Position numbers and translations under genes: made by a program
Shown: positions 1 to 64,000 of the stretch, one piece after another
How the letters are laid out: every line of letters begins with the position of its first letter
Position numbering within the stretch: position 1 is the stretch's first letter
The notes under the pieces: model-generated
Database searches by the model: none
Told to the model about the DNA's origin: nothing
The model's input: only the letters and a program-made list of their open reading frames with translations
From: Catenulispora acidiphila DSM 44928
Lineage (GTDB): Bacteria; Actinomycetota; Actinomycetes; Streptomycetales; Catenulisporaceae
Length of the DNA stretch: 64,000 nt
Direction of reading: 5' to 3'
Assembly (NCBI RefSeq): GCF_000024025.1
Contig: NC_013131.1
Coordinates: 1,736,001 to 1,800,000 of the forward strand

Positions 1-45
1 AAAAACTAAAGAGCACCGAATAGCTACGTCGAAGGAGCCGCTGCT

Positions 46-810
46 GTGAAGGAAACCAATAAGGAAACCGACACGGCGGCGGTTCCTTCGCGTACCGAGA
101 AGAACCGCAGAGTCCTGCTCAAGCTCTCCGGCGAGGTGTTCGGCGGCGGCCAGATCGGCGTGGACCCGGAAGTCGTCAAGAGCATCGCCAAGGAGATCGC
201 GGACGTCGTCTCCGAGGGCGGGGTCGAGGTCGCGGTCGTGGTCGGCGGCGGCAACTTTTTCCGCGGCGCCGAGCTGTCGCAGCACGGCATGGAGCGCTCC
301 CGCGCGGACTACATGGGCATGCTGGGCACCGTCATGAACTGCCTGGCGCTTCAGGACTTCCTGGAGAAGCTCGGCATCCCCACGCGGGTGCAGAGCGCGA
401 TCACCATGAGCCAGGTCGCCGAGCCCTACATCCCGCGCCGGGCGATCCGGCACCTGGAGAAGGGCCGCGTCGTGATCTTCGGCGCCGGCGCCGGCATGCC
501 GTACTTCTCCACCGACACCACCGCCGCGCAGCGCGCGCTGGAGATCCACGCCGAGTCGATCCTGATGGCCAAGCAGGGCACCGACGGCGTCTACGACTCC
601 GACCCGAACAAGAACCCGGACGCGGTCAAGTACGACACGCTGTCCTACGACGAGTTCCTGGCGCGCAACCTGAAGATCGCGGACGCCACCTCGGTGTCCC
701 TGTGCCGGGACAACGGTATGCCGATCGTGGTGTTCGGCCTGCAGCCGGGCAACATCGCGCGGGCCATCCGCGGGGAGAAGCTCGGGACCGTCATCGGCCC
801 GGCGCACTAG
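46..810 (+). CDS. pyrH: UMP kinase
   Basis: Phosphorylates UMP to UDP with ATP in cytoplasmic pyrimidine nucleotide synthesis. The 254-residue protein has the bacterial UMP kinase pattern of the amino-acid kinase fold: LKLSGE at 25-30, GGGNFFRG at 67-74, [11 protein letters not shown] at 88-98, PYFSTDTTA at 152-160 and DGVYDSDP at 180-187. The GTG start is supported by GAAGGAG at 31-37, 8 nt upstream. About 17 residues precede the conserved core, slightly longer than the E. coli enzyme. The next gene is frr, the usual bacterial order; tsf and rpsB would be expected just upstream, outside the window. Identification is firm. Confidence 0.97.
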
Positions 811-916
811 CCGCGAGCCCGCACCGTATCGGTGCGGCCGGCCGCGAACGCACTAAGCTGCGCTTGAGCTTTGTAGTGGACACAGCAGAGCGCGAAGACT
901 TCTAGGGAGCCCCCAA

Positions 917-1474
917 GTGATCGATGAGACCCTCCTCGAAGCCGAGGAGAAGATGGACAAGGCCGTCGAGGTCGCCAAGGAGGATCTGTCGGGGGTCCGC
1001 ACCGGCCGCGCCAACCCGGCGATGTTCAGCAAGCTGACCGCCGACTATTACGGCTCGCCCACGCCGCTGAGCCAGATGGCCTCCTTCCAGGTCCAGGACG
1101 CGCGCATGGTGGTCATCGCGCCGTACGACAAGACGGCGCTGGGCGCGATCGAGCGCTCGATCCGGGACAGCGACCTGGGCGTGAACCCCTCCTCGGACGG
1201 TGTGGTGATCCGGGTGGTGTTCCCGCAGCTGACCGAGGAGCGCCGCAAGGAGTACATCAAGGTCGCCAAGACCAAGGGCGAGGACGCCAAGATCTCGGTC
1301 CGCAACATCCGCCGGCACTCCAAGGAGAGCCTGGACAAGCTGGCCAAGGACGGCGACGCCGGCGAGGACGACGTGCGCCGCGCCGAGAAGCACCTGGACG
1401 AGCTGACGCAGAAGCACACCGCGCAGATCGACGAGATGCTCAAGCACAAGGAAGCGGAGCTGCTGGAGGTCTGA
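917..1474 (+). CDS. frr: Ribosome recycling factor
   Basis: With EF-G it splits post-termination ribosomes so that subunits can be reused. The 185-residue length is standard for RRF. The N-terminal helix, the RTGRANP motif at 28-34 and the charged helical C-terminus (repeated E/K/R patterns from about 105 onward) match the two-domain family. The GTG start follows AGGGAG at 904-909. It lies 106 nt downstream of pyrH in the same direction and is likely co-transcribed with it. Nothing unusual is seen. Confidence 0.97.
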
Positions 1475-1521
1475 GCCCGCACCGGGCTCGGCCTGCCGGA
1501 CAGGCCATCCGACGTCCACCG

Positions 1522-1552
1522 CGGACCGGCGGCTATGATCGCTGCCGGTCCG
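1522..1552 (+). promoter_or_regulatory. Hairpin and possible -10 element between frr and cdsA
   Basis: A 9-bp perfect inverted repeat (1522-1530 with 1544-1552) encloses TATGAT at 1533-1538, which fits a TANNNT -10 box. It could be a weak intrinsic terminator after frr or a promoter for cdsA. No good -35 hexamer is visible 17 nt upstream, so the role is uncertain. Confidence 0.35.
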
Positions 1553-1628
1553 TCCGCGTTTTCCCACCAAGTTCACGCGAGTCGGGCGGCGGAATTCACG
1601 AGGGGCGAGTAGGGGATGGTGCGGGCGC

Positions 1629-2735
1629 ATGGCATCCACGCAGACCAGGCGCGGTGAGGCGCGGGCCCCCGGCGACGGGCCGGGCGGCGGCGGTGCCGGG
1701 CGTTCTGGCGCGGGCTCGCGCGGCGCCGGCGGTCCGGGTGGCTCCGGCGGTCAAGGTGCTCAAGGCGGCCAGGGTGGTTATGGCGGCCAAGGCGGTTATG
1801 GCGGTCCCGGCGGTCCCGGCGACGGCCCGGGCGGAGCCAACGGCGGCGGACCCGGAAGCTCCGGACCGGGCGCATACGGCACCGGCGGCACCCCCGGCCC
1901 GGCCGGCAACGCCCCCGGCAAGCCCTCCGGCCGCGCCGGACGCAACCTGCCGGCCGCCATCGGCGTCGGCGTCGCTCTGGGCGCGGTCCTGCTCGGCACG
2001 CTGTTCCTGCGCGGCGCGTTCGCGGTCGTCGTCGCGATCGCCGTGGTGATAGGCGTCCGCGAGCTCGCCCAGGCGATGTCCACCCGGGACGTGCAGGTCC
2101 CGTGGCCGCCGATCGCCGCCGGCGGGCTCGGCATGATCGCCGGGTCCTGGTTCGGCGGCCCGACCGCGATGGTCGCGGTGCTGGCGATGACCGCGCTGGC
2201 GGTGCTGGTCTGGCGGATGGCCGAGGGCGCGGACGGCTTCCTGCGCGACGCCACAGCCGGTCTGTTCACCCTGGTCTACGTCCCGATGCTGGCCTCGTTC
2301 GCGGTGCTGATGCTGGCCCAGGACAACGGCTACAAGCGCGTGATCCTGTTCCTGACGCTGCCCATCGCCAACGACACCGGCGGCTACGCGACCGGCGTCT
2401 TCTTCGGCAAGCACAAGCTGGCGCCCAAGATCTCCCCCGGAAAGACCTGGGAGGGCCTGATCGGCTCGCTGATCGTGACCGCCGCGGTCGCCTCGATCGG
2501 CATCACGCAGATGCTGGACGGCAAGGTCTGGCAGGGCGTGCTGCTCGGCGTCGCCGCGGTCGCCTCGGCCACCCTCGGCGACCTGATCGAGTCGGTCATC
2601 AAGCGGGACCTCGGCATCAAGGACATGGGAAACCTGCTCCCCGGCCACGGCGGCATCATGGACCGGCTGGACTCGATGCTGGCGACCGCGCCGGTGGCGT
2701 GGCTGCTGCTGGGATTGTTCCTCGGCTGGAAGTAG
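1629..2735 (+). CDS. cdsA: Phosphatidate cytidylyltransferase (CDP-diacylglycerol synthase)
   Basis: Makes CDP-diacylglycerol from phosphatidate and CTP in the cytoplasmic membrane, the branch point for phospholipid synthesis. The C-terminal two thirds are a series of hydrophobic segments ending in the CTP-transferase signature at 322-348 (SVIKRDLGIKD, then PGHGGIMDRLD). The first ~95 residues are a Gly-rich, disordered extension with near-repeats of GGQGGYGG, absent from compact homologues but seen in some actinobacteria. The gene follows frr as in related genomes and is followed by a long hairpin. The ATG start places all low-complexity sequence in the protein; a shorter start after it cannot be excluded. 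Confidence 0.93.
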   Translation: MASTQTRRGEARAPGDGPGGGGAGRSGAGSRGAGGPGGSGGQGAQGGQGGYGGQGGYGGPGGPGDGPGGANGGGPGSSGPGAYGTGGTPGPAGNAPGKPSGRAGRNLPAAIGVGVALGAVLLGTLFLRGAFAVVVAIAVVIGVRELAQAMSTRDVQVPWPPIAAGGLGMIAGSWFGGPTAMVAVLAMTALAVLVWRMAEGADGFLRDATAGLFTLVYVPMLASFAVLMLAQDNGYKRVILFLTLPIANDTGGYATGVFFGKHKLAPKISPGKTWEGLIGSLIVTAAVASIGITQMLDGKVWQGVLLGVAAVASATLGDLIESVIKRDLGIKDMGNLLPGHGGIMDRLDSMLATAPVAWLLLGLFLGWK

Positions 2736-2782
2736 CGGCGTGTAGTAGCGGCCTGATACGTCTCTACCTCTAGATGCAGACG

Positions 2783-2841
2783 ATAGACCGACGGCCCTGT
2801 GCGATATTCCCTAAGGGAACCGCACAGGGCCGTCGGTCTAT
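2783..2841. terminator. Long perfect hairpin between convergent genes
   Basis: A 21-bp perfect stem (2783-2803 with 2821-2841) has a 17-nt loop that contains a second small inverted repeat (TTCCCTAAGGGAA). It lies between the end of cdsA and the end of the convergent hydrolase gene, so it probably terminates transcription from both sides. There is no strong T-run, as is common in actinobacteria. Confidence 0.85.
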
Positions 2842-2856
2842 TAGCGATGTCTTCCG

Positions 2857-3648
2857 TTAGGCGGCGCGCACCATGGCGTCCTCAGGAGCGTTCTCCGCCG
2901 CGAGCACCGCCTCTACGAAACCCGTCGGGTTGTCCAGCGTGATGTTGTGTCCGCAATCCGGCAGGGCGACGACGTTCACTCCGGAGGCGGTCAGCTCCTC
3001 AGCCCCCTTCAGCGGACCGTCCGAGGCGGGGTAGAGGTAAGTCCGCGGGACGTCGAGCGTCTTCAGGATCGCGCGTCCCTCGAACCGCACCAGGTTGGCG
3101 GCGCTGCGGTACAGCGCCACCGCGCCGGCCAGCCGCATGGTCGCGCGCCAGCCGGGATGCACCTTCTCCAGCGTCTCCTCGTAGCCGCCTCCGCGCAGGA
3201 ACACGGTCTCGCCGTACCTTGCGATCTGCGAGGAGCCGGGACGCGGGATCTCCGGCGCCGGGTCTAGGTTCGAGTCGATCAGCACCAGGCCGGAGACCAG
3301 GTCCGGATGCCGGAGGGCGAGTACGGTCGCGATCGAGCCGCCCATGCTGTGCGCGAGGATCTGCGCGCCGGAGACGCCGGCCTCGCGCAGCGCGATGGCG
3401 ACCCAGTCGGCGTGGTCCTCCAGGGCGTAGTCGGCGTCGACGGGCCGGTCGCTGACGCCGAACCCGAGCAGGTCCAGCAGCAGGGAGCGCCGGCCGCGCA
3501 GACCGTCGCTGGCGGCGACCTCGGCGAAGCAGTGGGCCGAGCTGCCCCCGAGGCCGTGGATGTAGACGCGGGCCGGCTCGGTGCCGGGAAGTTCGGTCCA
3601 GCGGATCGCGGAGCCGTCGGCGCGGACCTCGGCAGCGTGCAGTGTCAT
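2857..3648 (-). CDS. Alpha/beta hydrolase
   Basis: A 263-residue cytosolic alpha/beta-hydrolase-fold protein. Visible features are the oxyanion-hole HGLGG at 31-35, the nucleophile elbow HSMGG with Ser101, a probable acid Asp210 and the catalytic His234 in DCGHN. The substrate is unknown; esterase, lipase-like or C-C hydrolase activity are all possible. The reading frame extends further upstream, but the start chosen has GGGAGGG about 6 nt before ATG. It is divergent from the PadR regulator across an 84-nt region full of palindromes, so PadR probably controls it. Confidence 0.85.
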   Translation of the reverse strand: MTLHAAEVRADGSAIRWTELPGTEPARVYIHGLGGSSAHCFAEVAASDGLRGRRSLLLDLLGFGVSDRPVDADYALEDHADWVAIALREAGVSGAQILAHSMGGSIATVLALRHPDLVSGLVLIDSNLDPAPEIPRPGSSQIARYGETVFLRGGGYEETLEKVHPGWRATMRLAGAVALYRSAANLVRFEGRAILKTLDVPRTYLYPASDGPLKGAEELTASGVNVVALPDCGHNITLDNPTGFVEAVLAAENAPEDAMVRAA

Positions 3649-3660
3649 GGCATACCCTCC

Positions 3661-3726
3661 CGTCGATATACCTCGGTATCGATGTACCTCGGCGCCGAGA
3701 AAGATACCTCGGCGCCGAGGTATCCT
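3661..3726. promoter_or_regulatory. Palindromic operator region shared by hydrolase and padR
   Basis: A perfect 22-bp palindrome (3703-3724, core CCTCGGCGCCGAGG) overlaps TATCCT at 3721-3726, a TANNNT -10 box ending 6 nt before the padR start. An imperfect second copy (TACCTCGGCGCCGAGA) is at 3685-3700 and a half-site (ATACCTCGGTAT) at 3668-3679. The arrangement fits an autoregulated PadR operator that also covers the divergent hydrolase promoter. Binding is inferred, not shown. Confidence 0.7.
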
Positions 3727-3732
3727 CAACCC

Positions 3733-4284
3733 ATGCTGGAGTTCGCGATCCTCGGCTTCCTCTTCGAAGCCCGACTGCACGGCTACGAGCTGCGCAAGCG
3801 GCTGGCCGCGCTGACCGGCCACATCCGCCCGATCGCGGACGGCACCCTCTATCCGGCGATCAAGCGCCTCGTGGAGGGCTGCTTGGTGATCAAGAACCTG
3901 GAGGCGGGGTCGATCGCCGCGCCCCGGCACATGCTGGAGCTGACCCCGGCCGGCCGCGACAAACTGCTGCGGATGCTGCGCGAGCCCCCCGAGGTCTTCG
4001 TCACTGATGAGAACCACTGGTTCTGCCTGCTGGCGTTCCTGCGCCACCTCGACGACCCGGCGGCGCAGGCCGCGGTCCTGCGGCGCCGCCTGGAGTTCCT
4101 GAGTGTCCCGGCGAGCTTCTTCTATGAGGACGATCACGCGCTGAGCGCTGAGGAGGTCGGCGACCCGTTCCGGCGCGGTGTGCTGGAGATCGCGCGTGTG
4201 ACCAGTCGCACTGAGCTGAAGTGGCTGGACGCGACCATCGAGGAGCTCGATGAACTGAGCGGTCACTCGGGCGTGGGAAACTAG
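3733..4284 (+). CDS. PadR family transcriptional regulator
   Basis: A 183-residue PadR-type repressor. The N-terminal 75 residues form the winged helix, with LEFAILGFL, the HGYELRKRL helix, and [10 protein letters not shown] just before the wing. A helical C-terminal dimerisation region (about 100-180) follows. PadR proteins usually repress a neighbouring gene until a small molecule is bound. The start at 3733 lies 6 nt after a -10 box, so the message is probably leaderless. It is divergent from the hydrolase and ends 7 nt before rlmN, so readthrough into rlmN is likely. Confidence 0.9.
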
Positions 4285-4291
4285 TAACACT

Positions 4292-5479
4292 ATGTCTGCC
4301 GAAGCTCCCGCAACGCCCGTGCCCGCCGTCGACACCGACGCCGTCGAATCCGTCGACGTCACCATCGCGCCGAAGCCGCCGCGTCCCGGCGAGCTGACCT
4401 TCACCTCCCCGCGCCGCGCCAAGCCGCCGCGCCACCTGGCCGACCTCACCTCGGCCGAGCGCAAGAAGGCGCTGTCCGAGCTGGGCCACCAGGGCTTCCG
4501 CGCCGCGCAGGTCTCCCAGCACTACTTCGGCCACCTCGCCGACGACCCGGCCCAGTGGTCGGACGTCCCGGCCGCCAAGCGCGAGGAGCTGGCCGGCATC
4601 CTCACCCCGCGCCTGCTCACCCCGATCCGCGAGCAGACGGCCGACAACGGCACCACTCGCAAGACCCTGTGGCGCCTGTTCGACGGCGCGACGGTCGAGT
4701 CGGTGCTGATGCGCTACCGCGACCGCACCACGATGTGCGTGTCCTCCCAGGCCGGCTGCGGCATGAACTGCCCGTTCTGCGCCACCGGCCAGGCCGGTCT
4801 GACCCGCAACATGTCCACCGGCGAGATCGTCGAGCAGGTCGTGGCCGGCGCCCGGACGATGGCCCGCGGCGAGGTCCCCGGCGGTCCGGGCCGGGTCTCC
4901 AACGTCGTGTTCATGGGCATGGGCGAGCCGCTGGCGAACTACAAGGCGGTGATCGGCGCCGTGCGGCGGCTGACCGAGCCGGTGCCGGACGGCCTCGGCC
5001 TGTCCGCGCGGCACATCACGGTCTCCACCGTCGGCCTGGTCCCGGCGATCGAGAAGCTGACCGCCGAGGCGATCCCGGTCACCCTGGCCGTCTCCCTGCA
5101 CGCCCCGGACGACGAGCTGCGCGACACCCTCGTCCCGGTGAACACCCGCTGGAACGTCTCGGAGGTTCTGGACGCCGCCTGGCGCTACGCCTCGGTCACC
5201 AAGCGCCGGGTCTCCATCGAGTACGCGCTCATCAAGGACATCAACGACCAGGCCTGGCGCGCCGACCGCCTCGGCCGCATGCTCCGCAACAAGCTGGTGC
5301 ACGTGAACCTGATCCCGCTGAATCCGACCCCGGGCTCGAAGTGGACCGCCTCGCGGCCGCAGGACGAGGCCGAGTTCGTGCGCCGGCTGCAGGAGTGGGG
5401 GGTACCGGTGACGGTGCGCGACACTCGCGGCCGGGACATCGACGGGGCTTGCGGTCAGCTCGCGGCGGCGGTGAAGTAG
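4292..5479 (+). CDS. rlmN: 23S rRNA (adenine2503-C2)/tRNA methyltransferase RlmN
   Basis: Radical-SAM enzyme that methylates C2 of A2503 in 23S rRNA and of A37 in some tRNAs. The 395-residue protein contains the iron-sulfur cluster motif with Cys156, Cys160 and Cys163, a MGMGEPL motif near 208, and the C-terminal catalytic Cys387 in GRDIDGACG. The first ~35 residues are a Pro/Ala/Val-rich extension. The ATG follows the padR stop by 7 nt without a clear Shine-Dalgarno, which suggests translation coupled to padR or a leaderless start. The family assignment is firm. Confidence 0.96.
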
Positions 5480-5512
5480 GGCGGTACAGCCGCACCGACC
5501 GGGGGAGGACCC

Positions 5513-5959
5513 ATGCCGCCGACAGGATTCCATCACGTCGAGATCTGGGTGGAGGACCTGCGGGCGGTGGAGGCCTCCTGGGCCTGGCTGCTCGGCCAGC
5601 TCGGCTGGGAGCTCTACCAGAACTGGCCCGAGGGCCGCAGCTGGCGCAACGGCGATGCCTACCTCGTGGTCGAGCAGTCCTCGGCGGTCCGGCCGGGGCT
5701 GCCGTATGACCGGCTGCGTCCCGGGCTGAACCATGTGGCGGTGCACGCCCCGGACGAGACGACCGTCGACCGCATCCAGGCCGCGGGACCGGCGCACGGC
5801 TGGGAGCAGCTGTTCGCCGACGTCTACCCGCACGCCGGGGGACCGGAGCACTACGCGGCCTACCTCGCCGACGTCGCCGGGTTCGAGGTCGAGGTGGTGG
5901 CGCCGTCCGCCGCCGGGACCGCGCAGCATGGGAAGAGCGCGGCCGACGCAGAGGGTTGA
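5513..5959 (+). CDS. VOC (glyoxalase/bleomycin-resistance) family protein
   Basis: A 148-residue single-domain vicinal-oxygen-chelate protein. HHVEIWVEDL at 7-16 and NHVAVHAPD at about 74-82 mark the two beta-alpha-beta-beta-beta repeats. Such proteins bind a metal and act on varied small molecules, and the substrate is not evident. GGGAGGAC sits just before the ATG. It lies 33 nt after rlmN on the same strand and may be transcribed with it. The last ~15 residues are low-complexity. Confidence 0.82.
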   Translation: MPPTGFHHVEIWVEDLRAVEASWAWLLGQLGWELYQNWPEGRSWRNGDAYLVVEQSSAVRPGLPYDRLRPGLNHVAVHAPDETTVDRIQAAGPAHGWEQLFADVYPHAGGPEHYAAYLADVAGFEVEVVAPSAAGTAQHGKSAADAEG

Positions 5960-6001
5960 TCAGGAGGATTGGTCAGGAGGGTTGATCAACCGGGTTGATC
6001 A
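5954..6001. repeat. Three copies of GGTTGATCA including a 12-bp palindrome
   Basis: GGTTGATCA occurs at 5954-5962, 5980-5988 and 5993-6001. The middle copy extends to the perfect palindrome GGTTGATCAACC (5980-5991). The first copy contains the stop codon of the VOC gene. The cluster ends about 40 nt before the -10 box of the next gene and may be a regulator site. Confidence 0.5.
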
Positions 6002-6052
6002 TCCCTGCGTTCGGGGCGCGCGAACCGGCCCGGGCGCGGTACCGTCCGCCTC

Positions 6053-6769
6053 ATGCCCAGCGAGCGGAAAGCAGGCTTGATCGTCGTTTTCGGAGCCGGC
6101 GGGCGCGCCGGCAAGGCCGTCGTGCGGGAGTCGCTGCGTCGCGGCCATGCGGCGCTGTGCGTCGTCCGCGATCCGGCGAAGTATCCGGGCCTGGAAGCGC
6201 TCGGCGACGAGGTCGCGGTCGTCGCCGGGGATCTCACCGACGCCGGCAGCGTCGCCTCGGTGCTCGCTCAGGTGCCCGGCGAGGTCACGGCGCTGGTGAA
6301 CGCTGTCGCGCCGTTCACCGCGACGCCCGATTCGGTCGAGGGCTTCGATCCGGACTACTACGTCGGCTTGGTCGAGAATCTCAGCCAGGCTGCTCGGGAT
6401 CGGGACTGCCGAGCGGTCGAGATCGGCTTGTTCGCGATGCTGAGAACCGGCGAACTCCGGCTGTTCCAGGACGAGGTGGCGTTCCCGGCGTACTTGCGGC
6501 CGTTCGCCGTGGCTCGGCTGCGCGGGCTGAACGCGTGGCGCGATCAGGATTCCGAGGTCGACTGGCTCGTTCTCACACCGCCGCCGCGCCTTTCGCCCGA
6601 TGCGCGACCGACTGGCCGCTACCGCCTCGGCGACGACTTGCTGGACCGTGCGGCGACGCCGGTGCTGTTCTCCTACGACGACCTGGCTGTCGCGGTGCTG
6701 GACCAGATCGACACGCCGACGGTCCACCGCTGCCAGGCCGCGGTCTACGGCCTGGCTCCGGCGTCGTAG
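6053..6769 (+). CDS. NAD(P)-binding oxidoreductase (NmrA/atypical SDR type)
   Basis: A 238-residue single-domain Rossmann protein. The dinucleotide-binding motif FGAGGRAG is at 13-20, an Arg-containing second strand (VVRD) follows at about 37-40, and an acidic GDLTD stretch lies near 59-63, as in NAD(P)H-binding proteins of the NmrA/YesF type. There is no clear YxxxK pair, so catalysis is uncertain. TACCGT at 6040-6045 lies 7 nt before the ATG and no Shine-Dalgarno is present, which points to a leaderless message. It converges on the ABC permease gene with a 13-nt gap. Confidence 0.75.
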   Translation: MPSERKAGLIVVFGAGGRAGKAVVRESLRRGHAALCVVRDPAKYPGLEALGDEVAVVAGDLTDAGSVASVLAQVPGEVTALVNAVAPFTATPDSVEGFDPDYYVGLVENLSQAARDRDCRAVEIGLFAMLRTGELRLFQDEVAFPAYLRPFAVARLRGLNAWRDQDSEVDWLVLTPPPRLSPDARPTGRYRLGDDLLDRAATPVLFSYDDLAVAVLDQIDTPTVHRCQAAVYGLAPAS

Positions 6770-6782
6770 GCGTCTGACAGGC

Positions 6783-7625
6783 TTACGCGTCCCGCCTCTC
6801 GAACAGCAGCGCGCCGACGATCAGCAGCACCACGACCTCGATCAGGAACACCGTGAACCCGGTCCATGGCGCGAACGCCTTGTCCGCGTGGCGATCCGTC
6901 TCGCCGAACGCGGTCACCTGTCCGCCGGCGTTGCCCGGCATCACCTTGAACAGCCAGCGGCCGACCGAGCCGGGGATGAGCTGCACCAGGTTGCCGATGA
7001 TGAAGATCAGCGCCAGTCCGATGGTGATGGCGCCGGCGGTGTGCCGGAGCAGGAAGCCCATCGCCAGGCCGAACAGCGACAGCCCGGCGAGGTAGAGCGC
7101 GCTGCCGAAGATGGCGCGGGTGGCGCCGGGGTAGGACAGGTTCACGTTGACGTGCTTGGCGCGCAACGGGATGTTGCCGAGGTAGAAGCACAGGAACGCG
7201 GTCGCCAGTCCGATGACGAAGACCATGACGGCCAACAGGATCGCCTTGGCCACCAGGATCTCGGTCCGGCGCGGCATCGCGGTCAGCGTGGTGCGGATGC
7301 CGCCGGTGGAGTACTCGGCGCTGATCGTCATGACGCCCAGGACGTACGCCGCGATCTGGCCGACGAAGGCCAGGCCAACCAGGACGATGTCCGCGGAGTC
7401 GGGCTTGCCCGCGGCCAGGTCCTTGGCGTAGGAGTCCGCCGCGGCCAGGCAGATCAGCAGCGTGATGACCGCCGACCCGGCGAACAGGGTGACCAGGGTC
7501 CAGAAGGTCGAGCGGACGGTGCGGATCTTCAGCCACTCGCTGGAGATGACGTTGCCGAAGCCGGCGCGGCCGTCGATGGCGGGTCCGGGTCCGGGGTGCG
7601 CGGCGGTGGCGGGTGCGGCGGTCAT
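6783..7625 (-). CDS. ABC transporter permease (ABC-2 type)
   Basis: A 280-residue membrane protein. After a ~40-residue cytoplasmic N-terminus there are about six hydrophobic segments (near 42-62, 88-108, 126-150, 180-198, 208-228 and 250-275), typical of ABC-2 exporters acting on drugs, lipids or peptides. Its start codon overlaps the ATPase stop as ATGA at 7622-7625. It is the last gene of the minus-strand operon that begins with the degenerate ATPase. Substrate is unknown. Confidence 0.85.
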   Translation of the reverse strand: MTAAPATAAHPGPGPAIDGRAGFGNVISSEWLKIRTVRSTFWTLVTLFAGSAVITLLICLAAADSYAKDLAAGKPDSADIVLVGLAFVGQIAAYVLGVMTISAEYSTGGIRTTLTAMPRRTEILVAKAILLAVMVFVIGLATAFLCFYLGNIPLRAKHVNVNLSYPGATRAIFGSALYLAGLSLFGLAMGFLLRHTAGAITIGLALIFIIGNLVQLIPGSVGRWLFKVMPGNAGGQVTAFGETDRHADKAFAPWTGFTVFLIEVVVLLIVGALLFERRDA

Positions 7626-8668
7626 CGCTGCGCCTCCCCGCTGCCGGGGGGCGGTGCTTGCGGCTCGGTCCGGGTTTGCGGCTTGGTCTGGGCTTGTGGC
7701 TCAACCTGGCCCGGAGCCAGTCCCGGCTGCCCCAGGACCTGGCCGGGCGCCATGCCGGGCACGCCGGCGTGGTACTCGACGCTGTCGGCCGTCATGCTCA
7801 TGAACGCCTCCTCCAGGGACGGCTGGACCACCGCCAACTCGTGCAGCCACAGGCCGTTCTCGCCGGCCAGGTCGCCGACGGCCTCGGAGGTCACGTCGAA
7901 GACCTCCACCGCGCCCTCGTCGTCGGGCAGCGCCTCGGTGTGCCAGCCCTTGCCGCTCATCAGCTGGCGCAGCTTGCCGATGTGCGGGGAGCGGACGCGG
8001 ACGTGCGTGGTCGCGTTCTGCGCGATGAACTCGCGCATCGTGGTGTCGGCCTTGATCTGGCCGCGGCCGATGACGATGACGCGGTCGGCGGTCAACGCCA
8101 TCTCGCTCATCAGGTGGCTGGAGACGAAGACCGTGCGGCCCTGCGCCGCCAGCGACTTCATCAGGTTGCGGACCCACAGGATGCCCTCGGGGTCCAGGCC
8201 GTTGACCGGCTCGTCGAACAGCAGCGTGCCCGGATCGCCGAGCAGCGCCGCGGCGATGCCCAGGCGCTGGCCCATGCCCAGCGAGAAGTTCTTCGAGCGC
8301 TTCTTCGCCACCTGCTCCAGCCCGACCAGCCCGATGACCTCGTCGACCCGCCGCAGCGGGATGCCGTTGGACTTGGCCAGGCACGCCAGGTGGTTGTAGG
8401 CGGTCCGGCCGCCGTGCACCGCCTTGGCGTCCAGCAGCGCGCCGACCTCCCGCAGCGGCACAGGCAGGTTCCGGTAAGGCTTGCCGTCGACCGTGACCGT
8501 GCCGTCGGTGGGCCGGTCCAGCCCCAGAATCATGCGCATCGTGGTGGACTTGCCCGCACCGTTCGGCCCGAGGAACCCGGTGACGGTCCCCGCCGCGACG
8601 GAGAAGTCGGCGTGGTCGACGGCGACCTTCTCGCCATAGCGCTTGGTGAGCCCGACAGCCTGAATCAT
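7622..8668 (-). CDS. ABC transporter ATP-binding protein
   Basis: A 348-residue intact ABC ATPase that would energise the adjacent permease. It has Walker A GPNGAGKST at 34-42, signature SLGMGQ at 129-134, Walker B LLFDEP at 149-154 and a C-terminal regulatory stretch of about 120 residues rich in Gln/Pro/Ala at its end. The start chosen (ATG at 8668) has GAGGAG upstream and overlaps the stop of the preceding membrane gene as ATGA. Sequence type is close to drug-exporter and bacteriocin-immunity ATPases (CcmA/DrrA-like). Confidence 0.93.
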   Translation of the reverse strand: MIQAVGLTKRYGEKVAVDHADFSVAAGTVTGFLGPNGAGKSTTMRMILGLDRPTDGTVTVDGKPYRNLPVPLREVGALLDAKAVHGGRTAYNHLACLAKSNGIPLRRVDEVIGLVGLEQVAKKRSKNFSLGMGQRLGIAAALLGDPGTLLFDEPVNGLDPEGILWVRNLMKSLAAQGRTVFVSSHLMSEMALTADRVIVIGRGQIKADTTMREFIAQNATTHVRVRSPHIGKLRQLMSGKGWHTEALPDDEGAVEVFDVTSEAVGDLAGENGLWLHELAVVQPSLEEAFMSMTADSVEYHAGVPGMAPGQVLGQPGLAPGQVEPQAQTKPQTRTEPQAPPPGSGEAQR

Positions 8669-9393
8669 GCGCTGCTCCTCGCGATCAGGCGGCGCGCAGC
8701 CGCGGCGGTCACGGCGCGCGCCATCCCGCGAATCTGCCGCCGCCGCGTGATCACCAGCTGCGCCGCGACCAGCGTGAACACAGCGGCCAGCACGGTCGGC
8801 CACGCGGCGCTCCACACCGAGGCGGCCGGCTGCACGAGATGCACGCTGGCGCGGGAACGTGCTTCGGCGACCGGCGCGGCGGGGGAGCCGGACGTCGCCA
8901 GACGGACCAAGGCGGCGGTGGCGAGCGCCCCAAGCGAACCGGCAACAAGCGCCGGGGCGCCGATCCACGCCCGACGAACGAGAAGCGCGGCGACGACGCC
9001 GACGGCGAGAGGAGCGAGCGCATGCACCGGCGCCCGACCGAGCGCGACGCACGCACCGAGCCCGACCATCGCACCGACACACGTCGCCCCCAGCGGACCG
9101 GCGACCTGGATGACCAACGCGTCGGCCGGATCGGCGCCGGCAGCGGCGAGGGCTTCGCGCCGCGCCCCGAGGCCGTCGAGGTGATGCCGGATCAACGCGG
9201 CCAGCACCAGCAGCGCGGGAATCGCCACCGCCGAATACAGCGCCCCGCCGAACGGCCACGCACCAGCCGCCGAGGCGAGCGCCATCCCGCCGACAACCAG
9301 ATGCTCGGCACGCGGCGCGGCACGCAGGAGGTCCGCGGCGATCCGCAGACGGTAGTCGAAGCGCGCGATCGGCGCGGTGATCAGGGCACTCAT
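8665..9393 (-). CDS. Polytopic membrane protein of the ABC operon
   Basis: A 242-residue hydrophobic protein of no recognised family, with about six predicted membrane segments (starting near residue 33) and a basic C-terminus (RRRQIRG). It opens with MSALITAPIARFDYRLRI. That opening is repeated, together with its Shine-Dalgarno region, at the start of the micro-ORFs upstream. The ATG overlaps the stop of micro-ORF A and its own stop overlaps the ATPase start, both as ATGA. It is probably the partner of the degenerate ATPase or a membrane subunit of the exporter. Function is not known. Confidence 0.7.
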   Translation of the reverse strand: MSALITAPIARFDYRLRIAADLLRAAPRAEHLVVGGMALASAAGAWPFGGALYSAVAIPALLVLAALIRHHLDGLGARREALAAAGADPADALVIQVAGPLGATCVGAMVGLGACVALGRAPVHALAPLAVGVVAALLVRRAWIGAPALVAGSLGALATAALVRLATSGSPAAPVAEARSRASVHLVQPAASVWSAAWPTVLAAVFTLVAAQLVITRRRQIRGMARAVTAAAARRLIARSSA

Positions 9394-9560
9394 CGGGAGG
9401 CCTCCGAATCGGCTGCGGCGCTGCGGCCGGAAATCTGGCGGTGCGCGGTCGGCTCGGCACACGGTGCGGCGCGGTGGTTGGAGGCTTGGTGGTTCGCCAT
9501 CGGCTCGGTGTGCTGGCGGCAGTCGAAGCGCGCGATCGGCGCGGTGATCAGGGCACTCAT
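9390..9560 (-). CDS. Micro-ORF A of the start-region repeat array (56 aa)
   Basis: A predicted 56-residue peptide beginning MSALITAPIARFDCRQ and ending DSEASR. Its first 13 residues match the start of the downstream membrane protein. The stop overlaps that gene's ATG (ATGA). The codons for DSEAS contain GGAGG, which serves as Shine-Dalgarno for the next start. It is translationally coupled on both sides. Whether the peptide has a function or only relays ribosomes is unknown. Confidence 0.5.
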   Translation of the reverse strand: MSALITAPIARFDCRQHTEPMANHQASNHRAAPCAEPTAHRQISGRSAAADSEASR

Positions 9561-9649
9561 CAGGAGGCCTCCGAATCGACTGCGGCGCTGCGGTCGAGAA
9601 CCTGGTGGTGCGTCGGGCGCGCGATCGAGCTGGTGATCAGGGCACTCAT
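9560..9649 (-). CDS. Micro-ORF B of the start-region repeat array (29 aa)
   Basis: A predicted 29-residue peptide, MSALITSSIARP at the start and AAVDSEAS at the end. The stop and the micro-ORF A start share one base (TGATG). GGAGG lies 8 nt upstream of both its own ATG and the next one. It is the shortest unit and looks like an internally deleted copy of unit C. Confidence 0.45.
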   Translation of the reverse strand: MSALITSSIARPTHHQVLDRSAAVDSEAS

Positions 9650-9765
9650 CGCGAGGCCTCCGAATCGACTGCGGCGCGGTGCTCGGAAACCTGATGGTTC
9701 GCCGCCGCCACGATGCGCTGGCGAAAGTCGAGGCGCGCGATCGGAGCGGCGATCAGAGCACTCAT
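9646..9765 (-). CDS. Micro-ORF C of the start-region repeat array (39 aa)
   Basis: A predicted 39-residue peptide starting MSALIAAPIARLDFRQR, with ANHQVSEHR in the middle and DSEASR at the end. It has the same start-stop overlap (ATGA) and internal Shine-Dalgarno as its neighbours. Micro-ORF D shares most of its residues, so the two arose by duplication. No signal peptide, membrane segment or Cys is present. Confidence 0.5.
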   Translation of the reverse strand: MSALIAAPIARLDFRQRIVAAANHQVSEHRAAVDSEASR

Positions 9766-9929
9766 CGCGAAGCCTCCGAATCGGCTGCGGCGTGGTGCTC
9801 GGAAGCTTGGTGGTTCGCCGCCGCCTCGATGCGCTGGCGAAAGCCGAGGCGCGCGATCGGGGCACTCATCGCGAAGCTCGCCCCATCGGCTGCGGCGCTG
9901 CGGCCGAAAGCCTGGTCGCCCGCCCTCAT
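9762..9929 (-). CDS. Micro-ORF D of the start-region repeat array (55 aa)
   Basis: A predicted 55-residue peptide. The ATG at 9929 overlaps the degenerate ATPase stop (ATGA). An internal in-frame ATG at 9869 corresponds to the repeated MSA start, here MSAPIARLGFRQR with a short deletion. The peptide ends in AADSEASR. The segment before the internal ATG (GRSAAADGASFA) looks like a decayed end of a further unit. It is the first of four coupled micro-ORFs in the chain. Confidence 0.45.
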   Translation of the reverse strand: MRAGDQAFGRSAAADGASFAMSAPIARLGFRQRIEAAANHQASEHHAAADSEASR

Positions 9930-10738
9930 CGCCCGCGCTCCGCTCCGGAACCGACCGGTGAGAACCGGTGCTCGCCGCGGGCGTGGCGGCCGATGCGGTG
10001 GGGGATGCCGCCGTGGGCTGCGTGGTTCATCATCGCGGCGGGTTCCGTGATCGGGGCGGGGAGTGGTTCGGCTGCCAGCTCGGTGTTCGCCGGCTCCGCC
10101 GCAGGGGTTTTCACCTTCACCGTGATGCTTCGGTCGGCCCAGCGGAGCACGTCCTCGTCGTCGGTGGCGACGATGATCGTGAGGCCGTGGGTGCCGCTGG
10201 CGGCGCGGAGGATGCGGAGGAGGTGGAGGCGCTCTGGGGCGCTGAGGCCGTCGGTGGGGTCTTCGGCCAGGAGGATTGCCGGGTCCAGGACCAGTGCTCG
10301 GGCCAGTGCCACGCGGCGCATTTCGCTGGGGGTCAGGTCGGCGATGCGCCATTCGGCGCAGGCGGCGGCGTCGAGGCGCTCCAGCCAGCGGAGGGCGCGG
10401 CGGCGGGCTTCTTGGCGGCCGAGGCCGGTCAGGATCAGGGGGAGTGCCGTGTTCTCCGCGACGGTGAGTTCCGGGAGGAGTTTGCCGACGCGGGGGGCGA
10501 CGGCGCACTGGGTGTGCGCGAAGCGGAGGCGGGCGGCGGGGCGCAGGGTGTGCAGCGGCTCGCCCTGGAGCCACAGTCCGCCGGGCCAGGCCGGGTCGGC
10601 GCCGGACAGCGCGCGCAGGAAGCCCTCGTCGCAGGCGCCGGGCAGGGCCACGATCTCGCCTTCGCCGACGGCGAGGGTGAGGGCGTCGGGCCCGAAGTCG
10701 CGGGCCAGCAGGATCGGGTTGTCGGACGGGATGCTCAC
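9926..10738 (-). CDS. Degenerate ABC ATPase-like protein
   Basis: A 270-residue protein that aligns by eye with LolD/MacB-type ABC ATPases, for instance LLPELTVAENTALPL at 87-101 and RRVALARALVLDPA at 141-154. The catalytic motifs are lost. The Walker A region reads LPGACDEGFL (32-41) with no GKS/T. The signature is LTPSE (135-139). Walker B has the acidic pair reversed (ILLAEDPT, 155-162). The H-loop His is replaced (VATDDED). It is unlikely to hydrolyse ATP. About 65 low-complexity residues follow the domain. GTG start without a clear Shine-Dalgarno. First gene of the coupled operon. Confidence 0.75.
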   Translation of the reverse strand: MSIPSDNPILLARDFGPDALTLAVGEGEIVALPGACDEGFLRALSGADPAWPGGLWLQGEPLHTLRPAARLRFAHTQCAVAPRVGKLLPELTVAENTALPLILTGLGRQEARRRALRWLERLDAAACAEWRIADLTPSEMRRVALARALVLDPAILLAEDPTDGLSAPERLHLLRILRAASGTHGLTIIVATDDEDVLRWADRSITVKVKTPAAEPANTELAAEPLPAPITEPAAMMNHAAHGGIPHRIGRHARGEHRFSPVGSGAERGR

Positions 10739-10759
10739 GAGCAGCCGTGTGCCCTGAAG

Positions 10760-10787
10760 GGCGCAACCGCCTAACCAAGGTTGCGCC
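10760..10787. promoter_or_regulatory. Inverted repeat upstream of the ABC operon
   Basis: A 9-bp perfect inverted repeat (GGCGCAACC with GGTTGCGCC, 10-nt loop) lies 22 nt before the GTG start of the degenerate ATPase. There is no T-run. It may be an operator or a 5' leader hairpin. GGTTGCGC also occurs just upstream of the MarR gene near 62040. Confidence 0.4.
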
Positions 10788-10842
10788 GGACGTGCGACCC
10801 TCCGGCGCCGGACCTGCGCGGCGTCCGAGTCGTCCGAAGTCG

Positions 10843-10909
10843 CCGAATGCGTGGCGTGCGGCCGGTGCGCATTCGGCCCTTCGAACAGTGCGGAATTCGA
10901 ACAGTGCGG
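10843..10909. repeat. Hairpin and 14-nt direct repeat
   Basis: A 9-bp inverted repeat (10843-10851 with 10868-10876) is followed by two copies of TTCGAACAGTGCGG at 10880-10893 and 10896-10909. The hairpin could terminate the SDR transcript. The direct repeats, 16 nt apart, could be a regulator site for the ABC operon. Confidence 0.4.
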
Positions 10910-10931
10910 GAGATCAGAGCCCGCCTCGGAA

Positions 10932-11849
10932 TCAGAGCGGGTACACGACCCCCGTCAGCTTCTCCGACTCCTCCCACAGCCGCGCCGCCAACTCCGGGTC
11001 CTGAGCCCGCCGGCTCGGCTGCACCACCTCCGGATGCCCGCGCGTCTCGAAGAAGTTGGCCGAGCCGTAGTACTGCCCGCCCGCCACATCCGGTGCGACC
11101 GCGGCCCGCACCTCCGGCAGCACGCCGACCGCCGCCTTCTGCGCGAACAGCGAGTTGCCGACGCGCAGGATCGCCTTGCGCCAGCCGGTCGTCACGGCGA
11201 ACTGCAGGTTCGTCGCCGAATACCCCGGGTGCGCCATCAGCGAGCGCACCGGCGAGCCCGCCGCGCTCAGCCGCCGCTGCAACTCCAGCCCGAACAACAG
11301 GTTCGCCAGCTTCGACTGCGCGTAGGCGGCGTTGGGGTTGTAGCCCTTGGTCCGCATCAGGTCGTCGAAGTCGATCGACCCCTGCTTGTGGAACGTCGAG
11401 GAGACGGTCACCACCCGCGGGTCGCTCCCCGCCGCCAGCAGGTCCAGCAGCAAACCGGTGAGCGCGAAGTGCCCGAGGTGGTTGGTCCCGAACTGCAACT
11501 CGAAGCCCTGCTTGGTCTGCTGCTGCGGCGCCATCATCACGCCGGCGTTGTTGATCAGTACGTCCACGCCGACGCCGTCCTCGTGCAGCCCTCGCGCGAA
11601 CTCCCGCACCGAGTCGAGGTCGGCCAGGTCCAGCGTCCGCAGCTCCAGCGATGCGCCCGGTACGTCCTGCCCGATCCGCGCCGCCGCGGCCTCGCCCTTG
11701 GTCCGGCTGCGCGCGGTCATCACCACATGCGCTCCGTTCCCGGCCAGCAGCCGCGCGGCCTCCAGCCCCAGCCCGCTGTTCGCGCCGGTGACCACGAACG
11801 TGCGTCCGGCCAGGGCCGGGATCGCGTCGGCGGTCCACTTCGTGCTCAT
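10932..11849 (-). CDS. Short-chain dehydrogenase/reductase
   Basis: A 305-residue NADP-type SDR of the retinol dehydrogenase/protochlorophyllide reductase-like group. It shows TGANSGLG at 21-28, NNAG at 100-103, catalytic Ser near 150-151 and Tyr176-x3-Lys180. The alkyl or carbonyl substrate is unknown. The start is set by AGGAGG 5 nt upstream, though the frame is open a little further. It is divergent from the TetR gene over ~100 nt with a palindromic site, so TetR is its likely regulator. Confidence 0.9.
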   Translation of the reverse strand: MSTKWTADAIPALAGRTFVVTGANSGLGLEAARLLAGNGAHVVMTARSRTKGEAAAARIGQDVPGASLELRTLDLADLDSVREFARGLHEDGVGVDVLINNAGVMMAPQQQTKQGFELQFGTNHLGHFALTGLLLDLLAAGSDPRVVTVSSTFHKQGSIDFDDLMRTKGYNPNAAYAQSKLANLLFGLELQRRLSAAGSPVRSLMAHPGYSATNLQFAVTTGWRKAILRVGNSLFAQKAAVGVLPEVRAAVAPDVAGGQYYGSANFFETRGHPEVVQPSRRAQDPELAARLWEESEKLTGVVYPL

Positions 11850-11891
11850 GACGTCCTCCTGTGAGTCGCTGTGCTGCACACGATGCCTTGG

Positions 11892-11908
11892 TTGGCACTG
11901 AGTGTCAA
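11892..11908. promoter_or_regulatory. Candidate TetR operator
   Basis: TTGGCAC-TGA-GTGTCAA is a 17-bp near-perfect palindrome (one mismatch between arms) midway between the divergent SDR and TetR starts. Size and position fit a TetR-family operator. Confidence 0.55.
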
Positions 11909-11947
11909 CTTCGCCCGTCAGTGCGAGAACGCTGGTACGGTAGGGGC

Positions 11948-12559
11948 GTGCGGCGCAGAACGGAAGACCCCGGCTTGTCCCTGGCTGAGCGGAAACGCCA
12001 GCTGGTCCGCGACGAGCTCGCCGAGGCCGCGCTGCGGCTGCTGGCCCGGCAGGGCTTCGAGGAGACGACCGTCGACGACCTCGCCGCCGCCGCGGGCGTC
12101 AGCCGCCGCACGTTCTTCCGGTACTTCGCCTCCAAGGAGGACGTGGTCATCTCCTCGGTCGTCGTGGTGACCGAGGGGATCGTCGCCGAGGTCGCCGCCC
12201 GCCCCGCCGACGAACCCCCCGCCGTGGCGATCCGCGAGGCGGTCAAGACCGTCACCCTCGAGGACTTCGCCGAGAACCGCGAGAAGTCGGTGGCCCTGAT
12301 CCGCCACACCCAGAACATCCCCGCCCTGCGCGCCCGCTTCGCCGAGCGCCAGGACCTCCTGCGCGACGACCTCGCCGCGGTCCTTGCCCGCCGCGCCGGC
12401 CGCGACACCATCGCCCCGCGCGACCAGTTCGCCGCCGGGCTGGGTCTGCTCGCGTTCGTCGGCGCGCTGCAGTACTGGGCCGCCTCCGACGGCCGCGCCG
12501 ATCCCGCCGCCGTACTCGACTCAGCGTTCGAAGAAGCTGGTCAAGCCTTCACGGTTTGA
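11948..12559 (+). CDS. TetR family transcriptional regulator
   Basis: A 203-residue TetR regulator. The helix-turn-helix is at about 42-60 (VDDLAAAAGVSRRTFFRYF), followed by the ligand-binding helical domain. The GTG start at 11948 is chosen because TACGGT (11936-11941) is a -10 box 6 nt upstream, with no Shine-Dalgarno, which indicates a leaderless message. Longer in-frame starts overlap the operator. The divergent SDR gene is the probable target. Confidence 0.9.
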   Translation: MRRRTEDPGLSLAERKRQLVRDELAEAALRLLARQGFEETTVDDLAAAAGVSRRTFFRYFASKEDVVISSVVVVTEGIVAEVAARPADEPPAVAIREAVKTVTLEDFAENREKSVALIRHTQNIPALRARFAERQDLLRDDLAAVLARRAGRDTIAPRDQFAAGLGLLAFVGALQYWAASDGRADPAAVLDSAFEEAGQAFTV

Positions 12560-12562
12560 GAT

Positions 12563-12592
12563 ACGTTCCCGGCAGGGGGTACCGGGGAACGT
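12563..12592 (+). terminator. Possible terminator after tetR
   Basis: An 8-bp perfect stem (ACGTTCCC with GGGAACGT) with a 14-nt loop begins 4 nt after the TetR stop codon. No T-run follows. Confidence 0.45.
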
Positions 12593-12613
12593 GAACTGAA
12601 CAGGGGTGGGACA

Positions 12614-13432
12614 GTGGAATTCGCGGAGTGGGTCGTCTCAGGACTCGATCAGCTCCGGCTCGGGCAGCTGCCGGCCGGGAACGACTTCTACGCGGTGGCC
12701 TCGGCCGGTCTCGGGGGCGACAACCGGCTCCCCGCGTACATGAACAGCGGCGATCCGGCGGCGCGCGCCGAGCTGGTCCAGGTGATCGCCGCCGCGGTGG
12801 CCGCGAATCCCGGGTTCGAGCAGCAGCTGCGGGACGCCGCAGCCGCAGCCACGCAGCAGCCGCAGGGCTCTGTCGGCAGCATGCCGACCCAGCAGGCCCA
12901 GATCCCCGTGGGCGGCATGCCGATGACGCCGCCCCAGGGCTACGCCGGTGCCAAGCCGCCGTTCTACAAGACCACCAACGGTCTGCTGGTGATCGTGGCG
13001 GCAGCCGTAGTCGTGGTCGGCGGCGGCATCGGGCTGGCGGTGAGCCTCGGCGGCAGCGGGAGCGGCAACCTCGCCGCGATCCTGAAGGGCACCTGGGCGT
13101 GCAAGGCGTCCGGCGCCGGCTCCGAGGACGCCGGCGACGGGCCGCTCAGCTTCACGGTCGGCGACGGTACGTGGACCGCCGGCACGGCCAGCGGCACCTG
13201 GACGCAGAACGGCAGCTCCGCGACGCTGCACGACGCCGGCGACCCGACCAACGACGTGAAGGCGACCCATCTGCCCTCCGGCACCGGATCGTTCGACGTC
13301 TCCGTCGGCTCGGCGTCCGACCGCTCGCAGCTGGTGTCCGTCCACATCAAGGGTTCGCTCTCCGCGCACAAGCTGACCATCGCGGTGACCGGCGACAGCA
13401 GCGGCAACCTCACCCTGACCTGCACGAAGTAG
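12614..13432 (+). CDS. Single-pass membrane protein of unknown function
   Basis: A 272-residue protein not assigned to a family. Residues 1-60 form a small helical region (effector-associated-like in appearance: DPAARAELVQVI, ANPGFEQQL). A Gln/Pro linker (80-115) follows, then one strong membrane segment at about 122-145, and an exported domain of ~120 residues rich in Gly, Ser, Thr and beta strands with two Cys (one near 160, one three residues from the end) that could form a disulfide. The GTG start has GGGGTGGG upstream. A strong hairpin follows the gene. Confidence 0.7.
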   Translation: MEFAEWVVSGLDQLRLGQLPAGNDFYAVASAGLGGDNRLPAYMNSGDPAARAELVQVIAAAVAANPGFEQQLRDAAAAATQQPQGSVGSMPTQQAQIPVGGMPMTPPQGYAGAKPPFYKTTNGLLVIVAAAVVVVGGGIGLAVSLGGSGSGNLAAILKGTWACKASGAGSEDAGDGPLSFTVGDGTWTAGTASGTWTQNGSSATLHDAGDPTNDVKATHLPSGTGSFDVSVGSASDRSQLVSVHIKGSLSAHKLTIAVTGDSSGNLTLTCTK

Positions 13433-13456
13433 GCGCACGGCAAGCGCGCCGGATCA

Positions 13457-13491
13457 GCCGTCCCGGGTATGCGGAAGCCACCCGGGACGGC
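13457..13491. terminator. Hairpin terminator
   Basis: A 12-bp perfect stem (GCCGTCCCGGGT with ACCCGGGACGGC) and 11-nt loop lie 25 nt after the membrane-protein gene and before the convergent FAD oxidoreductase. It probably works in both directions. Confidence 0.75.
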
Positions 13492-13542
13492 AGTGTGTCA
13501 GAGGGCTGAAGCAAGCAGTATCAGCAGCCTGATCCCCGCGTA

Positions 13543-14961
13543 TCAGTGCCCGAGGAAGCGCCCGAAAACCTTTGCGCGCACCGAGGATTTCCCGGTCCGC
13601 TCCTCCTCGGCGTCGGCCGCGCTCATCGTCCGCAGGCCGATGTTCGCGCCGAGCCAGCGCAGCGGCTCCGGCTCCCAGCGCGGCGAGTGGTGGTTGACCC
13701 ACGGCAGCCGGGTCAGGGCGGAGTCGCGGCCGGTCAGCAGGTCCGCGAGCGTGCGTCCGGCCAGGTTCGTCGCGCCCACGCCGTCGCCGACGTAGCCGCC
13801 GGCCCATCCCAGCCGCCGCCTCGCGTCGTAGCCGACCGAGGCGAACCAGTCGCGCGGGACGCCCAGCGCCCCGCCCCAGCGGTGCGTGAACGCAGTGTCC
13901 TTCAACACCGGGAACAGCTCGCGCAGCGTGCGGCGGATCTCGGCGTGCACGCGGTCGTCCCGGTCGTAGCCGGCCTCGATCCGCGAGCCGAAGTGGTACG
14001 GCGCGCCGCGGCCGCCGAACGCCAGCCGGCTGTCGGCGGTGCGCTGACCGTAGACGATCAGGTGGCGGAAGTCGGAGAAGGTCTGCCGCCCGGCCAGCCC
14101 GATCTGCTCCCAGACCGCGTCCGGCAGCGGTTCGGTGGCGACCATCAGCGAGTAGACCGGCGCCAGATCGCGCTGGAAGCCGGCGATCGACGGCGTGTAA
14201 CCCTCGGTCGCGCGCACTACCTTTCCGGCTCGGACGCGCGCTCCGCCCACGGTCTGCACCACGCCGTCATGGATCGCCGCGACCGCTGTGTGCTCGTGGA
14301 TCGTGACGCCGAGCCGGTCGACGGCCTCGGCCAGACCGCGCGCGAGCATCGCCGGCTGGATCGCCGCGCAGTGCGGGGTGAACGTGCCGCCGAGCACGTT
14401 CGTCGCGCCGACCATCGCTGAGGCTTCAGCCGCACTCAGCAGCCTGACATCCTCCTCGCCGAAACCGTACGACCGCTCATCGGCGACCGAGGCCTTCGCA
14501 CGTTCCAGCTGAACCGGAGTGCGGGCCAGAACCACCGTGCCGCCCTTGGCGAAATGGCAGTCGATCCTTTCCTCCGCGGCCACACGCCCGACCTCGTCGA
14601 CGGTCTCGTTCAGCGCGCGCTGCAAGGCGACCGCGCGCTCTTTCCCGCCGCCGACCTTCGCCACCTTCGCCAACGAGGAAGGGAACAGCGAGGAGCACCA
14701 GCCGCCGTTACGCCCCGAGGCGCCGAACCCCGCGAACTCGCGCTCCAGCACCACGACCCGCAGCGACGGATCGGCCTTGGCGAGGTAGTACGCGGTCCAC
14801 AGACCGGTGTATCCCGCGCCGACGATCGCGATATCAGCCTCGATATCAGCCGCCAGCGTGGGACGGTTCGGCGCGGGACCAGCCGCCGCCACCTGCTCGT
14901 GCCACAGCGAAAGGTCGCCGTCGATCGTGCCCGCCGCGTCCACGGCACTCACCGCCGCCAT
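13543..14961 (-). CDS. FAD-dependent oxidoreductase (gamma-glutamylputrescine oxidase-like)
   Basis: A 472-residue DAO-fold flavoenzyme. The FAD-binding motif DIAIVGAGYTGLW is at 43-55, followed by VVVLEREFAGFGASGRNGG-type sequence and a C-terminal GGYVGDGVGATNLAGRTLADL motif region, as in PuuB/OrdL amine oxidases. It probably oxidises a primary or secondary amine to an aldehyde in the amine catabolism cluster. The ATG at 14961 overlaps the upstream gene by 13 nt; a GTG at 14952 making a GTGA overlap is an equally good start. Confidence 0.85.
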   Translation of the reverse strand: MAAVSAVDAAGTIDGDLSLWHEQVAAAGPAPNRPTLAADIEADIAIVGAGYTGLWTAYYLAKADPSLRVVVLEREFAGFGASGRNGGWCSSLFPSSLAKVAKVGGGKERAVALQRALNETVDEVGRVAAEERIDCHFAKGGTVVLARTPVQLERAKASVADERSYGFGEEDVRLLSAAEASAMVGATNVLGGTFTPHCAAIQPAMLARGLAEAVDRLGVTIHEHTAVAAIHDGVVQTVGGARVRAGKVVRATEGYTPSIAGFQRDLAPVYSLMVATEPLPDAVWEQIGLAGRQTFSDFRHLIVYGQRTADSRLAFGGRGAPYHFGSRIEAGYDRDDRVHAEIRRTLRELFPVLKDTAFTHRWGGALGVPRDWFASVGYDARRRLGWAGGYVGDGVGATNLAGRTLADLLTGRDSALTRLPWVNHHSPRWEPEPLRWLGANIGLRTMSAADAEEERTGKSSVRAKVFGRFLGH

Positions 14962-15632
14962 CGGCGCACGTAGTCGGGTACGTCGATCCCCGGCGCGAGG
15001 TTCGTCGCCGGCGTCGGGTCGCAGTACACCTCGTGCAGCGGTACGACGCCGGCCCACACCGGGGCGTCCAGGTCGTCCGGATCGTCGTCGGGCCCGCCGG
15101 CGGAGATCTTCACGGACGCCTCGGTCAGCGGCAGCGAAAGCACCACGGTCGCGGCGAGTTCCTTGCGCTTGGGTGCGCGAAGTTCCTTCCAGCGTCCCGG
15201 CATCAGGTGCTCCGTGATCCGCTCCAGCGCCGCCTCCTTCTCGGACTCCGGCAGCATCCGGCTGGTCCCGAGCACCATCGCGCCGCGGTAGTTCATCGAG
15301 GACTCGAAGGCCGAGCGGGCCACCACCAAACCGTCCAGCAGCGTCACGGTGAAGCACGTCGGCGCGCCGTCGGCCAGCGAACGGAACAGCCGCGAGCCGG
15401 TGGAGCCGTGGAACAGCACGCGCTCGCCGTCGCGAGCATAGGCGACGGGCAGGATGTACGGCTGCGCCGCGCCGTTCGGGCCGCTGTTGTCGGTGACCGC
15501 GACGTGCGCGACCAAGCCGGCGTCCAGCACCTCGTGCAGCGCGGAGCGGTCGGTGGCGGCCTTCTCGGGCAGGCGGCGGACTCGGGTGCGGGCAGTCGAG
15601 CCCAGGGACTCGGTCATGGCGATCAGAACCAT
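14949..15632 (-). CDS. Pyridoxamine 5'-phosphate oxidase-family FMN-binding protein
   Basis: A 227-residue split-barrel flavin-binding protein. HGSTGSRLFRSL near 74-85 and MNYRGAMVLGTSR near 114-126 are typical of the NimA-like branch. These proteins bind FMN or F420 and reduce or sense small molecules. It is paralogous to the gene at 34886-35764. Two starts are possible (15632 or 15617); neither has a Shine-Dalgarno on the coding strand. It is co-transcribed with the FAD oxidoreductase, whose start overlaps its 3' end. Confidence 0.82.
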   Translation of the reverse strand: MVLIAMTESLGSTARTRVRRLPEKAATDRSALHEVLDAGLVAHVAVTDNSGPNGAAQPYILPVAYARDGERVLFHGSTGSRLFRSLADGAPTCFTVTLLDGLVVARSAFESSMNYRGAMVLGTSRMLPESEKEAALERITEHLMPGRWKELRAPKRKELAATVVLSLPLTEASVKISAGGPDDDPDDLDAPVWAGVVPLHEVYCDPTPATNLAPGIDVPDYVRRWRR

Positions 15633-15655
15633 TCGGAGGATTCAGGGAAGGAGAA

Positions 15656-15687
15656 GGGCGCCCTCGGCAAGGCTGCCGAAGGCGCCC
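15656..15687. terminator. Hairpin after the aminotransferase gene
   Basis: Nested stems (GGGCGCC with GGCGCCC, then TCGGCA with TGCCGA) form a strong hairpin between the aminotransferase stop and the FMN-protein start, both on the minus strand. It is probably an intrinsic terminator or attenuator. Confidence 0.65.
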
Positions 15688-15748
15688 CGATGTCGCGGAG
15701 TACAGCCGATTGTGCTGTCTACAGGCGGGCTACGGCCGGTGTACCGAC

Positions 15749-17125
15749 CTACAGCCGGGTCCAGGCCTCGGTCAGCACCGAGCGCAGCGTCTGCTCGATC
15801 TCGTCGAACTCGCTCTGCCCGACGATCAGCGGCGGCGCGAGCTGCACCACCGGGTCGCCGCGGTCGTCGGCGCGGCAGTACAGGCCGGCGTCGAACAGCG
15901 CCTTGGACAGGAAGCCGCGCAGCAGGCGCTCGGACTCGTCGTCGTCGAAGGTCTCCTTGGTCGCCTTGTCCTTCACCAGCTCGATGCCGTAGAAGAAGCC
16001 GTCGCCGCGGACGTCGCCGACGATCGGCAGGTCCGTGAGCTTCTCCAGCGTCGAGCGGAACGCGCCCTCGTGGTCCAGCACGTGCTGGTTCAGGCCCTCG
16101 CGCTCGAACAGCTCCAGGTTCGCCAGCGCCACCGCCGAGGAGACCGGGTGCCCGCCGAAGGTGTAGCCGTGCGGGAAGTAGTTGGTGCCCTCGTAGAAGG
16201 GTGCGGCGACGCGGTCGGAGACGATGGTCGCGCCGATCGGCGAGTAGCCGGAGGTCATGCCCTTGGCGCAGGTGATGATGTCCGGGACGTAGTCGAACTT
16301 GTCGCAGGCGAACATCGTGCCCAGCCGGCCGAAGGCGCAGATGACCTCGTCGGAGACCATCAGGACGTCGTACTGGTCGCAGATCTCGCGCAGCCGCCGG
16401 AAGTATCCCGGCGGCGGCGGGAAGCAGCCGCCGGAGTTCTGCACCGGCTCGACGAACACCGCCGCGACCGTGTCCGCGCCCTCGGTGAGGATCATGTTCT
16501 CGACCTGGTTGGCGCACCAGATCCCGAACTCCTCCTCGCTCATGCCGGGCACGCCGGTGATCTCGTCCGCGCGGTAGTAGTTGGTGTTCGGAACCTTGTG
16601 CGCGCCGGGGACCAGCGGCTCGAAGTACTTCTTGGCGTCCGGGATGCCGGTGATGGACAGCGCGCCGTGCGGGGTGCCGTGGTAGGCGATGTTGCGGGAG
16701 ATCACCTTGTGCTTCATCGGCTGGCCGACCAGCTTGAAGTACTGCTTGGCCAGCTTCCAGGCGGTCTCCACGGCCTCGCCGCCGCCGGTGGTGAAGAAGA
16801 CCTTGTTCAGGTCGCCCGGGGCATAGTGCGCCAGCCGGTCGGCCAGCTCGATCGCCTGCGGGTGCGCGTAGCTCCACAGCGGGAAGAACGCCAGCTCCTG
16901 AGCCTGTTTGTAGGCCGCCTCCGCGAGCTCGACGCGGCCGTGCCCGGCCTGCACGACGAACAGGCCCGCCAAGCCGTCCAGGTAGCGCTTGCCGTTACTG
17001 TCGAAGATGCGCGCGCCCTCGCCGCGGACGATGGTCGGCACCGGGTTGTCCCGGTACCCCGACATCCGCGTGAAGTGCATCCAGAGGTGGTCGTAGGCGG
17101 ATTTGTCCAGGCTGTCGGTGCTCAT
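15749..17125 (-). CDS. Class III aminotransferase (GABA/putrescine-type)
   Basis: A 458-residue PLP enzyme of the aspartate aminotransferase superfamily class III. Landmarks are GGGEAVETAWKLA at 114-126 (phosphate binding), SDEV with Asp259, and the PLP Lys288 in TCAKGMTSGYSPIG. Its relatives transfer the amino group from putrescine, GABA, beta-alanine or similar amines to pyruvate or 2-oxoglutarate. The start at 17125 is set by GAGGAAG; an upstream in-frame ATG at 17143 lacks one. Neighbouring Lrp, aldehyde dehydrogenase and amine-oxidase genes support a role in amine catabolism. Confidence 0.92.
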   Translation of the reverse strand: MSTDSLDKSAYDHLWMHFTRMSGYRDNPVPTIVRGEGARIFDSNGKRYLDGLAGLFVVQAGHGRVELAEAAYKQAQELAFFPLWSYAHPQAIELADRLAHYAPGDLNKVFFTTGGGEAVETAWKLAKQYFKLVGQPMKHKVISRNIAYHGTPHGALSITGIPDAKKYFEPLVPGAHKVPNTNYYRADEITGVPGMSEEEFGIWCANQVENMILTEGADTVAAVFVEPVQNSGGCFPPPPGYFRRLREICDQYDVLMVSDEVICAFGRLGTMFACDKFDYVPDIITCAKGMTSGYSPIGATIVSDRVAAPFYEGTNYFPHGYTFGGHPVSSAVALANLELFEREGLNQHVLDHEGAFRSTLEKLTDLPIVGDVRGDGFFYGIELVKDKATKETFDDDESERLLRGFLSKALFDAGLYCRADDRGDPVVQLAPPLIVGQSEFDEIEQTLRSVLTEAWTRL

Positions 17126-17191
17126 TGCAACTTCCTCGTCCAAAGGAGTGGATCGTTCGGGGACGGGCCCTGGCGGGCGCCGATCTTGCCG

Positions 17192-17671
17192 CTACAGGGC
17201 GCCCCAGGTGTACGTTTGTTTGCGAAGCTTGAGGTAGACGAAAGATTCGGTCGACCGGACCTGCGGGAGCGCTCGGATCCGCTTGTTGATGATCTCCAGG
17301 AGGTGGTCGTCGTCCGCGCACACCACCTCGACCAGCAGGTCGAAGGACCCGGCGGTCATCACCACGTAGTCCACCTCGGCCATGGCGGCCAGCGCGTCGG
17401 CCACCGGCTCCAGATCGCCCTCGGCGCGGATGCCGATCATCGCCTGGCGGTGGAAGCCCACGGTCAGCGGGTCGGTCACGGCCACGATCTGCATGACGCC
17501 GGCGTCGATGAGCTTCTGCACCCGCTGGCGCACGGCGGCCTCGCTCAGACCCACCGCCCGGCCGATCGTCGCGTACGCGCGCCTGCCGTCCTGTTGGAGC
17601 TGTTCGATGATCGCCTTGGACAGGGGATCCAGATGGTAGCCGCCGGCCCGGTCGTTCGTCCTGTCGGTCAC
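17192..17671 (-). CDS. Lrp/AsnC family transcriptional regulator
   Basis: A 159-residue Lrp-type regulator. The N-terminal helix-turn-helix covers about 14-60 (YATIGRAVGLSEAAVRQRVQ at 34-53), and the RAM effector-binding domain covers about 70-150. Lrp proteins respond to amino acids or amines and often regulate adjacent transporters and catabolic genes. It lies between the aminotransferase, 66 nt downstream on the same strand, and the divergent aldehyde dehydrogenase. GTG start without a clear Shine-Dalgarno; CACAAT lies 6 nt upstream and could be a -10 for a leaderless message. Confidence 0.93.
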   Translation of the reverse strand: MTDRTNDRAGGYHLDPLSKAIIEQLQQDGRRAYATIGRAVGLSEAAVRQRVQKLIDAGVMQIVAVTDPLTVGFHRQAMIGIRAEGDLEPVADALAAMAEVDYVVMTAGSFDLLVEVVCADDDHLLEIINKRIRALPQVRSTESFVYLKLRKQTYTWGAL

Positions 17672-17715
17672 GAAGGGATTGTGACAACGGGAACGGTATC
17701 TTGGCAAGGCTTCAT

Positions 17716-17771
17716 CGATGGAATCCGTACGCCAGGGCGATTTTCAGCACTGAATCCATCGTCACTGTGAC
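17716..17771. promoter_or_regulatory. Candidate Lrp-binding region
   Basis: Between the divergent Lrp and aldehyde dehydrogenase genes lie a 7-bp inverted repeat CGATGGA/TCCATCG (17716-17722 and 17755-17761) and the palindrome GTCACTGTGAC (17761-17771). The region is more AT-rich than its surroundings. Regulator binding is inferred from position only. Confidence 0.35.
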
Positions 17772-17862
17772 CGGAGCTGTGTAGGCTGGTCGTGAGACCG
17801 GCCCGGACCCGTCCCGATGCCGCGACGAGGAAGTCGCGGCGGCACTGAAGGAGAGCAACACC

Positions 17863-19296
17863 GTGGAAGCACGCCAGCTGCGCAACTACGTGGGCGGCAA
17901 GCCGGTCGACACCGTGTCGGGCCGGACCAGCCAGATCATCGACCCCGTCACCGAGCAGGTGATCGCGCTCGCGCCGGTGTCCGAGCCCGATGACGTCGAC
18001 GCCGCGATGCGCGCCGCCGCCGAGGCCTTCCCGGCCTGGCGCGACACCACGCCGTCGGACCGGCAGCGGCTGCTGCTGAAGGTCGCCGACGCGATCGAGG
18101 CGCGCGCCGCCGAGATCGTCGCCGTGGAGTCGCAGAACACCGGCAAGCCGCTGGGGCTGACCGCCTCGGAGGAACTGCCCCCGATGGTGGACCAGATCCG
18201 CTTCTTCGCCGGCGCCGCGCGGATGCTGGAGGGCGCCGCCTCGGCCGAGTACCTGGCCGGGCACAGCTCCTGGGTCCGGCGCGAGCCGGTCGGCGTCTGC
18301 GCGCAGGTCGCGCCCTGGAACTACCCGGCGATGATGGCGGTCTGGAAGTTCGCCCCGGCCATCGCCGCGGGCAACACCGTGGTCCTGAAGCCCTCGGACA
18401 CCACGCCGATGTCCACCCTGCTGCTGGCCGAGATCATCGGCGAGATCCTGCCGGCCGGGGTGTTCAACGTGGTCTGCGGCGACCGGGACACCGGCCGGGC
18501 GATGGTCGGGCACAAGACCCCGGCGATGGCCTCGATCACCGGCTCGGTCCGAGCCGGCATGGAGGTCGCCGCCACCGCCTCGGCGGACGTCAAGCGCGTG
18601 CACCTGGAACTGGGCGGCAAGGCGCCGGTCATCGTCTACGCCGACGCCGACCTGGACGCCGCGGTCGAGGGCATCTCGGTCGCCGGGTACTTCAACGCCG
18701 GCCAGGACTGCACCGCCGCGACGCGCGTGCTGGTCGAGGACGCGGCGTACGAGGCCTTCGTCGAAAAGCTCACCGAGGCCGCGAAGAACACCAAGACCGG
18801 CGCGCCGGACGACGAGGACGTGCTCTACGGCCCGCTGAACAACGCCAACCAGCTGCGCCACGTCACCGGTTTCATCGACCGCCTGCCGGCGCACGCCAAG
18901 GTCGAGACCGGCGGCGCGCGGGTCGGCGACACCGGCTACTTCTTCGCCCCGACGGTCGTCTCCGGTCTGCGGCAGGACGACGAGATCATCCAGAACGAGG
19001 TCTTCGGCCCGGTCATCACCGTGCAGAAGTTCTCCGGCGAGGAGCAGGCGCTGAGCTGGGCCAACGGCGTGGAGTACGCGCTGGCGTCCTCGGTGTGGAC
19101 CAAGGACCACGGCAAGGCGATGCGCGCCGCCAAGGCGCTGGACTTCGGCTGCGTGTGGATCAACACCCACATCCCGCTGGTCGCCGAGATGCCGCACGGC
19201 GGTTTCAAGCACTCCGGGTACGGCAAGGACCTGTCGATGTACGGGTTCGAGGACTACACGCGCATCAAGCATGTGATGAGCAACATCGAAGGCTGA
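17863..19296 (+). CDS. Aldehyde dehydrogenase (gamma-aminobutyraldehyde dehydrogenase-like)
   Basis: A 477-residue NAD(P)-dependent aldehyde dehydrogenase. Asn153 in PWNYP, Glu249 in ELGGKAP and the catalytic Cys283 in GQDCTAATR are all present. The GQDC(T/C)AATR pattern is that of the PatD/PuuC-type aminobutyraldehyde branch. It would oxidise the aldehyde produced by the amine oxidase or aminotransferase to the acid. The GTG start has GAAGGAG upstream. It is divergent from Lrp, and a strong hairpin follows. Confidence 0.93.
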   Translation: MEARQLRNYVGGKPVDTVSGRTSQIIDPVTEQVIALAPVSEPDDVDAAMRAAAEAFPAWRDTTPSDRQRLLLKVADAIEARAAEIVAVESQNTGKPLGLTASEELPPMVDQIRFFAGAARMLEGAASAEYLAGHSSWVRREPVGVCAQVAPWNYPAMMAVWKFAPAIAAGNTVVLKPSDTTPMSTLLLAEIIGEILPAGVFNVVCGDRDTGRAMVGHKTPAMASITGSVRAGMEVAATASADVKRVHLELGGKAPVIVYADADLDAAVEGISVAGYFNAGQDCTAATRVLVEDAAYEAFVEKLTEAAKNTKTGAPDDEDVLYGPLNNANQLRHVTGFIDRLPAHAKVETGGARVGDTGYFFAPTVVSGLRQDDEIIQNEVFGPVITVQKFSGEEQALSWANGVEYALASSVWTKDHGKAMRAAKALDFGCVWINTHIPLVAEMPHGGFKHSGYGKDLSMYGFEDYTRIKHVMSNIEG

Positions 19297-19334
19297 CACG
19301 CCTGATACGTCAGATACGCCAGGGGCGCCACCGC

Positions 19335-19364
19335 GGGCCGGCTCGGGAAAACCCGGGCCGGCCC
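19335..19364 (+). terminator. Terminator after aldehyde dehydrogenase
   Basis: A 13-bp stem with one G-T pair and an AAAA loop (GGGCCGGCTCGGG, loop, CCCGGGCCGGCCC), 38 nt after the stop codon. Confidence 0.8.
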
Positions 19365-19389
19365 AACGGCTTTCCACCATGATGAGCCC

Positions 19390-20700
19390 ATGGACGCGAG
19401 CACCCACTTCCGCGACCGCGGCGCCCTGATCACCGGGCTGATGTCCGGCGCGCTGGACGCCGTGGACGCCGTGGCGCGCACCCGCCCGGCCGTGGAGGTG
19501 CTGGGACTGCTGGTGCCGGTCGACGGGTTGATGGAGGACTACCTGAACGGCCGTGCTCGGGAGGGACTCGGTGTCACCCGCAGCGAGTTCGAACCCTGGC
19601 GGCGGCAGCTGCTCGCGGTGGTCGCGGCGTTGCTCGAGCGCTGGGTCGGCGACGACGCGGATCTGTGGCGGGCATTGGCGATGCGCGCCGGTTCCTACTG
19701 CGGGACGGTCGTCGAGCTGGTCGACTCGGTCGTCCGTCCCGAGCACGCCGATCCCGCGTCGTGGGCCGGTCGCGCGCCGCGCTGGCCGCGGGGCGTGGAC
19801 GCCTCGGCGGTGCTGCTGGCGCTGGCGCCGCCCGGGATCGCGGAGGCTTTCCTCGACGACTGCGTGACGAACGCCGCGGCGGCCGGGGTTCTGACGCGGA
19901 TGCTGGACCGCGGTCCGCTGCATCCGCTGTTCGTCGAGTACGCGCTCGGCAGCTTGGGCACGGAGGCGATGCGGGCGTCGCTGAATCGGAATCCGGCCTA
20001 TGCGATCGCGCAGCTGCGAGATCAGGTGCTGCGGGAACGGACGGACATCGCTGTGCTGGAGCATGCCTATTTCGCTCCGCCGACAGACCGTGCGCTGCGG
20101 GTCGGTCTGGTGCGGTTGGCGGAGGCGGTCGGCGGGTTCCGGCCGAGGTTCATCTCGCGGCTGGAGTCGCATGCCGAGGACATCGCCTCGCTGGAGCCGC
20201 TGCTGGTGTGCAGCGATCCGCAGCTGGTGCACTGGGTTCTGCGACGCGTCAACGCCACGCTGAAGGTACCGGCGATGCGCTGGGCCGCCTACGCGACGCT
20301 GGCTCTCACCGCCGGTCCGGAGCCGGTGTGGGCGCTGGAGCAGGAGCGTGTCGGCACGTTGTCGAGGATGGCCGAACCTGTGCGCGCGTCGATGTCGACC
20401 GGATCGGTGGCGCCGATCCTGGCGGCCGCGGGTGCCGCGCCGGTGACCATCGGTCCGGCGGGCTCGGCGATCGAGCTCGGCGCGCCGCTGATCGAGCCGT
20501 GGCCGTATACGGAGCTGATCTGCGAGCACGTGGAGGGCGACGGGCACCGCGCGGATCCGGTGGACAAGCCGGCCGCCGATCGGCCAAGCTCGACCCGGCT
20601 CGGACGTAGCGCAGAGGTTGTCGCGCCCGGTCTCCGAAACCGGGAGGACGCCGGTTCGAATCCGGTCGTCCGAGCCGCCGATGAGCCGTCCCGGGTGTAG
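19390..20700 (+). CDS. Helical protein of unknown function, frame runs through a tRNA gene
   Basis: A 436-residue frame with no family I recognise. It is mostly helical and leucine/alanine-rich, with a pattern suggesting stacked helices (an alpha-solenoid-like fold is possible), no membrane segment and no catalytic motif. The last ~45 residues are not typical protein: GLRNREDAGSNPVV is what a tRNA gene looks like when translated, and the frame ends at 20700 inside the second tRNA. Either the true protein tail was replaced by tRNA sequence, or the gene really overlaps the tRNA. Coding up to about 20580 is well supported. Confidence 0.6.
   Translation: MDASTHFRDRGALITGLMSGALDAVDAVARTRPAVEVLGLLVPVDGLMEDYLNGRAREGLGVTRSEFEPWRRQLLAVVAALLERWVGDDADLWRALAMRAGSYCGTVVELVDSVVRPEHADPASWAGRAPRWPRGVDASAVLLALAPPGIAEAFLDDCVTNAAAAGVLTRMLDRGPLHPLFVEYALGSLGTEAMRASLNRNPAYAIAQLRDQVLRERTDIAVLEHAYFAPPTDRALRVGLVRLAEAVGGFRPRFISRLESHAEDIASLEPLLVCSDPQLVHWVLRRVNATLKVPAMRWAAYATLALTAGPEPVWALEQERVGTLSRMAEPVRASMSTGSVAPILAAAGAAPVTIGPAGSAIELGAPLIEPWPYTELICEHVEGDGHRADPVDKPAADRPSSTRLGRSAEVVAPGLRNREDAGSNPVVRAADEPSRV
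20600..20674 (+). tRNA. tRNA-like gene, anticodon CCG (Arg by anticodon)
   Basis: A 75-nt cloverleaf: acceptor TCGGACG/CGTCCGA, UA at positions 8-9, a 3-bp D stem GCG/CGC, T arm GCCGG-TTCGAAT-CCGGT and discriminator G; CCA is not encoded. The anticodon arm is 2 nt longer than usual: a 6-bp stem CCCGGT/ACCGGG closes the loop CTCCGAA with CCG as anticodon (or a 5-bp stem with a 9-nt loop). Base -1 (C) can pair with G73. The gene lies inside the 3' end of the preceding reading frame. Confidence 0.75.
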
Positions 20701-20763
20701 TGCAGAGGCAGTCACACCGCCCCCTCAAGGCGGAGGAGGCCGGTTCGAATCCGGCTGCCCGGG
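20691..20763 (+). tRNA. tRNA-like gene, anticodon CTC (Glu by anticodon), C33
   Basis: A 73-nt cloverleaf: acceptor CCGGGTG/TGCCCGG with two wobble pairs, D stem GTG/CAC, anticodon stem CCGCC/GGCGG, T arm GCCGG/CCGGC, discriminator G. The anticodon loop CCCTCAA has C at position 33, where nearly all tRNAs have U. Base -1 (C) can pair with G73. It shares the D arm and variable/T region with its two neighbours, so all three look like duplicates of one ancestor. Confidence 0.72.
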
Positions 20764-20767
20764 CTTG

Positions 20768-20840
20768 CCAGGCGTAGTGCAGAGGCAGACACGCCGCACT
20801 GCGGATGCGGAGGACGCCGGTTCGATTCCGGCCGCCTGGC
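20768..20840 (+). tRNA. tRNA-like gene, anticodon GCG, with G-1:C73
   Basis: A 73-nt cloverleaf: acceptor CCAGGCG/CGCCTGG, D stem GTG/CAC, anticodon arm CCGCA-CTGCGGA-TGCGG, T arm GCCGG/CCGGC, discriminator C. The anticodon GCG would read CGC/CGU, normally served by ACG in bacteria. An encoded G-1 pairing with C73 is the identity hallmark of tRNA-His, so the aminoacyl identity is unclear. CCA is not encoded. A T-run (TCCTTTTT) follows at once. Confidence 0.72.
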
Positions 20841-20848
20841 TCCTTTTT
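20841..20848 (+). terminator. T-run ending the tRNA array
   Basis: TCCTTTTT directly follows the third tRNA. The T-arm and acceptor of the tRNA can act as the hairpin of an intrinsic terminator. Confidence 0.55.
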
Positions 20849-21031
20849 CTCGTTCCTCTTCTCGTTCCCCTTCTCTTCCCCCACGACCGCTGATCACGGG
20901 CCGTTCGTCCCTCGCGCGGCCGCCGTTCGCCCCCCCGTCCTCCCGATGTCACGGCCCTGGTATCCCCGCGCCCCCAACGGCGTGCGCCTGTGCAGCGTGC
21001 GTGACACGATGGTCCGCATGGTGAGTGAGCA

Positions 21032-22540
21032 GTGAGCCCGGTTGCCTCCGCCGAGGCGGGCAGCGTGCGGCTGGGCACGCCGATCGGCCGGGGCGTCCTG
21101 GCGACCACCATCCTGGGGTCGGCGATGGCCTTCCTCGACGGCACGGTGGTCAACATCGCGCTGCCGCGCATCGGCAGCCAGTTCGGGGCGACGCTGGCCG
21201 GGCTGCAGTGGACGGTCACCGGCTACACCCTCACCCTGGCCGCCTTCGTCCTGGTCGGCGGCTCGCTCGGGGACCGCTTCGGCCGCCGCCGGGTGTTCCT
21301 GATCGGCGTGGTCTGGTTCGCGCTGGCCTCGCTGGCCTGCGGGCTGGCGCCGAGTCTGGGCTTCCTGATCGCCTTCCGCGCGATCCAGGGCATCGGCAGC
21401 GCGCTGCTGACGCCCGGTGCGCTGGCGCTGATCCAGTCGGTGTTCCACCCCGACGACCGCGCCAAGGCCGTCGGCGCCTGGTCCGGGCTGGCCAGCATCG
21501 CCGGCGCGGCCGGTCCGCTGGTCGGCGGCTATCTCATCGAGTACGCCTCGTGGCGCTGGATCTTCCTGGTCAACCTGCCGCTGGCGGCCGCGGTCGTGGC
21601 GATCGCGCTGCGCTACGTGCCGGAGTCCAAGGAGCTGGTCGCGGGCCACTTCGACCTGCCCGGCGCCGTCCTCGGCGCGGTGGGTCTGGCCGGGGTCACC
21701 TACGCGCTGGTCGAGGCCGGCTCCAAGGGGCTGGGGTCGGCGAGCGTGATCGTGACCGCGGTGCTCGGCGTCGCGGCGCTGGTGGCCTTCGTCCTGGTCG
21801 AGCGGCGCTCCCCGGCGCCGATGATGCCGCTGTCGCTGTTCAGCTCGCGGGAGTTCAGTGCGGCGAACGCCCTGACGCTGACCGCGTACGGGGCGCTCGG
21901 CGCGCTGTTCTTCTTCTTCGCGACGTACCTGCAGGTGGTCGGCGGCTACTCGCCGCTGGAGGCGGGACTGGCCTCGCTGCCGACCACGGTCGTGTTGATG
22001 ACGCTGTCCTCGCGGGTCGGCGGCCTCACCACCAAGGTCGGCGCACGCCGCCTGATCACCGCTGGCGGCGCGCTGACGGCGATCGGCACGCTGATCCTGG
22101 CCACGTCCGGCCACCACCCGGACTATTTGACTCACATCCTGCCCGGCCTGCTGGTGTTCTCCCTCGGCATGGTGATGATCGCGGTCCCGGTGACCGTGAC
22201 GGTGCTGAACTCCACCACCACCGACCGCGCCGGCATCGCCAGCGGCGTGAACAACGCGGTGGCCCGCGCCGCCGGCGCCCTGGCCGTGGCGGCGTTCCCG
22301 CTGCTGGTGGGACTGAAGGGCGACGGCTACGCGAACCCGGCGAAGCTCGAGCCGGCGTTCACCAAGGCGATGGTGCTGTCCGCGGCGCTGTTCGCGGTCT
22401 CCGGCGCCATCGCCTGGTTCGGCATCCGCGACGCGGCGACGCGCACGACGCCGGAGCACGAGGCGCAGGAGCCGCAGTGCGCGACGTGCCTGCCGATAGG
22501 GAGCCCGCCGCTGGAGCCGGCCCAGGATCGGGCCGGCTGA
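21032..22540 (+). CDS. MFS multidrug efflux transporter (DHA2, 14-TMS type)
   Basis: A 502-residue EmrB/QacA-like proton-driven exporter with about 14 membrane segments. Motif C-like and motif A sequences are visible: FLDGTVVNIALP near 27-38, GSLGDRFGRRRVF near 77-89, and the linker after helix 6. Substrate is unknown; antibiotics or lipids are typical. The GTG start overlaps the stop of a short upstream frame (MVRMVSEQ), which could couple translation; no good Shine-Dalgarno is seen. The last 30 residues are hydrophilic. Confidence 0.92.
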   Translation: MSPVASAEAGSVRLGTPIGRGVLATTILGSAMAFLDGTVVNIALPRIGSQFGATLAGLQWTVTGYTLTLAAFVLVGGSLGDRFGRRRVFLIGVVWFALASLACGLAPSLGFLIAFRAIQGIGSALLTPGALALIQSVFHPDDRAKAVGAWSGLASIAGAAGPLVGGYLIEYASWRWIFLVNLPLAAAVVAIALRYVPESKELVAGHFDLPGAVLGAVGLAGVTYALVEAGSKGLGSASVIVTAVLGVAALVAFVLVERRSPAPMMPLSLFSSREFSAANALTLTAYGALGALFFFFATYLQVVGGYSPLEAGLASLPTTVVLMTLSSRVGGLTTKVGARRLITAGGALTAIGTLILATSGHHPDYLTHILPGLLVFSLGMVMIAVPVTVTVLNSTTTDRAGIASGVNNAVARAAGALAVAAFPLLVGLKGDGYANPAKLEPAFTKAMVLSAALFAVSGAIAWFGIRDAATRTTPEHEAQEPQCATCLPIGSPPLEPAQDRAG

Positions 22541-22557
22541 GAGCAATCAGCCCGGCC
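22531..22557. terminator. Hairpin overlapping the MFS stop codon
   Basis: GGCCGGCTGA pairs with TCAGCCCGGCC with one bulged base. The MFS stop codon is in the stem. It separates the MFS gene from the convergent repeat-protein gene. Confidence 0.6.
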
Positions 22558-22565
22558 GAGGCCGG

Positions 22566-22997
22566 TCAGCCGCCGACGGCCTCGCCCGGGTCGGGCCGCC
22601 CGGCAGCGTCGGGCTGTGCGACGCCGCCTCCGGTCATCTCCGGGTCCGGCTGCTTCACCGCGCCGCCGCCCCACTGGGGGTCCGGCTGCTTCACGGCGCC
22701 GCCGGTCACGTCCGGGTCGGGCCGCTCGGCAGCGTCGGGCTGTGCGACGCCGCCGCCGGTGGTGGCGCCCGGGTCCGGCTGGACGACCGCGTCGGGCTGT
22801 GCGACGGCGCCGCCGGTCCAATCCGGGTCGGGCTGGACGACCGCCTCGGACTGCCCGACGGCACCGCCGGCCCAATCCGGGTCCCGCTGGATGACACCAG
22901 CGCTGTGGGCTTCCGAATCCGGCTGCGCGACGGCGCCGCCGCCGAAATCCGGGTCCGAGTGGATGACACCGTCACTGCGGTCGGCATCGGTGTTCAT
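22566..22997 (-). CDS. Small acidic repeat protein
   Basis: A 143-residue protein of no known family. After a 14-residue lead (MNTDADRSDG) it consists of about eight units of 12-24 residues. Each unit opens with DP[DGQE], then GG[AG]V within the next 3-5 residues, and most continue QPD: for example DPDWTGGAVAQPD. It is rich in Asp, Pro, Gly and Val, with few basic residues, no Cys, no signal peptide and no membrane segment. The ATG follows GGGGG about 5 nt upstream and an AT-rich promoter region. It lies downstream of the STAND regulator on the same strand. A structural, ion-binding or peptide-precursor role is possible; none is shown. Confidence 0.65.
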   Translation of the reverse strand: MNTDADRSDGVIHSDPDFGGGAVAQPDSEAHSAGVIQRDPDWAGGAVGQSEAVVQPDPDWTGGAVAQPDAVVQPDPGATTGGGVAQPDAAERPDPDVTGGAVKQPDPQWGGGAVKQPDPEMTGGGVAQPDAAGRPDPGEAVGG

Positions 22998-23020
22998 GAG
23001 GATCCCCCGTTCCTGAGTGA

Positions 23021-23034
23021 ATAAGAACTCTTAT
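23021..23034 (-). promoter_or_regulatory. AT-rich palindrome in the repeat-protein promoter
   Basis: ATAAGA-AC-TCTTAT (6-bp arms) lies 24 nt upstream of the repeat-protein start and stands out in this GC-rich sequence. A -10-like TATAAG overlaps its edge on the minus strand. It may be an operator. Confidence 0.45.
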
Positions 23035-23119
23035 ATTGTGCCGGCCCGGTGGTGAAGCGGTGATAACCGGTACATTGCGACCTGGTCTCGATGCTAGGGG
23101 CGCCGGCGCCCCCAGGCCC

Positions 23120-25498
23120 TCAGTCCCCGAGCTCGGCCAACCGCTCCCGCGTCACCGCCGCCTCCGGGGACCCCAGCGCCTCGAACAGGGCCAGCGCCGC
23201 CCGCAGTGCCTCCCGGGCCTCCGCGGGCCGCGAGAGCGCCCTCAGCGGCCGCGCCAGCGACCGCCGGGCCTCCGCCTCGGTCGGGCGGTCGTCGGCGTCC
23301 TGCGCGGCCGTCAGCGCCAGCCGGTAGTCTTCCTCGGCCTCGGCGGGACGGTCCTGGTCCATGCAGACCTCGGCGCGGTTGAAGGCGATGATCGCCTCAA
23401 AGCGGCGGTTGCCCGCTTTGCGCGAGGCGGCGAGGGCTTCGCTGTACGTGGCGTGCGACTCCTCCAAACGCTTCGCCTCGTGGAGCAGGACCCCGTAGTT
23501 GCACAGCGAGGACGCCAGGTTCTGCGGGTCGCCGATCTCGCGGAACAGCGCCAGGCTGCGGCGGATTACCGTCTCGGCAGTGCCGAAGTCGCCGAGGCGG
23601 CAGTGACAGTCCCCGATGTTGCCCAGGATCGAGGCGACCTGCCGCGTGCTGCCGATCTCCTCGGCGAGCGCCAGCGCCTCGCCGTAGACCTCGATCGCCT
23701 GGGGGTAGGCGCGCAGGTCGAACAGCACCAGCCCGAGCCCGTTGTACAACCTGCCCTGCGCGGTCCGGTCGCCGGCCTCGCGCGCGCTGTCCAGCCCGGT
23801 CTCGTACGCCGAGCGCCACCGGGCCCAGTCCTTGCGCCGCTGATAGCACCCGAGCAGCGTGACCGGCAGTCGCAGGGCGAGGTCGTGCCGTCCGGTGTCG
23901 GCGGCGCACATCAGGACCGCGCTGAGGTTCTCGCGCTCGGCGTCGTACCAGGCCATCGCCTCCTGCGCGGAGGCGAACCGCGGCGCCGCCGGCTCGCTCG
24001 GCAGCGTCGGCAACGTTTCCAGGAGCCGCCGGTTCTCCACAGCGCGCGCCACATTCTCGGTCGTGTGCAGGTACCACGACAGCAACCGCCCCAGCGACTC
24101 CTCGCGCTCCGCCGCGCTCTCGTCGATCTGCGCACGCTCCACCGCATAGGCGTGCAGCAAGTCGTGCAGCTCGTACCGATCCGCGGTGCGCTGCTCGATC
24201 AGGTTCTCGTCGACCAGCGCTTCCAAAGCGGCGCGCGCCGCTCCCTCGGACGTGCCGCTCAGCGCCGCCACCGCGCCGCTGGTGAACCCGCGGCCGGGAT
24301 GCAGGCTCAGCAACCGGAAGGCGCGCGCCGTGGCCGCCGGCAGATCGCGATAGGACAAGTCGAACACCGGACGCAGCTCCCGGCTCCCAGCGCGCACCGC
24401 GTCCAGTCCGCTGTCGCGCAGGTGCGCGGCCAGCCGCTCCAAGCTCCACGCCGGCCGCGACCGCAGCCGGGCGGCGGCCAGCGACACCGCCAGCGGCAGC
24501 AACCCGCACAGCCGCACCACTTCGGCGGCGGCCTCCGGTTCGGCCGCGACCCGCTCCTGCCCGACCACGCGCGCCAGCAGCTCCAGCGCGTCGCGCGGCG
24601 GGAAGACGTCGAGGCGGAACAGGCGCGCGCCGTCCAGCCCGGCCAGGTTCCGGCGGCTGGTGAGGAGCACCAGGCAGCGCGGGTCGGCCGGGATCAGGTC
24701 GGCGACCTGCGCCTCGTCGGCGGCGTTGTCCAGCACCAGCAGGGCGTCGCGGCCGGCGATCCGGTCGCGGAACATCGCGGCGCGCTCGTCGCGGTCCTCC
24801 GGAATGCGTCGCGCCGGCACTTCCAGTTGGCGCAGAAAGGAATCCAGGACGTCGGAAGGATCGGCCGGCGCCGCCTCGGCGTCGAAGCCGCGCAGATTCA
24901 CATACAGCTGGACGTCGGCGAACCGCCCCGCGCGCACCAGCTCGTGCGCGGCGCGGATGACCAGCTGGGTCTTGCCGATCCCGGCCATCCCCTCGATCGC
25001 GGAGACGACAACGGTCTGCGGCGCGCTGGTATTGGTACCGGTGCTGATACCGCTACCGCTACCGCTACCGAGACCAGCGCCGGTTTCACCGACCAGCGCC
25101 ATCAGCGCAGCCAGTTCCTCCCGCCGTCCGGTGAACGTCGCCAGCTCTGCCGGCAGCTGCCGGAACACCCCGACGGTCCCGGCGGGCCGCCGCGTCGCGT
25201 GCGCCGCCACGCATGCCGCCCGCCACCGCGCCGCCTGCGCCTCGGTCACCCCGAGCGCCTGCACGATCGCCGCGACCAGTTCCTGGTTCAGCCGGCGGCG
25301 CGCCGGGTCGAAGACGTCGCTCACCGTGGAGTGCGTGACTTCCTGCGGCGGCTTCAGGAGGGGACCCACGCGCTTGGCCAGAAGGCGGAAGGACGGCGAG
25401 CCGGCGTGCGCGCGCAGCATCCGGAGCCGCTCGATGAAGTCGGCGAGATCGACCGCGCCGGCGGGATCGGGGGCGGCGGAGATCGCCGGGTCCGTCAC
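23120..25498 (-). CDS. STAND (NB-ARC) ATPase with TPR repeats, probable regulator
   Basis: A 792-residue signal-transduction ATPase. Residues ~15-100 are a helix-turn-helix-like domain (Xre/Cro appearance). The NB-ARC ATPase has Walker A GMAGIGKT at 170-177, Walker B LLVLDN at 253-258, LLTSRR at 278-283, a GLPL-like GLLPLAV and an HDLL motif corresponding to MHD. The C-terminal ~300 residues are TPR repeats. Similar proteins control secondary metabolism or development genes. A Gly/Ser microrepeat linker (143-151) precedes the ATPase. The GTG start has GAAGGG 7 nt upstream. Confidence 0.88.
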   Translation of the reverse strand: MTDPAISAAPDPAGAVDLADFIERLRMLRAHAGSPSFRLLAKRVGPLLKPPQEVTHSTVSDVFDPARRRLNQELVAAIVQALGVTEAQAARWRAACVAAHATRRPAGTVGVFRQLPAELATFTGRREELAALMALVGETGAGLGSGSGSGISTGTNTSAPQTVVVSAIEGMAGIGKTQLVIRAAHELVRAGRFADVQLYVNLRGFDAEAAPADPSDVLDSFLRQLEVPARRIPEDRDERAAMFRDRIAGRDALLVLDNAADEAQVADLIPADPRCLVLLTSRRNLAGLDGARLFRLDVFPPRDALELLARVVGQERVAAEPEAAAEVVRLCGLLPLAVSLAAARLRSRPAWSLERLAAHLRDSGLDAVRAGSRELRPVFDLSYRDLPAATARAFRLLSLHPGRGFTSGAVAALSGTSEGAARAALEALVDENLIEQRTADRYELHDLLHAYAVERAQIDESAAEREESLGRLLSWYLHTTENVARAVENRRLLETLPTLPSEPAAPRFASAQEAMAWYDAERENLSAVLMCAADTGRHDLALRLPVTLLGCYQRRKDWARWRSAYETGLDSAREAGDRTAQGRLYNGLGLVLFDLRAYPQAIEVYGEALALAEEIGSTRQVASILGNIGDCHCRLGDFGTAETVIRRSLALFREIGDPQNLASSLCNYGVLLHEAKRLEESHATYSEALAASRKAGNRRFEAIIAFNRAEVCMDQDRPAEAEEDYRLALTAAQDADDRPTEAEARRSLARPLRALSRPAEAREALRAALALFEALGSPEAAVTRERLAELGD

Positions 25499-25714
25499 TG
25501 CCAAGCCCTTCCGTGTACCGCTGGCGGGGAACGCCGCAGGTCTACGGCTTGCGAACGAGTGTACGGAGTTGTACGGGATTCTCGCTTCCGGGTGGCGCCA
25601 CTGTTTAACCTCGGGGTGCGAGTCGCGCAGCGGATGGTGCGGCGGCAACCCGGCTGCGTGGGGCGGAGCGCGGGTTCCGCCCGCTGTCATCGGGGGTTGC
25701 GACGACCGGCTTCA

Positions 25715-25753
25715 CGCGTCTTGCGGAACTCGTGGGGGGTTCCGCAAGACGCG
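25715..25753. terminator. 15-bp hairpin downstream of aceE
   Basis: A perfect 15-bp stem (25715-25729 with 25739-25753) and 9-nt loop. It is the second of two terminator-like structures reached by transcription leaving aceE. Confidence 0.75.
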
Positions 25754-25770
25754 GTTTCGGTTCGGAAAGC

Positions 25771-25808
25771 AAAGCGTCCCCATAGCCGGCCGGCTATGGG
25801 GACGCTTT
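25771..25808. terminator. Perfect 38-nt palindrome, aceE terminator
   Basis: A perfect palindrome with 19-nt arms (AAAGCGTCCCCATAGCCGG and its complement) lies 21 nt after the aceE stop codon, flanked by A and T runs. This is a strong bidirectional intrinsic terminator. Confidence 0.88.
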
Positions 25809-25828
25809 TCCGTGCGGTCAGCGTGCGC

Positions 25829-28603
25829 TCACGACTCGCCGCCGGTGGGACCGGCGCCCGCGGCGCGCACGTCGTGCAGCTGGTACTTGCGGATCGCCTC
25901 GGCCGGCGCCTCCCGCTTGACCTCGCCGCGCTTGGCGAGCTGGGCCAGGACCGCGGTGACCACGGACTCGGCGTCGATGTGGAAGAACCGGCGAGCCGCG
26001 CCGCGGGTGTCGGCGAAGCCGAAGCCGTCGGCGCCCAGCGAGGTGTACCGCTGCGGCGCGGTCGCGTCGCCCGGCACCCACTGCGCGATCTGGTCCGGCA
26101 CCGCGCGCATCCAGTCCGACACCGCCACGACCGGGCCCTCGGTGGCGCCGAGGATCTGCGTGACGTAGGGCACGCGCGCCTCTTCCTCCGGGTAGAGCAG
26201 CGCGCGCTCGTCGGCGGCGAGCGCGTCGCGGCGCAGCTCGGTCCACGAGGTCGCCGACCACACGTCGGCCGCCACGCCCCACTCCTCGGCCAGCATCTGC
26301 TGGGCCTTCAGGGCCCAGGTGACGCCGACGCCGGAGGCCAGGATTTGTGCTTTAGGCCTGTCGGCGGCACCGTCTGGAGCGGCGGCGTAGCGGTACAGGC
26401 CCTTGAGGATGCCCTCGGTGTCCACCCCGGCCGGCTCAGCGGGCTGCTGGTACGGCTCGTTGTAGACGGTGACGTAGTAGAACACGTCCTCGCCGTGCGG
26501 GTGCTCCTCGGAGGACCCGTACATGCGGCGCAGACCGTCCTGCACGATGTGGCTGATCTCGAAGGCGAACGCCGGGTCGTAGGCGACCGCCGCCGGGTTG
26601 GTCGAGGCCAGCAGGTGCGAGTGGCCGTCGGCGTGCTGCAGGCCCTCGCCGGTCAGCGTGGTCCGCCCGGCGGTGGCGCCCAGCACGAAGCCGCGGCCGA
26701 GCTGGTCGGCCAGCTGCCAGAACTGGTCGCCGGTCCGCTGGAACCCGAACATCGAGTAGAAGATGTAGACCGGGATCGTGGCCTCGCCGTGCGTGGCGTA
26801 GGAGCTGCCCGCGGCCACGAGCGAGGCGGTGGATCCGGCCTCGCTGATGCCCTCGTGCAGGATCTGGCCCTGCGTCGACTCCTTGTAGGACAGCAGCAGT
26901 TCGCGGTCCACGGCGTCGTAGGTCTGGCCGTGCGGGGAGTAGATCTTCGCCGTCGGGAACAGCGAGTCCATGCCGAAGGTGCGGGCCTCGTCCGGGATGA
27001 TCGGCACGAACCGCGCGCCGATGTTCTTGTCCCGCATCAGGTCCTTGAGCAGCCGGACGAAGGCCATGGTGGTGGCCATCGCCTGCTTGCCCGAGCCCTT
27101 CTTCAGCTGCCCGTAGACGTCGTCGCCGGGCAGGATCAGCGGCTTGTTGCGCACCTGGCGGCGCGGCAGGTAGCCGCCGAGCGCGGCGCGGCGCTCCTTC
27201 ATGTACTGGATCTCGGGGGAGTCCTCCCCCGGGTGGAAGTACGGCGGAAGGTCCGCCTCCAGCTGGGCGTCGGTGATCGGCAGGTGCAGCCGGTCGCGGA
27301 AGCTCTTGAGCTCGGCCTTGGTGAGCTTCTTCATCTGGTGCGTGGCGTTGCGCGCCTCGAAGTGCTCCCCGAGGGTCCAGCCCTTGATGGTGTGGGCCAG
27401 GATCACGGTCGGCTGGCCGGTGTGCTCCCGGGCCGCCTTGAACGCCGCGTAGACCTTGCGGTAGTCGTGGCCGCCGCGCGAGAGGGTGCGCAGCTGGTCG
27501 TCGGACATGTCCGCGACCATCTTGCGCAGCCGGGCGTCCTCTCCGAAGAAGTTCTCCCGGATGTAGCCGCCGGTCTCCACCGTGTAGGTCTGGAACTGCC
27601 CGTCGGGGGTGGTGTTCATCTTGTTCACCAGCGCGCCGTCGGTGTCCTGGGCCAGCAGCGGGTCCCAGTCCCGGCCCCAGATCACCTTGATGACGTTCCA
27701 GCCGGCGCCGCGGAAGGTGGACTCCAGCTCCTGGATGATCTTGCCGTTGCCGCGCACCGGGCCGTCCAGGCGCTGCAGGTTGCAGTTGATCACGAAGGTG
27801 AGGTTGTCCAGCTCCTCGCGGGCGGCCAGGCCGATCGCGCCGAGCGATTCGGGCTCGTCGGTCTCGCCGTCGCCGAGGAAGGCCCATACGTGGCTGCGCG
27901 AGGTGTCGGCGATGCCGCGCGAGTACATGTACTTGTTGAACCGCGCCTGGTAGATCGCGCCGAGCGGGCCCAGGCCCATCGAGACGGTCGGGAACTCCCA
28001 GAAGTCCGGCATCAGGCGCGGGTGGGGGTAGGAGGACAGACCGAACGGCGCCTGCGAGGTCTCCTGGCGGAAGCCGTCCAGGTGCTGCTCGGTGAGCCGG
28101 CCCTCCAGGAACGCCCGCGCGTAGATGCCCGGCGAGGCGTGGCCCTGGAAGTACACCTGGTCGCCGGACTCGCCGTGGTCCTTGCCGCGGAAGAAGTGGT
28201 TGAAGCCCACCTCGTACAGCGACGCCGCCGAGGCGTAGGTGGCGATGTGGCCGCCGACGCCCAGGCCCGGGCGGTTGGCCCGGGACACCATGATGGCGGC
28301 GTTCCACCGGATGAACGCCCGGATCCGGCGCTCGATGTCCTCATCGCCAGGGAACCACGGCTCCGCCTCCGGCGGGATCGTGTTGATGTAGTCCGTGGAG
28401 CGCAGGCCCGGCACGCCGACCTGTTTCGCGCGGGCCTCCTGCAGGAGGCGCAGCATCAGGTACCGCGCGCGCTGGCGGCCCTGTTCGTTGACGACGGAGT
28501 CCAGGGACTCGATCCACTCCGCGGTCTCGTTCGGGTCCACGTCCGGCAGCTGAGTGGGCAGGCCGTCACTGATGATGGGGAAACGCTCTTGTCCGGGTGC
28601 CAC
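25829..28603 (-). CDS. aceE: Pyruvate dehydrogenase E1 component (homodimeric)
   Basis: Decarboxylates pyruvate with thiamine diphosphate and passes the acetyl group to E2 in the pyruvate dehydrogenase complex. At 924 residues it is the single-chain E1 of actinobacteria and gamma-proteobacteria. The ThDP-binding motif runs from GDG at 244-246 to NCN at 273-275. His residues in [10 protein letters not shown] and [13 protein letters not shown] are the conserved active-site surroundings. The GTG start has GAAGGA 6 nt upstream. Lone gene, with DUF1918, DUF3052 and peroxiredoxin genes divergent from it, an arrangement I recall from Streptomyces. Confidence 0.97.
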
Positions 28604-28765
28604 TGTCGTCCTTCAACCTAGACACAGATCTTGTAGATCTTCGTGGTTACATCGTCCACCATCGTCTAACGCGCATGCCATGGACGTCACATCTACTCGT
28701 AGGTAACCAGGATATATGCCTCACGAGGGGTGGCGTTCTCCCCCCGTGCGGTGTCGACTGGAGAC
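28604..28765. promoter_or_regulatory. Divergent promoter region of aceE
   Basis: This AT-richer 160-nt region holds two AGATCT hexamers 9 nt apart (28627-28632 and 28636-28641) and the inverted repeat TGGTTAC/GTAACCA (28644-28650 and 28703-28709). One of these may bind a regulator of aceE. No specific factor can be named. Confidence 0.35.
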
Positions 28766-28987
28766 ATGCGAGCTTCAGTGGGAGATCGGCTTCATGTCCA
28801 CGCCGCCCATGTCGGCGAGGCGGACCGCACCGGTGAGATCATCGAGGTCAAGGGGGACTCCGGCACCCCTCCCTACCTGGTCCGGTTCGACGACGGGCAC
28901 CAGGGACTGGTGTTCCCGGGGCCCGACGCGGTGGTCGAGTGCGCCGCCGGCGGCGACACCGCGCCGGACTCGCCGTCCGACGGGTAG
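28766..28987 (+). CDS. DUF1918 domain protein
   Basis: A 73-residue protein that matches the small actinobacterial DUF1918 family: MRASVGDRLHVHAAHVG at the start, then PPYLVRFDDGHQGLVFPGPDA. The fold is a small beta barrel; molecular function is unknown. The ATG is chosen because the conserved family N-terminus begins there; GGAG lies 4 nt upstream. The last ~15 residues are Asp/Ser/Pro-rich. Confidence 0.88.
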   Translation: MRASVGDRLHVHAAHVGEADRTGEIIEVKGDSGTPPYLVRFDDGHQGLVFPGPDAVVECAAGGDTAPDSPSDG

Positions 28988-29022
28988 TTGCGTCTTGGGC
29001 TTCCGGCGTATGGACTAGGGGA

Positions 29023-29532
29023 ATGCAGAACGACATGAAGGAGGACAGTTCCGTGGGCGCGGTCGCGGACACAGTTCAGGCCGCCGCCAACCCGCTGGCT
29101 GTGCGCCTGGGCTTCCAGGCGGGCGATGTGGTGCAGGAACTCGGCTGGGACGAGGACTGCGACGAGGAACTGCGTCAGGCCATCATGGACACGATCGGCG
29201 CGGACCTGGTCGACGTGGACTTCGAAGACGTGGTCGACGCGGTGGTGCTGTGGCACCGCACGGACGACGGCGACCTGGTGGACAACCTGGTCGACGCCCT
29301 GACCTCGCTGGCTGACGGCGGCCCGATCTGGCTGCTCACGCCCAAGACGGGGGACGGCCACGTGGAACCCAGCGAGATCGGCGAGGCGGCGCCGACCGCC
29401 GGGCTGTCGGCGACGTCCAGCATCAGCGCCGGTCCCGACTGGTCGGGAACCCGGCTGGTGAGCCCGAAGGCCGGCGCGAAGGTGGCGAAGTCCGCGGTTC
29501 GAGCCAAGGCCGACGACAGCGCGGGGAACTAG
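29023..29532 (+). CDS. DUF3052 domain protein
   Basis: A 169-residue actinobacterial protein of the DUF3052 family. The conserved block (about 22-105) includes RLGFQAGDVVQELGWDED and LTPKTGDGHVEPSEI. Function is unknown. Residues 125-169 are a variable Ala/Ser/Lys tail. A second ATG at 29035 is possible, but AGGGG just before 29023 favours the longer form. It lies between DUF1918 and a peroxiredoxin, all codirectional. Confidence 0.88.
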   Translation: MQNDMKEDSSVGAVADTVQAAANPLAVRLGFQAGDVVQELGWDEDCDEELRQAIMDTIGADLVDVDFEDVVDAVVLWHRTDDGDLVDNLVDALTSLADGGPIWLLTPKTGDGHVEPSEIGEAAPTAGLSATSSISAGPDWSGTRLVSPKAGAKVAKSAVRAKADDSAGN

Positions 29533-29539
29533 CGGCGAT

Positions 29540-30187
29540 ATGTCCTCCCCGAACGGACCGCCTGACGGCGGTCCTTCCATCCATCCCCCCAGCAGCCCGG
29601 TGCCCTCCGACCCGGTCGGAAGCAGCGGGTCGGGCACCGGCGGGCCCGGTACCGGCGGATTCGGAACCGGCGGGCCCGAACCCGCTTCGGAACCGGGCTC
29701 GCAGGACCGGGCCGAGCAGCCGCCGCCTCCCCGGGCCGGCGATCGGGCGCCGGTCTTCACCCTGACCGACCAGCACGGGCAGAGCGTCTCCCTGACGGAT
29801 TTCCGGGGGAAGCAGGCCGTGCTGCTGGTCTTCTACCCCTTCGCCTTCTCCCGGGTCTGCGGCTCGGAACTGCAGGCGATCCACGAGAGCGTCGAGGACT
29901 TCCAGAACGAGCGCGTCCAGGTGCTCGCCGCGTCGTGCGACGCGCTCTACTCGCTGCGCGCGTACGCCGACGAGGCCGGCTTCGGCTTCCCGCTGCTGGC
30001 CGACCACTGGCCGCACGGCGGGGCGGCGCGCGCGTACGGGGTCTTCGACGCCGAGCGCGGTTGCGCCGTCCGAGGGACCTTCCTGATCGACCATGAGGGC
30101 GTCGTCCGCTGGACCGTGGTGAACGGCCTGGCGGACGCCCGCTCACTGGACGACTACCGGGCGGCGCTCGCCGCGGCCGGCGTATAA
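29540..30187 (+). CDS. Peroxiredoxin (AhpE/Bcp-like)
   Basis: A 215-residue thiol peroxidase. The peroxidatic Cys107 is in the motif PFAFSRVC (P-x3-S-x2-C). No clear resolving Cys is placed as in 2-Cys enzymes (the later VLAASCDALYS Cys is a candidate), so a 1-Cys AhpE-type mechanism is likely. Residues 1-65 are a Gly/Pro/Ser-rich disordered extension with GTGG-type repeats, unusual for the family. It starts 7 nt after DUF3052 and is probably co-transcribed. A strong hairpin follows. Confidence 0.9.
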   Translation: MSSPNGPPDGGPSIHPPSSPVPSDPVGSSGSGTGGPGTGGFGTGGPEPASEPGSQDRAEQPPPPRAGDRAPVFTLTDQHGQSVSLTDFRGKQAVLLVFYPFAFSRVCGSELQAIHESVEDFQNERVQVLAASCDALYSLRAYADEAGFGFPLLADHWPHGGAARAYGVFDAERGCAVRGTFLIDHEGVVRWTVVNGLADARSLDDYRAALAAAGV

Positions 30188-30198
30188 GACACCCATCC

Positions 30199-30228
30199 GG
30201 CTCGCCGGCGCACCGCCGCCGGCGAGCC
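30199..30228 (+). terminator. Terminator after the peroxiredoxin gene
   Basis: A perfect 12-bp stem (GGCTCGCCGGCG with CGCCGGCGAGCC) and 6-nt loop, 11 nt after the stop codon. Confidence 0.8.
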
Positions 30229-30263
30229 CACCCCGACACTCACCGCATAGGAAACCCCGAGCC

Positions 30264-30650
30264 ATGCCCTGCCACCGCTGCGGCGCCCGCCAGACCGACC
30301 CGGTCCGAGGCGCGTCACCGTGGCGGCGGGGCGTGCGCGCGGGCGAGCAGGTCCTCATCTGCCCGGCCTGCCAGCGCGACCGCGACTGGACCTCCGACCT
30401 GGCCCACTGCGCCGCCTGCGGCTCGCCCCGCCTGACCCGCGCCCTCGGCAGCACGCACTGCAAGGACTGCGGAGCCGAAGACCACGTCACCCCCGAGAAC
30501 TCCGAGAACTCCCAGAACTCCGCGAATCCCGCGAACCCCGAGACGGCACCCGCCGCCGAGGCCGCCCCCGAGTCCCGCACCGGCGTCACCACCCTGTCCG
30601 AAGACGTCCACGCGGCCCTGGAACGCCATTTCGGCCAGAGGACCGACTGA
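30264..30650 (+). CDS. Double zinc-ribbon protein
   Basis: A 128-residue protein with four CxxC pairs (Cys3/6, 33/36, 49/52 and 66/69) that can form two zinc ribbons. A linker made of short SENSQNSANPANP-like repeats (77-95) follows, then a C-terminal segment of about 30 residues (TLSEDVHAALERHFGQ). It may bind nucleic acid or protein; the family is not known to me. It stands alone between the peroxiredoxin terminator and the TerA-like gene. Confidence 0.72.
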   Translation: MPCHRCGARQTDPVRGASPWRRGVRAGEQVLICPACQRDRDWTSDLAHCAACGSPRLTRALGSTHCKDCGAEDHVTPENSENSQNSANPANPETAPAAEAAPESRTGVTTLSEDVHAALERHFGQRTD

Positions 30651-30734
30651 GCGTTCCGCCTAGCCCCCACGGGGTAGCAAACTGTAGTCGGATAGGGATG
30701 TCAGACAACTTCATCAGAGCAGGGGGAAACCGCG

Positions 30735-31436
30735 ATGCGCCTGAACCGGATGATCATCAGGGCGTCCGACGACGGCGAGGCGGGCAACCGCGTCGAGAAG
30801 ATGACGGCGGCCCGGCCGGTCCAGTCGCTCACCAGCAGAGGAGCCGCCGCCGGCACCCTGCGCGTCAACCTCATCTGGGACCAGCTCCCGATGATCCCCA
30901 CCCCCCGCCCCACCGGCGGCCTCAAACTCTCCTCCCGCCGCCTGGAACCCCCGCCGATCAGCCACGGACGCCTCGTGGACCTCGACCTCGGCTGCCTGTA
31001 TGAGTTCACCGCCGGCCAACGCGGCGTGGTCCAAGCCCTCGGCCACCGCCGAGGCGACTTCGAACGCCCGCCCTACATCCGCCTGGACCAGGACGACCGC
31101 AGCGGCAGCGCCATAGGCGAGAACCTCTTCGTCAACCTCGACCACTCCGACGAGATGAGCCGCGTCCTGATCTTCGTCTTCGCCTACCAAGGCGCCTTCG
31201 ACGGAGCCAACGCCAAGGTGACCCTCCACCCCGCCATCGGCAACCCCCTAGAGATCAAGCTCGAAAACCCCATCCCCCAAGCCAAATCCTGCGCCGTAGC
31301 CCTCCTCCTCCGCCACGGCCCCGACCTGGTCGTCCAACGCGAAGTCCAATTCACCACCGGCTTCCAATCCGAACTGGACCGCATGTACGGCTGGGGCATG
31401 CGCTGGCAAGACGGCCAACCCAAGGGCCTGGGCTGA
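30735..31436 (+). CDS. TerD/TerA-family tellurium resistance-like protein
   Basis: A 233-residue protein of the TerA branch. LVDLDLGCLYEF near 81-92, PPYIRLDQDDRSG near 112-124 and RVLIFVFAYQGAFD near 143-156 are the calcium-binding beta-sandwich landmarks (LDxDDRSG) of TerD-type domains. These proteins belong to membrane-associated stress-response systems found widely in actinobacteria; tellurite need not be the natural trigger. AGGGGGA precedes the ATG. No other ter genes are adjacent. Codon use is CTC/CTA/GTA-biased relative to its neighbours. Confidence 0.85.
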   Translation: MRLNRMIIRASDDGEAGNRVEKMTAARPVQSLTSRGAAAGTLRVNLIWDQLPMIPTPRPTGGLKLSSRRLEPPPISHGRLVDLDLGCLYEFTAGQRGVVQALGHRRGDFERPPYIRLDQDDRSGSAIGENLFVNLDHSDEMSRVLIFVFAYQGAFDGANAKVTLHPAIGNPLEIKLENPIPQAKSCAVALLLRHGPDLVVQREVQFTTGFQSELDRMYGWGMRWQDGQPKGLG

Positions 31437-31523
31437 CACCCCCACCAGCTCCCGCAACCACCCACCGCCCCGAACCAAGCCCCCACACAGAAATCTCCGG
31501 CCGCGAGACCCCCTCTGGTCGGG

Positions 31524-31560
31524 TACTCTTTCCCTCTTGAGGGTCGCCCCGGCGACCCCC
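31524..31560 (+). promoter_or_regulatory. Putative tRNA-Val promoter and hairpin
   Basis: TACTCT at 31524-31529 fits a TANNNT -10 box for the tRNA-Val gene. Just before the tRNA, GGGTCGCC and GGCGACCC form an 8-bp inverted repeat in the leader. Confidence 0.45.
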
Positions 31561-31563
31561 AAA

Positions 31564-31635
31564 GGGCGCATAGCTCAGCGGAAGAGCACTCGGTTTACAC
31601 CCGAGCGGTCGGCAGTTCGAACCTGTCTGTGCCCA
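31564..31635 (+). tRNA. tRNA-Val (UAC)
   Basis: A canonical 72-nt cloverleaf: acceptor GGGCGCA/TGTGCCC with one wobble pair, D stem GCTC/GAGC, anticodon stem CTCGG/CCGAG with loop TTTACAC (anticodon TAC), T arm GGCAG-TTCGAAC-CTGTC, discriminator A. CCA is not encoded. The PP2C-like gene starts 4 nt after the mature end. Confidence 0.95.
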
Positions 31636-31639
31636 CACC

Positions 31640-32389
31640 ATGGAAGTCGGCTACACCTGTCAGGCGGCGTCGTCGCTGCGGGCCAATGATGATTTCGTGC
31701 TCGCGACTGAGCGGTTCGTGATCGTGTTGGACGGGGCGACGGCGGCGGTGGGTGTCGAGTCGGGGTGCGTGCATGGTGTGCCGTGGTTGGTTGCGCGGCT
31801 TGGGGTGAATCTCGCGGGGCTGCTTGTGCGGGATTTTGGTGCGGGGTTGGTGGATGTGCTTCGCGGGGGGATCGTTGCGACGATGCGGGATCACGGTGAT
31901 GGCTGCGATCTTCGGAATCCCGATAGTCCTTCGACGACGGTCGCGATCTTGCGCTGTGGTGCGGAGTTCGTGGACTACATCGTTCTGGGGGATTCGGCTG
32001 TTGTGGTCGAGCGTGGCGATGGCGAGTTGGTGGTGGCGCATGATGATCGCACGGCTTACCTCACCGACCGTTCCGTCGAGGGCGTCAGCCGTTTGCGTAA
32101 CACGGACGAGGGTTTTTGGGTCGCGTCCAATCGGCCTGAGGCGGCGGACAAAGCTATTGCCGGCAGCGTGCCGTTGGCCGACGTCACTCGTGCCGCGTTG
32201 ATGACCGACGGCGTCACGCGCTTGGTCGAGCGGTACGGGCGTTCGTGGCTTGACCTGCTGGAGCGCATGGACGAGCACGGTCCGCGCGCCGTGGTCGCCG
32301 ATGTTCGTGCCGAGGAGCTCGCCTCGCCGCCGGGTGCCTATCGCGGCAAGCTCCATGACGATGCCACCGCGGTCTTCTGCCGCTTCTGA
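31640..32389 (+). CDS. PP2C-like protein phosphatase
   Basis: A 249-residue protein resembling metal-dependent PP2C phosphatases. N16-D17 and DGAT at 31-34 at the N-terminus, a GDSAVVVERG motif near 118-127, MTDGV near 196-200 and DDATAVF at the C-terminus supply the metal-binding aspartates. It would dephosphorylate Ser/Thr proteins. The ATG lies 4 nt downstream of the tRNA, with no room for a leader or Shine-Dalgarno, so it is probably translated from tRNA-processed transcript or leaderless RNA. Slightly lower GC than neighbouring genes. Confidence 0.78.
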   Translation: MEVGYTCQAASSLRANDDFVLATERFVIVLDGATAAVGVESGCVHGVPWLVARLGVNLAGLLVRDFGAGLVDVLRGGIVATMRDHGDGCDLRNPDSPSTTVAILRCGAEFVDYIVLGDSAVVVERGDGELVVAHDDRTAYLTDRSVEGVSRLRNTDEGFWVASNRPEAADKAIAGSVPLADVTRAALMTDGVTRLVERYGRSWLDLLERMDEHGPRAVVADVRAEELASPPGAYRGKLHDDATAVFCRF

Positions 32390-32459
32390 CGCTGCTTCCG
32401 ACCCTGGCCGCGCCGAGCCTGCCGGGCTTCCGGATCTTCGCTGGGCTAGCGTGGGGCAC

Positions 32460-32930
32460 ATGCTGGTGACCAATCACGTCCTGTCCGGAGCGGTCGTCGG
32501 TGCGGCCGTGCGGCGGCCGGTGCCCGCGTTCGCGATCGGGGTCGCGTCGCATTTCGTGCTGGATTCGCTGCCGCATTGGGGTGACTGGGAGAGCGAGCGG
32601 CACTTCTTGCGGGTCGCGGTCGCCGACGGGCTGACCGGGCTGGCGGTGATGGGTGTGATCACGCGCGCGGTGTGGCGTGCTCCGGCGGCGGATCGCAACA
32701 AGCTCGCCGCATCCGTCGTGCTCGGGATGGTCGGCGCCGCGTTGCCCGACATGGACAAGCCCGCGCACATCATCTTCAAGCGCAAGCTGTGGCCGGACGT
32801 GGTGAACCGCTTTCACGGCCGCATCCAGGACGAGGCGCCGAACCGCTTCGTCTCGCACGAGCTGGTCGCCGCCACCGGGTTCGCGCTGTCGGCGGCGGCG
32901 TTGATCAAGCGGCGCGGGGCGCGGCGCTAG
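32460..32930 (+). CDS. DUF457/YdjM-like membrane protein
   Basis: A 156-residue membrane protein with conserved metal-ligand-like residues: TNHVLSGA at 4-11, SHFVLDSLPHWGDW near 30-43, LPDMDKP near 95-101 and SHELVAA near 130. These resemble DUF457 membrane-bound metal-dependent hydrolases. Three or four membrane segments are likely. TAGCGT (32447-32452) lies 7 nt before the ATG with no Shine-Dalgarno, indicating a leaderless message. Longer in-frame starts would overlap the upstream gene. Confidence 0.72.
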   Translation: MLVTNHVLSGAVVGAAVRRPVPAFAIGVASHFVLDSLPHWGDWESERHFLRVAVADGLTGLAVMGVITRAVWRAPAADRNKLAASVVLGMVGAALPDMDKPAHIIFKRKLWPDVVNRFHGRIQDEAPNRFVSHELVAATGFALSAAALIKRRGARR

Positions 32931-32974
32931 CTCTAGCTCGTGCTTGGATCGTCGCTCGCGGCTGGCTTGTAGAG

Positions 32975-33430
32975 CTAGCTCGCGGCTGAGGCCGGATACA
33001 CGAACCGTCCGCGACCCACCGGTAGCTCTTCCACGGCTGCTGAGGAAGCGATGCGGACCACCTCGTCGCTGACATCGGGTTCCGGCAGGGCTGCTGCCGC
33101 CGCGGCCGGTGCCGGCTTCGGCTTGCGCGGTACGCGCGCGCCGGAGGAGCCGCCTCGGCCCGGATACATCAGCAGTCCGTTGATCGGGTCGGGGACGGCG
33201 TCCAGCGCCGCCTTGACCAACGTCGCGTCCCGGAAGGCGGACCAGCCGCCCACGGGTATGTCCTCCGGGAAGCAGAGCTCGAGCACCACACCCCAGGGAC
33301 GTTCGACCCAGGCCCAGTCCTCCGCGCCGTACTCCAGCGCGGTGCGGATCAGGTCACGGCCGTGCGTGTCCTTCCAAGAGGCCGCGGAGAACTCGCCGTC
33401 CGCGACTTCGATCGACCACCATTCGCCCAC
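32975..33430 (-). CDS. Hypothetical actinobacterial protein
   Basis: A 151-residue soluble protein I cannot place in a family. The N-terminal ~75 residues look globular (WWSIEVADGEFSAASWKD, WVERPWGVVLELCFPED). A Pro/Ala/Lys-rich linker (about 95-118) and a short C-terminal segment (DEVVRIASSAAVEEL) follow. The GTG start is chosen because the preceding frame is low quality; it has only a weak Shine-Dalgarno (GTGGCGG). Confidence 0.6.
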   Translation of the reverse strand: MGEWWSIEVADGEFSAASWKDTHGRDLIRTALEYGAEDWAWVERPWGVVLELCFPEDIPVGGWSAFRDATLVKAALDAVPDPINGLLMYPGRGGSSGARVPRKPKPAPAAAAAALPEPDVSDEVVRIASSAAVEELPVGRGRFVYPASAAS

Positions 33431-33523
33431 CCCGCCACGGTATGCCGCCGCCGCTGGGGAAAGAAGGGTTCGACGGCTCTCCCCTCCGGCGTTCGCCACG
33501 GGCGAACAGGTTGGGCGAAATTC

Positions 33524-34858
33524 CTACACTGAGCCGTTCGAGCCCGAGGCGTTCAGGACGGTGGCGAGGGCGTCGGCGAGGGGTTCGACGTCGGCCAGAT
33601 CCAGCTTCGCGATGGTGATGCGGATGCCCGGCGGGCTGTCGACGCGGAACCAGGCGCCGGGCGCCACGGCCCAGCCGGCGGCGAGCATGCCGCTGACCAC
33701 GACAGCTTCCTCCGGAACCGGAACCCAGACGTTGATTCCGGTGGTTCCCCAGGCCTCGATGCCGCGTTGCGCGAGAGCGTTTACCAGGGTCGTGCGGCGC
33801 TCGGTGTAGGTGCGAGCCGCCTCGATGATCTGCGCCTCGACCGCCTCGTCCGTCCACAGCCGGTGGACCTGAGCCTGGATCAGCTGGCTGACCCACCCCG
33901 CGCCGAGGCGGAGCCGCCCGGCCATCCGCCCGCCGGTCATGCCGTCGGCGGCGACCACCGCGCAGCGCAGGTCCGGGCCGTATGCCTTCGACAGCGAGCG
34001 GATGTGGGCCCAGTGCTCGGTCGTGCCGGCCAGCGTGTGCAGGCGGTGGTGCCGGGTGATGTCGGCGCCGTGGTCGTCCTCGATGACCAGGACGTCGGGA
34101 TACGCGGCGAGCAGCGCACGCAGAGCTTCGGCACGAGCGGCGGACACCGCGGCGCCGGTCGGATTCTGGGCACGGCTGGTGATGATCACCGCGCGCACGC
34201 CCCGTTTCAGCGCCGCCGCCAGACCCTGCGGCGTCATGCCCTCGACGTCGATCGGGACCGGGACGGCGGTCAGGTTCATCGCCGGCAGCAGCCGGTAGAC
34301 GGCGCCCCAGCCCGGGTCCTCGACGGCGACCATGTCCCCGGTGCGCAGGTGGGCGGACAGCGCGCGGTCGATGGCGTCGCCGGCGCCGAAGGCCAGCAGC
34401 AGGTCGCCGACCGGGACGCCCTCGGCGCCGAGGCGCGCGCGGGCGGTACCGAGCAGGTCCGGCAGGATCGCCTCGCCGGTGTAAAGGCGCTGCGACGGGC
34501 CGCTGGGGAAGACCAGCTCCGGTAGTAGACGGCGGTCCGGGTCGCCGGTGACCAGGTCCTTCGCGCCGGGCGGGATCGGGAAGGACAGGTTGCGCGGGGC
34601 GGTCGCTGGCTGCGCACGCACCCGGGTCCCGCGGCGTCCGGCGGTCTCCACGGCGCCGCGGTCGCGCAGCAGGCGGTAGGCGGCCGAGACGGTGTTGGGG
34701 TTCACCCCGAGCTCGGTCGCGAGGTCCCGGATCGGCGGCAGCGCCTGGCCCGGCGGCAGGGCGCCGGCGGCGATGCCAGCCTCGATGGACGCCGCGATCT
34801 GGCTGGCGCCCCGGCCGGAGATTTTGTACGCTGCCGGGGAGGGTGTTTGAACTACCAC
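33524..34858 (-). CDS. MocR/PdxR-type regulator (GntR helix-turn-helix plus aminotransferase domain)
   Basis: A 444-residue fusion. Residues ~15-80 are a GntR winged helix (PPIRDLATELGVNPNTVSAA at 41-60). Residues ~110-440 are a fold-type I aminotransferase domain with Asn232 in NPTGA, Asp261-262 and the PLP Lys291 in SLSKAYG. Such regulators bind PLP or an amino acid derivative and control vitamin B6 or GABA genes. It is divergent from an FMN-family gene with only 27 nt between start codons, so it almost certainly controls that gene and itself. GTG start, no Shine-Dalgarno. Confidence 0.93.
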   Translation of the reverse strand: MVVQTPSPAAYKISGRGASQIAASIEAGIAAGALPPGQALPPIRDLATELGVNPNTVSAAYRLLRDRGAVETAGRRGTRVRAQPATAPRNLSFPIPPGAKDLVTGDPDRRLLPELVFPSGPSQRLYTGEAILPDLLGTARARLGAEGVPVGDLLLAFGAGDAIDRALSAHLRTGDMVAVEDPGWGAVYRLLPAMNLTAVPVPIDVEGMTPQGLAAALKRGVRAVIITSRAQNPTGAAVSAARAEALRALLAAYPDVLVIEDDHGADITRHHRLHTLAGTTEHWAHIRSLSKAYGPDLRCAVVAADGMTGGRMAGRLRLGAGWVSQLIQAQVHRLWTDEAVEAQIIEAARTYTERRTTLVNALAQRGIEAWGTTGINVWVPVPEEAVVVSGMLAAGWAVAPGAWFRVDSPPGIRITIAKLDLADVEPLADALATVLNASGSNGSV

Positions 34859-34885
34859 AGTGACAAGTTTGCACTAGGACGAAAA

Positions 34886-35764
34886 ATGACGCAAGCGGCT
34901 CCCCGCCAGACGCCTACCCCCACGCCTCCTTTGACGCAGATCTCGACGCAGAGCCCGACGCTTACCGCTATACCGAGCGCGATACCGAGTGCGACTCAGA
35001 CCGCGACTCCCGCTCTGACCTCGACCCGGACGCCGAACCCCGACGCCCCGATCCGTGACGCCGAGACCGAAGCCTGCCTGTTCGGCCACGGCGCCGAGGG
35101 CGCCTACGACCAGACCCCGCGCACCACCGCCACCCGCTACCAGAGCCGCGTCGGCTACGACCGCGCCGCCGTCCACGCGGTCCTGGACGAGGCGCTGGTC
35201 TGCCACCTGGCCTTCGTCCTCGACGGCGCCCCGGTCGCCCTCCCGACGGTCCACGCGCGCTCCGGCGACCGGCTCTACGTGCACGGCTCGACCGGCGGCC
35301 GCTTCGCGCGCCTGGACGGCGAGCAGGTGAGCGTCACCGTCACCCTCTTCGACGCGCTGGTCCTGGCTCGCAGCTGGATGCACCACTCGATGGCGTTCCG
35401 CAGCGTGGTGGTCCACGGCACGGCCCGGGTCGTCGCCGACCCCGCCGAGCGCCTGGAGGCCATGCGTGCCCTGATCGACCACATCGCCCCCGGCCGCACC
35501 GCCGAGTCCCGCGAGCCCACGCGCAAGGAGTTGGCGCAGACCGCGATCCTGGCGCTGGACCTGGAGCAGGTGTCGCTGAAGGCGCGCGGCGACCAGGTCG
35601 CCGACGACGAGGCGGATCTGGAGCTGCCGTACTGGGCCGGAGCCATTCCGCTGGCGATCACCGCCGGCGTCGCCAAGCCCAGCCCGGACCTGCTCGAGGG
35701 CATCGCGCCGCCGGAGTACGCGCAGCACTACACGCGCTCGCACGCGTGCGGGTACGCGCACTGA
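34886..35764 (+). CDS. Pyridoxamine 5'-phosphate oxidase-family FMN-binding protein
   Basis: A 292-residue protein whose C-terminal ~220 residues are a split-barrel flavin-binding domain (VHGSTGGRFARL, FRSVVVHGTARV, YWAGAIPL). It is a paralogue of the gene at 14949-15632, sharing HGSTG and WAG-PL patterns. Residues 5-60 are Thr/Pro/Ser-rich low complexity. AGGAC lies 5 nt before the ATG. It is divergent from the MocR regulator, which suggests a role linked to B6 or amine metabolism, but the substrate is not known. Confidence 0.82.
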   Translation: MTQAAPRQTPTPTPPLTQISTQSPTLTAIPSAIPSATQTATPALTSTRTPNPDAPIRDAETEACLFGHGAEGAYDQTPRTTATRYQSRVGYDRAAVHAVLDEALVCHLAFVLDGAPVALPTVHARSGDRLYVHGSTGGRFARLDGEQVSVTVTLFDALVLARSWMHHSMAFRSVVVHGTARVVADPAERLEAMRALIDHIAPGRTAESREPTRKELAQTAILALDLEQVSLKARGDQVADDEADLELPYWAGAIPLAITAGVAKPSPDLLEGIAPPEYAQHYTRSHACGYAH

Positions 35765-35845
35765 GACTGAGTCTCGCAGCGTTGAAGAGCGCTGAAGACC
35801 ACTGATGAAGCGCCAGGGCGGCGCGCCGAGGCCCGGCCGCCGCGA

Positions 35846-37159
<1,314 letters not shown>

Positions 37160-37351
37160 TCAGCACCCGCAGGCGCCTCCGCAGGCGCAGTTGCCACCGC
37201 TCTGGCAGCCGCACTTGCAGCCGCCGCCACAGCTGCAGCTCCCTGCCTCCGGCTCCAGGATGAGGATCGGCAGCGCCCGGCTCCCGGCGGGTGTCGGCGG
37301 GATGCCTTCGAGCGGGGTCTGAGGGACTTCTGACAATGACTGCTTCGCCAT
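37160..37351 (-). CDS. Cys-rich peptide, metallothionein-like
   Basis: A 63-residue peptide. The first 36 residues are Pro/Leu-rich (ALPILILEPEAG). The last 25 contain nine Cys spaced CxC, C-x3-C, CxC, CxC and similar among Gly (CSCGGGCKCGC, CACGGACGC). The spacing suits metal thiolate clusters as in metallothioneins, though it matches no named bacterial family I know; a ribosomal peptide precursor is an alternative. GGAGG lies 4 nt before the ATG. A terminator follows. Confidence 0.75.
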   Translation of the reverse strand: MAKQSLSEVPQTPLEGIPPTPAGSRALPILILEPEAGSCSCGGGCKCGCQSGGNCACGGACGC

Positions 37352-37534
37352 AGCGCCTCCTTCGCTGGCGGCGGTCCGGGCGGCGCGGCGGGGATCCGCC
37401 ACAAGCCGCCAATGCCGCCGCTTTCCAGTCAAAAGGGAGATCCGGCCCGGGTCAATGGCCGGCCGGCTTACGCCACCCGGGGCGCCAGGGGGCGCGCCAC
37501 GCGCGGCGCGCCGCGTCCGGCTACGCTCGGGGAC

Positions 37535-38131
37535 ATGTCTGAGCTGATCTTGCTCCGCCACGGCGAGACCGAGTGGAGCCGCTCCGGGCGCCACACCGGC
37601 CTGACCGACCTGCCGCTGACCACCGTCGGCGAGGACCAGGCCCGCGCCGCCGCCAAACTCCTGGCCGGCCGTAGCTTCGGCGCCGTCTACACCAGCCCCC
37701 TGACCCGCGCGGTCCGCACCGCCGAACTCGCCGGCCTCACCGACGCCACCCCCGACCCCGACCTGCTGGAGTGGGACTACGGCGGCTACGAAGGCGTCAC
37801 CACCGAGGAGATCCACGAGAAGCACCCCGGCTGGTACCTGTGGGACGACGGCATCGTGCCCGGCGACCACGAGCACCCCGGCGAGACCATCGAGCAGGTC
37901 GGCGCGCGCGTGGACAGGGTCCTGACCCGGGTGCGGCCGCTGCTGGCCGACGGTGAGGGCGAGGACGTGTGCCTGGTCGCGCACGGGCATGTGCTGCGCG
38001 TGCTGTGTGCCCGCTGGCTCGGGCTGCCGCCGACCGGCGGACGGTTCTTCCGGCTGGACACCGCGGCGGTGTCGCGGCTCGGGTTCGAGCACGCGCGGCC
38101 GGTGGTGGACGGGCTGAATCAGCAGGGTTAG
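37535..38131 (+). CDS. Histidine phosphatase family protein (phosphoglycerate mutase-like)
   Basis: A 198-residue histidine phosphatase. LLRHGET at 6-12 gives the catalytic His9, Arg58 is in SPLTRAVRTA, the acid Glu is in LEWDYGGYEG, and the second His is in LVAHGHV. The substrate may be a sugar phosphate or other phosphoester; it is unlikely to be the glycolytic mutase. TACGCT (37522-37527) is 7 nt before the ATG without a Shine-Dalgarno, so the message is probably leaderless. Confidence 0.9.
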   Translation: MSELILLRHGETEWSRSGRHTGLTDLPLTTVGEDQARAAAKLLAGRSFGAVYTSPLTRAVRTAELAGLTDATPDPDLLEWDYGGYEGVTTEEIHEKHPGWYLWDDGIVPGDHEHPGETIEQVGARVDRVLTRVRPLLADGEGEDVCLVAHGHVLRVLCARWLGLPPTGGRFFRLDTAAVSRLGFEHARPVVDGLNQQG

Positions 38132-38195
38132 CGGGGATGCCGGGACGCGGGGACGCGCGGGGATGCGGGTCTGGCGGTCTGCCTAGGCCGCGGAT

Positions 38196-38224
38196 GTACT
38201 ACTTCTTGCTGTACTACTTCTTGC
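38196..38224. repeat. 14-bp tandem duplication at a gene end
   Basis: GTACTACTTCTTGC occurs at 38196-38209 and 38211-38224. The second copy contains the stop codon and last codons (KK) of the polyprenyl synthase. The duplication leaves a second in-frame stop just beyond it. Confidence 0.7.
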
Positions 38225-39317
38225 GCGCGGTCGCCATGACCGCCAGCTCCCCGAGCACGGTCTTGGCCTCCGCGTCGATCGGCGCGGCGTCCAGGGCCGC
38301 CCGCGCCTGGTCGGTCAGCGCGGCGATCCGCGTCTCGACGTCGTCCAGCGCCCCGGTGGAGCGGATGATGTCCTGCAGCTCGGCGACCCCGGCCGTGTCC
38401 AGGTCCGGGTTCCCCAGCTCCGCGCGCAGCGTCTTGATCGCCGCCGGGCTGTCGGCGCGCGCCGCGGCCAGCGCCACCAGCAGCGTCTGCTTGCCCTCGC
38501 GCAGGTCGTCGCCGGCCGGCTTGCCGGTCGCCGCCGGGTCGCCGAAGACCCCCAGCACGTCGTCGCGCAGCTGGAACGCCTCGCCGAGCGGCAGTCCGTA
38601 GGCGGAGTAGGCGGCGATGACGTCCTTGCCGCCGCCGGCCAGCATCGCGCCGACGTGCAGCGGTCGCTCGATCGTGTACTTCGCGGACTTGAAGCGGATC
38701 ACGGTCTGCGCCCGCTGCGCCGCGCGCTCGGGCTCGTCCAGACCGTGCGCTTGCGCCAGCACGTCCAGGTACTGCCCGGCCATGACCTCGGTGCGCATCA
38801 CGTCGAAGTACCGGCGGGCTGCGGCAGTGCGCTCCGCGGGCAGACCGTTGCCCGCGAACATCTCATCGCACCAGGTCAGGCAGACGTCGCCGAGCAGAAT
38901 GGCCGCCGCCGCCCCGAACCGCTCGTCCGAACCCTCCCAGGCGGCCTCGCGGTGTGCGGCGGCGAAGCGGCGGTGGATCGCCGGCATGCCGCGGCGGGTG
39001 TCGGAGTCGTCCATGTAGTCGTCGTGGATCAGCGCCGATGCCTGGAGCAGCTCCAGGGAAGCGGCGGCGTGGACTATGCCTTCCTCTTCCTGGGCGGTCG
39101 CACTGTCGCCGAGTACTCCGCGCCATCCCCAGTAGCAGAACCCCGGGCGCATCAGCTTGCCGCCGTCTAGGAACTCCCGCAGCGCGGTCGGCAGCGGCGC
39201 CAGCTCCGGCGACATCGCGATGAGGGCCGCGCCCTGACTGTCCAGGAACGCCGACAGGGCGGCGTCTACTCGGGTTCGCAAGGAGTGGCGGTCCAGGGGG
39301 TTCACGGGAACAACCAT
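38214..39317 (-). CDS. Polyprenyl (geranylgeranyl-type) diphosphate synthase
   Basis: A 367-residue trans-isoprenyl diphosphate synthase that condenses isopentenyl diphosphate with an allylic diphosphate. The first Asp-rich motif is DDYMDDSD at 99-106 and the second DDVLGVFGD at 252-260. GGKLMRP at 52-58 is also present. Chain length cannot be read reliably; product could be C20 or longer for menaquinone, carotenoids or dolichol-type lipids. It is divergent from metF. ATG without a strong Shine-Dalgarno. Confidence 0.92.
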
Positions 39318-39407
39318 ACGGCCGGTGCTGCTAGGCCCGTGTCTCGCGTCTCGGGACGTCCGGCATCCTTACCTCACAAAGCGCGACATGCTCAGTACGG
39401 TGGATTC

Positions 39408-40355
39408 ATGGCACTGGGACTACCCTCCGTGCGGCCGGACCGGGCCGCCACCGTCCGCGAGCTGTTGACGCGTGGCGAACGCTCCTTCTCCTTCGAGTTC
39501 TTCCCGCCTAGGGACGACGCCCAGGAGCAGCAGCTTTGGCGCGCTCTGCGGCGGCTGGAGGGGTACTCGCCGACGTTCGTGTCGGTGACGTACGGTGCCG
39601 GCGGGTCGACGCGGATGAAGACGGTGGAGACCACCGAGCGGATCGCCGCGGAGACCACGCTCACACCTGTGGGACACCTCACAGCGGTCGACCACTCCGT
39701 CGCCGAGCTGCGGCACGTCATCGGGCAGTACGCGGACGCCGGAGTGCGCAACATCCTGGCGCTGCGGGGCGACCCGCCCGGCGACCCCTTGGGGGACTGG
39801 GCAGCACACCCCGAAGGGCTGAGCTACGCCAGCGAACTTGTGGATTTGGTAAGGGAGTCGGGGGAGTTCTGTGTAGGCGTCGCCGCCTTCCCGGAGATGC
39901 ACCCGCGCTCGCCGGACTGGGACACGGACGTGGCGCACTTCGTGGAGAAGTGCCGGCGGGGCGCGGACTTCGCGATCACGCAGATGTTCTTCCTGACGGA
40001 CGACTACCTGCGGCTGCGGGACCGGGTCGCGGCGGCGGGGTGCGACGTGCCGATCCTGCCGGGCGTGATGCCGGTGACCAACGTCGCGCAGATCAAGCGG
40101 ATCACCGGGCTGACCGGGCAGGCGTTCCCGGCCGACCTGGAGCGGTCGCTGATGGCGGTGGAGGGGGACAAGGCCGCGGTGCGCGCGGTCGGGGTCGATT
40201 GGACGACGCGGATGTGCGAGCGGCTGCTGGCCGAGGGCGTGCCGGGGCTGCACTTCATCACGCTGAACATGTCGACGGCGACGCTGGAGATCTATCGGAA
40301 CCTGGGGTTGGACCGGCGGCATGAGCAGAGTTCGGGGATGCGGCTTTCGGCTTAA
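39408..40355 (+). CDS. metF: Methylenetetrahydrofolate reductase
   Basis: Reduces 5,10-methylene-THF to 5-methyl-THF for methionine synthesis. The 315-residue protein shows the family landmarks SFEFFPPRD at 27-35, SVTYGAGGS near 59-67, ALRGDPPGD near 123-131 and ITQMFF near 189-194. The ATG at 39408 is chosen because TACGGT (39396-39401) lies 6 nt upstream, with no Shine-Dalgarno, giving a leaderless message. It is divergent from the polyprenyl synthase, as I recall from other actinomycetes. Confidence 0.95.
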
Positions 40356-40570
40356 GGGCGCGCCTTACTGCTCCCTCCAGCTGCCCCTACTAGCCGCTCC
40401 CCAGGGCTTACTCCTCCGGCTATTCCTCCAGCTACTCCTCCAGTCACCAGCACTGTCACCTTGTCTGATGAACGACGCCTGATCCGCCCTACCCCGCCCC
40501 ACTCCGTGTGCCAGCCTGCGAGGAACAGTCCGCGGAACAGTCCAGGGGCGGGAGAAGGAGAGGCACGAAC

Positions 40571-41089
40571 ATGCAGCCGCTCGGAGTCCGATACGCGGTA
40601 CCGGTGGACCTCGCGGCGGTCCACGCCGTCACCCACTCGGCCTACCGCCACTACGTCGACCGCATCGGCGCCCGCCCCGCCCCGATGGACGCCGACTACC
40701 CGCACCTGATGCGCCGCGGCTGCCTGTTCGTCGTCGGCAGCCCCGCCATCGCCACCGTGACCCTCATCCCCGAAGACGGCTGGCTCCACCTCGACAACTT
40801 CGCCGTCGCCCCCGACCGCCAAGGCCGAGGCACCGGCCGCCGCATCCTCGCCTTCGCCGAAGACCACGCCCGCCAACTCTGGCTCCCCGAACTCCGCCTC
40901 CAAACCCACGCCATGATGTGGGAGAACCAACGCCTCGCCACCGCCGCCGGCTACCGCGAGTACACCCGCACCGGCACCGGCGCGGAACACGAGGTCATCC
41001 ACTACCGCAAGGCAATCGCCGGCTGGGACTTCACAGGCGAGACCTACTTGCCGACGGCCGCAGGCGTGGCCCTGGCGGGGGCGCGGTAG
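40571..41089 (+). CDS. GNAT family N-acetyltransferase
   Basis: A 172-residue GNAT acetyltransferase. The acetyl-CoA pyrophosphate-binding motif is VAPDRQGRGTGRRIL at 79-93 (Q/RxxGxG/A). An N-terminal motif VRYAVPVDLAAVHAVTHSAY at 6-25 and WENQRLATAAGYREY near 117-131 complete the fold. The acceptor amine is unknown. AAGGAG lies about 13 nt before the ATG. Codons lean to C-ending forms. It is followed by a gene-free region. Confidence 0.88.
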   Translation: MQPLGVRYAVPVDLAAVHAVTHSAYRHYVDRIGARPAPMDADYPHLMRRGCLFVVGSPAIATVTLIPEDGWLHLDNFAVAPDRQGRGTGRRILAFAEDHARQLWLPELRLQTHAMMWENQRLATAAGYREYTRTGTGAEHEVIHYRKAIAGWDFTGETYLPTAAGVALAGAR

Positions 41090-41520
41090 GTGCGGGAGGC
41101 GCGGGAGCCGTCGGGCTGCGCCAGCGACACGCCCGGGACGCTCACCCGTTCGACGCAATTCGAGCGCTGATTCCCGCCGCAGACAGCGCCGACGGTGGGA
41201 TTCTGAGCGTGAGCGGCCGCCGCGGGCCCTTCCTAATTGGGGGTGGTTTGCCCCCATTGGTAGGGCGGGCCCTACCTGGCGCCGCAACGTAAAAAGCGCG
41301 ATCGGCCCAGCGCTGGTGACGGTACGAGCGTTCGGCTCGGTGCCGTCCTGGCGCCGTAACGTAAAAGTGCGATCTGCCCAGCGCTGTTGGCGGTACGAGC
41401 GTTCGGCCCGGTGCCGTTGGCTGGATCGCCGCCTGCTGCTCGTGCCCCGCCGAATGGCTCAGCTCCCCGACTCCGCAGCCGCCGCCGGCCTCAGCGCCGC
41501 GCCGCCGCTCGCCGCCGGCC
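41090..41520. other. Gene-free region with hairpin and tandem repeat
   Basis: 431 nt between the GNAT and the convergent glycosyltransferase without a convincing gene. It contains an imperfect long hairpin (about 41222-41274, with the inner stem TGGGGG/CCCCCA), which probably ends one or both transcripts, and a 72-bp tandem duplication. Confidence 0.6.
41275..41418. repeat. 72-bp tandem duplication
   Basis: Two copies, 41275-41346 and 41347-41418, each opening CCTGGCGCCG(C/T)AACGTAAAA and containing GGTACGAGCGTTCGGC. They are about 90 percent identical by eye. The unit is a multiple of 3, but the frame it lies in is not otherwise gene-like. Confidence 0.8.
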
Positions 41521-42540
41521 TCAGCGCCCCGCATCCACCGCCGCGACCGCCTCGGCCATCGCCTTCGCCGCGTACCCCGCTGCCCGGTTCGCCGCCGCGT
41601 CCGCCACCGGTCCGGCGGGCGCCGCCGTCGGCCGCATCGGCGCGCGCCGCACCTGTCCCGCCGGGCGCGAAGTGGCGGGCCGTACCTGCGTTGGCGCCGT
41701 CGTGAACGCCGCCAGCAAACGCCGCGCGGTGTCCGTGAAGGAGTGCAGGATCGAGTTCTCCGTGTCGTATAGCGGGTGCCGTCCGCCGCTGCCTGTCGCG
41801 GCCGCAATGCCTGCGCGCTCGCGCGGCCATAGCGAGCCGTCCAGGAACTCTATTGCGTGCCGTCCGTCGAGCGTCGCGACCTGCCCGCCGGCTCGCCGGA
41901 CCGCGCGTACCAGTCCCGTCTCGCCGTGTGCGTCGTGTGCTGCGTTGCAATGGCCGCCGACTCGCCAGTAGGTCTCGCTGTCGACCGCGAGCAAGCGCGC
42001 CGATGTGGACGGCCGCGGTCCGGTTGCCGGTGTGCGGTCGACGGGAGTTCGTCGTCGCGCCTCGGCGACGACCAAGTCCATCCGGCGCGGTCCGCGCAGT
42101 GCCGCCACCGCAGAGGCGATCGCGCCTGGCGCCAACGCCAAGCCCGGGTCGGCGAACACCATCGCCTTGCCGCGTGCGGCGACCGCGAGTTGCTCGCAGG
42201 CGTGAGCGTGCGCGCACCATCCCTGTGGGGTAGGTGCGCCGACCAGCAGGCGCACGCGCGGGTCGTCCATCGCGGCTTGCAAGACCAGGCGGCGGGTGAG
42301 GTCCGTGGAGCCCGCGTCCAGGAAGACCACGTCCAGTTTCGACACCCGGGTCTGGCTCAGCAGAGCCCGCACACACCGCAGGACGCGGCGTTCGTCGTTC
42401 AGGAGCGGGACGAGGACCGAGACGATCTCGTTTGCCGGGGGTGGGTCGGCGGACAGGGCGGACGGCACAGACGGCGCGGGCAGTGCGGGCGAGGCGCCTG
42501 CCGGGTGTCGATTTCGTCCCACGGGCTCAAGGATCCCCAC
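41521..42540 (-). CDS. Glycosyltransferase family 2-like protein
   Basis: A 339-residue protein with the GT-A nucleotide-sugar fold: VSVLVPLLND at 40-49 and DAGSTD at 75-80, then PQGWCAHAHACEQLA near 105-119 and FADPGLAL near 129-136. The second acidic motif is FADP rather than DxD. It resembles CrtQ-type and polysaccharide-synthesis transferases. No membrane segment, and a long Ala/Pro-rich C-terminus. GTG start, uncertain since no Shine-Dalgarno is seen and the first 35 residues are low-complexity. Confidence 0.72.
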   Translation of the reverse strand: MGILEPVGRNRHPAGASPALPAPSVPSALSADPPPANEIVSVLVPLLNDERRVLRCVRALLSQTRVSKLDVVFLDAGSTDLTRRLVLQAAMDDPRVRLLVGAPTPQGWCAHAHACEQLAVAARGKAMVFADPGLALAPGAIASAVAALRGPRRMDLVVAEARRRTPVDRTPATGPRPSTSARLLAVDSETYWRVGGHCNAAHDAHGETGLVRAVRRAGGQVATLDGRHAIEFLDGSLWPRERAGIAAATGSGGRHPLYDTENSILHSFTDTARRLLAAFTTAPTQVRPATSRPAGQVRRAPMRPTAAPAGPVADAAANRAAGYAAKAMAEAVAAVDAGR

Positions 42541-42912
42541 CTGGCGGCTTGATCGCAGCGTGGAGGAAAGGAGGGTGGGCCGTGAGGGTGACTGCGCGGG
42601 AACTAAACGAGCCAGATGCGTGCTCCTCTAACGGCTTCCGCTAGGAGCTCCCGTAAGGGCAGCCGCTAAGGGCTCCCGCAAACAAAGGGGCGGGACCCAC
42701 GCCCCCACAGACGCGGATCCCGCCAAGGCCGAATGGCCTTCCCTACCCCCACTAGCACCCCCACCGGGTGCGTCGGAGGCCGCAAAGAAGCGGCACTTCC
42801 GATCACCCATATAGACGTTCGAGGGGGTGGGTTGGGTTGCAGTGTTACAGCATTCTGTATGTTGCGATTTAGTAACAGCGTCCGCCGTCTCCGCCGTCGG
42901 ACGTATGTGCAG

Positions 42913-42935
42913 GTACTCAAGCTGGACCTGAGTAC
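42913..42935. promoter_or_regulatory. Palindrome GTACTCA-N9-TGAGTAC
   Basis: A perfect 7-bp inverted repeat with 9-nt spacer, next to TAATAC (42936-42941), a possible -10 box. It looks like an operator, but no regulator can be named. Confidence 0.4.
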
Positions 42936-43057
42936 TAATACCCATGAGGACTGTCGGTGCCATGCGCCACACTTACTGACGGCACGCGACGGACGCGCCA
43001 CGGTGGGGAGTGTCGGGGAGGCACTGGGCCGGCCGCGTGTCGTTCATGGGGGAAGAC

Positions 43058-43119
43058 CCGGTCCCGTTTGATGAGGCACTGCCGACACGGGGCGGCAGAG
43101 CTTCGTGAAACGGGACCGG
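43058..43119. ncRNA. Candidate structured RNA element
   Basis: A 12-bp perfect outer stem (CCGGTCCCGTTT with AAACGGGACCGG) encloses a 6-bp inner hairpin (CTGCCG/CGGCAG). Upstream GTGTCG segments at 43010 and 43037 could pair instead with CGACAC at 43083-43088, so two alternative folds are possible. It matches no riboswitch class I can recognise. Confidence 0.4.
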
Positions 43120-43167
43120 ATCGGGCGTATTCGAGCGGGCGGCGGACAGTCGGGCGCTCGCGAGAGC

Positions 43168-43208
43168 GCGGCGGCGTTGAGGGTTTTCCTCCGCCGCCGT
43201 CGTCGTTT
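43168..43208 (+). terminator. Terminator-like hairpin with T-run
   Basis: An 8-bp stem CGGCGGCG/CGCCGCCG (43169-43176 and 43192-43199) with a 15-nt loop is followed by GTCGTTTT. It would end a plus-strand transcript coming from the structured region. Confidence 0.5.
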
Positions 43209-43401
43209 TCGCGGGTCGGACGTGGGCTCGATGCGGCGTGGATTGCCTCGCGAGCCAGGTCAGATGCTGGTCAGATGCAGGTCGGGTGTCGGCCGGACGG
43301 TCTGGCGGTGATCGTCGCCAGGATGCCGATTCACTCATTTGAGCGAGTCTTGACCCGATTCCGTTGAGGCCGGGTGGCCCGCGGGGGTAGCCTGGTTCGA
43401 G

Positions 43402-43417
43402 TCGAACAAAGATTCGA
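43402..43417. promoter_or_regulatory. SOS box (LexA site) candidate
   Basis: TCGAAC-AAAG-ATTCGA differs by one base from the actinobacterial SOS-box consensus TCGAAC-N4-GTTCGA. It lies 121 nt upstream of the DUF6504 start, in the only promoter region available for that gene. Confidence 0.65.
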
Positions 43418-43537
43418 TGATGGGTCCGGCGCCCGGAACGGCCTCCCCGCCGGGCAGTCGCGGGAGGGGAAGCCCGTGGCTGCCCGTTGGCCGGTCCGGG
43501 CGTGCGGATGACTGAGGTGGCGGCTATGGAGGCTGCG

Positions 43538-43942
43538 ATGAGTGCGAATGGGACGGGTGCCGCGGTGAGCACCGATGACGAACTGATCGACGTACTGCGC
43601 CGCCACGGCGAGCCGGCGCATTTCATCTGGCGCGGCAAGCTGTACCGCGTGCGCCAGGTCCTGTCGCACTGGATCCAGGTCGGCGCGGACTCCGGCGAGC
43701 TCCCGTCGGTGCTGCTGCGCACCGACCTGCGCCTGGGCACGGTCGAGACCCTGGTCTTCGGCCGCGACCGGGAGGTCGAGCGCGAGCTGTGGAGCGTGCG
43801 CGCGAGCGTGGGCCGGGACGGCGACGTGGAGGTGTTCCAGCTCTGCCACGACGTGCCCACCGGCGGCTGGCTGCTCGTCGCGGAGTCCCTCAGCAGCCTG
43901 CCGGAGCACCTCGGCAGAGTGCTGAAATTCCCGGAGAACTGA
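43538..43942 (+). CDS. DUF6504-family protein
   Basis: A 134-residue protein with the motif PAHFIWRGKLYRVRQVLSHW (about 24-43) typical of a small actinobacterial family that I associate with dnaE2/imuB translesion-synthesis loci. The fold is probably a small beta barrel. Exact role is unknown. The ATG at 43538 has GGAGG 5 nt upstream; two in-frame ATGs at 43508 and 43526 lack one. An SOS-box-like site upstream supports a DNA-damage link. dnaE2 and imuB are not in the window. Confidence 0.75.
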   Translation: MSANGTGAAVSTDDELIDVLRRHGEPAHFIWRGKLYRVRQVLSHWIQVGADSGELPSVLLRTDLRLGTVETLVFGRDREVERELWSVRASVGRDGDVEVFQLCHDVPTGGWLLVAESLSSLPEHLGRVLKFPEN

Positions 43943-43987
43943 TCACCACGGCCGTTCACGGGGATTTCCCGGCTTGAACACCTGTTT

Positions 43988-44010
43988 TTGTCAGTGGGGC
44001 CTGTCACTGT
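43988..44010 (+). promoter_or_regulatory. PafBC-type DNA-damage promoter motif upstream of HEPN gene
   Basis: TTGTCAGTG (43988-43996), an 8-nt spacer and CACTGT (44005-44010) match the mycobacterial RecA-independent damage promoter TTGTCRGTG-N8-TANNNT, except for the first base of the -10. The gene start is 66 nt further on. Confidence 0.65.
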
Positions 44011-44076
44011 GGAAGAGACATGCGGCGAGTGTCCGACATGTCATCAGTGGACCCTGACTAGTACAGGGAGGGAACT

Positions 44077-44601
44077 ATGCCCGCCGCTCTCACAAGCCCG
44101 GACACGGGACCGATAGCAGGCTCCCGGGCCCACCCCCCGCCGCTGCCCCCGATGGGCGCCGGCGGACACCGCCGCGGCCCGGCCTCCCGCTCGGCGCGCG
44201 ACCTGTTCGAACAGGCCGTGCACGAGCTGGCCGAGGCCGTGACCACGTCGCACCCCTACGACCGCTACTGCGGCGCCCACATGGCAGCCCTGCACGCCTC
44301 GGCCGCCGTGGTGACCGCACGAGCAGTCCCGGCCGCACCGACCCGCCGCCGCCCCCGCAGCGTCTGGGACCTCCTCTACCGCGAAGCCCCGGAACTGGCC
44401 GACTGGGCCGCCTACTTCGCCTCCGGCGCTACCCGCCGCGCCGCCGCGCAAGCCGGCCTGCCCAACGCGGTCACCGACGCCGAAGCCGCCGAGCTGGCGC
44501 GCGAGGCCGAGGTGTACCTGGGAGTCGTGGCGCAACTGCTCGGGCTGCCCTACCAGGACGGGCTGCCGCTGAGCTCAGGGGAGCAGCCAGCCGCGAGCTG
44601 A
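44077..44601 (+). CDS. SAV_6107-family HEPN domain protein
   Basis: A 174-residue all-helical protein. Residues ~38-165 match the actinobacterial SAV_6107-type HEPN family: SARDLFEQAVHELAEA, DRYCGAHMAALHASAAVV (with R63-x4-H68), RRPRSVWDLL, LADWAAYFASGATRRAAAQAG. HEPN domains bind nucleotides or RNA, and some are RNases; activity here is unknown. The family often neighbours translesion polymerase genes. A damage-type promoter motif lies upstream. GGGAGG precedes the ATG. The first 35 residues are Pro/Gly-rich. Confidence 0.85.
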   Translation: MPAALTSPDTGPIAGSRAHPPPLPPMGAGGHRRGPASRSARDLFEQAVHELAEAVTTSHPYDRYCGAHMAALHASAAVVTARAVPAAPTRRRPRSVWDLLYREAPELADWAAYFASGATRRAAAQAGLPNAVTDAEAAELAREAEVYLGVVAQLLGLPYQDGLPLSSGEQPAAS

Positions 44602-44994
44602 CCGGGGAGAGACACCTGTTGCTCGGCCGGATCACTGGCCGGGAGGCGGTTGAAGCCGCCGCACTGTGCGCGACGATCGATCGCGCTTTCGCCGGGCGCC
44701 GATGGCAGCGTTCGCGCTGACTCGACGCTGGCCAGGTAGTCAGGTGGCCAGGGTTCGATGACGGCTGCCCGCTGGGAGTGTGCGGCCGCTCGGTGGTGGT
44801 GCGTGGGCGAGTGCGCGCCGCTAACTGTAGCCCTTCGCTGCGCCGCCGGGTGTGCCGACACGCGGGCTCTCGCCTATCGACTCGGCTTCTGCGTGCTTGT
44901 CTGGCGCCCGAGCCGCTGATTCCGGAGTCTGCTGCCCATGCGGCGACCAGCGGCGTGATCACGACGTGATCCGCGATCGTTAGTGTCCGGGCCC
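44602..44994. other. Gene-free region
   Basis: About 390 nt between the HEPN gene and the TauE-like gene. I see only small inverted repeats such as CTGGCCAGG/CCTGGCCA-like segments near 44727-44752 and no convincing gene or RNA. Short frames on both strands have poor composition. It should contain the promoter of the TauE-like gene. Confidence 0.5.
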
Positions 44995-45762
44995 ATGGAC
45001 ATGGCGCACGGGGTGGGCCTGCTCGGCGCGGCGGCGGGAGCCGGCGGAGTGGACGCGATCGTCGGCGGCGGAGGGCTGATTCAGTTGCCCGCGCTGCTGT
45101 TGGCGTATCCGACGCTGCCCGCGGCTGCTGCGCTCGGCACGAACAAGCTCGCATCGATATCCGGCACCAGCACCGCCGCGGCCACGTACCTGCGCCGCAC
45201 GAAAGTGGACCGGCGCGTGATGCTCCCCGCTGCGGCGCTGGCCGTGGTGTGCGCGGGATTCGGCGCGGTCTCGGCGTCCAGCCTGCCGACGAGCGTGTTC
45301 CGCCCGATCGTGATGGCGCTGCTGGTCTGCGTCGCGATGTTCGTGGTGTTCCGGCCCTCGTTCGGCGCCCAGGAGGCGGGCATGGAGGCGTCACCGCGCC
45401 GCCGCCTGGCCACGACCCTGGCGGCGGGCATCGGAATCGGCTTCTATGACGGCATCTTCGGCCCGGGCACCGGCACATTCCTGATCATCTGCTTCGCCGT
45501 GGGCATCGGTACGTCATTCGTCGCCGGCTCAGCGATGGCCAAAGTGGTCAACGCCGGCACGAACTTCGGCGCCCTGCTGGTATTCGCCACGCAAGGCCAC
45601 GTGATGTGGGCGCTAGGCGCAGGAATGGGCGCCTGCAACATCATTGGCGCCCGCATCGGAGCACGCCTGGCGCTGAAGCGCGGCGCCGGATTCGTGCGAG
45701 GCGTGCTGCTGGTCGTGGTGGCGGTGATGGTGGTGAAGATGGGCTTCGACCAGTTCAGCTAG
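44995..45762 (+). CDS. TauE/SafE-family sulfite exporter-like permease (TSUP)
   Basis: A 255-residue membrane protein with about eight membrane segments. It has the repeated glycine motif of the TSUP family: AIVGGGGLIQLPALL near 20-34, GTNKLASISGTSTAAATYL near 46-64, GFYDGIFGPGTGTFLI near 150-165, and NAGTNFGALLVF near 188-199. Members move sulfite, sulfonates or other organic acids. The start is either ATG 44995 or GTG 44983; neither has a good Shine-Dalgarno. It converges on lhr. Confidence 0.9.
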   Translation: MDMAHGVGLLGAAAGAGGVDAIVGGGGLIQLPALLLAYPTLPAAAALGTNKLASISGTSTAAATYLRRTKVDRRVMLPAAALAVVCAGFGAVSASSLPTSVFRPIVMALLVCVAMFVVFRPSFGAQEAGMEASPRRRLATTLAAGIGIGFYDGIFGPGTGTFLIICFAVGIGTSFVAGSAMAKVVNAGTNFGALLVFATQGHVMWALGAGMGACNIIGARIGARLALKRGAGFVRGVLLVVVAVMVVKMGFDQFS

Positions 45763-45865
45763 CCGAGCTGCCGAGCTTGTGATTGCCGCTTGCCCTCCAC
45801 GCGACTCCTATCTGGAGCACGTGATGGGGGGCGGTTTTGGTTGTCGGGGCTTTCACTCTTGTGGG

Positions 45866-48800
45866 CTAGCTGCGGAGGCGGAGGCCTGAGGGGGTGGTGC
45901 GGAAGCCGGCGGCTGCGAGGGCTTGGGCCAGGGGGGAGGTTTTGCCGGCGTAGAGGACGTCTTCGCCGTCGGTTTTGGAGACGGTCAGTTTGCCGAGCCA
46001 GCCGTCTCGGACGGTGAGGGCTAGGGCGTCGGCTGCTGGTTGGAGGGCCGCTGGGTCTTCGGTCCAGGAGAGGAGGGTGCGGCCGCCGCGTTCGACGTAG
46101 AGGGTTAGGGCGCCGTCTACGAGGACTACTAGGGCGCCTGCTTTGCGGCCGGGCTTGTGGCCGGTGTTGGTGGTGGCGTTGGGGTCTTCGGGGGTGGGGC
46201 GGGTGGGCCAGGGGAGGGCGGCGCCGTAGGCGTTGGCGGGGTCGGTGGCGGCTAGGACTAGGGCGCCGATGCGTTCGGGGTCTTTTTTGGGGCGGCGGGG
46301 GGTGTACTCGTGGGGGGTGCCCATGAGTTTGTGGACGCTGTCGTCGAGGGCTGCGCCGGTGGCTTCGTGTTCGCGGTTCTGGAGGGTTTCGAGGGCTGCT
46401 GCCAGGGAGCGGAGGCGGTCGACGGCGCCTTCGGCGGCGAACTGGGCGGCGCCGAGGCCTTCGACGAAGTAGCCGCGGCGGGTGCGGCCGGCTTCCTCGT
46501 AGGCGGAGAGGACCGAGTAGACGCCCGCGTAGCCGCCGGGGATGTGCTCGCTCATCACTGAGCCGCGGGTCACTACGCCGTAGCGGTCCAGGAGGACCTC
46601 GCCGAGCAGGTGGGCGCGGCGGGTCGGGTCGGCGATGCGCGGGGCGAGGCGGGACCAGCGGCCGGCGGCGGAGGGGCTCACGGCGGCTGAGGCGTTCTGG
46701 TCCGCCGCTACCGCTGCCACGCCGAAGCGCGCGTAGCGGCCGCGGGGAGTCGGACGGCGGGTCTTGTGAGCGCTCTTGCCGGAGCCGAGGAGGCCGCGCA
46801 GGGGTGCCAGGGTGTCGTTGGTGATGTAGCCGGCCCACAGGAGGTCCCAGAGCCCTGACAACACTTCGCCAGAGGAGAACGTGTCGCTGACGCGCGCGAC
46901 GATTCCGCGCAGGAACAGAGCCGCGTCTTCGCCGAGGGCTTCGAGGATCGCCTCGTGCACTGGGCCGGGGTCCAGGGCTTCGGAGGGTTCGGGAAGGAGC
47001 AGGGGCGCGAGTTCGGCGGGGCACAGGGTCACCCAGCCGTCGTCGCCTGCCAGCGATCCGGCGCCGGCCCACACCACTTCGCCGGACGACGTCAGCTCGT
47101 CGAGCATGGTCGGGGAGTAGTCCACGATCCGGGAGGGCAGGATCAGGCGTTCCAAGGCGGAGGCAGGGACCACTGCACCGGCTAATTGCTCCACTACCCG
47201 GAGAACGCCGTCCGTGCCGCGCAACGGGGACGCAGCAGCGCGCCCGACCGACTGCCACGCCGGCAGCAGCATCGCCAGCGCCCGCGGCTGTACCGGCTCA
47301 GCCTCCTTGCGCAGCGCGGCCATCGTCCGGCGGCGCACGCGGCGCAGCACCTCGGCGTCGCACCACTCCATGCCGCTGCCACCGGGGCGGAACTCCCCGG
47401 ACAACACACGGCCCGCAGCCGCGAGACGTTCCAAGGCTGCGATGACCGACGACGCCGGGATACCGAAGCGAGTCGCGGGCTCGATGGCGTTGAACGGGCC
47501 GTGCGTACGCGCGTAGCGCGCGACCAAGTCGCCGAGCGGGTCCGCGACGACAGCCGTGAACGCCTCCGGGATGCCCACAGGCAGTGGCACGCCTAAAGCG
47601 TCTTGCAAGCGCCCCGCATCCTCGATCGCAGCCCAGCGTTCCTCGCCGGCGATACGGACCCTGATGATCCGGCGCGCGCTCTCCAGGTCCACCAGCCACG
47701 CCGCTTCGATGCCGCGCGCCGCAGCCTCGGCCGTCGACAGCGGACCGAGCAGACGCAGCAAGTCGGCGGCATCCTCGCCATCGCGGGCGCGGCGGTTCGG
47801 CGTCAGGTACTGAAGCTCCTCCTCCAGCGCCGTGAGGATGTCGGGGTCCAGCAGGTCGCGCAGGCCGGTCTGGCCCAGGAGTTCGGCCAGCAGCGCCGGA
47901 TCCAGCGACAGCGCGGCGGCGCGGCGCTCGGCCAGCGGGGAGTCGCCCTCGTACATGAACTGCGCGATGTAGCCGAACAGCAGGGAGCGGGCGAACGGGG
48001 AGGGCTGCGCGGTCTCCACCTCGACGATCCGCACCTTGCGCGCCTCGATGTCGCGGCACAGCTCGATCAGCCCCGGCACGTCGTACACGTCCTGCAGCAC
48101 CTCGCGCACGGCCTCCAGCACGATCGGGAAGCTCGCGTGCTTCGCCGCCACCGACAGCAGCTGCGCCGACCGCTGCCGCTGCTGCCACAGGGGCGTGCGC
48201 TTGCCCGGGCGCGTGCGCGGCAGAAGGAGCGCGCGACCGGCGCACTCGCGGAAGCGGGAGGCGAACAGCGCCGAGCCGCCGATCTCGCCGGTGACGATCT
48301 CCTCGATCTCGTCGGAGCCGAACAGCAGGCCCAGGGTTTCGGTGGTCGGGTCGGCCGCGTCGGTGTCCGGCAGGCGCAGCACTATGCCGTCGTCGGCGTG
48401 CATCACCTGCGCGTCCAAGCCGTAGCGCTCGCGCAGGCGGGTGCCGATGGCCAGAGCCCAGGGGGCGTGCACCTGGGCGCCGAAGGGGGAGTGGACCAGG
48501 ATCTTCCAGTCGCCGAGTTCGTCGCGGGTGCGCTCGACCACGATGGTGCGGTCGTCGGGGATACGGCCGGTGGCCTGCTTCTGCTCGCGCAGGTAGGACA
48601 GCAGGTTGTCGGCGGCCCATTCGTCCAGGCCGGACTCCTTCAGCCGGGCCTTCGACACCGCTTCGTCGGCCTTGCCCAGCTCGCGCAGGAAGCCGCCGAG
48701 CGCGCGGCCCAGCTCCAGCGGACGGCCCAGGGCGTCGCCGTGCCAGAACGGCAGCTTGCCCGGCATGCCCGGGGCGGGGGAGACCAGGACGCGGTCGTGC

Positions 48801-50680
48801 GTGATGTCCTCGATGCGCCAGGAGGAGGAGCCCAGCGTGAACACGTCACCGACCCGCGACTCGTAGACCATCTCCTCGTCCAGCTCGCCGACCCGCTTGG
48901 CGCCCTCCTTCGCGCCGGCGAGGAAGACCCCGAAGTAGCCGCGGTCCGGGATGGTGCCGCCGGAGGTGACGGCCAGCCGCTGCGCGCCGGGACGGGCCGA
49001 GAGCTTGCCCTCGACGCGGTCCCAGACGATGCGCGGCTTCAGCTCGGCGAACTCGTCCGAGGGGTAGCGGCCGGAGAGCAGGTCGAGCACTGATTCGTAG
49101 GCCGAGTCCGGCAGCGCGGTGAACGGCATCGCGCGGCGGATCAGGGCGATGAGATCGGCGGCCGGCCAGTCCTCGATCGCGACCATCGCGATGATCTGCT
49201 GGGCCAGTACGTCCAGCGGGTTGCGCACGACCTTCAGCGCCTCGATGGACCCCGACGCCATCCGCTCGGCCACCACCGCCGACTGCACCAGGTCGCCCCG
49301 GTACTTGGGGAAGATGACGCCGCGCGAGATCGCGCCGACCTGGTGGCCGGCGCGCCCGACGCGCTGCAGCCCGGCAGCCACCGACGGCGGCGACTCCACC
49401 TGGATCACCAGGTCCACCGCGCCCATGTCGATGCCCAGCTCCAGGCTGGAGGTGGCGACGACGGCCGGAAGGTTGCCCGCCTTCAGCGCCTCCTCGATGT
49501 CGGCGCGCTGCTCCTTGGACACCGAGCCGTGGTGCGCGCGCGCCAGGACCGGCGGGGCGCCGGAGACCTGCCCGGCCTGAGCCATCACTTCCGCCGGCGG
49601 CGAGGCTGCCAGCACCTGTTTCACGCTCAGCGGTTCCTCGAGAGGGTCACGAGCATCGCGCTCGGGGTCGGAACCGGGGGAACCGGGGGAACCGGGGGAA
49701 CCGGCGGTGCCGCCGGTGACCCGCTCCCAGTGCGCCTCGTTCAGCTTGCCGGTCAGCCGCTCGGCCAGCCGCCGGGAGTTGGTGAAGACGATCGTCGAGC
49801 GGTGCCGCTCGATCAGGTCCGCCACCGCCGCCTCGACATGCGGCCACACCGACACCTGCCGGCGCCCGGTCTGGTCGGCGGCGACCAGCTCGCCGTCGTC
49901 GGTGTCCAGCGCTCCCATGTCCTCGACCGGCACCGAGACCCGGATGTCGAAGGTCTTGGCGATCTTCGGCGCGACGATGTGCACCGGATGCGGACCGCCG
50001 AGGAACTGCGCGACGGTCTCGGCCGGCCGCACGGTCGCCGACAGCCCGATCCGCCGCGCCGGCCGCTCCAGCAGCGCGTCCAGCCGCTCCAGGGAGACGG
50101 CCAGGTGGGAGCCGCGCTTGGTCCCGGCGACCGCGTGGACCTCGTCGATGATCACCGTCTCCACGCCGCGCAGCGACTCGCGGGCGGCGGAGGTGAGGAG
50201 CAGGAACAGCGACTCGGGGGTGGTGATCAGGATGTCCGAGGGCTTGGTCATGAATCTGCGCCGCTGGTCGGCCGGGGTGTCGCCGGAGCGGACCGCGATG
50301 TCGACGTCCGGCTCGGGCAGGCCCAGGCGCGCGGCGGCCTGCTTCAGGCCGGCCAGCGGCGCGCGCAGGTTGCGCTCGACGTCGACGGCCAGCGCCTTCA
50401 GCGGCGAGACGTACAGGACGCGGCAGCGGCGCTTGGGCTCGCTCGGCGGCGGGCCGAAGGCCAGCCGGTCCAGCGCGGCCAGGAACGCCGCGAGCGTCTT
50501 GCCGGACCCGGTCGGCGCCACGACCAGGGCGTTCTTCTCCTCGGCGAGCGCGTTCCAGGCTCCGGCCTGAGCGGTCGTGGGCTCGGCGAACGCGGCCGTG
50601 AACCAGGCCTGGGTGGCCGGGTGGAAGTGGCTCAGGGCCGCGGACCCTGCCTTTCGGATAGACGCTGCCATACGGTCCAT
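45866..50680 (-). CDS. lhr: Lhr-type ATP-dependent helicase
   Basis: A 1,604-residue superfamily 2 DNA helicase of the long Lhr type. It has Walker A APTGSGKT at 55-62, the DEVH box at 179-182, a motif VI-like QRVGRAGH in the second RecA domain, then winged-helix, Lhr-core and the C-terminal extension specific to long Lhr proteins. Mycobacterial Lhr is induced by DNA damage and translocates 3' to 5'. The start at 50680 has GAGGGA 9 nt upstream; 50671 is a possible leaderless alternative and 50713 a longer one. The 3' part (C-terminal domain) uses more CTA/GTA codons. Divergent from DUF3046. Confidence 0.95.
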   Translation of the reverse strand: MDRMAASIRKAGSAALSHFHPATQAWFTAAFAEPTTAQAGAWNALAEEKNALVVAPTGSGKTLAAFLAALDRLAFGPPPSEPKRRCRVLYVSPLKALAVDVERNLRAPLAGLKQAAARLGLPEPDVDIAVRSGDTPADQRRRFMTKPSDILITTPESLFLLLTSAARESLRGVETVIIDEVHAVAGTKRGSHLAVSLERLDALLERPARRIGLSATVRPAETVAQFLGGPHPVHIVAPKIAKTFDIRVSVPVEDMGALDTDDGELVAADQTGRRQVSVWPHVEAAVADLIERHRSTIVFTNSRRLAERLTGKLNEAHWERVTGGTAGSPGSPGSPGSDPERDARDPLEEPLSVKQVLAASPPAEVMAQAGQVSGAPPVLARAHHGSVSKEQRADIEEALKAGNLPAVVATSSLELGIDMGAVDLVIQVESPPSVAAGLQRVGRAGHQVGAISRGVIFPKYRGDLVQSAVVAERMASGSIEALKVVRNPLDVLAQQIIAMVAIEDWPAADLIALIRRAMPFTALPDSAYESVLDLLSGRYPSDEFAELKPRIVWDRVEGKLSARPGAQRLAVTSGGTIPDRGYFGVFLAGAKEGAKRVGELDEEMVYESRVGDVFTLGSSSWRIEDITHDRVLVSPAPGMPGKLPFWHGDALGRPLELGRALGGFLRELGKADEAVSKARLKESGLDEWAADNLLSYLREQKQATGRIPDDRTIVVERTRDELGDWKILVHSPFGAQVHAPWALAIGTRLRERYGLDAQVMHADDGIVLRLPDTDAADPTTETLGLLFGSDEIEEIVTGEIGGSALFASRFRECAGRALLLPRTRPGKRTPLWQQRQRSAQLLSVAAKHASFPIVLEAVREVLQDVYDVPGLIELCRDIEARKVRIVEVETAQPSPFARSLLFGYIAQFMYEGDSPLAERRAAALSLDPALLAELLGQTGLRDLLDPDILTALEEELQYLTPNRRARDGEDAADLLRLLGPLSTAEAAARGIEAAWLVDLESARRIIRVRIAGEERWAAIEDAGRLQDALGVPLPVGIPEAFTAVVADPLGDLVARYARTHGPFNAIEPATRFGIPASSVIAALERLAAAGRVLSGEFRPGGSGMEWCDAEVLRRVRRRTMAALRKEAEPVQPRALAMLLPAWQSVGRAAASPLRGTDGVLRVVEQLAGAVVPASALERLILPSRIVDYSPTMLDELTSSGEVVWAGAGSLAGDDGWVTLCPAELAPLLLPEPSEALDPGPVHEAILEALGEDAALFLRGIVARVSDTFSSGEVLSGLWDLLWAGYITNDTLAPLRGLLGSGKSAHKTRRPTPRGRYARFGVAAVAADQNASAAVSPSAAGRWSRLAPRIADPTRRAHLLGEVLLDRYGVVTRGSVMSEHIPGGYAGVYSVLSAYEEAGRTRRGYFVEGLGAAQFAAEGAVDRLRSLAAALETLQNREHEATGAALDDSVHKLMGTPHEYTPRRPKKDPERIGALVLAATDPANAYGAALPWPTRPTPEDPNATTNTGHKPGRKAGALVVLVDGALTLYVERGGRTLLSWTEDPAALQPAADALALTVRDGWLGKLTVSKTDGEDVLYAGKTSPLAQALAAAGFRTTPSGLRLRS

Positions 50681-50726
50681 AGTGCCTGGTCCCTCTGACA
50701 GACTGGGGGTCATGCGGTCAGGGACG

Positions 50727-50912
50727 ATGCGGCTTCAAGATTTCTGGGAGCGGATGCGGGAGGAGCTCGGGCCGCTCGCCGACTCGTTCTCCCGGGACCA
50801 TGTGATGAGCGACCTGGGCGGCCGGACCGTGATGGAGGCGCTGCGGGACGGCATCGACGTGAAGGACATCTGGGCCGCGGTCGCCAGAGATCGGGAATTG
50901 CCGTTCTTCTAG
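50727..50912 (+). CDS. DUF3046 family protein
   Basis: A 61-residue protein that begins MRLQDFWERMREELG and contains DHVMSDLGGRTVMEALRDG, the landmarks of DUF3046. It is a conserved actinobacterial gene usually found near recA. Function is unknown. The ATG at 50727 is chosen because family members start there; an in-frame ATG at 50712 overlaps the lhr start region. Confidence 0.88.
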   Translation: MRLQDFWERMREELGPLADSFSRDHVMSDLGGRTVMEALRDGIDVKDIWAAVARDRELPFF

Positions 50913-50956
50913 CCGGTCTCCAGGCGGGGTCAAGCCACTACTCCAGGCGGTGCTCC

Positions 50957-51004
50957 AGCAGTGGCCGGAGCAGTGACCGGAGCAGTGGCCGGAGCGGTGG
51001 CCGG
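50957..51004. repeat. Four tandem copies of a 12-bp unit
   Basis: AGCAGTGGCCGG, AGCAGTGACCGG, AGCAGTGGCCGG and AGCGGTGGCCGG lie end to end between DUF3046 and the MFS gene, 54 nt before the MFS -10 box. Confidence 0.85.
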
Positions 51005-51069
51005 AATCGTCATCTGTCCATCCGCGCAGCCACTTCCGGCCGGGTAAGGATCCCCGCTACGTTCCACAT

Positions 51070-52404
51070 GTGACCGCAGCCGACTCTCGAATATCCCCCG
51101 ACCTCGTCGCCGTCGCCGGGCGCGCGGCCGCCGTCCAGCGGCGCACCGTCCGCGTCCTCATCGGCAGCCAGATCCTCGGCGGCATCGGCTCCTCGACCGG
51201 GTTCTCGCTGTCGACGCTGCTGGCCAAGGAGATCACCGGGAACGCCGGTCTGGCAGGGCTCACCGGCACCTTCTCCTCGCTCGGCGCGGCCTGCGCCGCC
51301 ATCCCGCTCTCGCGCATCATGGCCGCTCGCGGCCGGCGCCCCGGCCTGGTCCTGGGCTACGGCGCGGCGATCGTCGGGACCCTGGTCATCGTCCTGGCCG
51401 CGCGGCTGCACGCCTATCCGCTGCTGCTCGGCGGGATGGCGCTGTTCGGCTCGGCGTCGGCGGTCAACCTGCAGGCCCGGTACGCCGGCACCGACCTGGC
51501 GCCGGCCGAGCGCCGCGGGCGGTCGCTGTCGATGGTGATCTGGGCGGTGACCGTCGGCTCGATCCTCGGGCCCAACCTCGGGCATCCGGCGGAGGGGACG
51601 GCGCGGGCGCTCGGGCTGCCGCCGCTGGCCGGGGCGTTCCTGTGGTCGGGGTTCGCGCTGTGCGGAGCCGCGCTCGTGCTCGGGCTGTTGCTGCGTCCTG
51701 ATCCGCTGCTGGTCGCGCGGGAGCTGCGCGGGGAGGACGCGGCGGCGCCGGAGCGGCTGACGCTGCGGGAGTCCTTCGCCGTGATCGGCGCCTCGCCGTA
51801 CGCGGTGCTGGCGATCGCGGTCGTCGCCGTCTCGCACACGGTCATGGTCTCGGTGATGTCGATGACGCCGGTGCACATGAACTCCGACGGCATGTCGGTG
51901 ACGGTGATCGGGCTGGTGTTGTCGGTCCACATCACCGGGATGTACGCGTTCTCCCCGCTGGTCGGCGCCGCGGTGGACCGGATCGGGCGGATCCCGGTGC
52001 TCGGCGCGGGATTGGTGGTGCTGAGCGCGGCGTGCCTGGTGGTCGGTGCGGCGCCGATGGGGTCCCGGTCGTACCTGATGGCCGGGTTGCTGCTGCTGGG
52101 GATCGGCTGGTCCTGCGGCGTGGTGGCGGGCTCGACGCTGCTCACCGAGTCCACGCCGGACCGGGTGCGGCCCTCGGTGCAGGGCGCCAGCGACTTCGTG
52201 ATGCAGGGTTCTTCGGCCGGCGGGGCGGCGCTGGCCGGGCTGGTGGTCGGGACGCTCGGGTACTCCTGGCTGGCCGGTCTCGCGGTCGCGCTGCTGGCGC
52301 CGGTCGCAGTGCTCGTGGTCGTGACCGCGGTGCGGCGCCCCGGGGTCGCCGCCAACATTCCGGGGCGTTCCGTACAAGAAGACGTGGCACCCCAGGTACC
52401 GTGA
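51070..52404 (+). CDS. MFS transporter
   Basis: A 444-residue major facilitator with about 12 membrane segments, a basic loop after helix 2 (MAARGRRPG near 79-87) and a cytoplasmic loop near 210-235. It resembles drug or sugar exporters of the YfmO/YajR-like kind; the substrate is unknown. The GTG start lies 6 nt after TACGTT (51058-51063) with no Shine-Dalgarno, indicating a leaderless message. It lies between DUF3046 and recA, an unusual neighbour for a transporter. Confidence 0.9.
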
Positions 52405-52443
52405 GAGGCGGTCAAAGCTTGCGGGACGCGGCCGAGTCAGTTT

Positions 52444-52466
52444 TTGTCAGTGGCGTCCTCTACGTT
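52444..52466 (+). promoter_or_regulatory. PafBC-type DNA-damage promoter of recA
   Basis: TTGTCAGTG (52444-52452), an 8-nt spacer and TACGTT (52461-52466) match exactly the mycobacterial TTGTCRGTG-N8-TANNNT motif. It lies 48 nt before the recA start codon. No TCGAAC-N4-GTTCGA-like SOS box is visible between the MFS stop and recA. Confidence 0.82.
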
Positions 52467-52513
52467 CAAGACCGTCAGACGTGAAGTACCCGGAGAAAAA
52501 GAGGCAAGCACCC

Positions 52514-53665
<1,152 letters not shown>

Positions 53666-53668
53666 TAG

Positions 53669-54742
53669 GTGAGCGCCGGTTGGGGCCGGTTCCAGGACGA
53701 GGGAGCCGGTCCCGACTGGTTGGCCGCGGAGGGGGAGAGCGACGGCGCGCCCGGGTGGGCCGCGCCGGGTTCTGGCACGGGGGAAGACAACACCGGAGCG
53801 GGCTCGCAGGGCGAGCCTGGTTGGGGCGCGCGGAGTACCGACGCGTCAGCAGCGAAGTCTGGAGCGGGCTCGGGGCAGGGCGAGCCGAGCGCATCTGACG
53901 ACGGCGCGCCCGGCTGGGCCGCGCCCGCCGAGCCGGGCACCGATTCCGCGCCGAGCGGCTGGGCCTCGCTGGGCGATTCCTCCGGTGGCCGAGGCGCTGT
54001 GCCGAAGCCGTCGAAGCGATCGGAGCCGTCGAAGCAGTCGGAGCGCGGGGATTCGGCACGCTCCGGCCAGCGGCGCGACTTCGGCGAGGACCGGCGCGGC
54101 GGGTCGGCGTCGGCATCGTCTGCTTCAGCTTCGGCTTCGGCGAAGAAGAGCGCTGCCAAGAAGACCTCCGGCGGCTGGTCGTCGCGTCGCAAGGACCGGG
54201 ATCCGGCCGATGCCGACAAGCCCAAGCCGCAGCTCTCGCGCGAGAAGCTGGAGCAGCGCGCGAAGAACATCTTGATGTACCACCTGGGCCGGCAGATGCA
54301 GACCCGCTCGCAGTTGGCCGATCGGCTGCGCAAGAAGGAGATCCCGGACGACATCGCCGAGGCGGCGCTCGATCGGTTCGAGGAGCTGCACCTGCTCAAC
54401 GACACCGACTACGCCGAAGTCTTCGTCCGCTCCCGCCACAACGAGCGCGGGTTGGCCAAGCGGGCCCTGGGCTACGAGCTGCGCAAGCGCGGGATCGACG
54501 ACGAGACCGCCGCCGAGGCGCTGTCCACGCTCGACGAGGACCAGGAAGCCGCCACCGCGCGCCGACTTGTCGACTCCCGGCTGCGCGGGACTCGCGGTCT
54601 GGATCCGCAGGTGCGCACCCGGCGGTTGGTCGGGATGCTCGCGCGCAAGGGTTACTCCTCCTCCATCGCCTTCCGGGTCGTGAAGGAGGCGCTGGCCGAG
54701 GAAGGGCTGGACGTCGATCTCGGCGATCCGGGCTTCGACTGA
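53669..54742 (+). CDS. recX: RecX regulator with long N-terminal extension
   Basis: RecX binds and inhibits RecA filaments. Here the RecX domain is the C-terminal ~165 residues (from KLEQRAKNILMYHLG at about 193), containing three helical repeats and LADRLRKKEIPDDIAEAAL and LAKRALGYELRKRGIDDETA. The first ~190 residues are low-complexity, Gly/Ala/Ser/Glu-rich, with recurring Trp motifs such as DGAPGWAAP (twice) and GEPGWGA. RecX proteins are usually 150-200 residues. GTG start three nt after the recA stop (TAGTAG-GTG); the genes are translationally coupled. Confidence 0.92.
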   Translation: MSAGWGRFQDEGAGPDWLAAEGESDGAPGWAAPGSGTGEDNTGAGSQGEPGWGARSTDASAAKSGAGSGQGEPSASDDGAPGWAAPAEPGTDSAPSGWASLGDSSGGRGAVPKPSKRSEPSKQSERGDSARSGQRRDFGEDRRGGSASASSASASASAKKSAAKKTSGGWSSRRKDRDPADADKPKPQLSREKLEQRAKNILMYHLGRQMQTRSQLADRLRKKEIPDDIAEAALDRFEELHLLNDTDYAEVFVRSRHNERGLAKRALGYELRKRGIDDETAAEALSTLDEDQEAATARRLVDSRLRGTRGLDPQVRTRRLVGMLARKGYSSSIAFRVVKEALAEEGLDVDLGDPGFD

Positions 54743-54939
54743 CCCTCGGCCCTCGTTCGGCGCCGTGGTGTGAGCATCGGCGCCCGCCGACACCCCGACT
54801 AAGCCCCGACAACGCCCCGGCGCGCCACCCTGTACCGCCGTGTCGCCACCTTGTGCGCCGGTTTGCCAGAACACCACTCCATCCGGTGTTTTCATCGGCT
54901 TTTCCCGACGACACCAATGGTTGTCGACCACACTCCTCC

Positions 54940-54968
54940 TTGACCGTATTGTTACCTCGCCCTAACCT
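54940..54968 (+). promoter_or_regulatory. Promoter of rny
   Basis: TTGACC (54940-54945), a 17-nt spacer and TAACCT (54963-54968) form a good housekeeping promoter. It gives a leader of about 50 nt before rny. The 280-nt recX-rny gap shows no other clear element. Confidence 0.7.
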
Positions 54969-55023
54969 CGCACTCAGTGAGGGATCATCGAAGGATCACT
55001 CAAGCGCGCTGGGAGCGAACTAA

Positions 55024-56706
55024 ATGGTCGGCCTATTGATCGCGATCGCAGCGGTGGTCGCGGCATGCGTCGGCCTGCTCGTGGGCATGAACGTCGGCGG
55101 TTCCCGCCGCATCAACAATCTCAAGAAGAGCGCCTACGAGGACTTCGACAAGCAGGTCGCCGAGCTGGCGCAGCGGGCTCAGGCGCGCGAGGGCGAGCAC
55201 GCCTCCGCGGTCGTGGCCGCCCAGCGCGACCTGGCCGCCGTGCACCGGGAGGCCGCCGAGGTGCGCAAGCAGGCCGACGCCCAGGCCGTGCAGATCCGGG
55301 AGCAGGCGGCCTCCGCCGCGACCGTGGAGATGGACCGCGCGCGCCGGATCCGGGACGAGGCCGAGGCCGAGACGCGCGTGCTCAAGGACGACATCCGCGA
55401 GCTGCGGCTGGACCTGGAGCGGCGGGAGGCCCGGCAGGCCGAGCGCGAGGAGCGGCTGGACGCCGACCTGCGCCGGACCGCCGACAAGGAGCGCGAGCTG
55501 GCCGCGGCCGACGCCGAGCTGGAGCGCAAGCGGGCCGAGCTGGCGACGCTGGAGGACGAGCGGCGCGCGATCCTGGAGCGCGCCGCCGCGCTGTCCGCCG
55601 GCGAGGCCAAGACCGAGCTGGTGAAGTCGATCGAGAACCAGGCCAAGCGCGAGGCCGCGGTGCTGATCCGGCAGATCGAGCAGGAGGCGCGCGACGAGGG
55701 CGACAAGCGCGCCCGCAAGACCGTGGCCCTGGCCATCCAGCGGGTGGCCAGCGAGCAGACCGCCGAGTCCGTGGTCAGCGTGCTGCACCTGCCCAGCGAT
55801 GACATGAAGGGCCGGATCATCGGGCGCGAGGGCCGGAACATCCGGGCCTACGAGTCGATCACCGGGGTCAACCTGATCATCGACGACTCGCCCGAGGCGG
55901 TCCTGCTGTCCTGCTTCGACCCGGTGCGCCGCGAGGTCGGCCGGCTCACGCTGGAGGAGCTGGTCCTGGACGGCCGGATCCACCCGCACCGCATCGAGGA
56001 GATCTACGAGCGCTCCAAGGCCAAGGTCGAGACGCTGTGCGTGCGCGCCGGCGAGGACGCGCTGATGGAGCTCGGCATCACCGACATGCACCCGGAGCTG
56101 ATCGCCCTGCTCGGCAAGCTCCGCTACCGCACCTCCTACGGCCAGAACGTGCTCAAGCACCTGGTGGAGTCCGCGCACCTGGCCTCGATCATGGCCTCCG
56201 AGCTGCGGCTGGACCCGGTGCTGCTCAAGCGCTGCACGGTCCTGCACGACATCGGCAAGGCCCTGACCCACGAGGTCGAGGGCAGCCACGCGCTGATCGG
56301 CGCCGAGATCGCCCGCAAGTACGGCGAGCACGACGACGTCGTCCACGCCATCGAGGCGCACCACAACGAGGTCGAGGTCCGCACCGTCGAGGCGGTGCTG
56401 ACGCAGGCCGCCGACGCGATCAGCGGCGGCCGCCCCGGCGCGCGCCGGGAATCGCTGGAGGCCTACGTCAAGCGTCTGGAGCGGCTGGAGCAGATCGCGG
56501 CCGAGCAGGAAGGCGTGGAGAAGGTCTTCGCCATGCAGGCCGGCCGCGAGATCCGGGTGATGGTCGTCCCCGACGCGGTCGACGACATCCAGGCGCAGGT
56601 CATCGCGCGGGACATCGCCAAGCAGGTCGAGGAGGAGCTGACCTACCCGGGACAGATCCGGATCACCGTGGTGCGGGAGTCGCGCGCGACCGAGTACGCA
56701 CGCTGA
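55024..56706 (+). CDS. rny: Ribonuclease Y
   Basis: Membrane-anchored endoribonuclease that starts mRNA decay. The 560-residue protein has one N-terminal membrane segment (2-21), a long coiled coil (about 35-235, rich in A, E, R and K), a KH domain with GRIIGREGRNIR at 263-274, and an HD domain with His408-Asp409 in LHDIGKALTHE. It follows recA-recX as in many actinobacteria. The ATG lies soon after GGGAGCG. The last 44 nt overlap the convergent DUF2330 gene. Confidence 0.96.
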   Translation: MVGLLIAIAAVVAACVGLLVGMNVGGSRRINNLKKSAYEDFDKQVAELAQRAQAREGEHASAVVAAQRDLAAVHREAAEVRKQADAQAVQIREQAASAATVEMDRARRIRDEAEAETRVLKDDIRELRLDLERREARQAEREERLDADLRRTADKERELAAADAELERKRAELATLEDERRAILERAAALSAGEAKTELVKSIENQAKREAAVLIRQIEQEARDEGDKRARKTVALAIQRVASEQTAESVVSVLHLPSDDMKGRIIGREGRNIRAYESITGVNLIIDDSPEAVLLSCFDPVRREVGRLTLEELVLDGRIHPHRIEEIYERSKAKVETLCVRAGEDALMELGITDMHPELIALLGKLRYRTSYGQNVLKHLVESAHLASIMASELRLDPVLLKRCTVLHDIGKALTHEVEGSHALIGAEIARKYGEHDDVVHAIEAHHNEVEVRTVEAVLTQAADAISGGRPGARRESLEAYVKRLERLEQIAAEQEGVEKVFAMQAGREIRVMVVPDAVDDIQAQVIARDIAKQVEEELTYPGQIRITVVRESRATEYAR

Positions 56707-57754
56707 CCCACCGCCACCGCACGAGCAGCACCGCTCCGGCAGCCAGCACCAGCAGCACGATCAGGTACACCGGGATCCCCAGGACCGTCAGCAGCTCTTC
56801 CTTGTCATACGTGCTGTGCTGCACCCAGTCGGAGGACGCCGGCGCGAACGCGTAGTCCTGCGTGATCAGCGAAGGCTCGGAGAAGAAGCCGTCGTACACG
56901 GTCAGGAACATCCGCCCCGCCGCCAGGCTCGCCAGCGCCGGCCCGACCTTCGACGGGTCGATCCAGTCCCCGAACGCCGAGGGCGTCGACTCGGCGGCGA
57001 TCGGCGAGCTGGCGGCGTCCATCCGATGCGGCGCCAGCACCGAGACCTGCACGTTCTGCGGCGTCGTCGCCCCGGCCGACAGCCGCATCGGGTAGACGGC
57101 GCTCTTCGCCGGGAACGACAGGCTGATCGGGTCCAGGACGCCGTTCAGGTCCGCCGCGCTCCCGGAGGCCAGCCGTACGGCCACGAACTTCCAGCCCTGA
57201 CTCGTGTACGCCGCCAGCCGGCTCGCGGTGCTGTCCTTCAGCGTGAAGCTGTGCTGGTTCAGCCAGTCGCCGAGCGCCTTGGGGTCCGACGACGCCAGGT
57301 TCGCGACCTCGAACTCGCCGATCCGCTGGTCGCTGAGCACCTGCACAGCCGACGGCGGCGCCGCAGCCGGCGCGCCCTCGTACACCCCCCGGTTGCCCGA
57401 CGATCCCCCGATGTGCGGCCAGAAATAGTGGTGCACGGCGGCGACCGGCTCCTCGGCGTCTGTCAGATCGCTGAACAAGGCCTGGTCGCCCAGCTTCGCC
57501 GTCGCCTGAGCCGGTACCGGCATCACCCACGCGGCGTCCGTGACGTTGCTCTGCGTAAAGAACCGCATGACGACGTTCTCCGTCGTCCCGTCGAACCGCA
57601 CCACCGCCTGCTCGCGCGCGACGCTCATCGTGCCGCCGGAGCCCGGGATCATCGCCCCGCACCCGCACGCCCAAGCCGGATCGGCCACCCCGACCGCCTG
57701 CAGCCCGCCCGCCGCCAGCGCGAGCGTCAACGTCTTGGCCACCCATCTTCGCAT
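56663..57754 (-). CDS. DUF2330 secreted/membrane-anchored protein
   Basis: A 363-residue exported protein. It has a signal peptide (basic MRRWVAK, hydrophobic core about 8-22, probable cleavage near ADPAWA-CG), a conserved ACGCGA-like motif at the mature N-terminus, FTQSNVTDAAWVMPVPA near 65-81, and a C-terminal membrane anchor (about 330-352) followed by RWRWVSVRTRSR. This is the layout of DUF2330 proteins, whose function is unknown. The start at 57754 has GGGGGAG 6 nt upstream. Its 3' end overlaps rny by 44 nt. Confidence 0.85.
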   Translation of the reverse strand: MRRWVAKTLTLALAAGGLQAVGVADPAWACGCGAMIPGSGGTMSVAREQAVVRFDGTTENVVMRFFTQSNVTDAAWVMPVPAQATAKLGDQALFSDLTDAEEPVAAVHHYFWPHIGGSSGNRGVYEGAPAAAPPSAVQVLSDQRIGEFEVANLASSDPKALGDWLNQHSFTLKDSTASRLAAYTSQGWKFVAVRLASGSAADLNGVLDPISLSFPAKSAVYPMRLSAGATTPQNVQVSVLAPHRMDAASSPIAAESTPSAFGDWIDPSKVGPALASLAAGRMFLTVYDGFFSEPSLITQDYAFAPASSDWVQHSTYDKEELLTVLGIPVYLIVLLVLAAGAVLLVRWRWVSVRTRSRATPAPR

Positions 57755-57792
57755 TCTGCTCCCCCTACCCGTGAAGTCTCGAAGACGCATCA

Positions 57793-57827
57793 TCCCCCGG
57801 CGAGGCTTTGACGCGCTCGCCGGGGGA
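57793..57827. terminator. Terminator after the MFS gene
   Basis: A perfect 12-bp stem (TCCCCCGGCGAG with CTCGCCGGGGGA) and an 11-nt loop between the MFS stop and the DUF2330 start, both on the minus strand. Confidence 0.8.
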
Positions 57828-57857
57828 CGGGTTCCCTCGCTCTCACCTCAGGAGCGG

Positions 57858-59303
57858 CTACCGCTCGCGGCCCGGAGCCAGCAGCTGCACCGCCACCGCG
57901 GAGACCGCCAGCAGCACTGCGATCCCGATCAGCGTCACGTGCATCCCGTGGGCGAAGTCGCCGCCGGCCACCAGCGCCCCGGCCACGGCCACCGCCAGCG
58001 CGCCGCCGACCTGCCGGGAGGTGTTCACGATGCCGGCCGCGGTGCCCGCGCGCTCGGCCGGGACACTGCCCATCACCATGATGGTCAGCGCCGGGACCAC
58101 GAACGCACCGGCGAAGGAGACCGGGATCAGCAGCAGCACCAGGACCCAGGCCGGCTGGTCCGGGCGGACCGCCAGCAGCAGGAGCATCGCGCCGGCGGTG
58201 CCGGTCAGGCCGACCGTCATCGACGCCCGGGCGCCGATCCGGGCCACCATGCGGGCCGCGACGGTCACGTTCACCACCGACACCACCGCGGTGATCGGGG
58301 CGAACAGCAGACCGGTCACGGTCGGGGACTTGTGCGCCACCTGCTGGAAGTACAGGCTCAGCAGGAAGATCACGCCGTAGAAGGCGGCGTTGACGGAGAA
58401 CCCGGCGGCCGCGGTCAGGGACATCGCCCGGGACTTGAACAGCGCCAGCGGGACCATCGGCTGCGCCTGCCGGGACTCGGCGACGGCGAAGACCACCGAG
58501 GCCAGCAGGGCGGCGGCGAACGAGGCCAGCACCGGGGCGGTGCTGAAGCCCTTCGAGCCGCCCTCGATGAAGCCGTAGGTCAGACCGGCCAGCGCCACCA
58601 CGGAGGACAGCAGTCCGAGCACGTCGAAGTGGGCACGCGCCGCGCTCGTGGCCTGGGCCAGCTTCGGCGTCCCGACCAGCAGGGCGAGCGCCGCGGCGCC
58701 GGCCGGCAGGTTCAGGAAGAAGATCCAGCGCCAGTCCACCGCGGCGGTGATCAGCCCGCCGGCGACCGGTCCGGCGGCAGCAGCCGCCGAGCCCGCGGCG
58801 GTCCACAGCGCGATCGCGCGGTTGCGCTCGGCCGGGTCCGGGAACGCCTGGCGGATCAGCGCCAGCGAGGCCGGGAGCATCAGCGAGGCGGCGGCGCCCT
58901 GGACCAGGCGCCCGGTGATCAGCAGCGCCAGCGAGGGCGCCAGTCCGCACGCGGCGGAGGAGAGCGTGAAGCCGATCAGCCCGAGGCCGTAGGCGGCCTT
59001 GGCGCCGACCCGGTCGCTCAGCGCGCCGGCGGAGAGCATCAGCGCGGCGAAGGCGAGCGTGTAGCCGTCTATCACCCACTGCGCGCCGGCCAGTCCGCCG
59101 GCCAGGCTGCGGTTGATCGCCGGCAGCGCCACGTTGACGACCATGGCGTCCAGGCCGACGAGGAAGAAGCCGAAGACGGAGGCGGCCAGGATGCGCTTGG
59201 CCGCGGCGGCGGACGGCGCGGGGGAGGTCGTGATGGAGGGCGCGGCCGGTGCGGTGGCGGTCGGGTTTGTGGCCCGCTGCCGGGTGGCGGTGAGAGCTGT
59301 CAT
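57858..59303 (-). CDS. MFS multidrug efflux transporter (DHA2 type)
   Basis: A 481-residue EmrB/QacA-type exporter with about 14 membrane segments. GLDAMVVNVALPAI near 49-62 and GALSDRVGAKAAY near 91-103 match the conserved DHA2 motifs. The N-terminal ~30 residues are Thr/Ala-rich. ATG at 59303 is the most likely start; another in-frame ATG lies 12 nt upstream. It is divergent from an XRE regulator, the usual layout for regulated drug pumps. A terminator follows. Confidence 0.91.
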   Translation of the reverse strand: MTALTATRQRATNPTATAPAAPSITTSPAPSAAAAKRILAASVFGFFLVGLDAMVVNVALPAINRSLAGGLAGAQWVIDGYTLAFAALMLSAGALSDRVGAKAAYGLGLIGFTLSSAACGLAPSLALLITGRLVQGAAASLMLPASLALIRQAFPDPAERNRAIALWTAAGSAAAAAGPVAGGLITAAVDWRWIFFLNLPAGAAALALLVGTPKLAQATSAARAHFDVLGLLSSVVALAGLTYGFIEGGSKGFSTAPVLASFAAALLASVVFAVAESRQAQPMVPLALFKSRAMSLTAAAGFSVNAAFYGVIFLLSLYFQQVAHKSPTVTGLLFAPITAVVSVVNVTVAARMVARIGARASMTVGLTGTAGAMLLLLAVRPDQPAWVLVLLLIPVSFAGAFVVPALTIMVMGSVPAERAGTAAGIVNTSRQVGGALAVAVAGALVAGGDFAHGMHVTLIGIAVLLAVSAVAVQLLAPGRER

Positions 59304-59419
59304 GCCTGTAACCATCGCGGCGCGCGCCGTCGCCATACAGACCGCGTCGAACCGGGGAGCGCGGCGCCGGGGTGCAGCACACCCCCTCACAGCCGGCGCG
59401 AGGGCTCTACGCTGGCGGT

Positions 59420-60373
59420 ATGACGAACGGCAGCGAGTTGGGGATCTTCTTGAAGGCGCGGCGTGCGGCGGTCCAGCCCGAGGACGTCGGCCTGCCCTCC
59501 GGCACGAGCGTCCGGCGCACCCCGGGCTTGCGGCGCGAGGAGGTCGCGATCCTGGCCGGCGTCAGCGTCGACTACTACACCCGCCTGGAGCGCGGGAAGG
59601 AGACCAACCCCAGCCCGGCGGTCGTCGACGCGCTGGCTCGCATCCTGCGCCTGACCCCGGATGAGCACCGGCATCTGCGCGACCTCGGCGAGATCGCCTC
59701 TCGGCCAGCGCGGCAGGTCGAGCAGCGCCAGACCCGGACCCGCACCGTCCGTCAGGGCCCGTTGATCCTGATGGAGCAGCTGCGCCCGAACCCGGTCTAC
59801 ATCGTCAGCCGGACCAACGACGTGCTGGCCGCGAACCCCGCCGGGCTGGCGCTGTTCCCCGGGCTGTCGGACTATCCGGCCAAGCAGCGCAACATCACCC
59901 GCTACCTGTTCTTGAATCCGGTCGCCAAGCAGCTGTATCCGGAGTGGGACAAGCTGGTCCCGAACTCGGTGGCCTACCTGCGGGCCCGGGCCGGCTCGGA
60001 CCCCGACGACCCGGACCTGGTGCGCCTCATCGGCGAACTCGTGGTCAAGAGCAAGGAGTTCGCCCGGCTCTGGGAGCGCTACGAAGTGAAGAACGTCAGC
60101 GGCGGCACCAAGCTCTTCGACCACCCCGACGTCGGTCCGCTGACCCTGGACTACGAGGCGATGGAGCTGGCCAACACCGGCGGGCAGCGCATGATCGCCT
60201 ACTACACGATGCCCGGCTCGGCCGACCGCGACGCCGTTACGCTGCTGGACATGATCGGTTCAGGGCTGCTCGCGGCGGGCATCGACGGACTTCAGCAGTT
60301 CGTTCAGACCGCCGATGGAGAGCTTGTGGAACTGGGGGACGGGACCGGGGTAGCCGGCGAGCAGCAGGGCTGA
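59420..60373 (+). CDS. XRE family regulator (MmyB-like)
   Basis: A 317-residue regulator. The helix-turn-helix is at about 37-80 (LRREEVAILAGVSVDYYTRL, ERGKETNPSPAVVDAL). The C-terminal domain is the MmyB-like ligand-binding region that follows such domains in Streptomyces antibiotic and pump regulators. The start at 59420 lies 6 nt after TACGCT (59408-59413) without a Shine-Dalgarno, giving a leaderless message. It probably controls the divergent MFS pump. Its 3' end overlaps the convergent membrane-protein gene by 114 nt. Confidence 0.93.
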   Translation: MTNGSELGIFLKARRAAVQPEDVGLPSGTSVRRTPGLRREEVAILAGVSVDYYTRLERGKETNPSPAVVDALARILRLTPDEHRHLRDLGEIASRPARQVEQRQTRTRTVRQGPLILMEQLRPNPVYIVSRTNDVLAANPAGLALFPGLSDYPAKQRNITRYLFLNPVAKQLYPEWDKLVPNSVAYLRARAGSDPDDPDLVRLIGELVVKSKEFARLWERYEVKNVSGGTKLFDHPDVGPLTLDYEAMELANTGGQRMIAYYTMPGSADRDAVTLLDMIGSGLLAAGIDGLQQFVQTADGELVELGDGTGVAGEQQG

Positions 60374-60808
60374 GCGGATGGTCATCCGCACTATCCGCAT
60401 CGCGGCGTAGAACAGGTACAGGGCCAGGGGCACCTCGGCGAACACCGCCGACAGTATCGACGCGGTCTCGTCGGAGGTGCCCCAGTCCAGCGAGATGTCG
60501 AACCACGCGTCGCACAACAGCAATGTGGCGGTGAAGACGCAGGCGATCACCGTGTATTGGCGCCGGCGCCAGGCGCCCCAGGTCGTCGTGAACAGCCCGA
60601 GCAGCAGCAGGGTGTCGAAGCCGACCCAGGCGGCGTTCCAGGCGTTCTCCGGATGCTGGTCCGGCAGGACCAGGGCGAGATAGACGATCCACGGGACCAG
60701 CACGACGAACCCGCCGGTGACCACGGTCAGGAACAGCTGGCGCATGTGCCGCAGCTGAGCGTCTTTCAGCGACGGCAACCCGGCTTTCTGGAGATCGTTC
60801 TGGTCCAC
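60260..60808 (-). CDS. Conserved integral membrane protein
   Basis: A 182-residue protein with four predicted membrane segments (about 25-45, 58-78, 84-104 and 118-140). AQLRHMRQLFLTVVTGG near 17-33 and DAWFDISLDWGT near 100-111 are motifs I recognise from a conserved streptomycete hypothetical membrane protein, without known function. The GTG start lies in CGGGTGGACC with no clear Shine-Dalgarno. The 3' 114 nt run antisense to the XRE regulator gene. Confidence 0.75.
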   Translation of the reverse strand: MDQNDLQKAGLPSLKDAQLRHMRQLFLTVVTGGFVVLVPWIVYLALVLPDQHPENAWNAAWVGFDTLLLLGLFTTTWGAWRRRQYTVIACVFTATLLLCDAWFDISLDWGTSDETASILSAVFAEVPLALYLFYAAMRIVRMTIRSALLLAGYPGPVPQFHKLSIGGLNELLKSVDARREQP

Positions 60809-60897
60809 CCGTCGATGGTCGCACGCGGCGAGGCAACCTGCCTCAGATCCGAACGTCTTCTTAGCAGACATTGGAACGGGGCAGGGGAGGCACCGAA

Positions 60898-62001
60898 ATG
60901 GCTGGCCGCGGACGCAAGATGTGGACCCGGACCGCGCTGTGCGCGGCAGCGTTGGCGACACCGCTGGCGGTGAGCGGATGTCAGAGCACGACGAACGCCG
61001 CGGGGGCGGGCGGGTCCGGCGGCGCGGCCGCGGCGCAGGCGGGGGCTTCGAGCGGCGCGAGCAGCTCGAGCAGCGCGGCGGCGCCGTCGTCGGCATCCAC
61101 GTCGTCGGCGCCGTCCACGTCGGCACCGTCGGCGCTGAACGCCACCGGCGGCACCGGTCTGACGGTCTCAGAGGGCGGTAGCAAGCTTCTGATGAACGGC
61201 ACCTCCGTCGACTTCGGCACGCAGGTGCACGACCCGGCCTGGTCCCCGGACGGCACCCGGCTGGCCTTCATCGACGGCGGCGGCAACCTGGTGGTGGCGA
61301 ACGCCGACGGCTCCGGCCGGACCGAGGCGGCGCACAACCCCGGCGGGCAGACCTGGTCGCACCCGACGTGGCAGACCACGCAGGCCGACTCGGCGGACAA
61401 CCTGCCGCCGCGGAACAACATCTTCTTCGCCTCGACCGCCGGCGGCGCCACGCTGTGGGAGGTCTCGACCGACGCCCACGACGCGCAACCCAAGCAGCTC
61501 TCACTCGGCGGCTACCCCGGACAGGGAAACACTCCGCCGAGCAAGACCGCCAACGACTGGCCTTCCGGCGGCGGCCGCTACGGCGGCGCGGTGTACGAGC
61601 ACGAGAACGGTTCGTCCTCCGACGTCTACATCCGCGACGACTACCTGCGCCAGCAGGGCGGTCTGGCGATCAAGAACGCGTCCGAGCCGGACTACGTCCT
61701 CGTCGGCAGCTCCGCGACCCACGAGGGGACGCCGGAGGTCGTGTTCGTCCGCCAGGTCGGCGCGCACAAGCACGTGTTCGTCGAGAGCATCCAGACCAGC
61801 ACCGGCGGCAGCGCCGCCGCGGCGCGCGACCTGACCCCGCACGCCACCACCGACTGCACCGAGCCGGCGATCTCCCCGGACGGCAAGACCGTCGCGTTCT
61901 CCACGTCCTCCGGCGTCGTGTCGGTCGCCGCGGACGGCACGGGGAACCCGGCGTTCGTGACGCACGCGCCGGGATTCGTGGCCTTCCGGCCGGCTTCCTA
62001 G
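60898..62001 (+). CDS. Lipoprotein with WD40/TolB-like beta-propeller motifs
   Basis: A 367-residue exported lipoprotein. The signal peptide ends in the lipobox LAVSGC with Cys28 as the lipidated residue. A Ser/Ala-rich linker (about 32-86) follows, then repeats typical of TolB/PD40 propellers: DPAWSPDGTRLAF near 119-131 and EPAISPDGKTVAF near 325-337. The binding partner is unknown. GGGGAGG lies upstream of the ATG. Confidence 0.85.
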   Translation: MAGRGRKMWTRTALCAAALATPLAVSGCQSTTNAAGAGGSGGAAAAQAGASSGASSSSSAAAPSSASTSSAPSTSAPSALNATGGTGLTVSEGGSKLLMNGTSVDFGTQVHDPAWSPDGTRLAFIDGGGNLVVANADGSGRTEAAHNPGGQTWSHPTWQTTQADSADNLPPRNNIFFASTAGGATLWEVSTDAHDAQPKQLSLGGYPGQGNTPPSKTANDWPSGGGRYGGAVYEHENGSSSDVYIRDDYLRQQGGLAIKNASEPDYVLVGSSATHEGTPEVVFVRQVGAHKHVFVESIQTSTGGSAAAARDLTPHATTDCTEPAISPDGKTVAFSTSSGVVSVAADGTGNPAFVTHAPGFVAFRPAS

Positions 62002-62041
62002 AGCCGAGAACGATGGTGTCGGGACTGCTGCGCAGCCAAGG

Positions 62042-62070
62042 TTGCGCAATCCAGGTTGCCTATCTATCGT
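62042..62070 (+). promoter_or_regulatory. Promoter and candidate operator of marR
   Basis: TTGCGCAA (62042-62049) is a perfect palindrome upstream of TATCGT (62065-62070), a -10 box 6 nt before the GTG start. It could be an autoregulatory MarR site. Confidence 0.5.
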
Positions 62071-62076
62071 GAGGGC

Positions 62077-62538
62077 GTGACCGAGCCCCCCACCGGTACC
62101 GACGACCTCCCCGAGGCGGCGTCGCGTGCGGCCATGGAGATCTTCGTCGTCTTCGGCCGCCTGCGGCGCCGCCTCACCGCGCTGCCCGGCGACTCCGGAA
62201 TGACGCCCACGCAGGCCTCGGTCCTGACCCGGCTGAGCAAGGTCGACTCCGCGACGGTCGGCGAGCTGGCCGGCGCCGAGCAGGTCACACACCAGGCGAC
62301 GGTCAAGACCGTGGCCGCGCTCGAGCAGGCCGGGCTGGTCCGCCGGGACCCCGACCCCGGCGACGGCCGCCGCCAGCTCATCAGCCTCACCGAGGACGGA
62401 CGCACCCGCGCCCACGGCGAGCGGCACGCCCGGCAGGAGTGGATGGCCCGGGCGCTCGCCGAGCTCGGCACGCCGGAGGAGATCCGCGCGGTGCTGGTCG
62501 CGGCCGAGTTGCTCGGCAAGGTCTCCGACGCGCCGTGA
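62077..62538 (+). CDS. MarR family transcriptional regulator
   Basis: A 153-residue winged-helix regulator. The DNA-binding part covers about 40-100 (PTQASVLTRLSKVDSATVGE, VTHQATVKTVAALEQAGLV), with the wing DPGDGRRQLISLTEDG at about 94-109. The helical N- and C-termini form the dimer. The GTG at 62077 is chosen because the -10 box TATCGT is 6 nt upstream, implying a leaderless message; a longer start is in frame. The isochorismatase-fold gene downstream is a plausible target. Confidence 0.92.
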   Translation: MTEPPTGTDDLPEAASRAAMEIFVVFGRLRRRLTALPGDSGMTPTQASVLTRLSKVDSATVGELAGAEQVTHQATVKTVAALEQAGLVRRDPDPGDGRRQLISLTEDGRTRAHGERHARQEWMARALAELGTPEEIRAVLVAAELLGKVSDAP

Positions 62539-62623
62539 GCTCGCAGGTCCTGAGGCCCTGAGGCTCCCGAACCGCGAACGTCCCACGAAGAAACCCTCGC
62601 AGTCCCCCAGGAAAGGCACCCCC

Positions 62624-63205
62624 ATGGCCATCACCACCATCGACCCGAAGACCGCGCTGGTCGTCATCGACCTGCAGAACGGCATCACCGCGATGCCCGG
62701 CGCGCCGGTCCCGACCCCCGACGTGATCAAGAACTCCGTCGAGCTGGCGCAGGCGTTCCGCGAGCGCGGCCTGCCGGTCGTGCTGGTCAACGTCACCTTC
62801 GCCGAGGACGGCGCGGACGCCCTGCCCGGCCGCACCGACCAGCAGCGTCCGGCCGGGCAGATGCCCGCGGGCTGGGACGCGGTCATCGCCGACCTCGAGG
62901 GCCACGCGAGCGACATCCGCGTCACCAAGCGCAACTGGTCCGCCTTCTACGGCACCAACCTCGACCTGCACCTGCGGCGCCGCGGCGTCACGCAGATCGT
63001 GCTGACCGGGATCGCGACCAGCATCGGCGTGGAGTCCACGGCGCGCTTCGCGCACGAGCACGGCTACCACGTCACGATCGCCACCGACGCGGTCACCGAC
63101 TCCAACGCCGAGGCGCACCTGAACAGTGTGGAGCGCATCTTCCCGCGCCTGGCCGAGAACGGGACCACCGCGGAGATCCTCGCCGCGCTGCCGGCCGCCG
63201 GCTGA
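62624..63205 (+). CDS. Isochorismatase-fold hydrolase lacking the catalytic Cys
   Basis: A 193-residue cysteine-hydrolase-family protein. The catalytic Asp16 (VVIDLQNG) and Lys102 (VTKRNWSAF) are present. The position of the nucleophilic Cys (usually TNVCVE) is Gly135 in GIATSIGVEST. The TSIGVES form is shared by a branch of the family, and PhzD and EntB, which hydrolyse isochorismate, also lack the Cys. Substrate is unknown. It lies downstream of MarR. The ATG has GGAAAGG upstream. Confidence 0.85.
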   Translation: MAITTIDPKTALVVIDLQNGITAMPGAPVPTPDVIKNSVELAQAFRERGLPVVLVNVTFAEDGADALPGRTDQQRPAGQMPAGWDAVIADLEGHASDIRVTKRNWSAFYGTNLDLHLRRRGVTQIVLTGIATSIGVESTARFAHEHGYHVTIATDAVTDSNAEAHLNSVERIFPRLAENGTTAEILAALPAAG

Positions 63206-63285
63206 GCCGAGGCTGCGCAGAACCCCCGCCACCTCGCAGAATGGGAGGTGACGGGGACTGCGGAGCGACCCCTCAGGAGGCGGCG

Positions 63286-63975
63286 ATGAGCGGCAGGATC
63301 AAACATCCGGTCTTCGCTCGGATCTACGCGAGGTACGCCGGACCTTCCCTGGAGAAGGCGGGCATCGGCGTGCACAGGGACCGCCTGCTGGCGGATCTGA
63401 GCGGCGACGTCATCGAGGTCGGAGCGGGCAACGGCCTGAACTTCCCGCGCTATCCCCACGCGGTGGACCGCGTCGTCGCCGTCGAGCCGGAGCCGGACCT
63501 GCGTGCCCTGGCCGAGCGGGCGGCGCGCTCCGCACCGGTGCCGGTGCAGGTCGTCGAGGGACGCGCCGAGGCGCTGCCGTTCCCCGACGGATCCTTCGAC
63601 GCGGCGGTGGCGTGCCTGATGCTGTGTTCGGTGGCGGACCAGGGCATCGCCCTCACCGAGATCGCCAGGGTTCTGCGACCCGGCGGCACGCTGCACTTCT
63701 TCGAGCACGTCCAAGCCGGCACCGCCGGCATGCGCCGCGTCCAGCGCGCCCTGGACGCGACGGTCTGGCCGCTGTTCGCCGGCGGCTGCCACACCGCCCG
63801 CGACACCGCCGCCGCGATCGCCGCCGCCGGTTTCACGGTCACCGAGCTGGACTGCTTCGAGTTCCCCGAGAGCCGGATCCCGCTGCCGATCCAGACGCAC
63901 ATCCTCGGGACCGCGACCAAGCCTTCAGCTGCACCATCACCCTCGTCTTCACCCACACGGTCATCCTCACCCTGA
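63286..63975 (+). CDS. Class I SAM-dependent methyltransferase
   Basis: A 229-residue methyltransferase of the UbiE/Methyltransf_11 type. The SAM-binding motif VIEVGAGNGLNF (about 42-53), acidic VAVEPEPD (about 64-71), ALPFPDGSFDA (about 96-106) and RVLRPGGTLHFFEHV (about 127-141) are all visible. The substrate is probably a small hydrophobic molecule or lipid. AGGAGG lies 6 nt before the ATG. The last ~20 residues (Ser/Pro-rich) are low-complexity. It ends 25 nt before the window edge. Confidence 0.88.
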   Translation: MSGRIKHPVFARIYARYAGPSLEKAGIGVHRDRLLADLSGDVIEVGAGNGLNFPRYPHAVDRVVAVEPEPDLRALAERAARSAPVPVQVVEGRAEALPFPDGSFDAAVACLMLCSVADQGIALTEIARVLRPGGTLHFFEHVQAGTAGMRRVQRALDATVWPLFAGGCHTARDTAAAIAAAGFTVTELDCFEFPESRIPLPIQTHILGTATKPSAAPSPSSSPTRSSSP

Positions 63976-64000
63976 CCCGACCGCGGCTGGCGTTTCCTGA

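Follow-up and report, generated by a model that had tools for sequence, protein, structure and literature searches.

The question raised by this locus is why an operon should carry, between two of its genes, a series of very short reading frames that are built from copies of the next gene's start and joined to one another by overlapping stop and start codons. We analysed it in the soil actinobacterium Catenulispora acidiphila DSM 44928, within a window of 64,000 nt (the whole stretch of DNA under study, NC_013131.1 1,736,001-1,800,000) from a single-contig genome of 10,467,782 bases. The operon lies on the minus strand, in the order atp1, four micro-ORFs, mem, atp2 and perm (Table 1).

Table 1 Features of the operon, with positions numbered from the first letter of the window.
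Feature	Positions	Strand	Description	Basis
atp1	9926..10738	-	270-aa ABC ATPase-like protein, GTG start	Pfam ABC_tran 1.3e-10; present in 9/9 relatives
micro-ORF 1	9762..9929	-	55 aa, start 9929; runs in frame through decayed start copy A (ATG 9869)	
micro-ORF 2	9646..9765	-	39 aa, start 9765, copy B; GGAGG and ATGA at both entry and exit	
micro-ORF 3	9560..9649	-	29 aa, start 9649, copy C; TGATG exit (9562-9558)	
micro-ORF 4	9390..9560	-	56 aa, start 9560, copy D; stop overlaps mem start (ATGA 9393-9390)	
mem	8665..9393	-	242-aa membrane protein; its start, MSALITAPIARFDYRLRIAA, is the copied segment	sequence comparison of heads
atp2	7622..8668	-	ABC ATP-binding protein, 348 aa; ATGA overlap with mem	Pfam ABC_tran
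perm	6783..7625	-	ABC-2 type permease, 280 aa; ATGA overlap with atp2	Pfam ABC2_membrane families

The stop codon of atp1 overlaps the start of micro-ORF 1 (ATGA, 9929-9926), and downstream of the array the mem-atp2 and atp2-perm junctions overlap as ATGA, GTGA or TGATG in the nine genomes in which they are readable. By eye, atp1 is without a recognisable Walker A motif (P-loop) in all ten genomes compared; since the P-loop is absent everywhere and yet the best stretch of the protein is 68-83% identical across nine relatives, atp1 appears to be a conserved ABC ATPase-like subunit and not a gene in decay. Its length is 306 aa in G006, 287 aa in G003, 362 aa in G004 and 267-281 aa in the remaining seven genomes, and this variation sits ahead of the conserved C-terminal end, in sequence that by eye is rich in A, E and P. 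The mem protein had no Pfam or NCBIfam match. A scan of 8600-11000 for sigma-70-type promoters and for hairpins returned no internal promoter or terminator, and no known RNA family was matched at the array, the one sub-threshold Rfam match falling elsewhere in the operon. A 438-aa open frame (9441-10757, plus strand) runs antisense to the array and atp1; such frames are common in GC-rich DNA.

A preliminary description of this DNA had reported five minus-strand copies of a start segment between the ATPase and the membrane gene, and we confirmed them at 9869, 9765, 9649, 9560 and 9393, the last being the start of mem itself. Over a 48-nt start segment, copies B, C and D and mem are identical at 41-46 positions (46/48 for copy D and mem), and TRF detected tandem repeats of period 116 (2.2 copies, 90% matches) and period 89 (1.9 copies, 86%). 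Copy A is decayed, sharing just 22-26 of the 48 positions with the others in ungapped comparison; GGGGCGAGC replaces GGAGGCCTC, and its head is shorter by four codons. The copies are spaced at 104, 116, 89 and 167 nt, every one 2 mod 3 as described earlier, and a fifth spacing absent from that description, the 60 nt between the ATGs at 9929 and 9869, is 0 mod 3. Since these two ATGs share a frame, they belong to a single 55-aa ORF; the earlier statement that each copy opens its own frame thus holds for the four working starts, which are chained, and not for copy A. In net length, copies A and B differ by 12 nt, B and C by 27 and B and D by 51 (the spacing of copy D being the longer), all multiples of three. 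From atp1 to mem the junctions read ATGA (atp1/1), ATGA (1/2), ATGA (2/3), TGATG (3/4) and ATGA (4/mem), so that each is a stop/start overlap of -4 or -1 with an SD upstream. The predicted SD is -9.5 kcal/mol at each of the four working copies, -9.0 at the atp1/1 junction and weaker, -6.7, at 9869; the weaker SD falls at the sole inner start that the fusion made needless, which we count in favour of coupling.

The origin of the copies was assessed by comparing the 42-nt heads of the micro-ORFs with the mem head of the same genome, against a background of 1192 ATGA starts with at least 150 open codons each, drawn from 60 own-genome stretches (1.2 Mb). None of the 1192 background starts scored as high against mem as the heads of the four own copies or of the single micro-ORFs of two relatives (G009 and G007); the score of the G005 head was reached by one and that of G003 by 34, so that the G003 match is weak. 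Heads thus beat the entire background in six of eight units, which counts for derivation from mem. The G007 and G005 heads score somewhat better against the mem of certain other genomes than against their own, as would be expected were those duplications old. The start at 9929 was considered as a sixth head copy and rejected, 1141 of the 1192 background starts scoring equally. An SD-ATG pattern allowing at most one mismatch occurred 19 times in eight of the ten genomes, and the array provides four of its five occurrences in the own genome. The array is best read as a minisatellite at an operon junction, which probably arose by tandem duplication of the mem start.

Chance was considered as a source of such chains, using five order-5 Markov texts of 1.264 Mb each, which together contained 232 chains of three linked micro-ORFs, 30 of four and two of five. 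The real sequence examined, 1.264 Mb of the 10.47-Mb genome made up of the window and 60 stretches of 20 kb, contained no chain of four or more besides the array and five further chains of three, a comparison that is not like for like, the Markov text being without long genes. The five other chains of three lie in the own-genome control stretches L036, L050, L056, L068 and L070. Because the Markov texts also yield chains of four and five, we regard chain length alone as weak evidence: a four-link chain is not impossible by chance in GC-rich DNA, and what goes unexplained by chance is the homology of the copies.

We compared the locus in the own genome and nine Catenulispora relatives, all of which carry mem. 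The gene order SDR-atp1-mem-atp2-perm is complete in seven relatives; the G006 contig ends before the SDR gene, and the G004 operon is split across two contigs. The own genome has four micro-ORFs, G005, G009, G007 and G003 have one each, and G001, G002, G008, G006 and G004 have none; only the own lineage has expanded to four. The preliminary description had taken the chain to be maintained and had proposed that relatives be compared for copy number and frame. As regards frame this stood, with an unbroken chain of stop/start overlaps from atp1 to mem in all ten genomes and none of five inserts breaking it, a result that counts for the reading preferred below. It was not borne out for the array itself, a multi-copy form being found in none of the nine same-genus relatives; the close sisters G005 and G001 differ in micro-ORF count (1 vs 0). 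In an unrooted tree of four proteins, G005 (one micro-ORF) pairs with G001 (none) and G003 (one) with G004 (none), at 100% support each, and G009 with G007 (one each) at 99%. On this tree, presence and absence of micro-ORFs need at least three changes, for example two gains and one loss, and by our count a single origin takes four losses. The search for an outgroup to root it found mem in 10 of 60 genomes, own genome included, and in none of the other 50, all outside the genus. A scan of contigs likewise gave matches solely in Catenulispora or Catenulisporales records.

The reading that we favour, at a probability of roughly 0.55, is that the duplicated junction is held in register because termination-reinitiation feeds mem. 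The operon genes atp1, mem, atp2 and perm are arranged as a chain of short stop/start overlaps, in which tandem duplication would have copied the mem start (SD, ATG and about 10-20 codons); with the atp1/mem junction duplicated, the copied start would have become a micro-ORF between both genes. Ribosomes finishing atp1 would restart at micro-ORF 1, then at each next one and finally at mem, which would depend on this hand-over by termination-reinitiation with a local GGAGG; perhaps, in addition, an untranslated stretch of 0.5 kb would give Rho access. Selection would purge any change that interrupts the relay and tolerate whole copies and in-register insertions or deletions, leaving copy number (0, 1 or 4 in the genus) largely unconstrained. 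The homology of the copies, the layout of the junctions, the differences among Catenulispora genomes and the register of the inserts are observed; that the micro-ORFs are translated, that mem needs coupling and that selection accounts for the register is what we infer, and the notion that the junction would tolerate relay-preserving insertions only draws on published work on coupling, ribosome delivery and Rho loading. Four overlapping pairs tested in H. volcanii are described as strictly coupled, and the pairs tested in E. coli, save one, as showing coupling, often with help from an SD within the upstream gene (PMC6728339); a short ORF, it is proposed, may serve merely to deliver the ribosome (PMC12548453, PMC4633059); and Rho is described as loading on untranslated RNA (PMC12548453). 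The folding of the array is ordinary (z -0.64), which we count against the coupling reading.

The register of the inserts bears on whether coupling is under selection. The inserts of the five genomes measure 536 (own), 119, 95, 92 and 110 nt, all 2 mod 3, and the eight micro-ORF lengths (164, 116, 89, 167, 119, 95, 92 and 110 nt) are all distinct and again all 2 mod 3. The rough chance of this is (1/3)^8 = 1.5e-4 for the eight lengths, or 9.7e-4 for at least eight of nine in register with the inner 60-nt spacing as a failure, probabilities that assume independent events and overstate the case since copies of one unit share their register. The earlier claim that coupling survived every insertion or deletion accordingly holds for the five inserts, each of which keeps the chain, and has to be qualified for the inner 60 nt, which were absorbed by in-frame fusion. 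The strongest rival, which we think improbable though deserving of real weight, is a neutral tandem repeat whose first duplication fell in register by luck, later unequal exchanges inheriting the register with no selection on coupling. Under it the shared remainder comes by descent from one unit, and the independent events are few (one or two origins), a point against the coupling reading; presence and absence take three changes only, and two in-register origins cost just 1/9. It has more difficulty with eight different lengths whose net differences are all multiples of three (12, 27 and 51 nt within the array and 3 nt between the G009 and G007 inserts). As a control, the SDR-atp1 spacer takes all three registers across nine genomes (1, 1, 1, 1, 0, 2, 0, 0, 2), which also argues against a neutral repeat. 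This control is weak, since four of the five insert-bearing genomes share one spacer register too (1, 1, 1, 1, 0; agreement of at least 4/5 has a chance of 0.14), and shared descent may make registers look conserved. Overall, the register statistics lend moderate support to selection on coupling.

Interior stops in frames 0, 1 and 2 number 0, 1 and 0 in 264, 264 and 256 codons, which tells little at 74% GC; frame 0 would be expected to hold 3.25 by base composition (chance of none 0.04) and 0.46 by a first-order Markov model; stop-free frames were rejected as coding evidence, the other frames being equally open, and openness in all registers is what a neutral repeat would also give. At third codon positions the micro-ORFs reach a GC fraction of 0.85, compared with 0.68 and 0.67 at the other positions (312 codons). 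We count this for selection on coupling, with the qualification that a raised value is expected of translated or of mem-derived sequence and is in part inherited from mem.

The strength of the SD before mem bears on whether the gene needs the relay, and on a further possibility, that four relays adaptively set the ratio of mem and the transporter to atp1 in the own species, every hand-over losing ribosomes or every SD adding some. The predicted SD before mem is -9.5, -9.5, -9.5, -11.0 and -5.0 kcal/mol in the genomes with an insert (-5.0 in G003) and -9.0, -9.0, -8.5, -8.4 and -6.5 in those without (-6.5 in G006), the G003 and G006 sites being, together with the inner start 9869, the weak ones among the junctions. 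The proposal that the insert brings a stronger SD was rejected: four of the five insert genomes do show one, stronger by 0.5-4.5 kcal/mol, and G003 does not. In that genome a weak SD lies ahead of mem and the chain is nonetheless intact, which fits dependence on coupling; conversely, strong SDs would allow initiation without coupling, and this counts against the reading that we prefer. An adaptive copy-number effect could draw on the four successive GGAGG sites of equal predicted strength (-9.5 kcal/mol), on the confinement of the four-unit array to the own lineage and, by analogy, on M. tuberculosis isolates, in which longer rnc-fpg1 MIRU-VNTR repeats are reported to accompany modestly higher fpg1 mRNA (PMC2734929). 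We nevertheless judge it distinctly unlikely, as among nine relatives, which share the gene order wherever it is readable, five are without a micro-ORF and four carry a single one, and the gain in SD strength before mem is small where there is one and reversed in G003.

The preliminary description had also suggested a family of real micropeptides, and had proposed dN/dS between copies as a check. Among the own copies dN/dS is 0.51, 1.37, 0.65, 1.02, 0.56 and 1.91 (values from few codons), and other pairs range from 0.29 to 1.51; the ratio of 0.39 between G009 and G007 (31 codons) and the recurrence of the heads and of the DSEAS(R) tail would suit peptides working with the transporter. The start and the SD account for the conservation of head and tail, the interiors are strongly divergent between species by alignment, the micro-ORFs are missing in five of nine relatives, and none of the peptides had a Pfam match. 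A micropeptide function was accordingly rejected, being backed by neither dN/dS nor Pfam and to our mind very improbable; constraint on the peptides appears weak, and they look incidental, as by-products.

The closest known kind of element is the mycobacterial MIRU, whose original description is reportedly that of Supply et al. in 1997. MIRUs are described as repeats, apparently mobile, whose insertion at a start codon leaves their ORF coupled at -4 nt (PMC12548453); they measure 40-100 bp, occupy 41 chromosomal places and have proposed roles that include differential translation within an operon (PMC2734929). The earlier statement that no such system had been described was therefore too strong, since the internal ORF of a MIRU is linked to the following gene by -4 nt coupling (PMC12548453). 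As far as these descriptions go, the array resembles MIRUs in being a short, often tandem, intergenic repeat of variable copy number whose ORF is joined to what follows by -4 nt coupling (one array junction, TGATG, is at -1), here between the genes of an operon. It differs from them in that its units of 89-167 bp were found at one locus and share their sequence with the adjoining gene's start. Among 40 scored of 142 first-look candidates, five own-genome matches had E below 1e-3, all at 1745333-1745897, and the remaining listed matches were short, with E of 0.03 or more; genome-wide dispersal was thus not found, and a dispersed or mobile repeat was rejected, there being no further own copy at E below 1e-3 in either of two scans with 40 scored candidates each. 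Insertion of a mobile, MIRU-like repeat into the overlap of atp1 and mem is hardly credible despite the shared architecture (-4 coupling, tandem copies between genes), since those matches all lie at the locus and the head shares its ancestry with mem: the array unit is home-grown, not dispersed, and has another source.

Other published systems share single features with the array. Termination-reinitiation at ATGA and TGATG, for which an SD is often described as important, shares with the array its overlap types and the location of an SD within the upstream ORF, and is described for gene pairs, whereas here serial micro-ORFs would act as relays (PMC6728339, PMC12548453). In mycobacterial small ORFs with RTGA coupling the stop likewise overlaps the next start, and ribosome delivery without a defined peptide has been proposed; those analysed begin leaderless transcripts upstream of an annotated gene, whereas the array is intra-operonic and serial (PMC4633059). 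The small ORF mgtQ, between mgtC and mgtB, promotes translation of the next gene, as we propose here; as described, it is one ORF acting through stem-loops and particular residues, with repeats going unmentioned in that account, whereas the array consists of repeats (PMC8092293). Nothing nearer than MIRUs appeared among the literature matches listed for coupled micro-ORF chains or tandem gene-start copies, a search with subscription papers mostly outside its scope.

Beyond this operon, we put forward tentatively, as a possibility that we hold somewhat doubtful, a translational ratchet in which every gene of the operon receives its ribosomes from the preceding one and start duplications therefore persist only if they keep the chain, so that neutral duplication leads to obligatory relay chains. 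If true, this would open a constructive-neutral path by which new small ORFs, and possibly the tuning of operon stoichiometry, could arise in GC-rich bacteria, and further gene-junction minisatellites of this kind should exist. The natural series of 0, 1 and 4 relays at one junction would make hand-over at ATGA, and its loss per step, measurable. The locus also suggests that small ORFs can become chained even when their peptides serve no purpose, which calls for caution in the annotation of small proteins.
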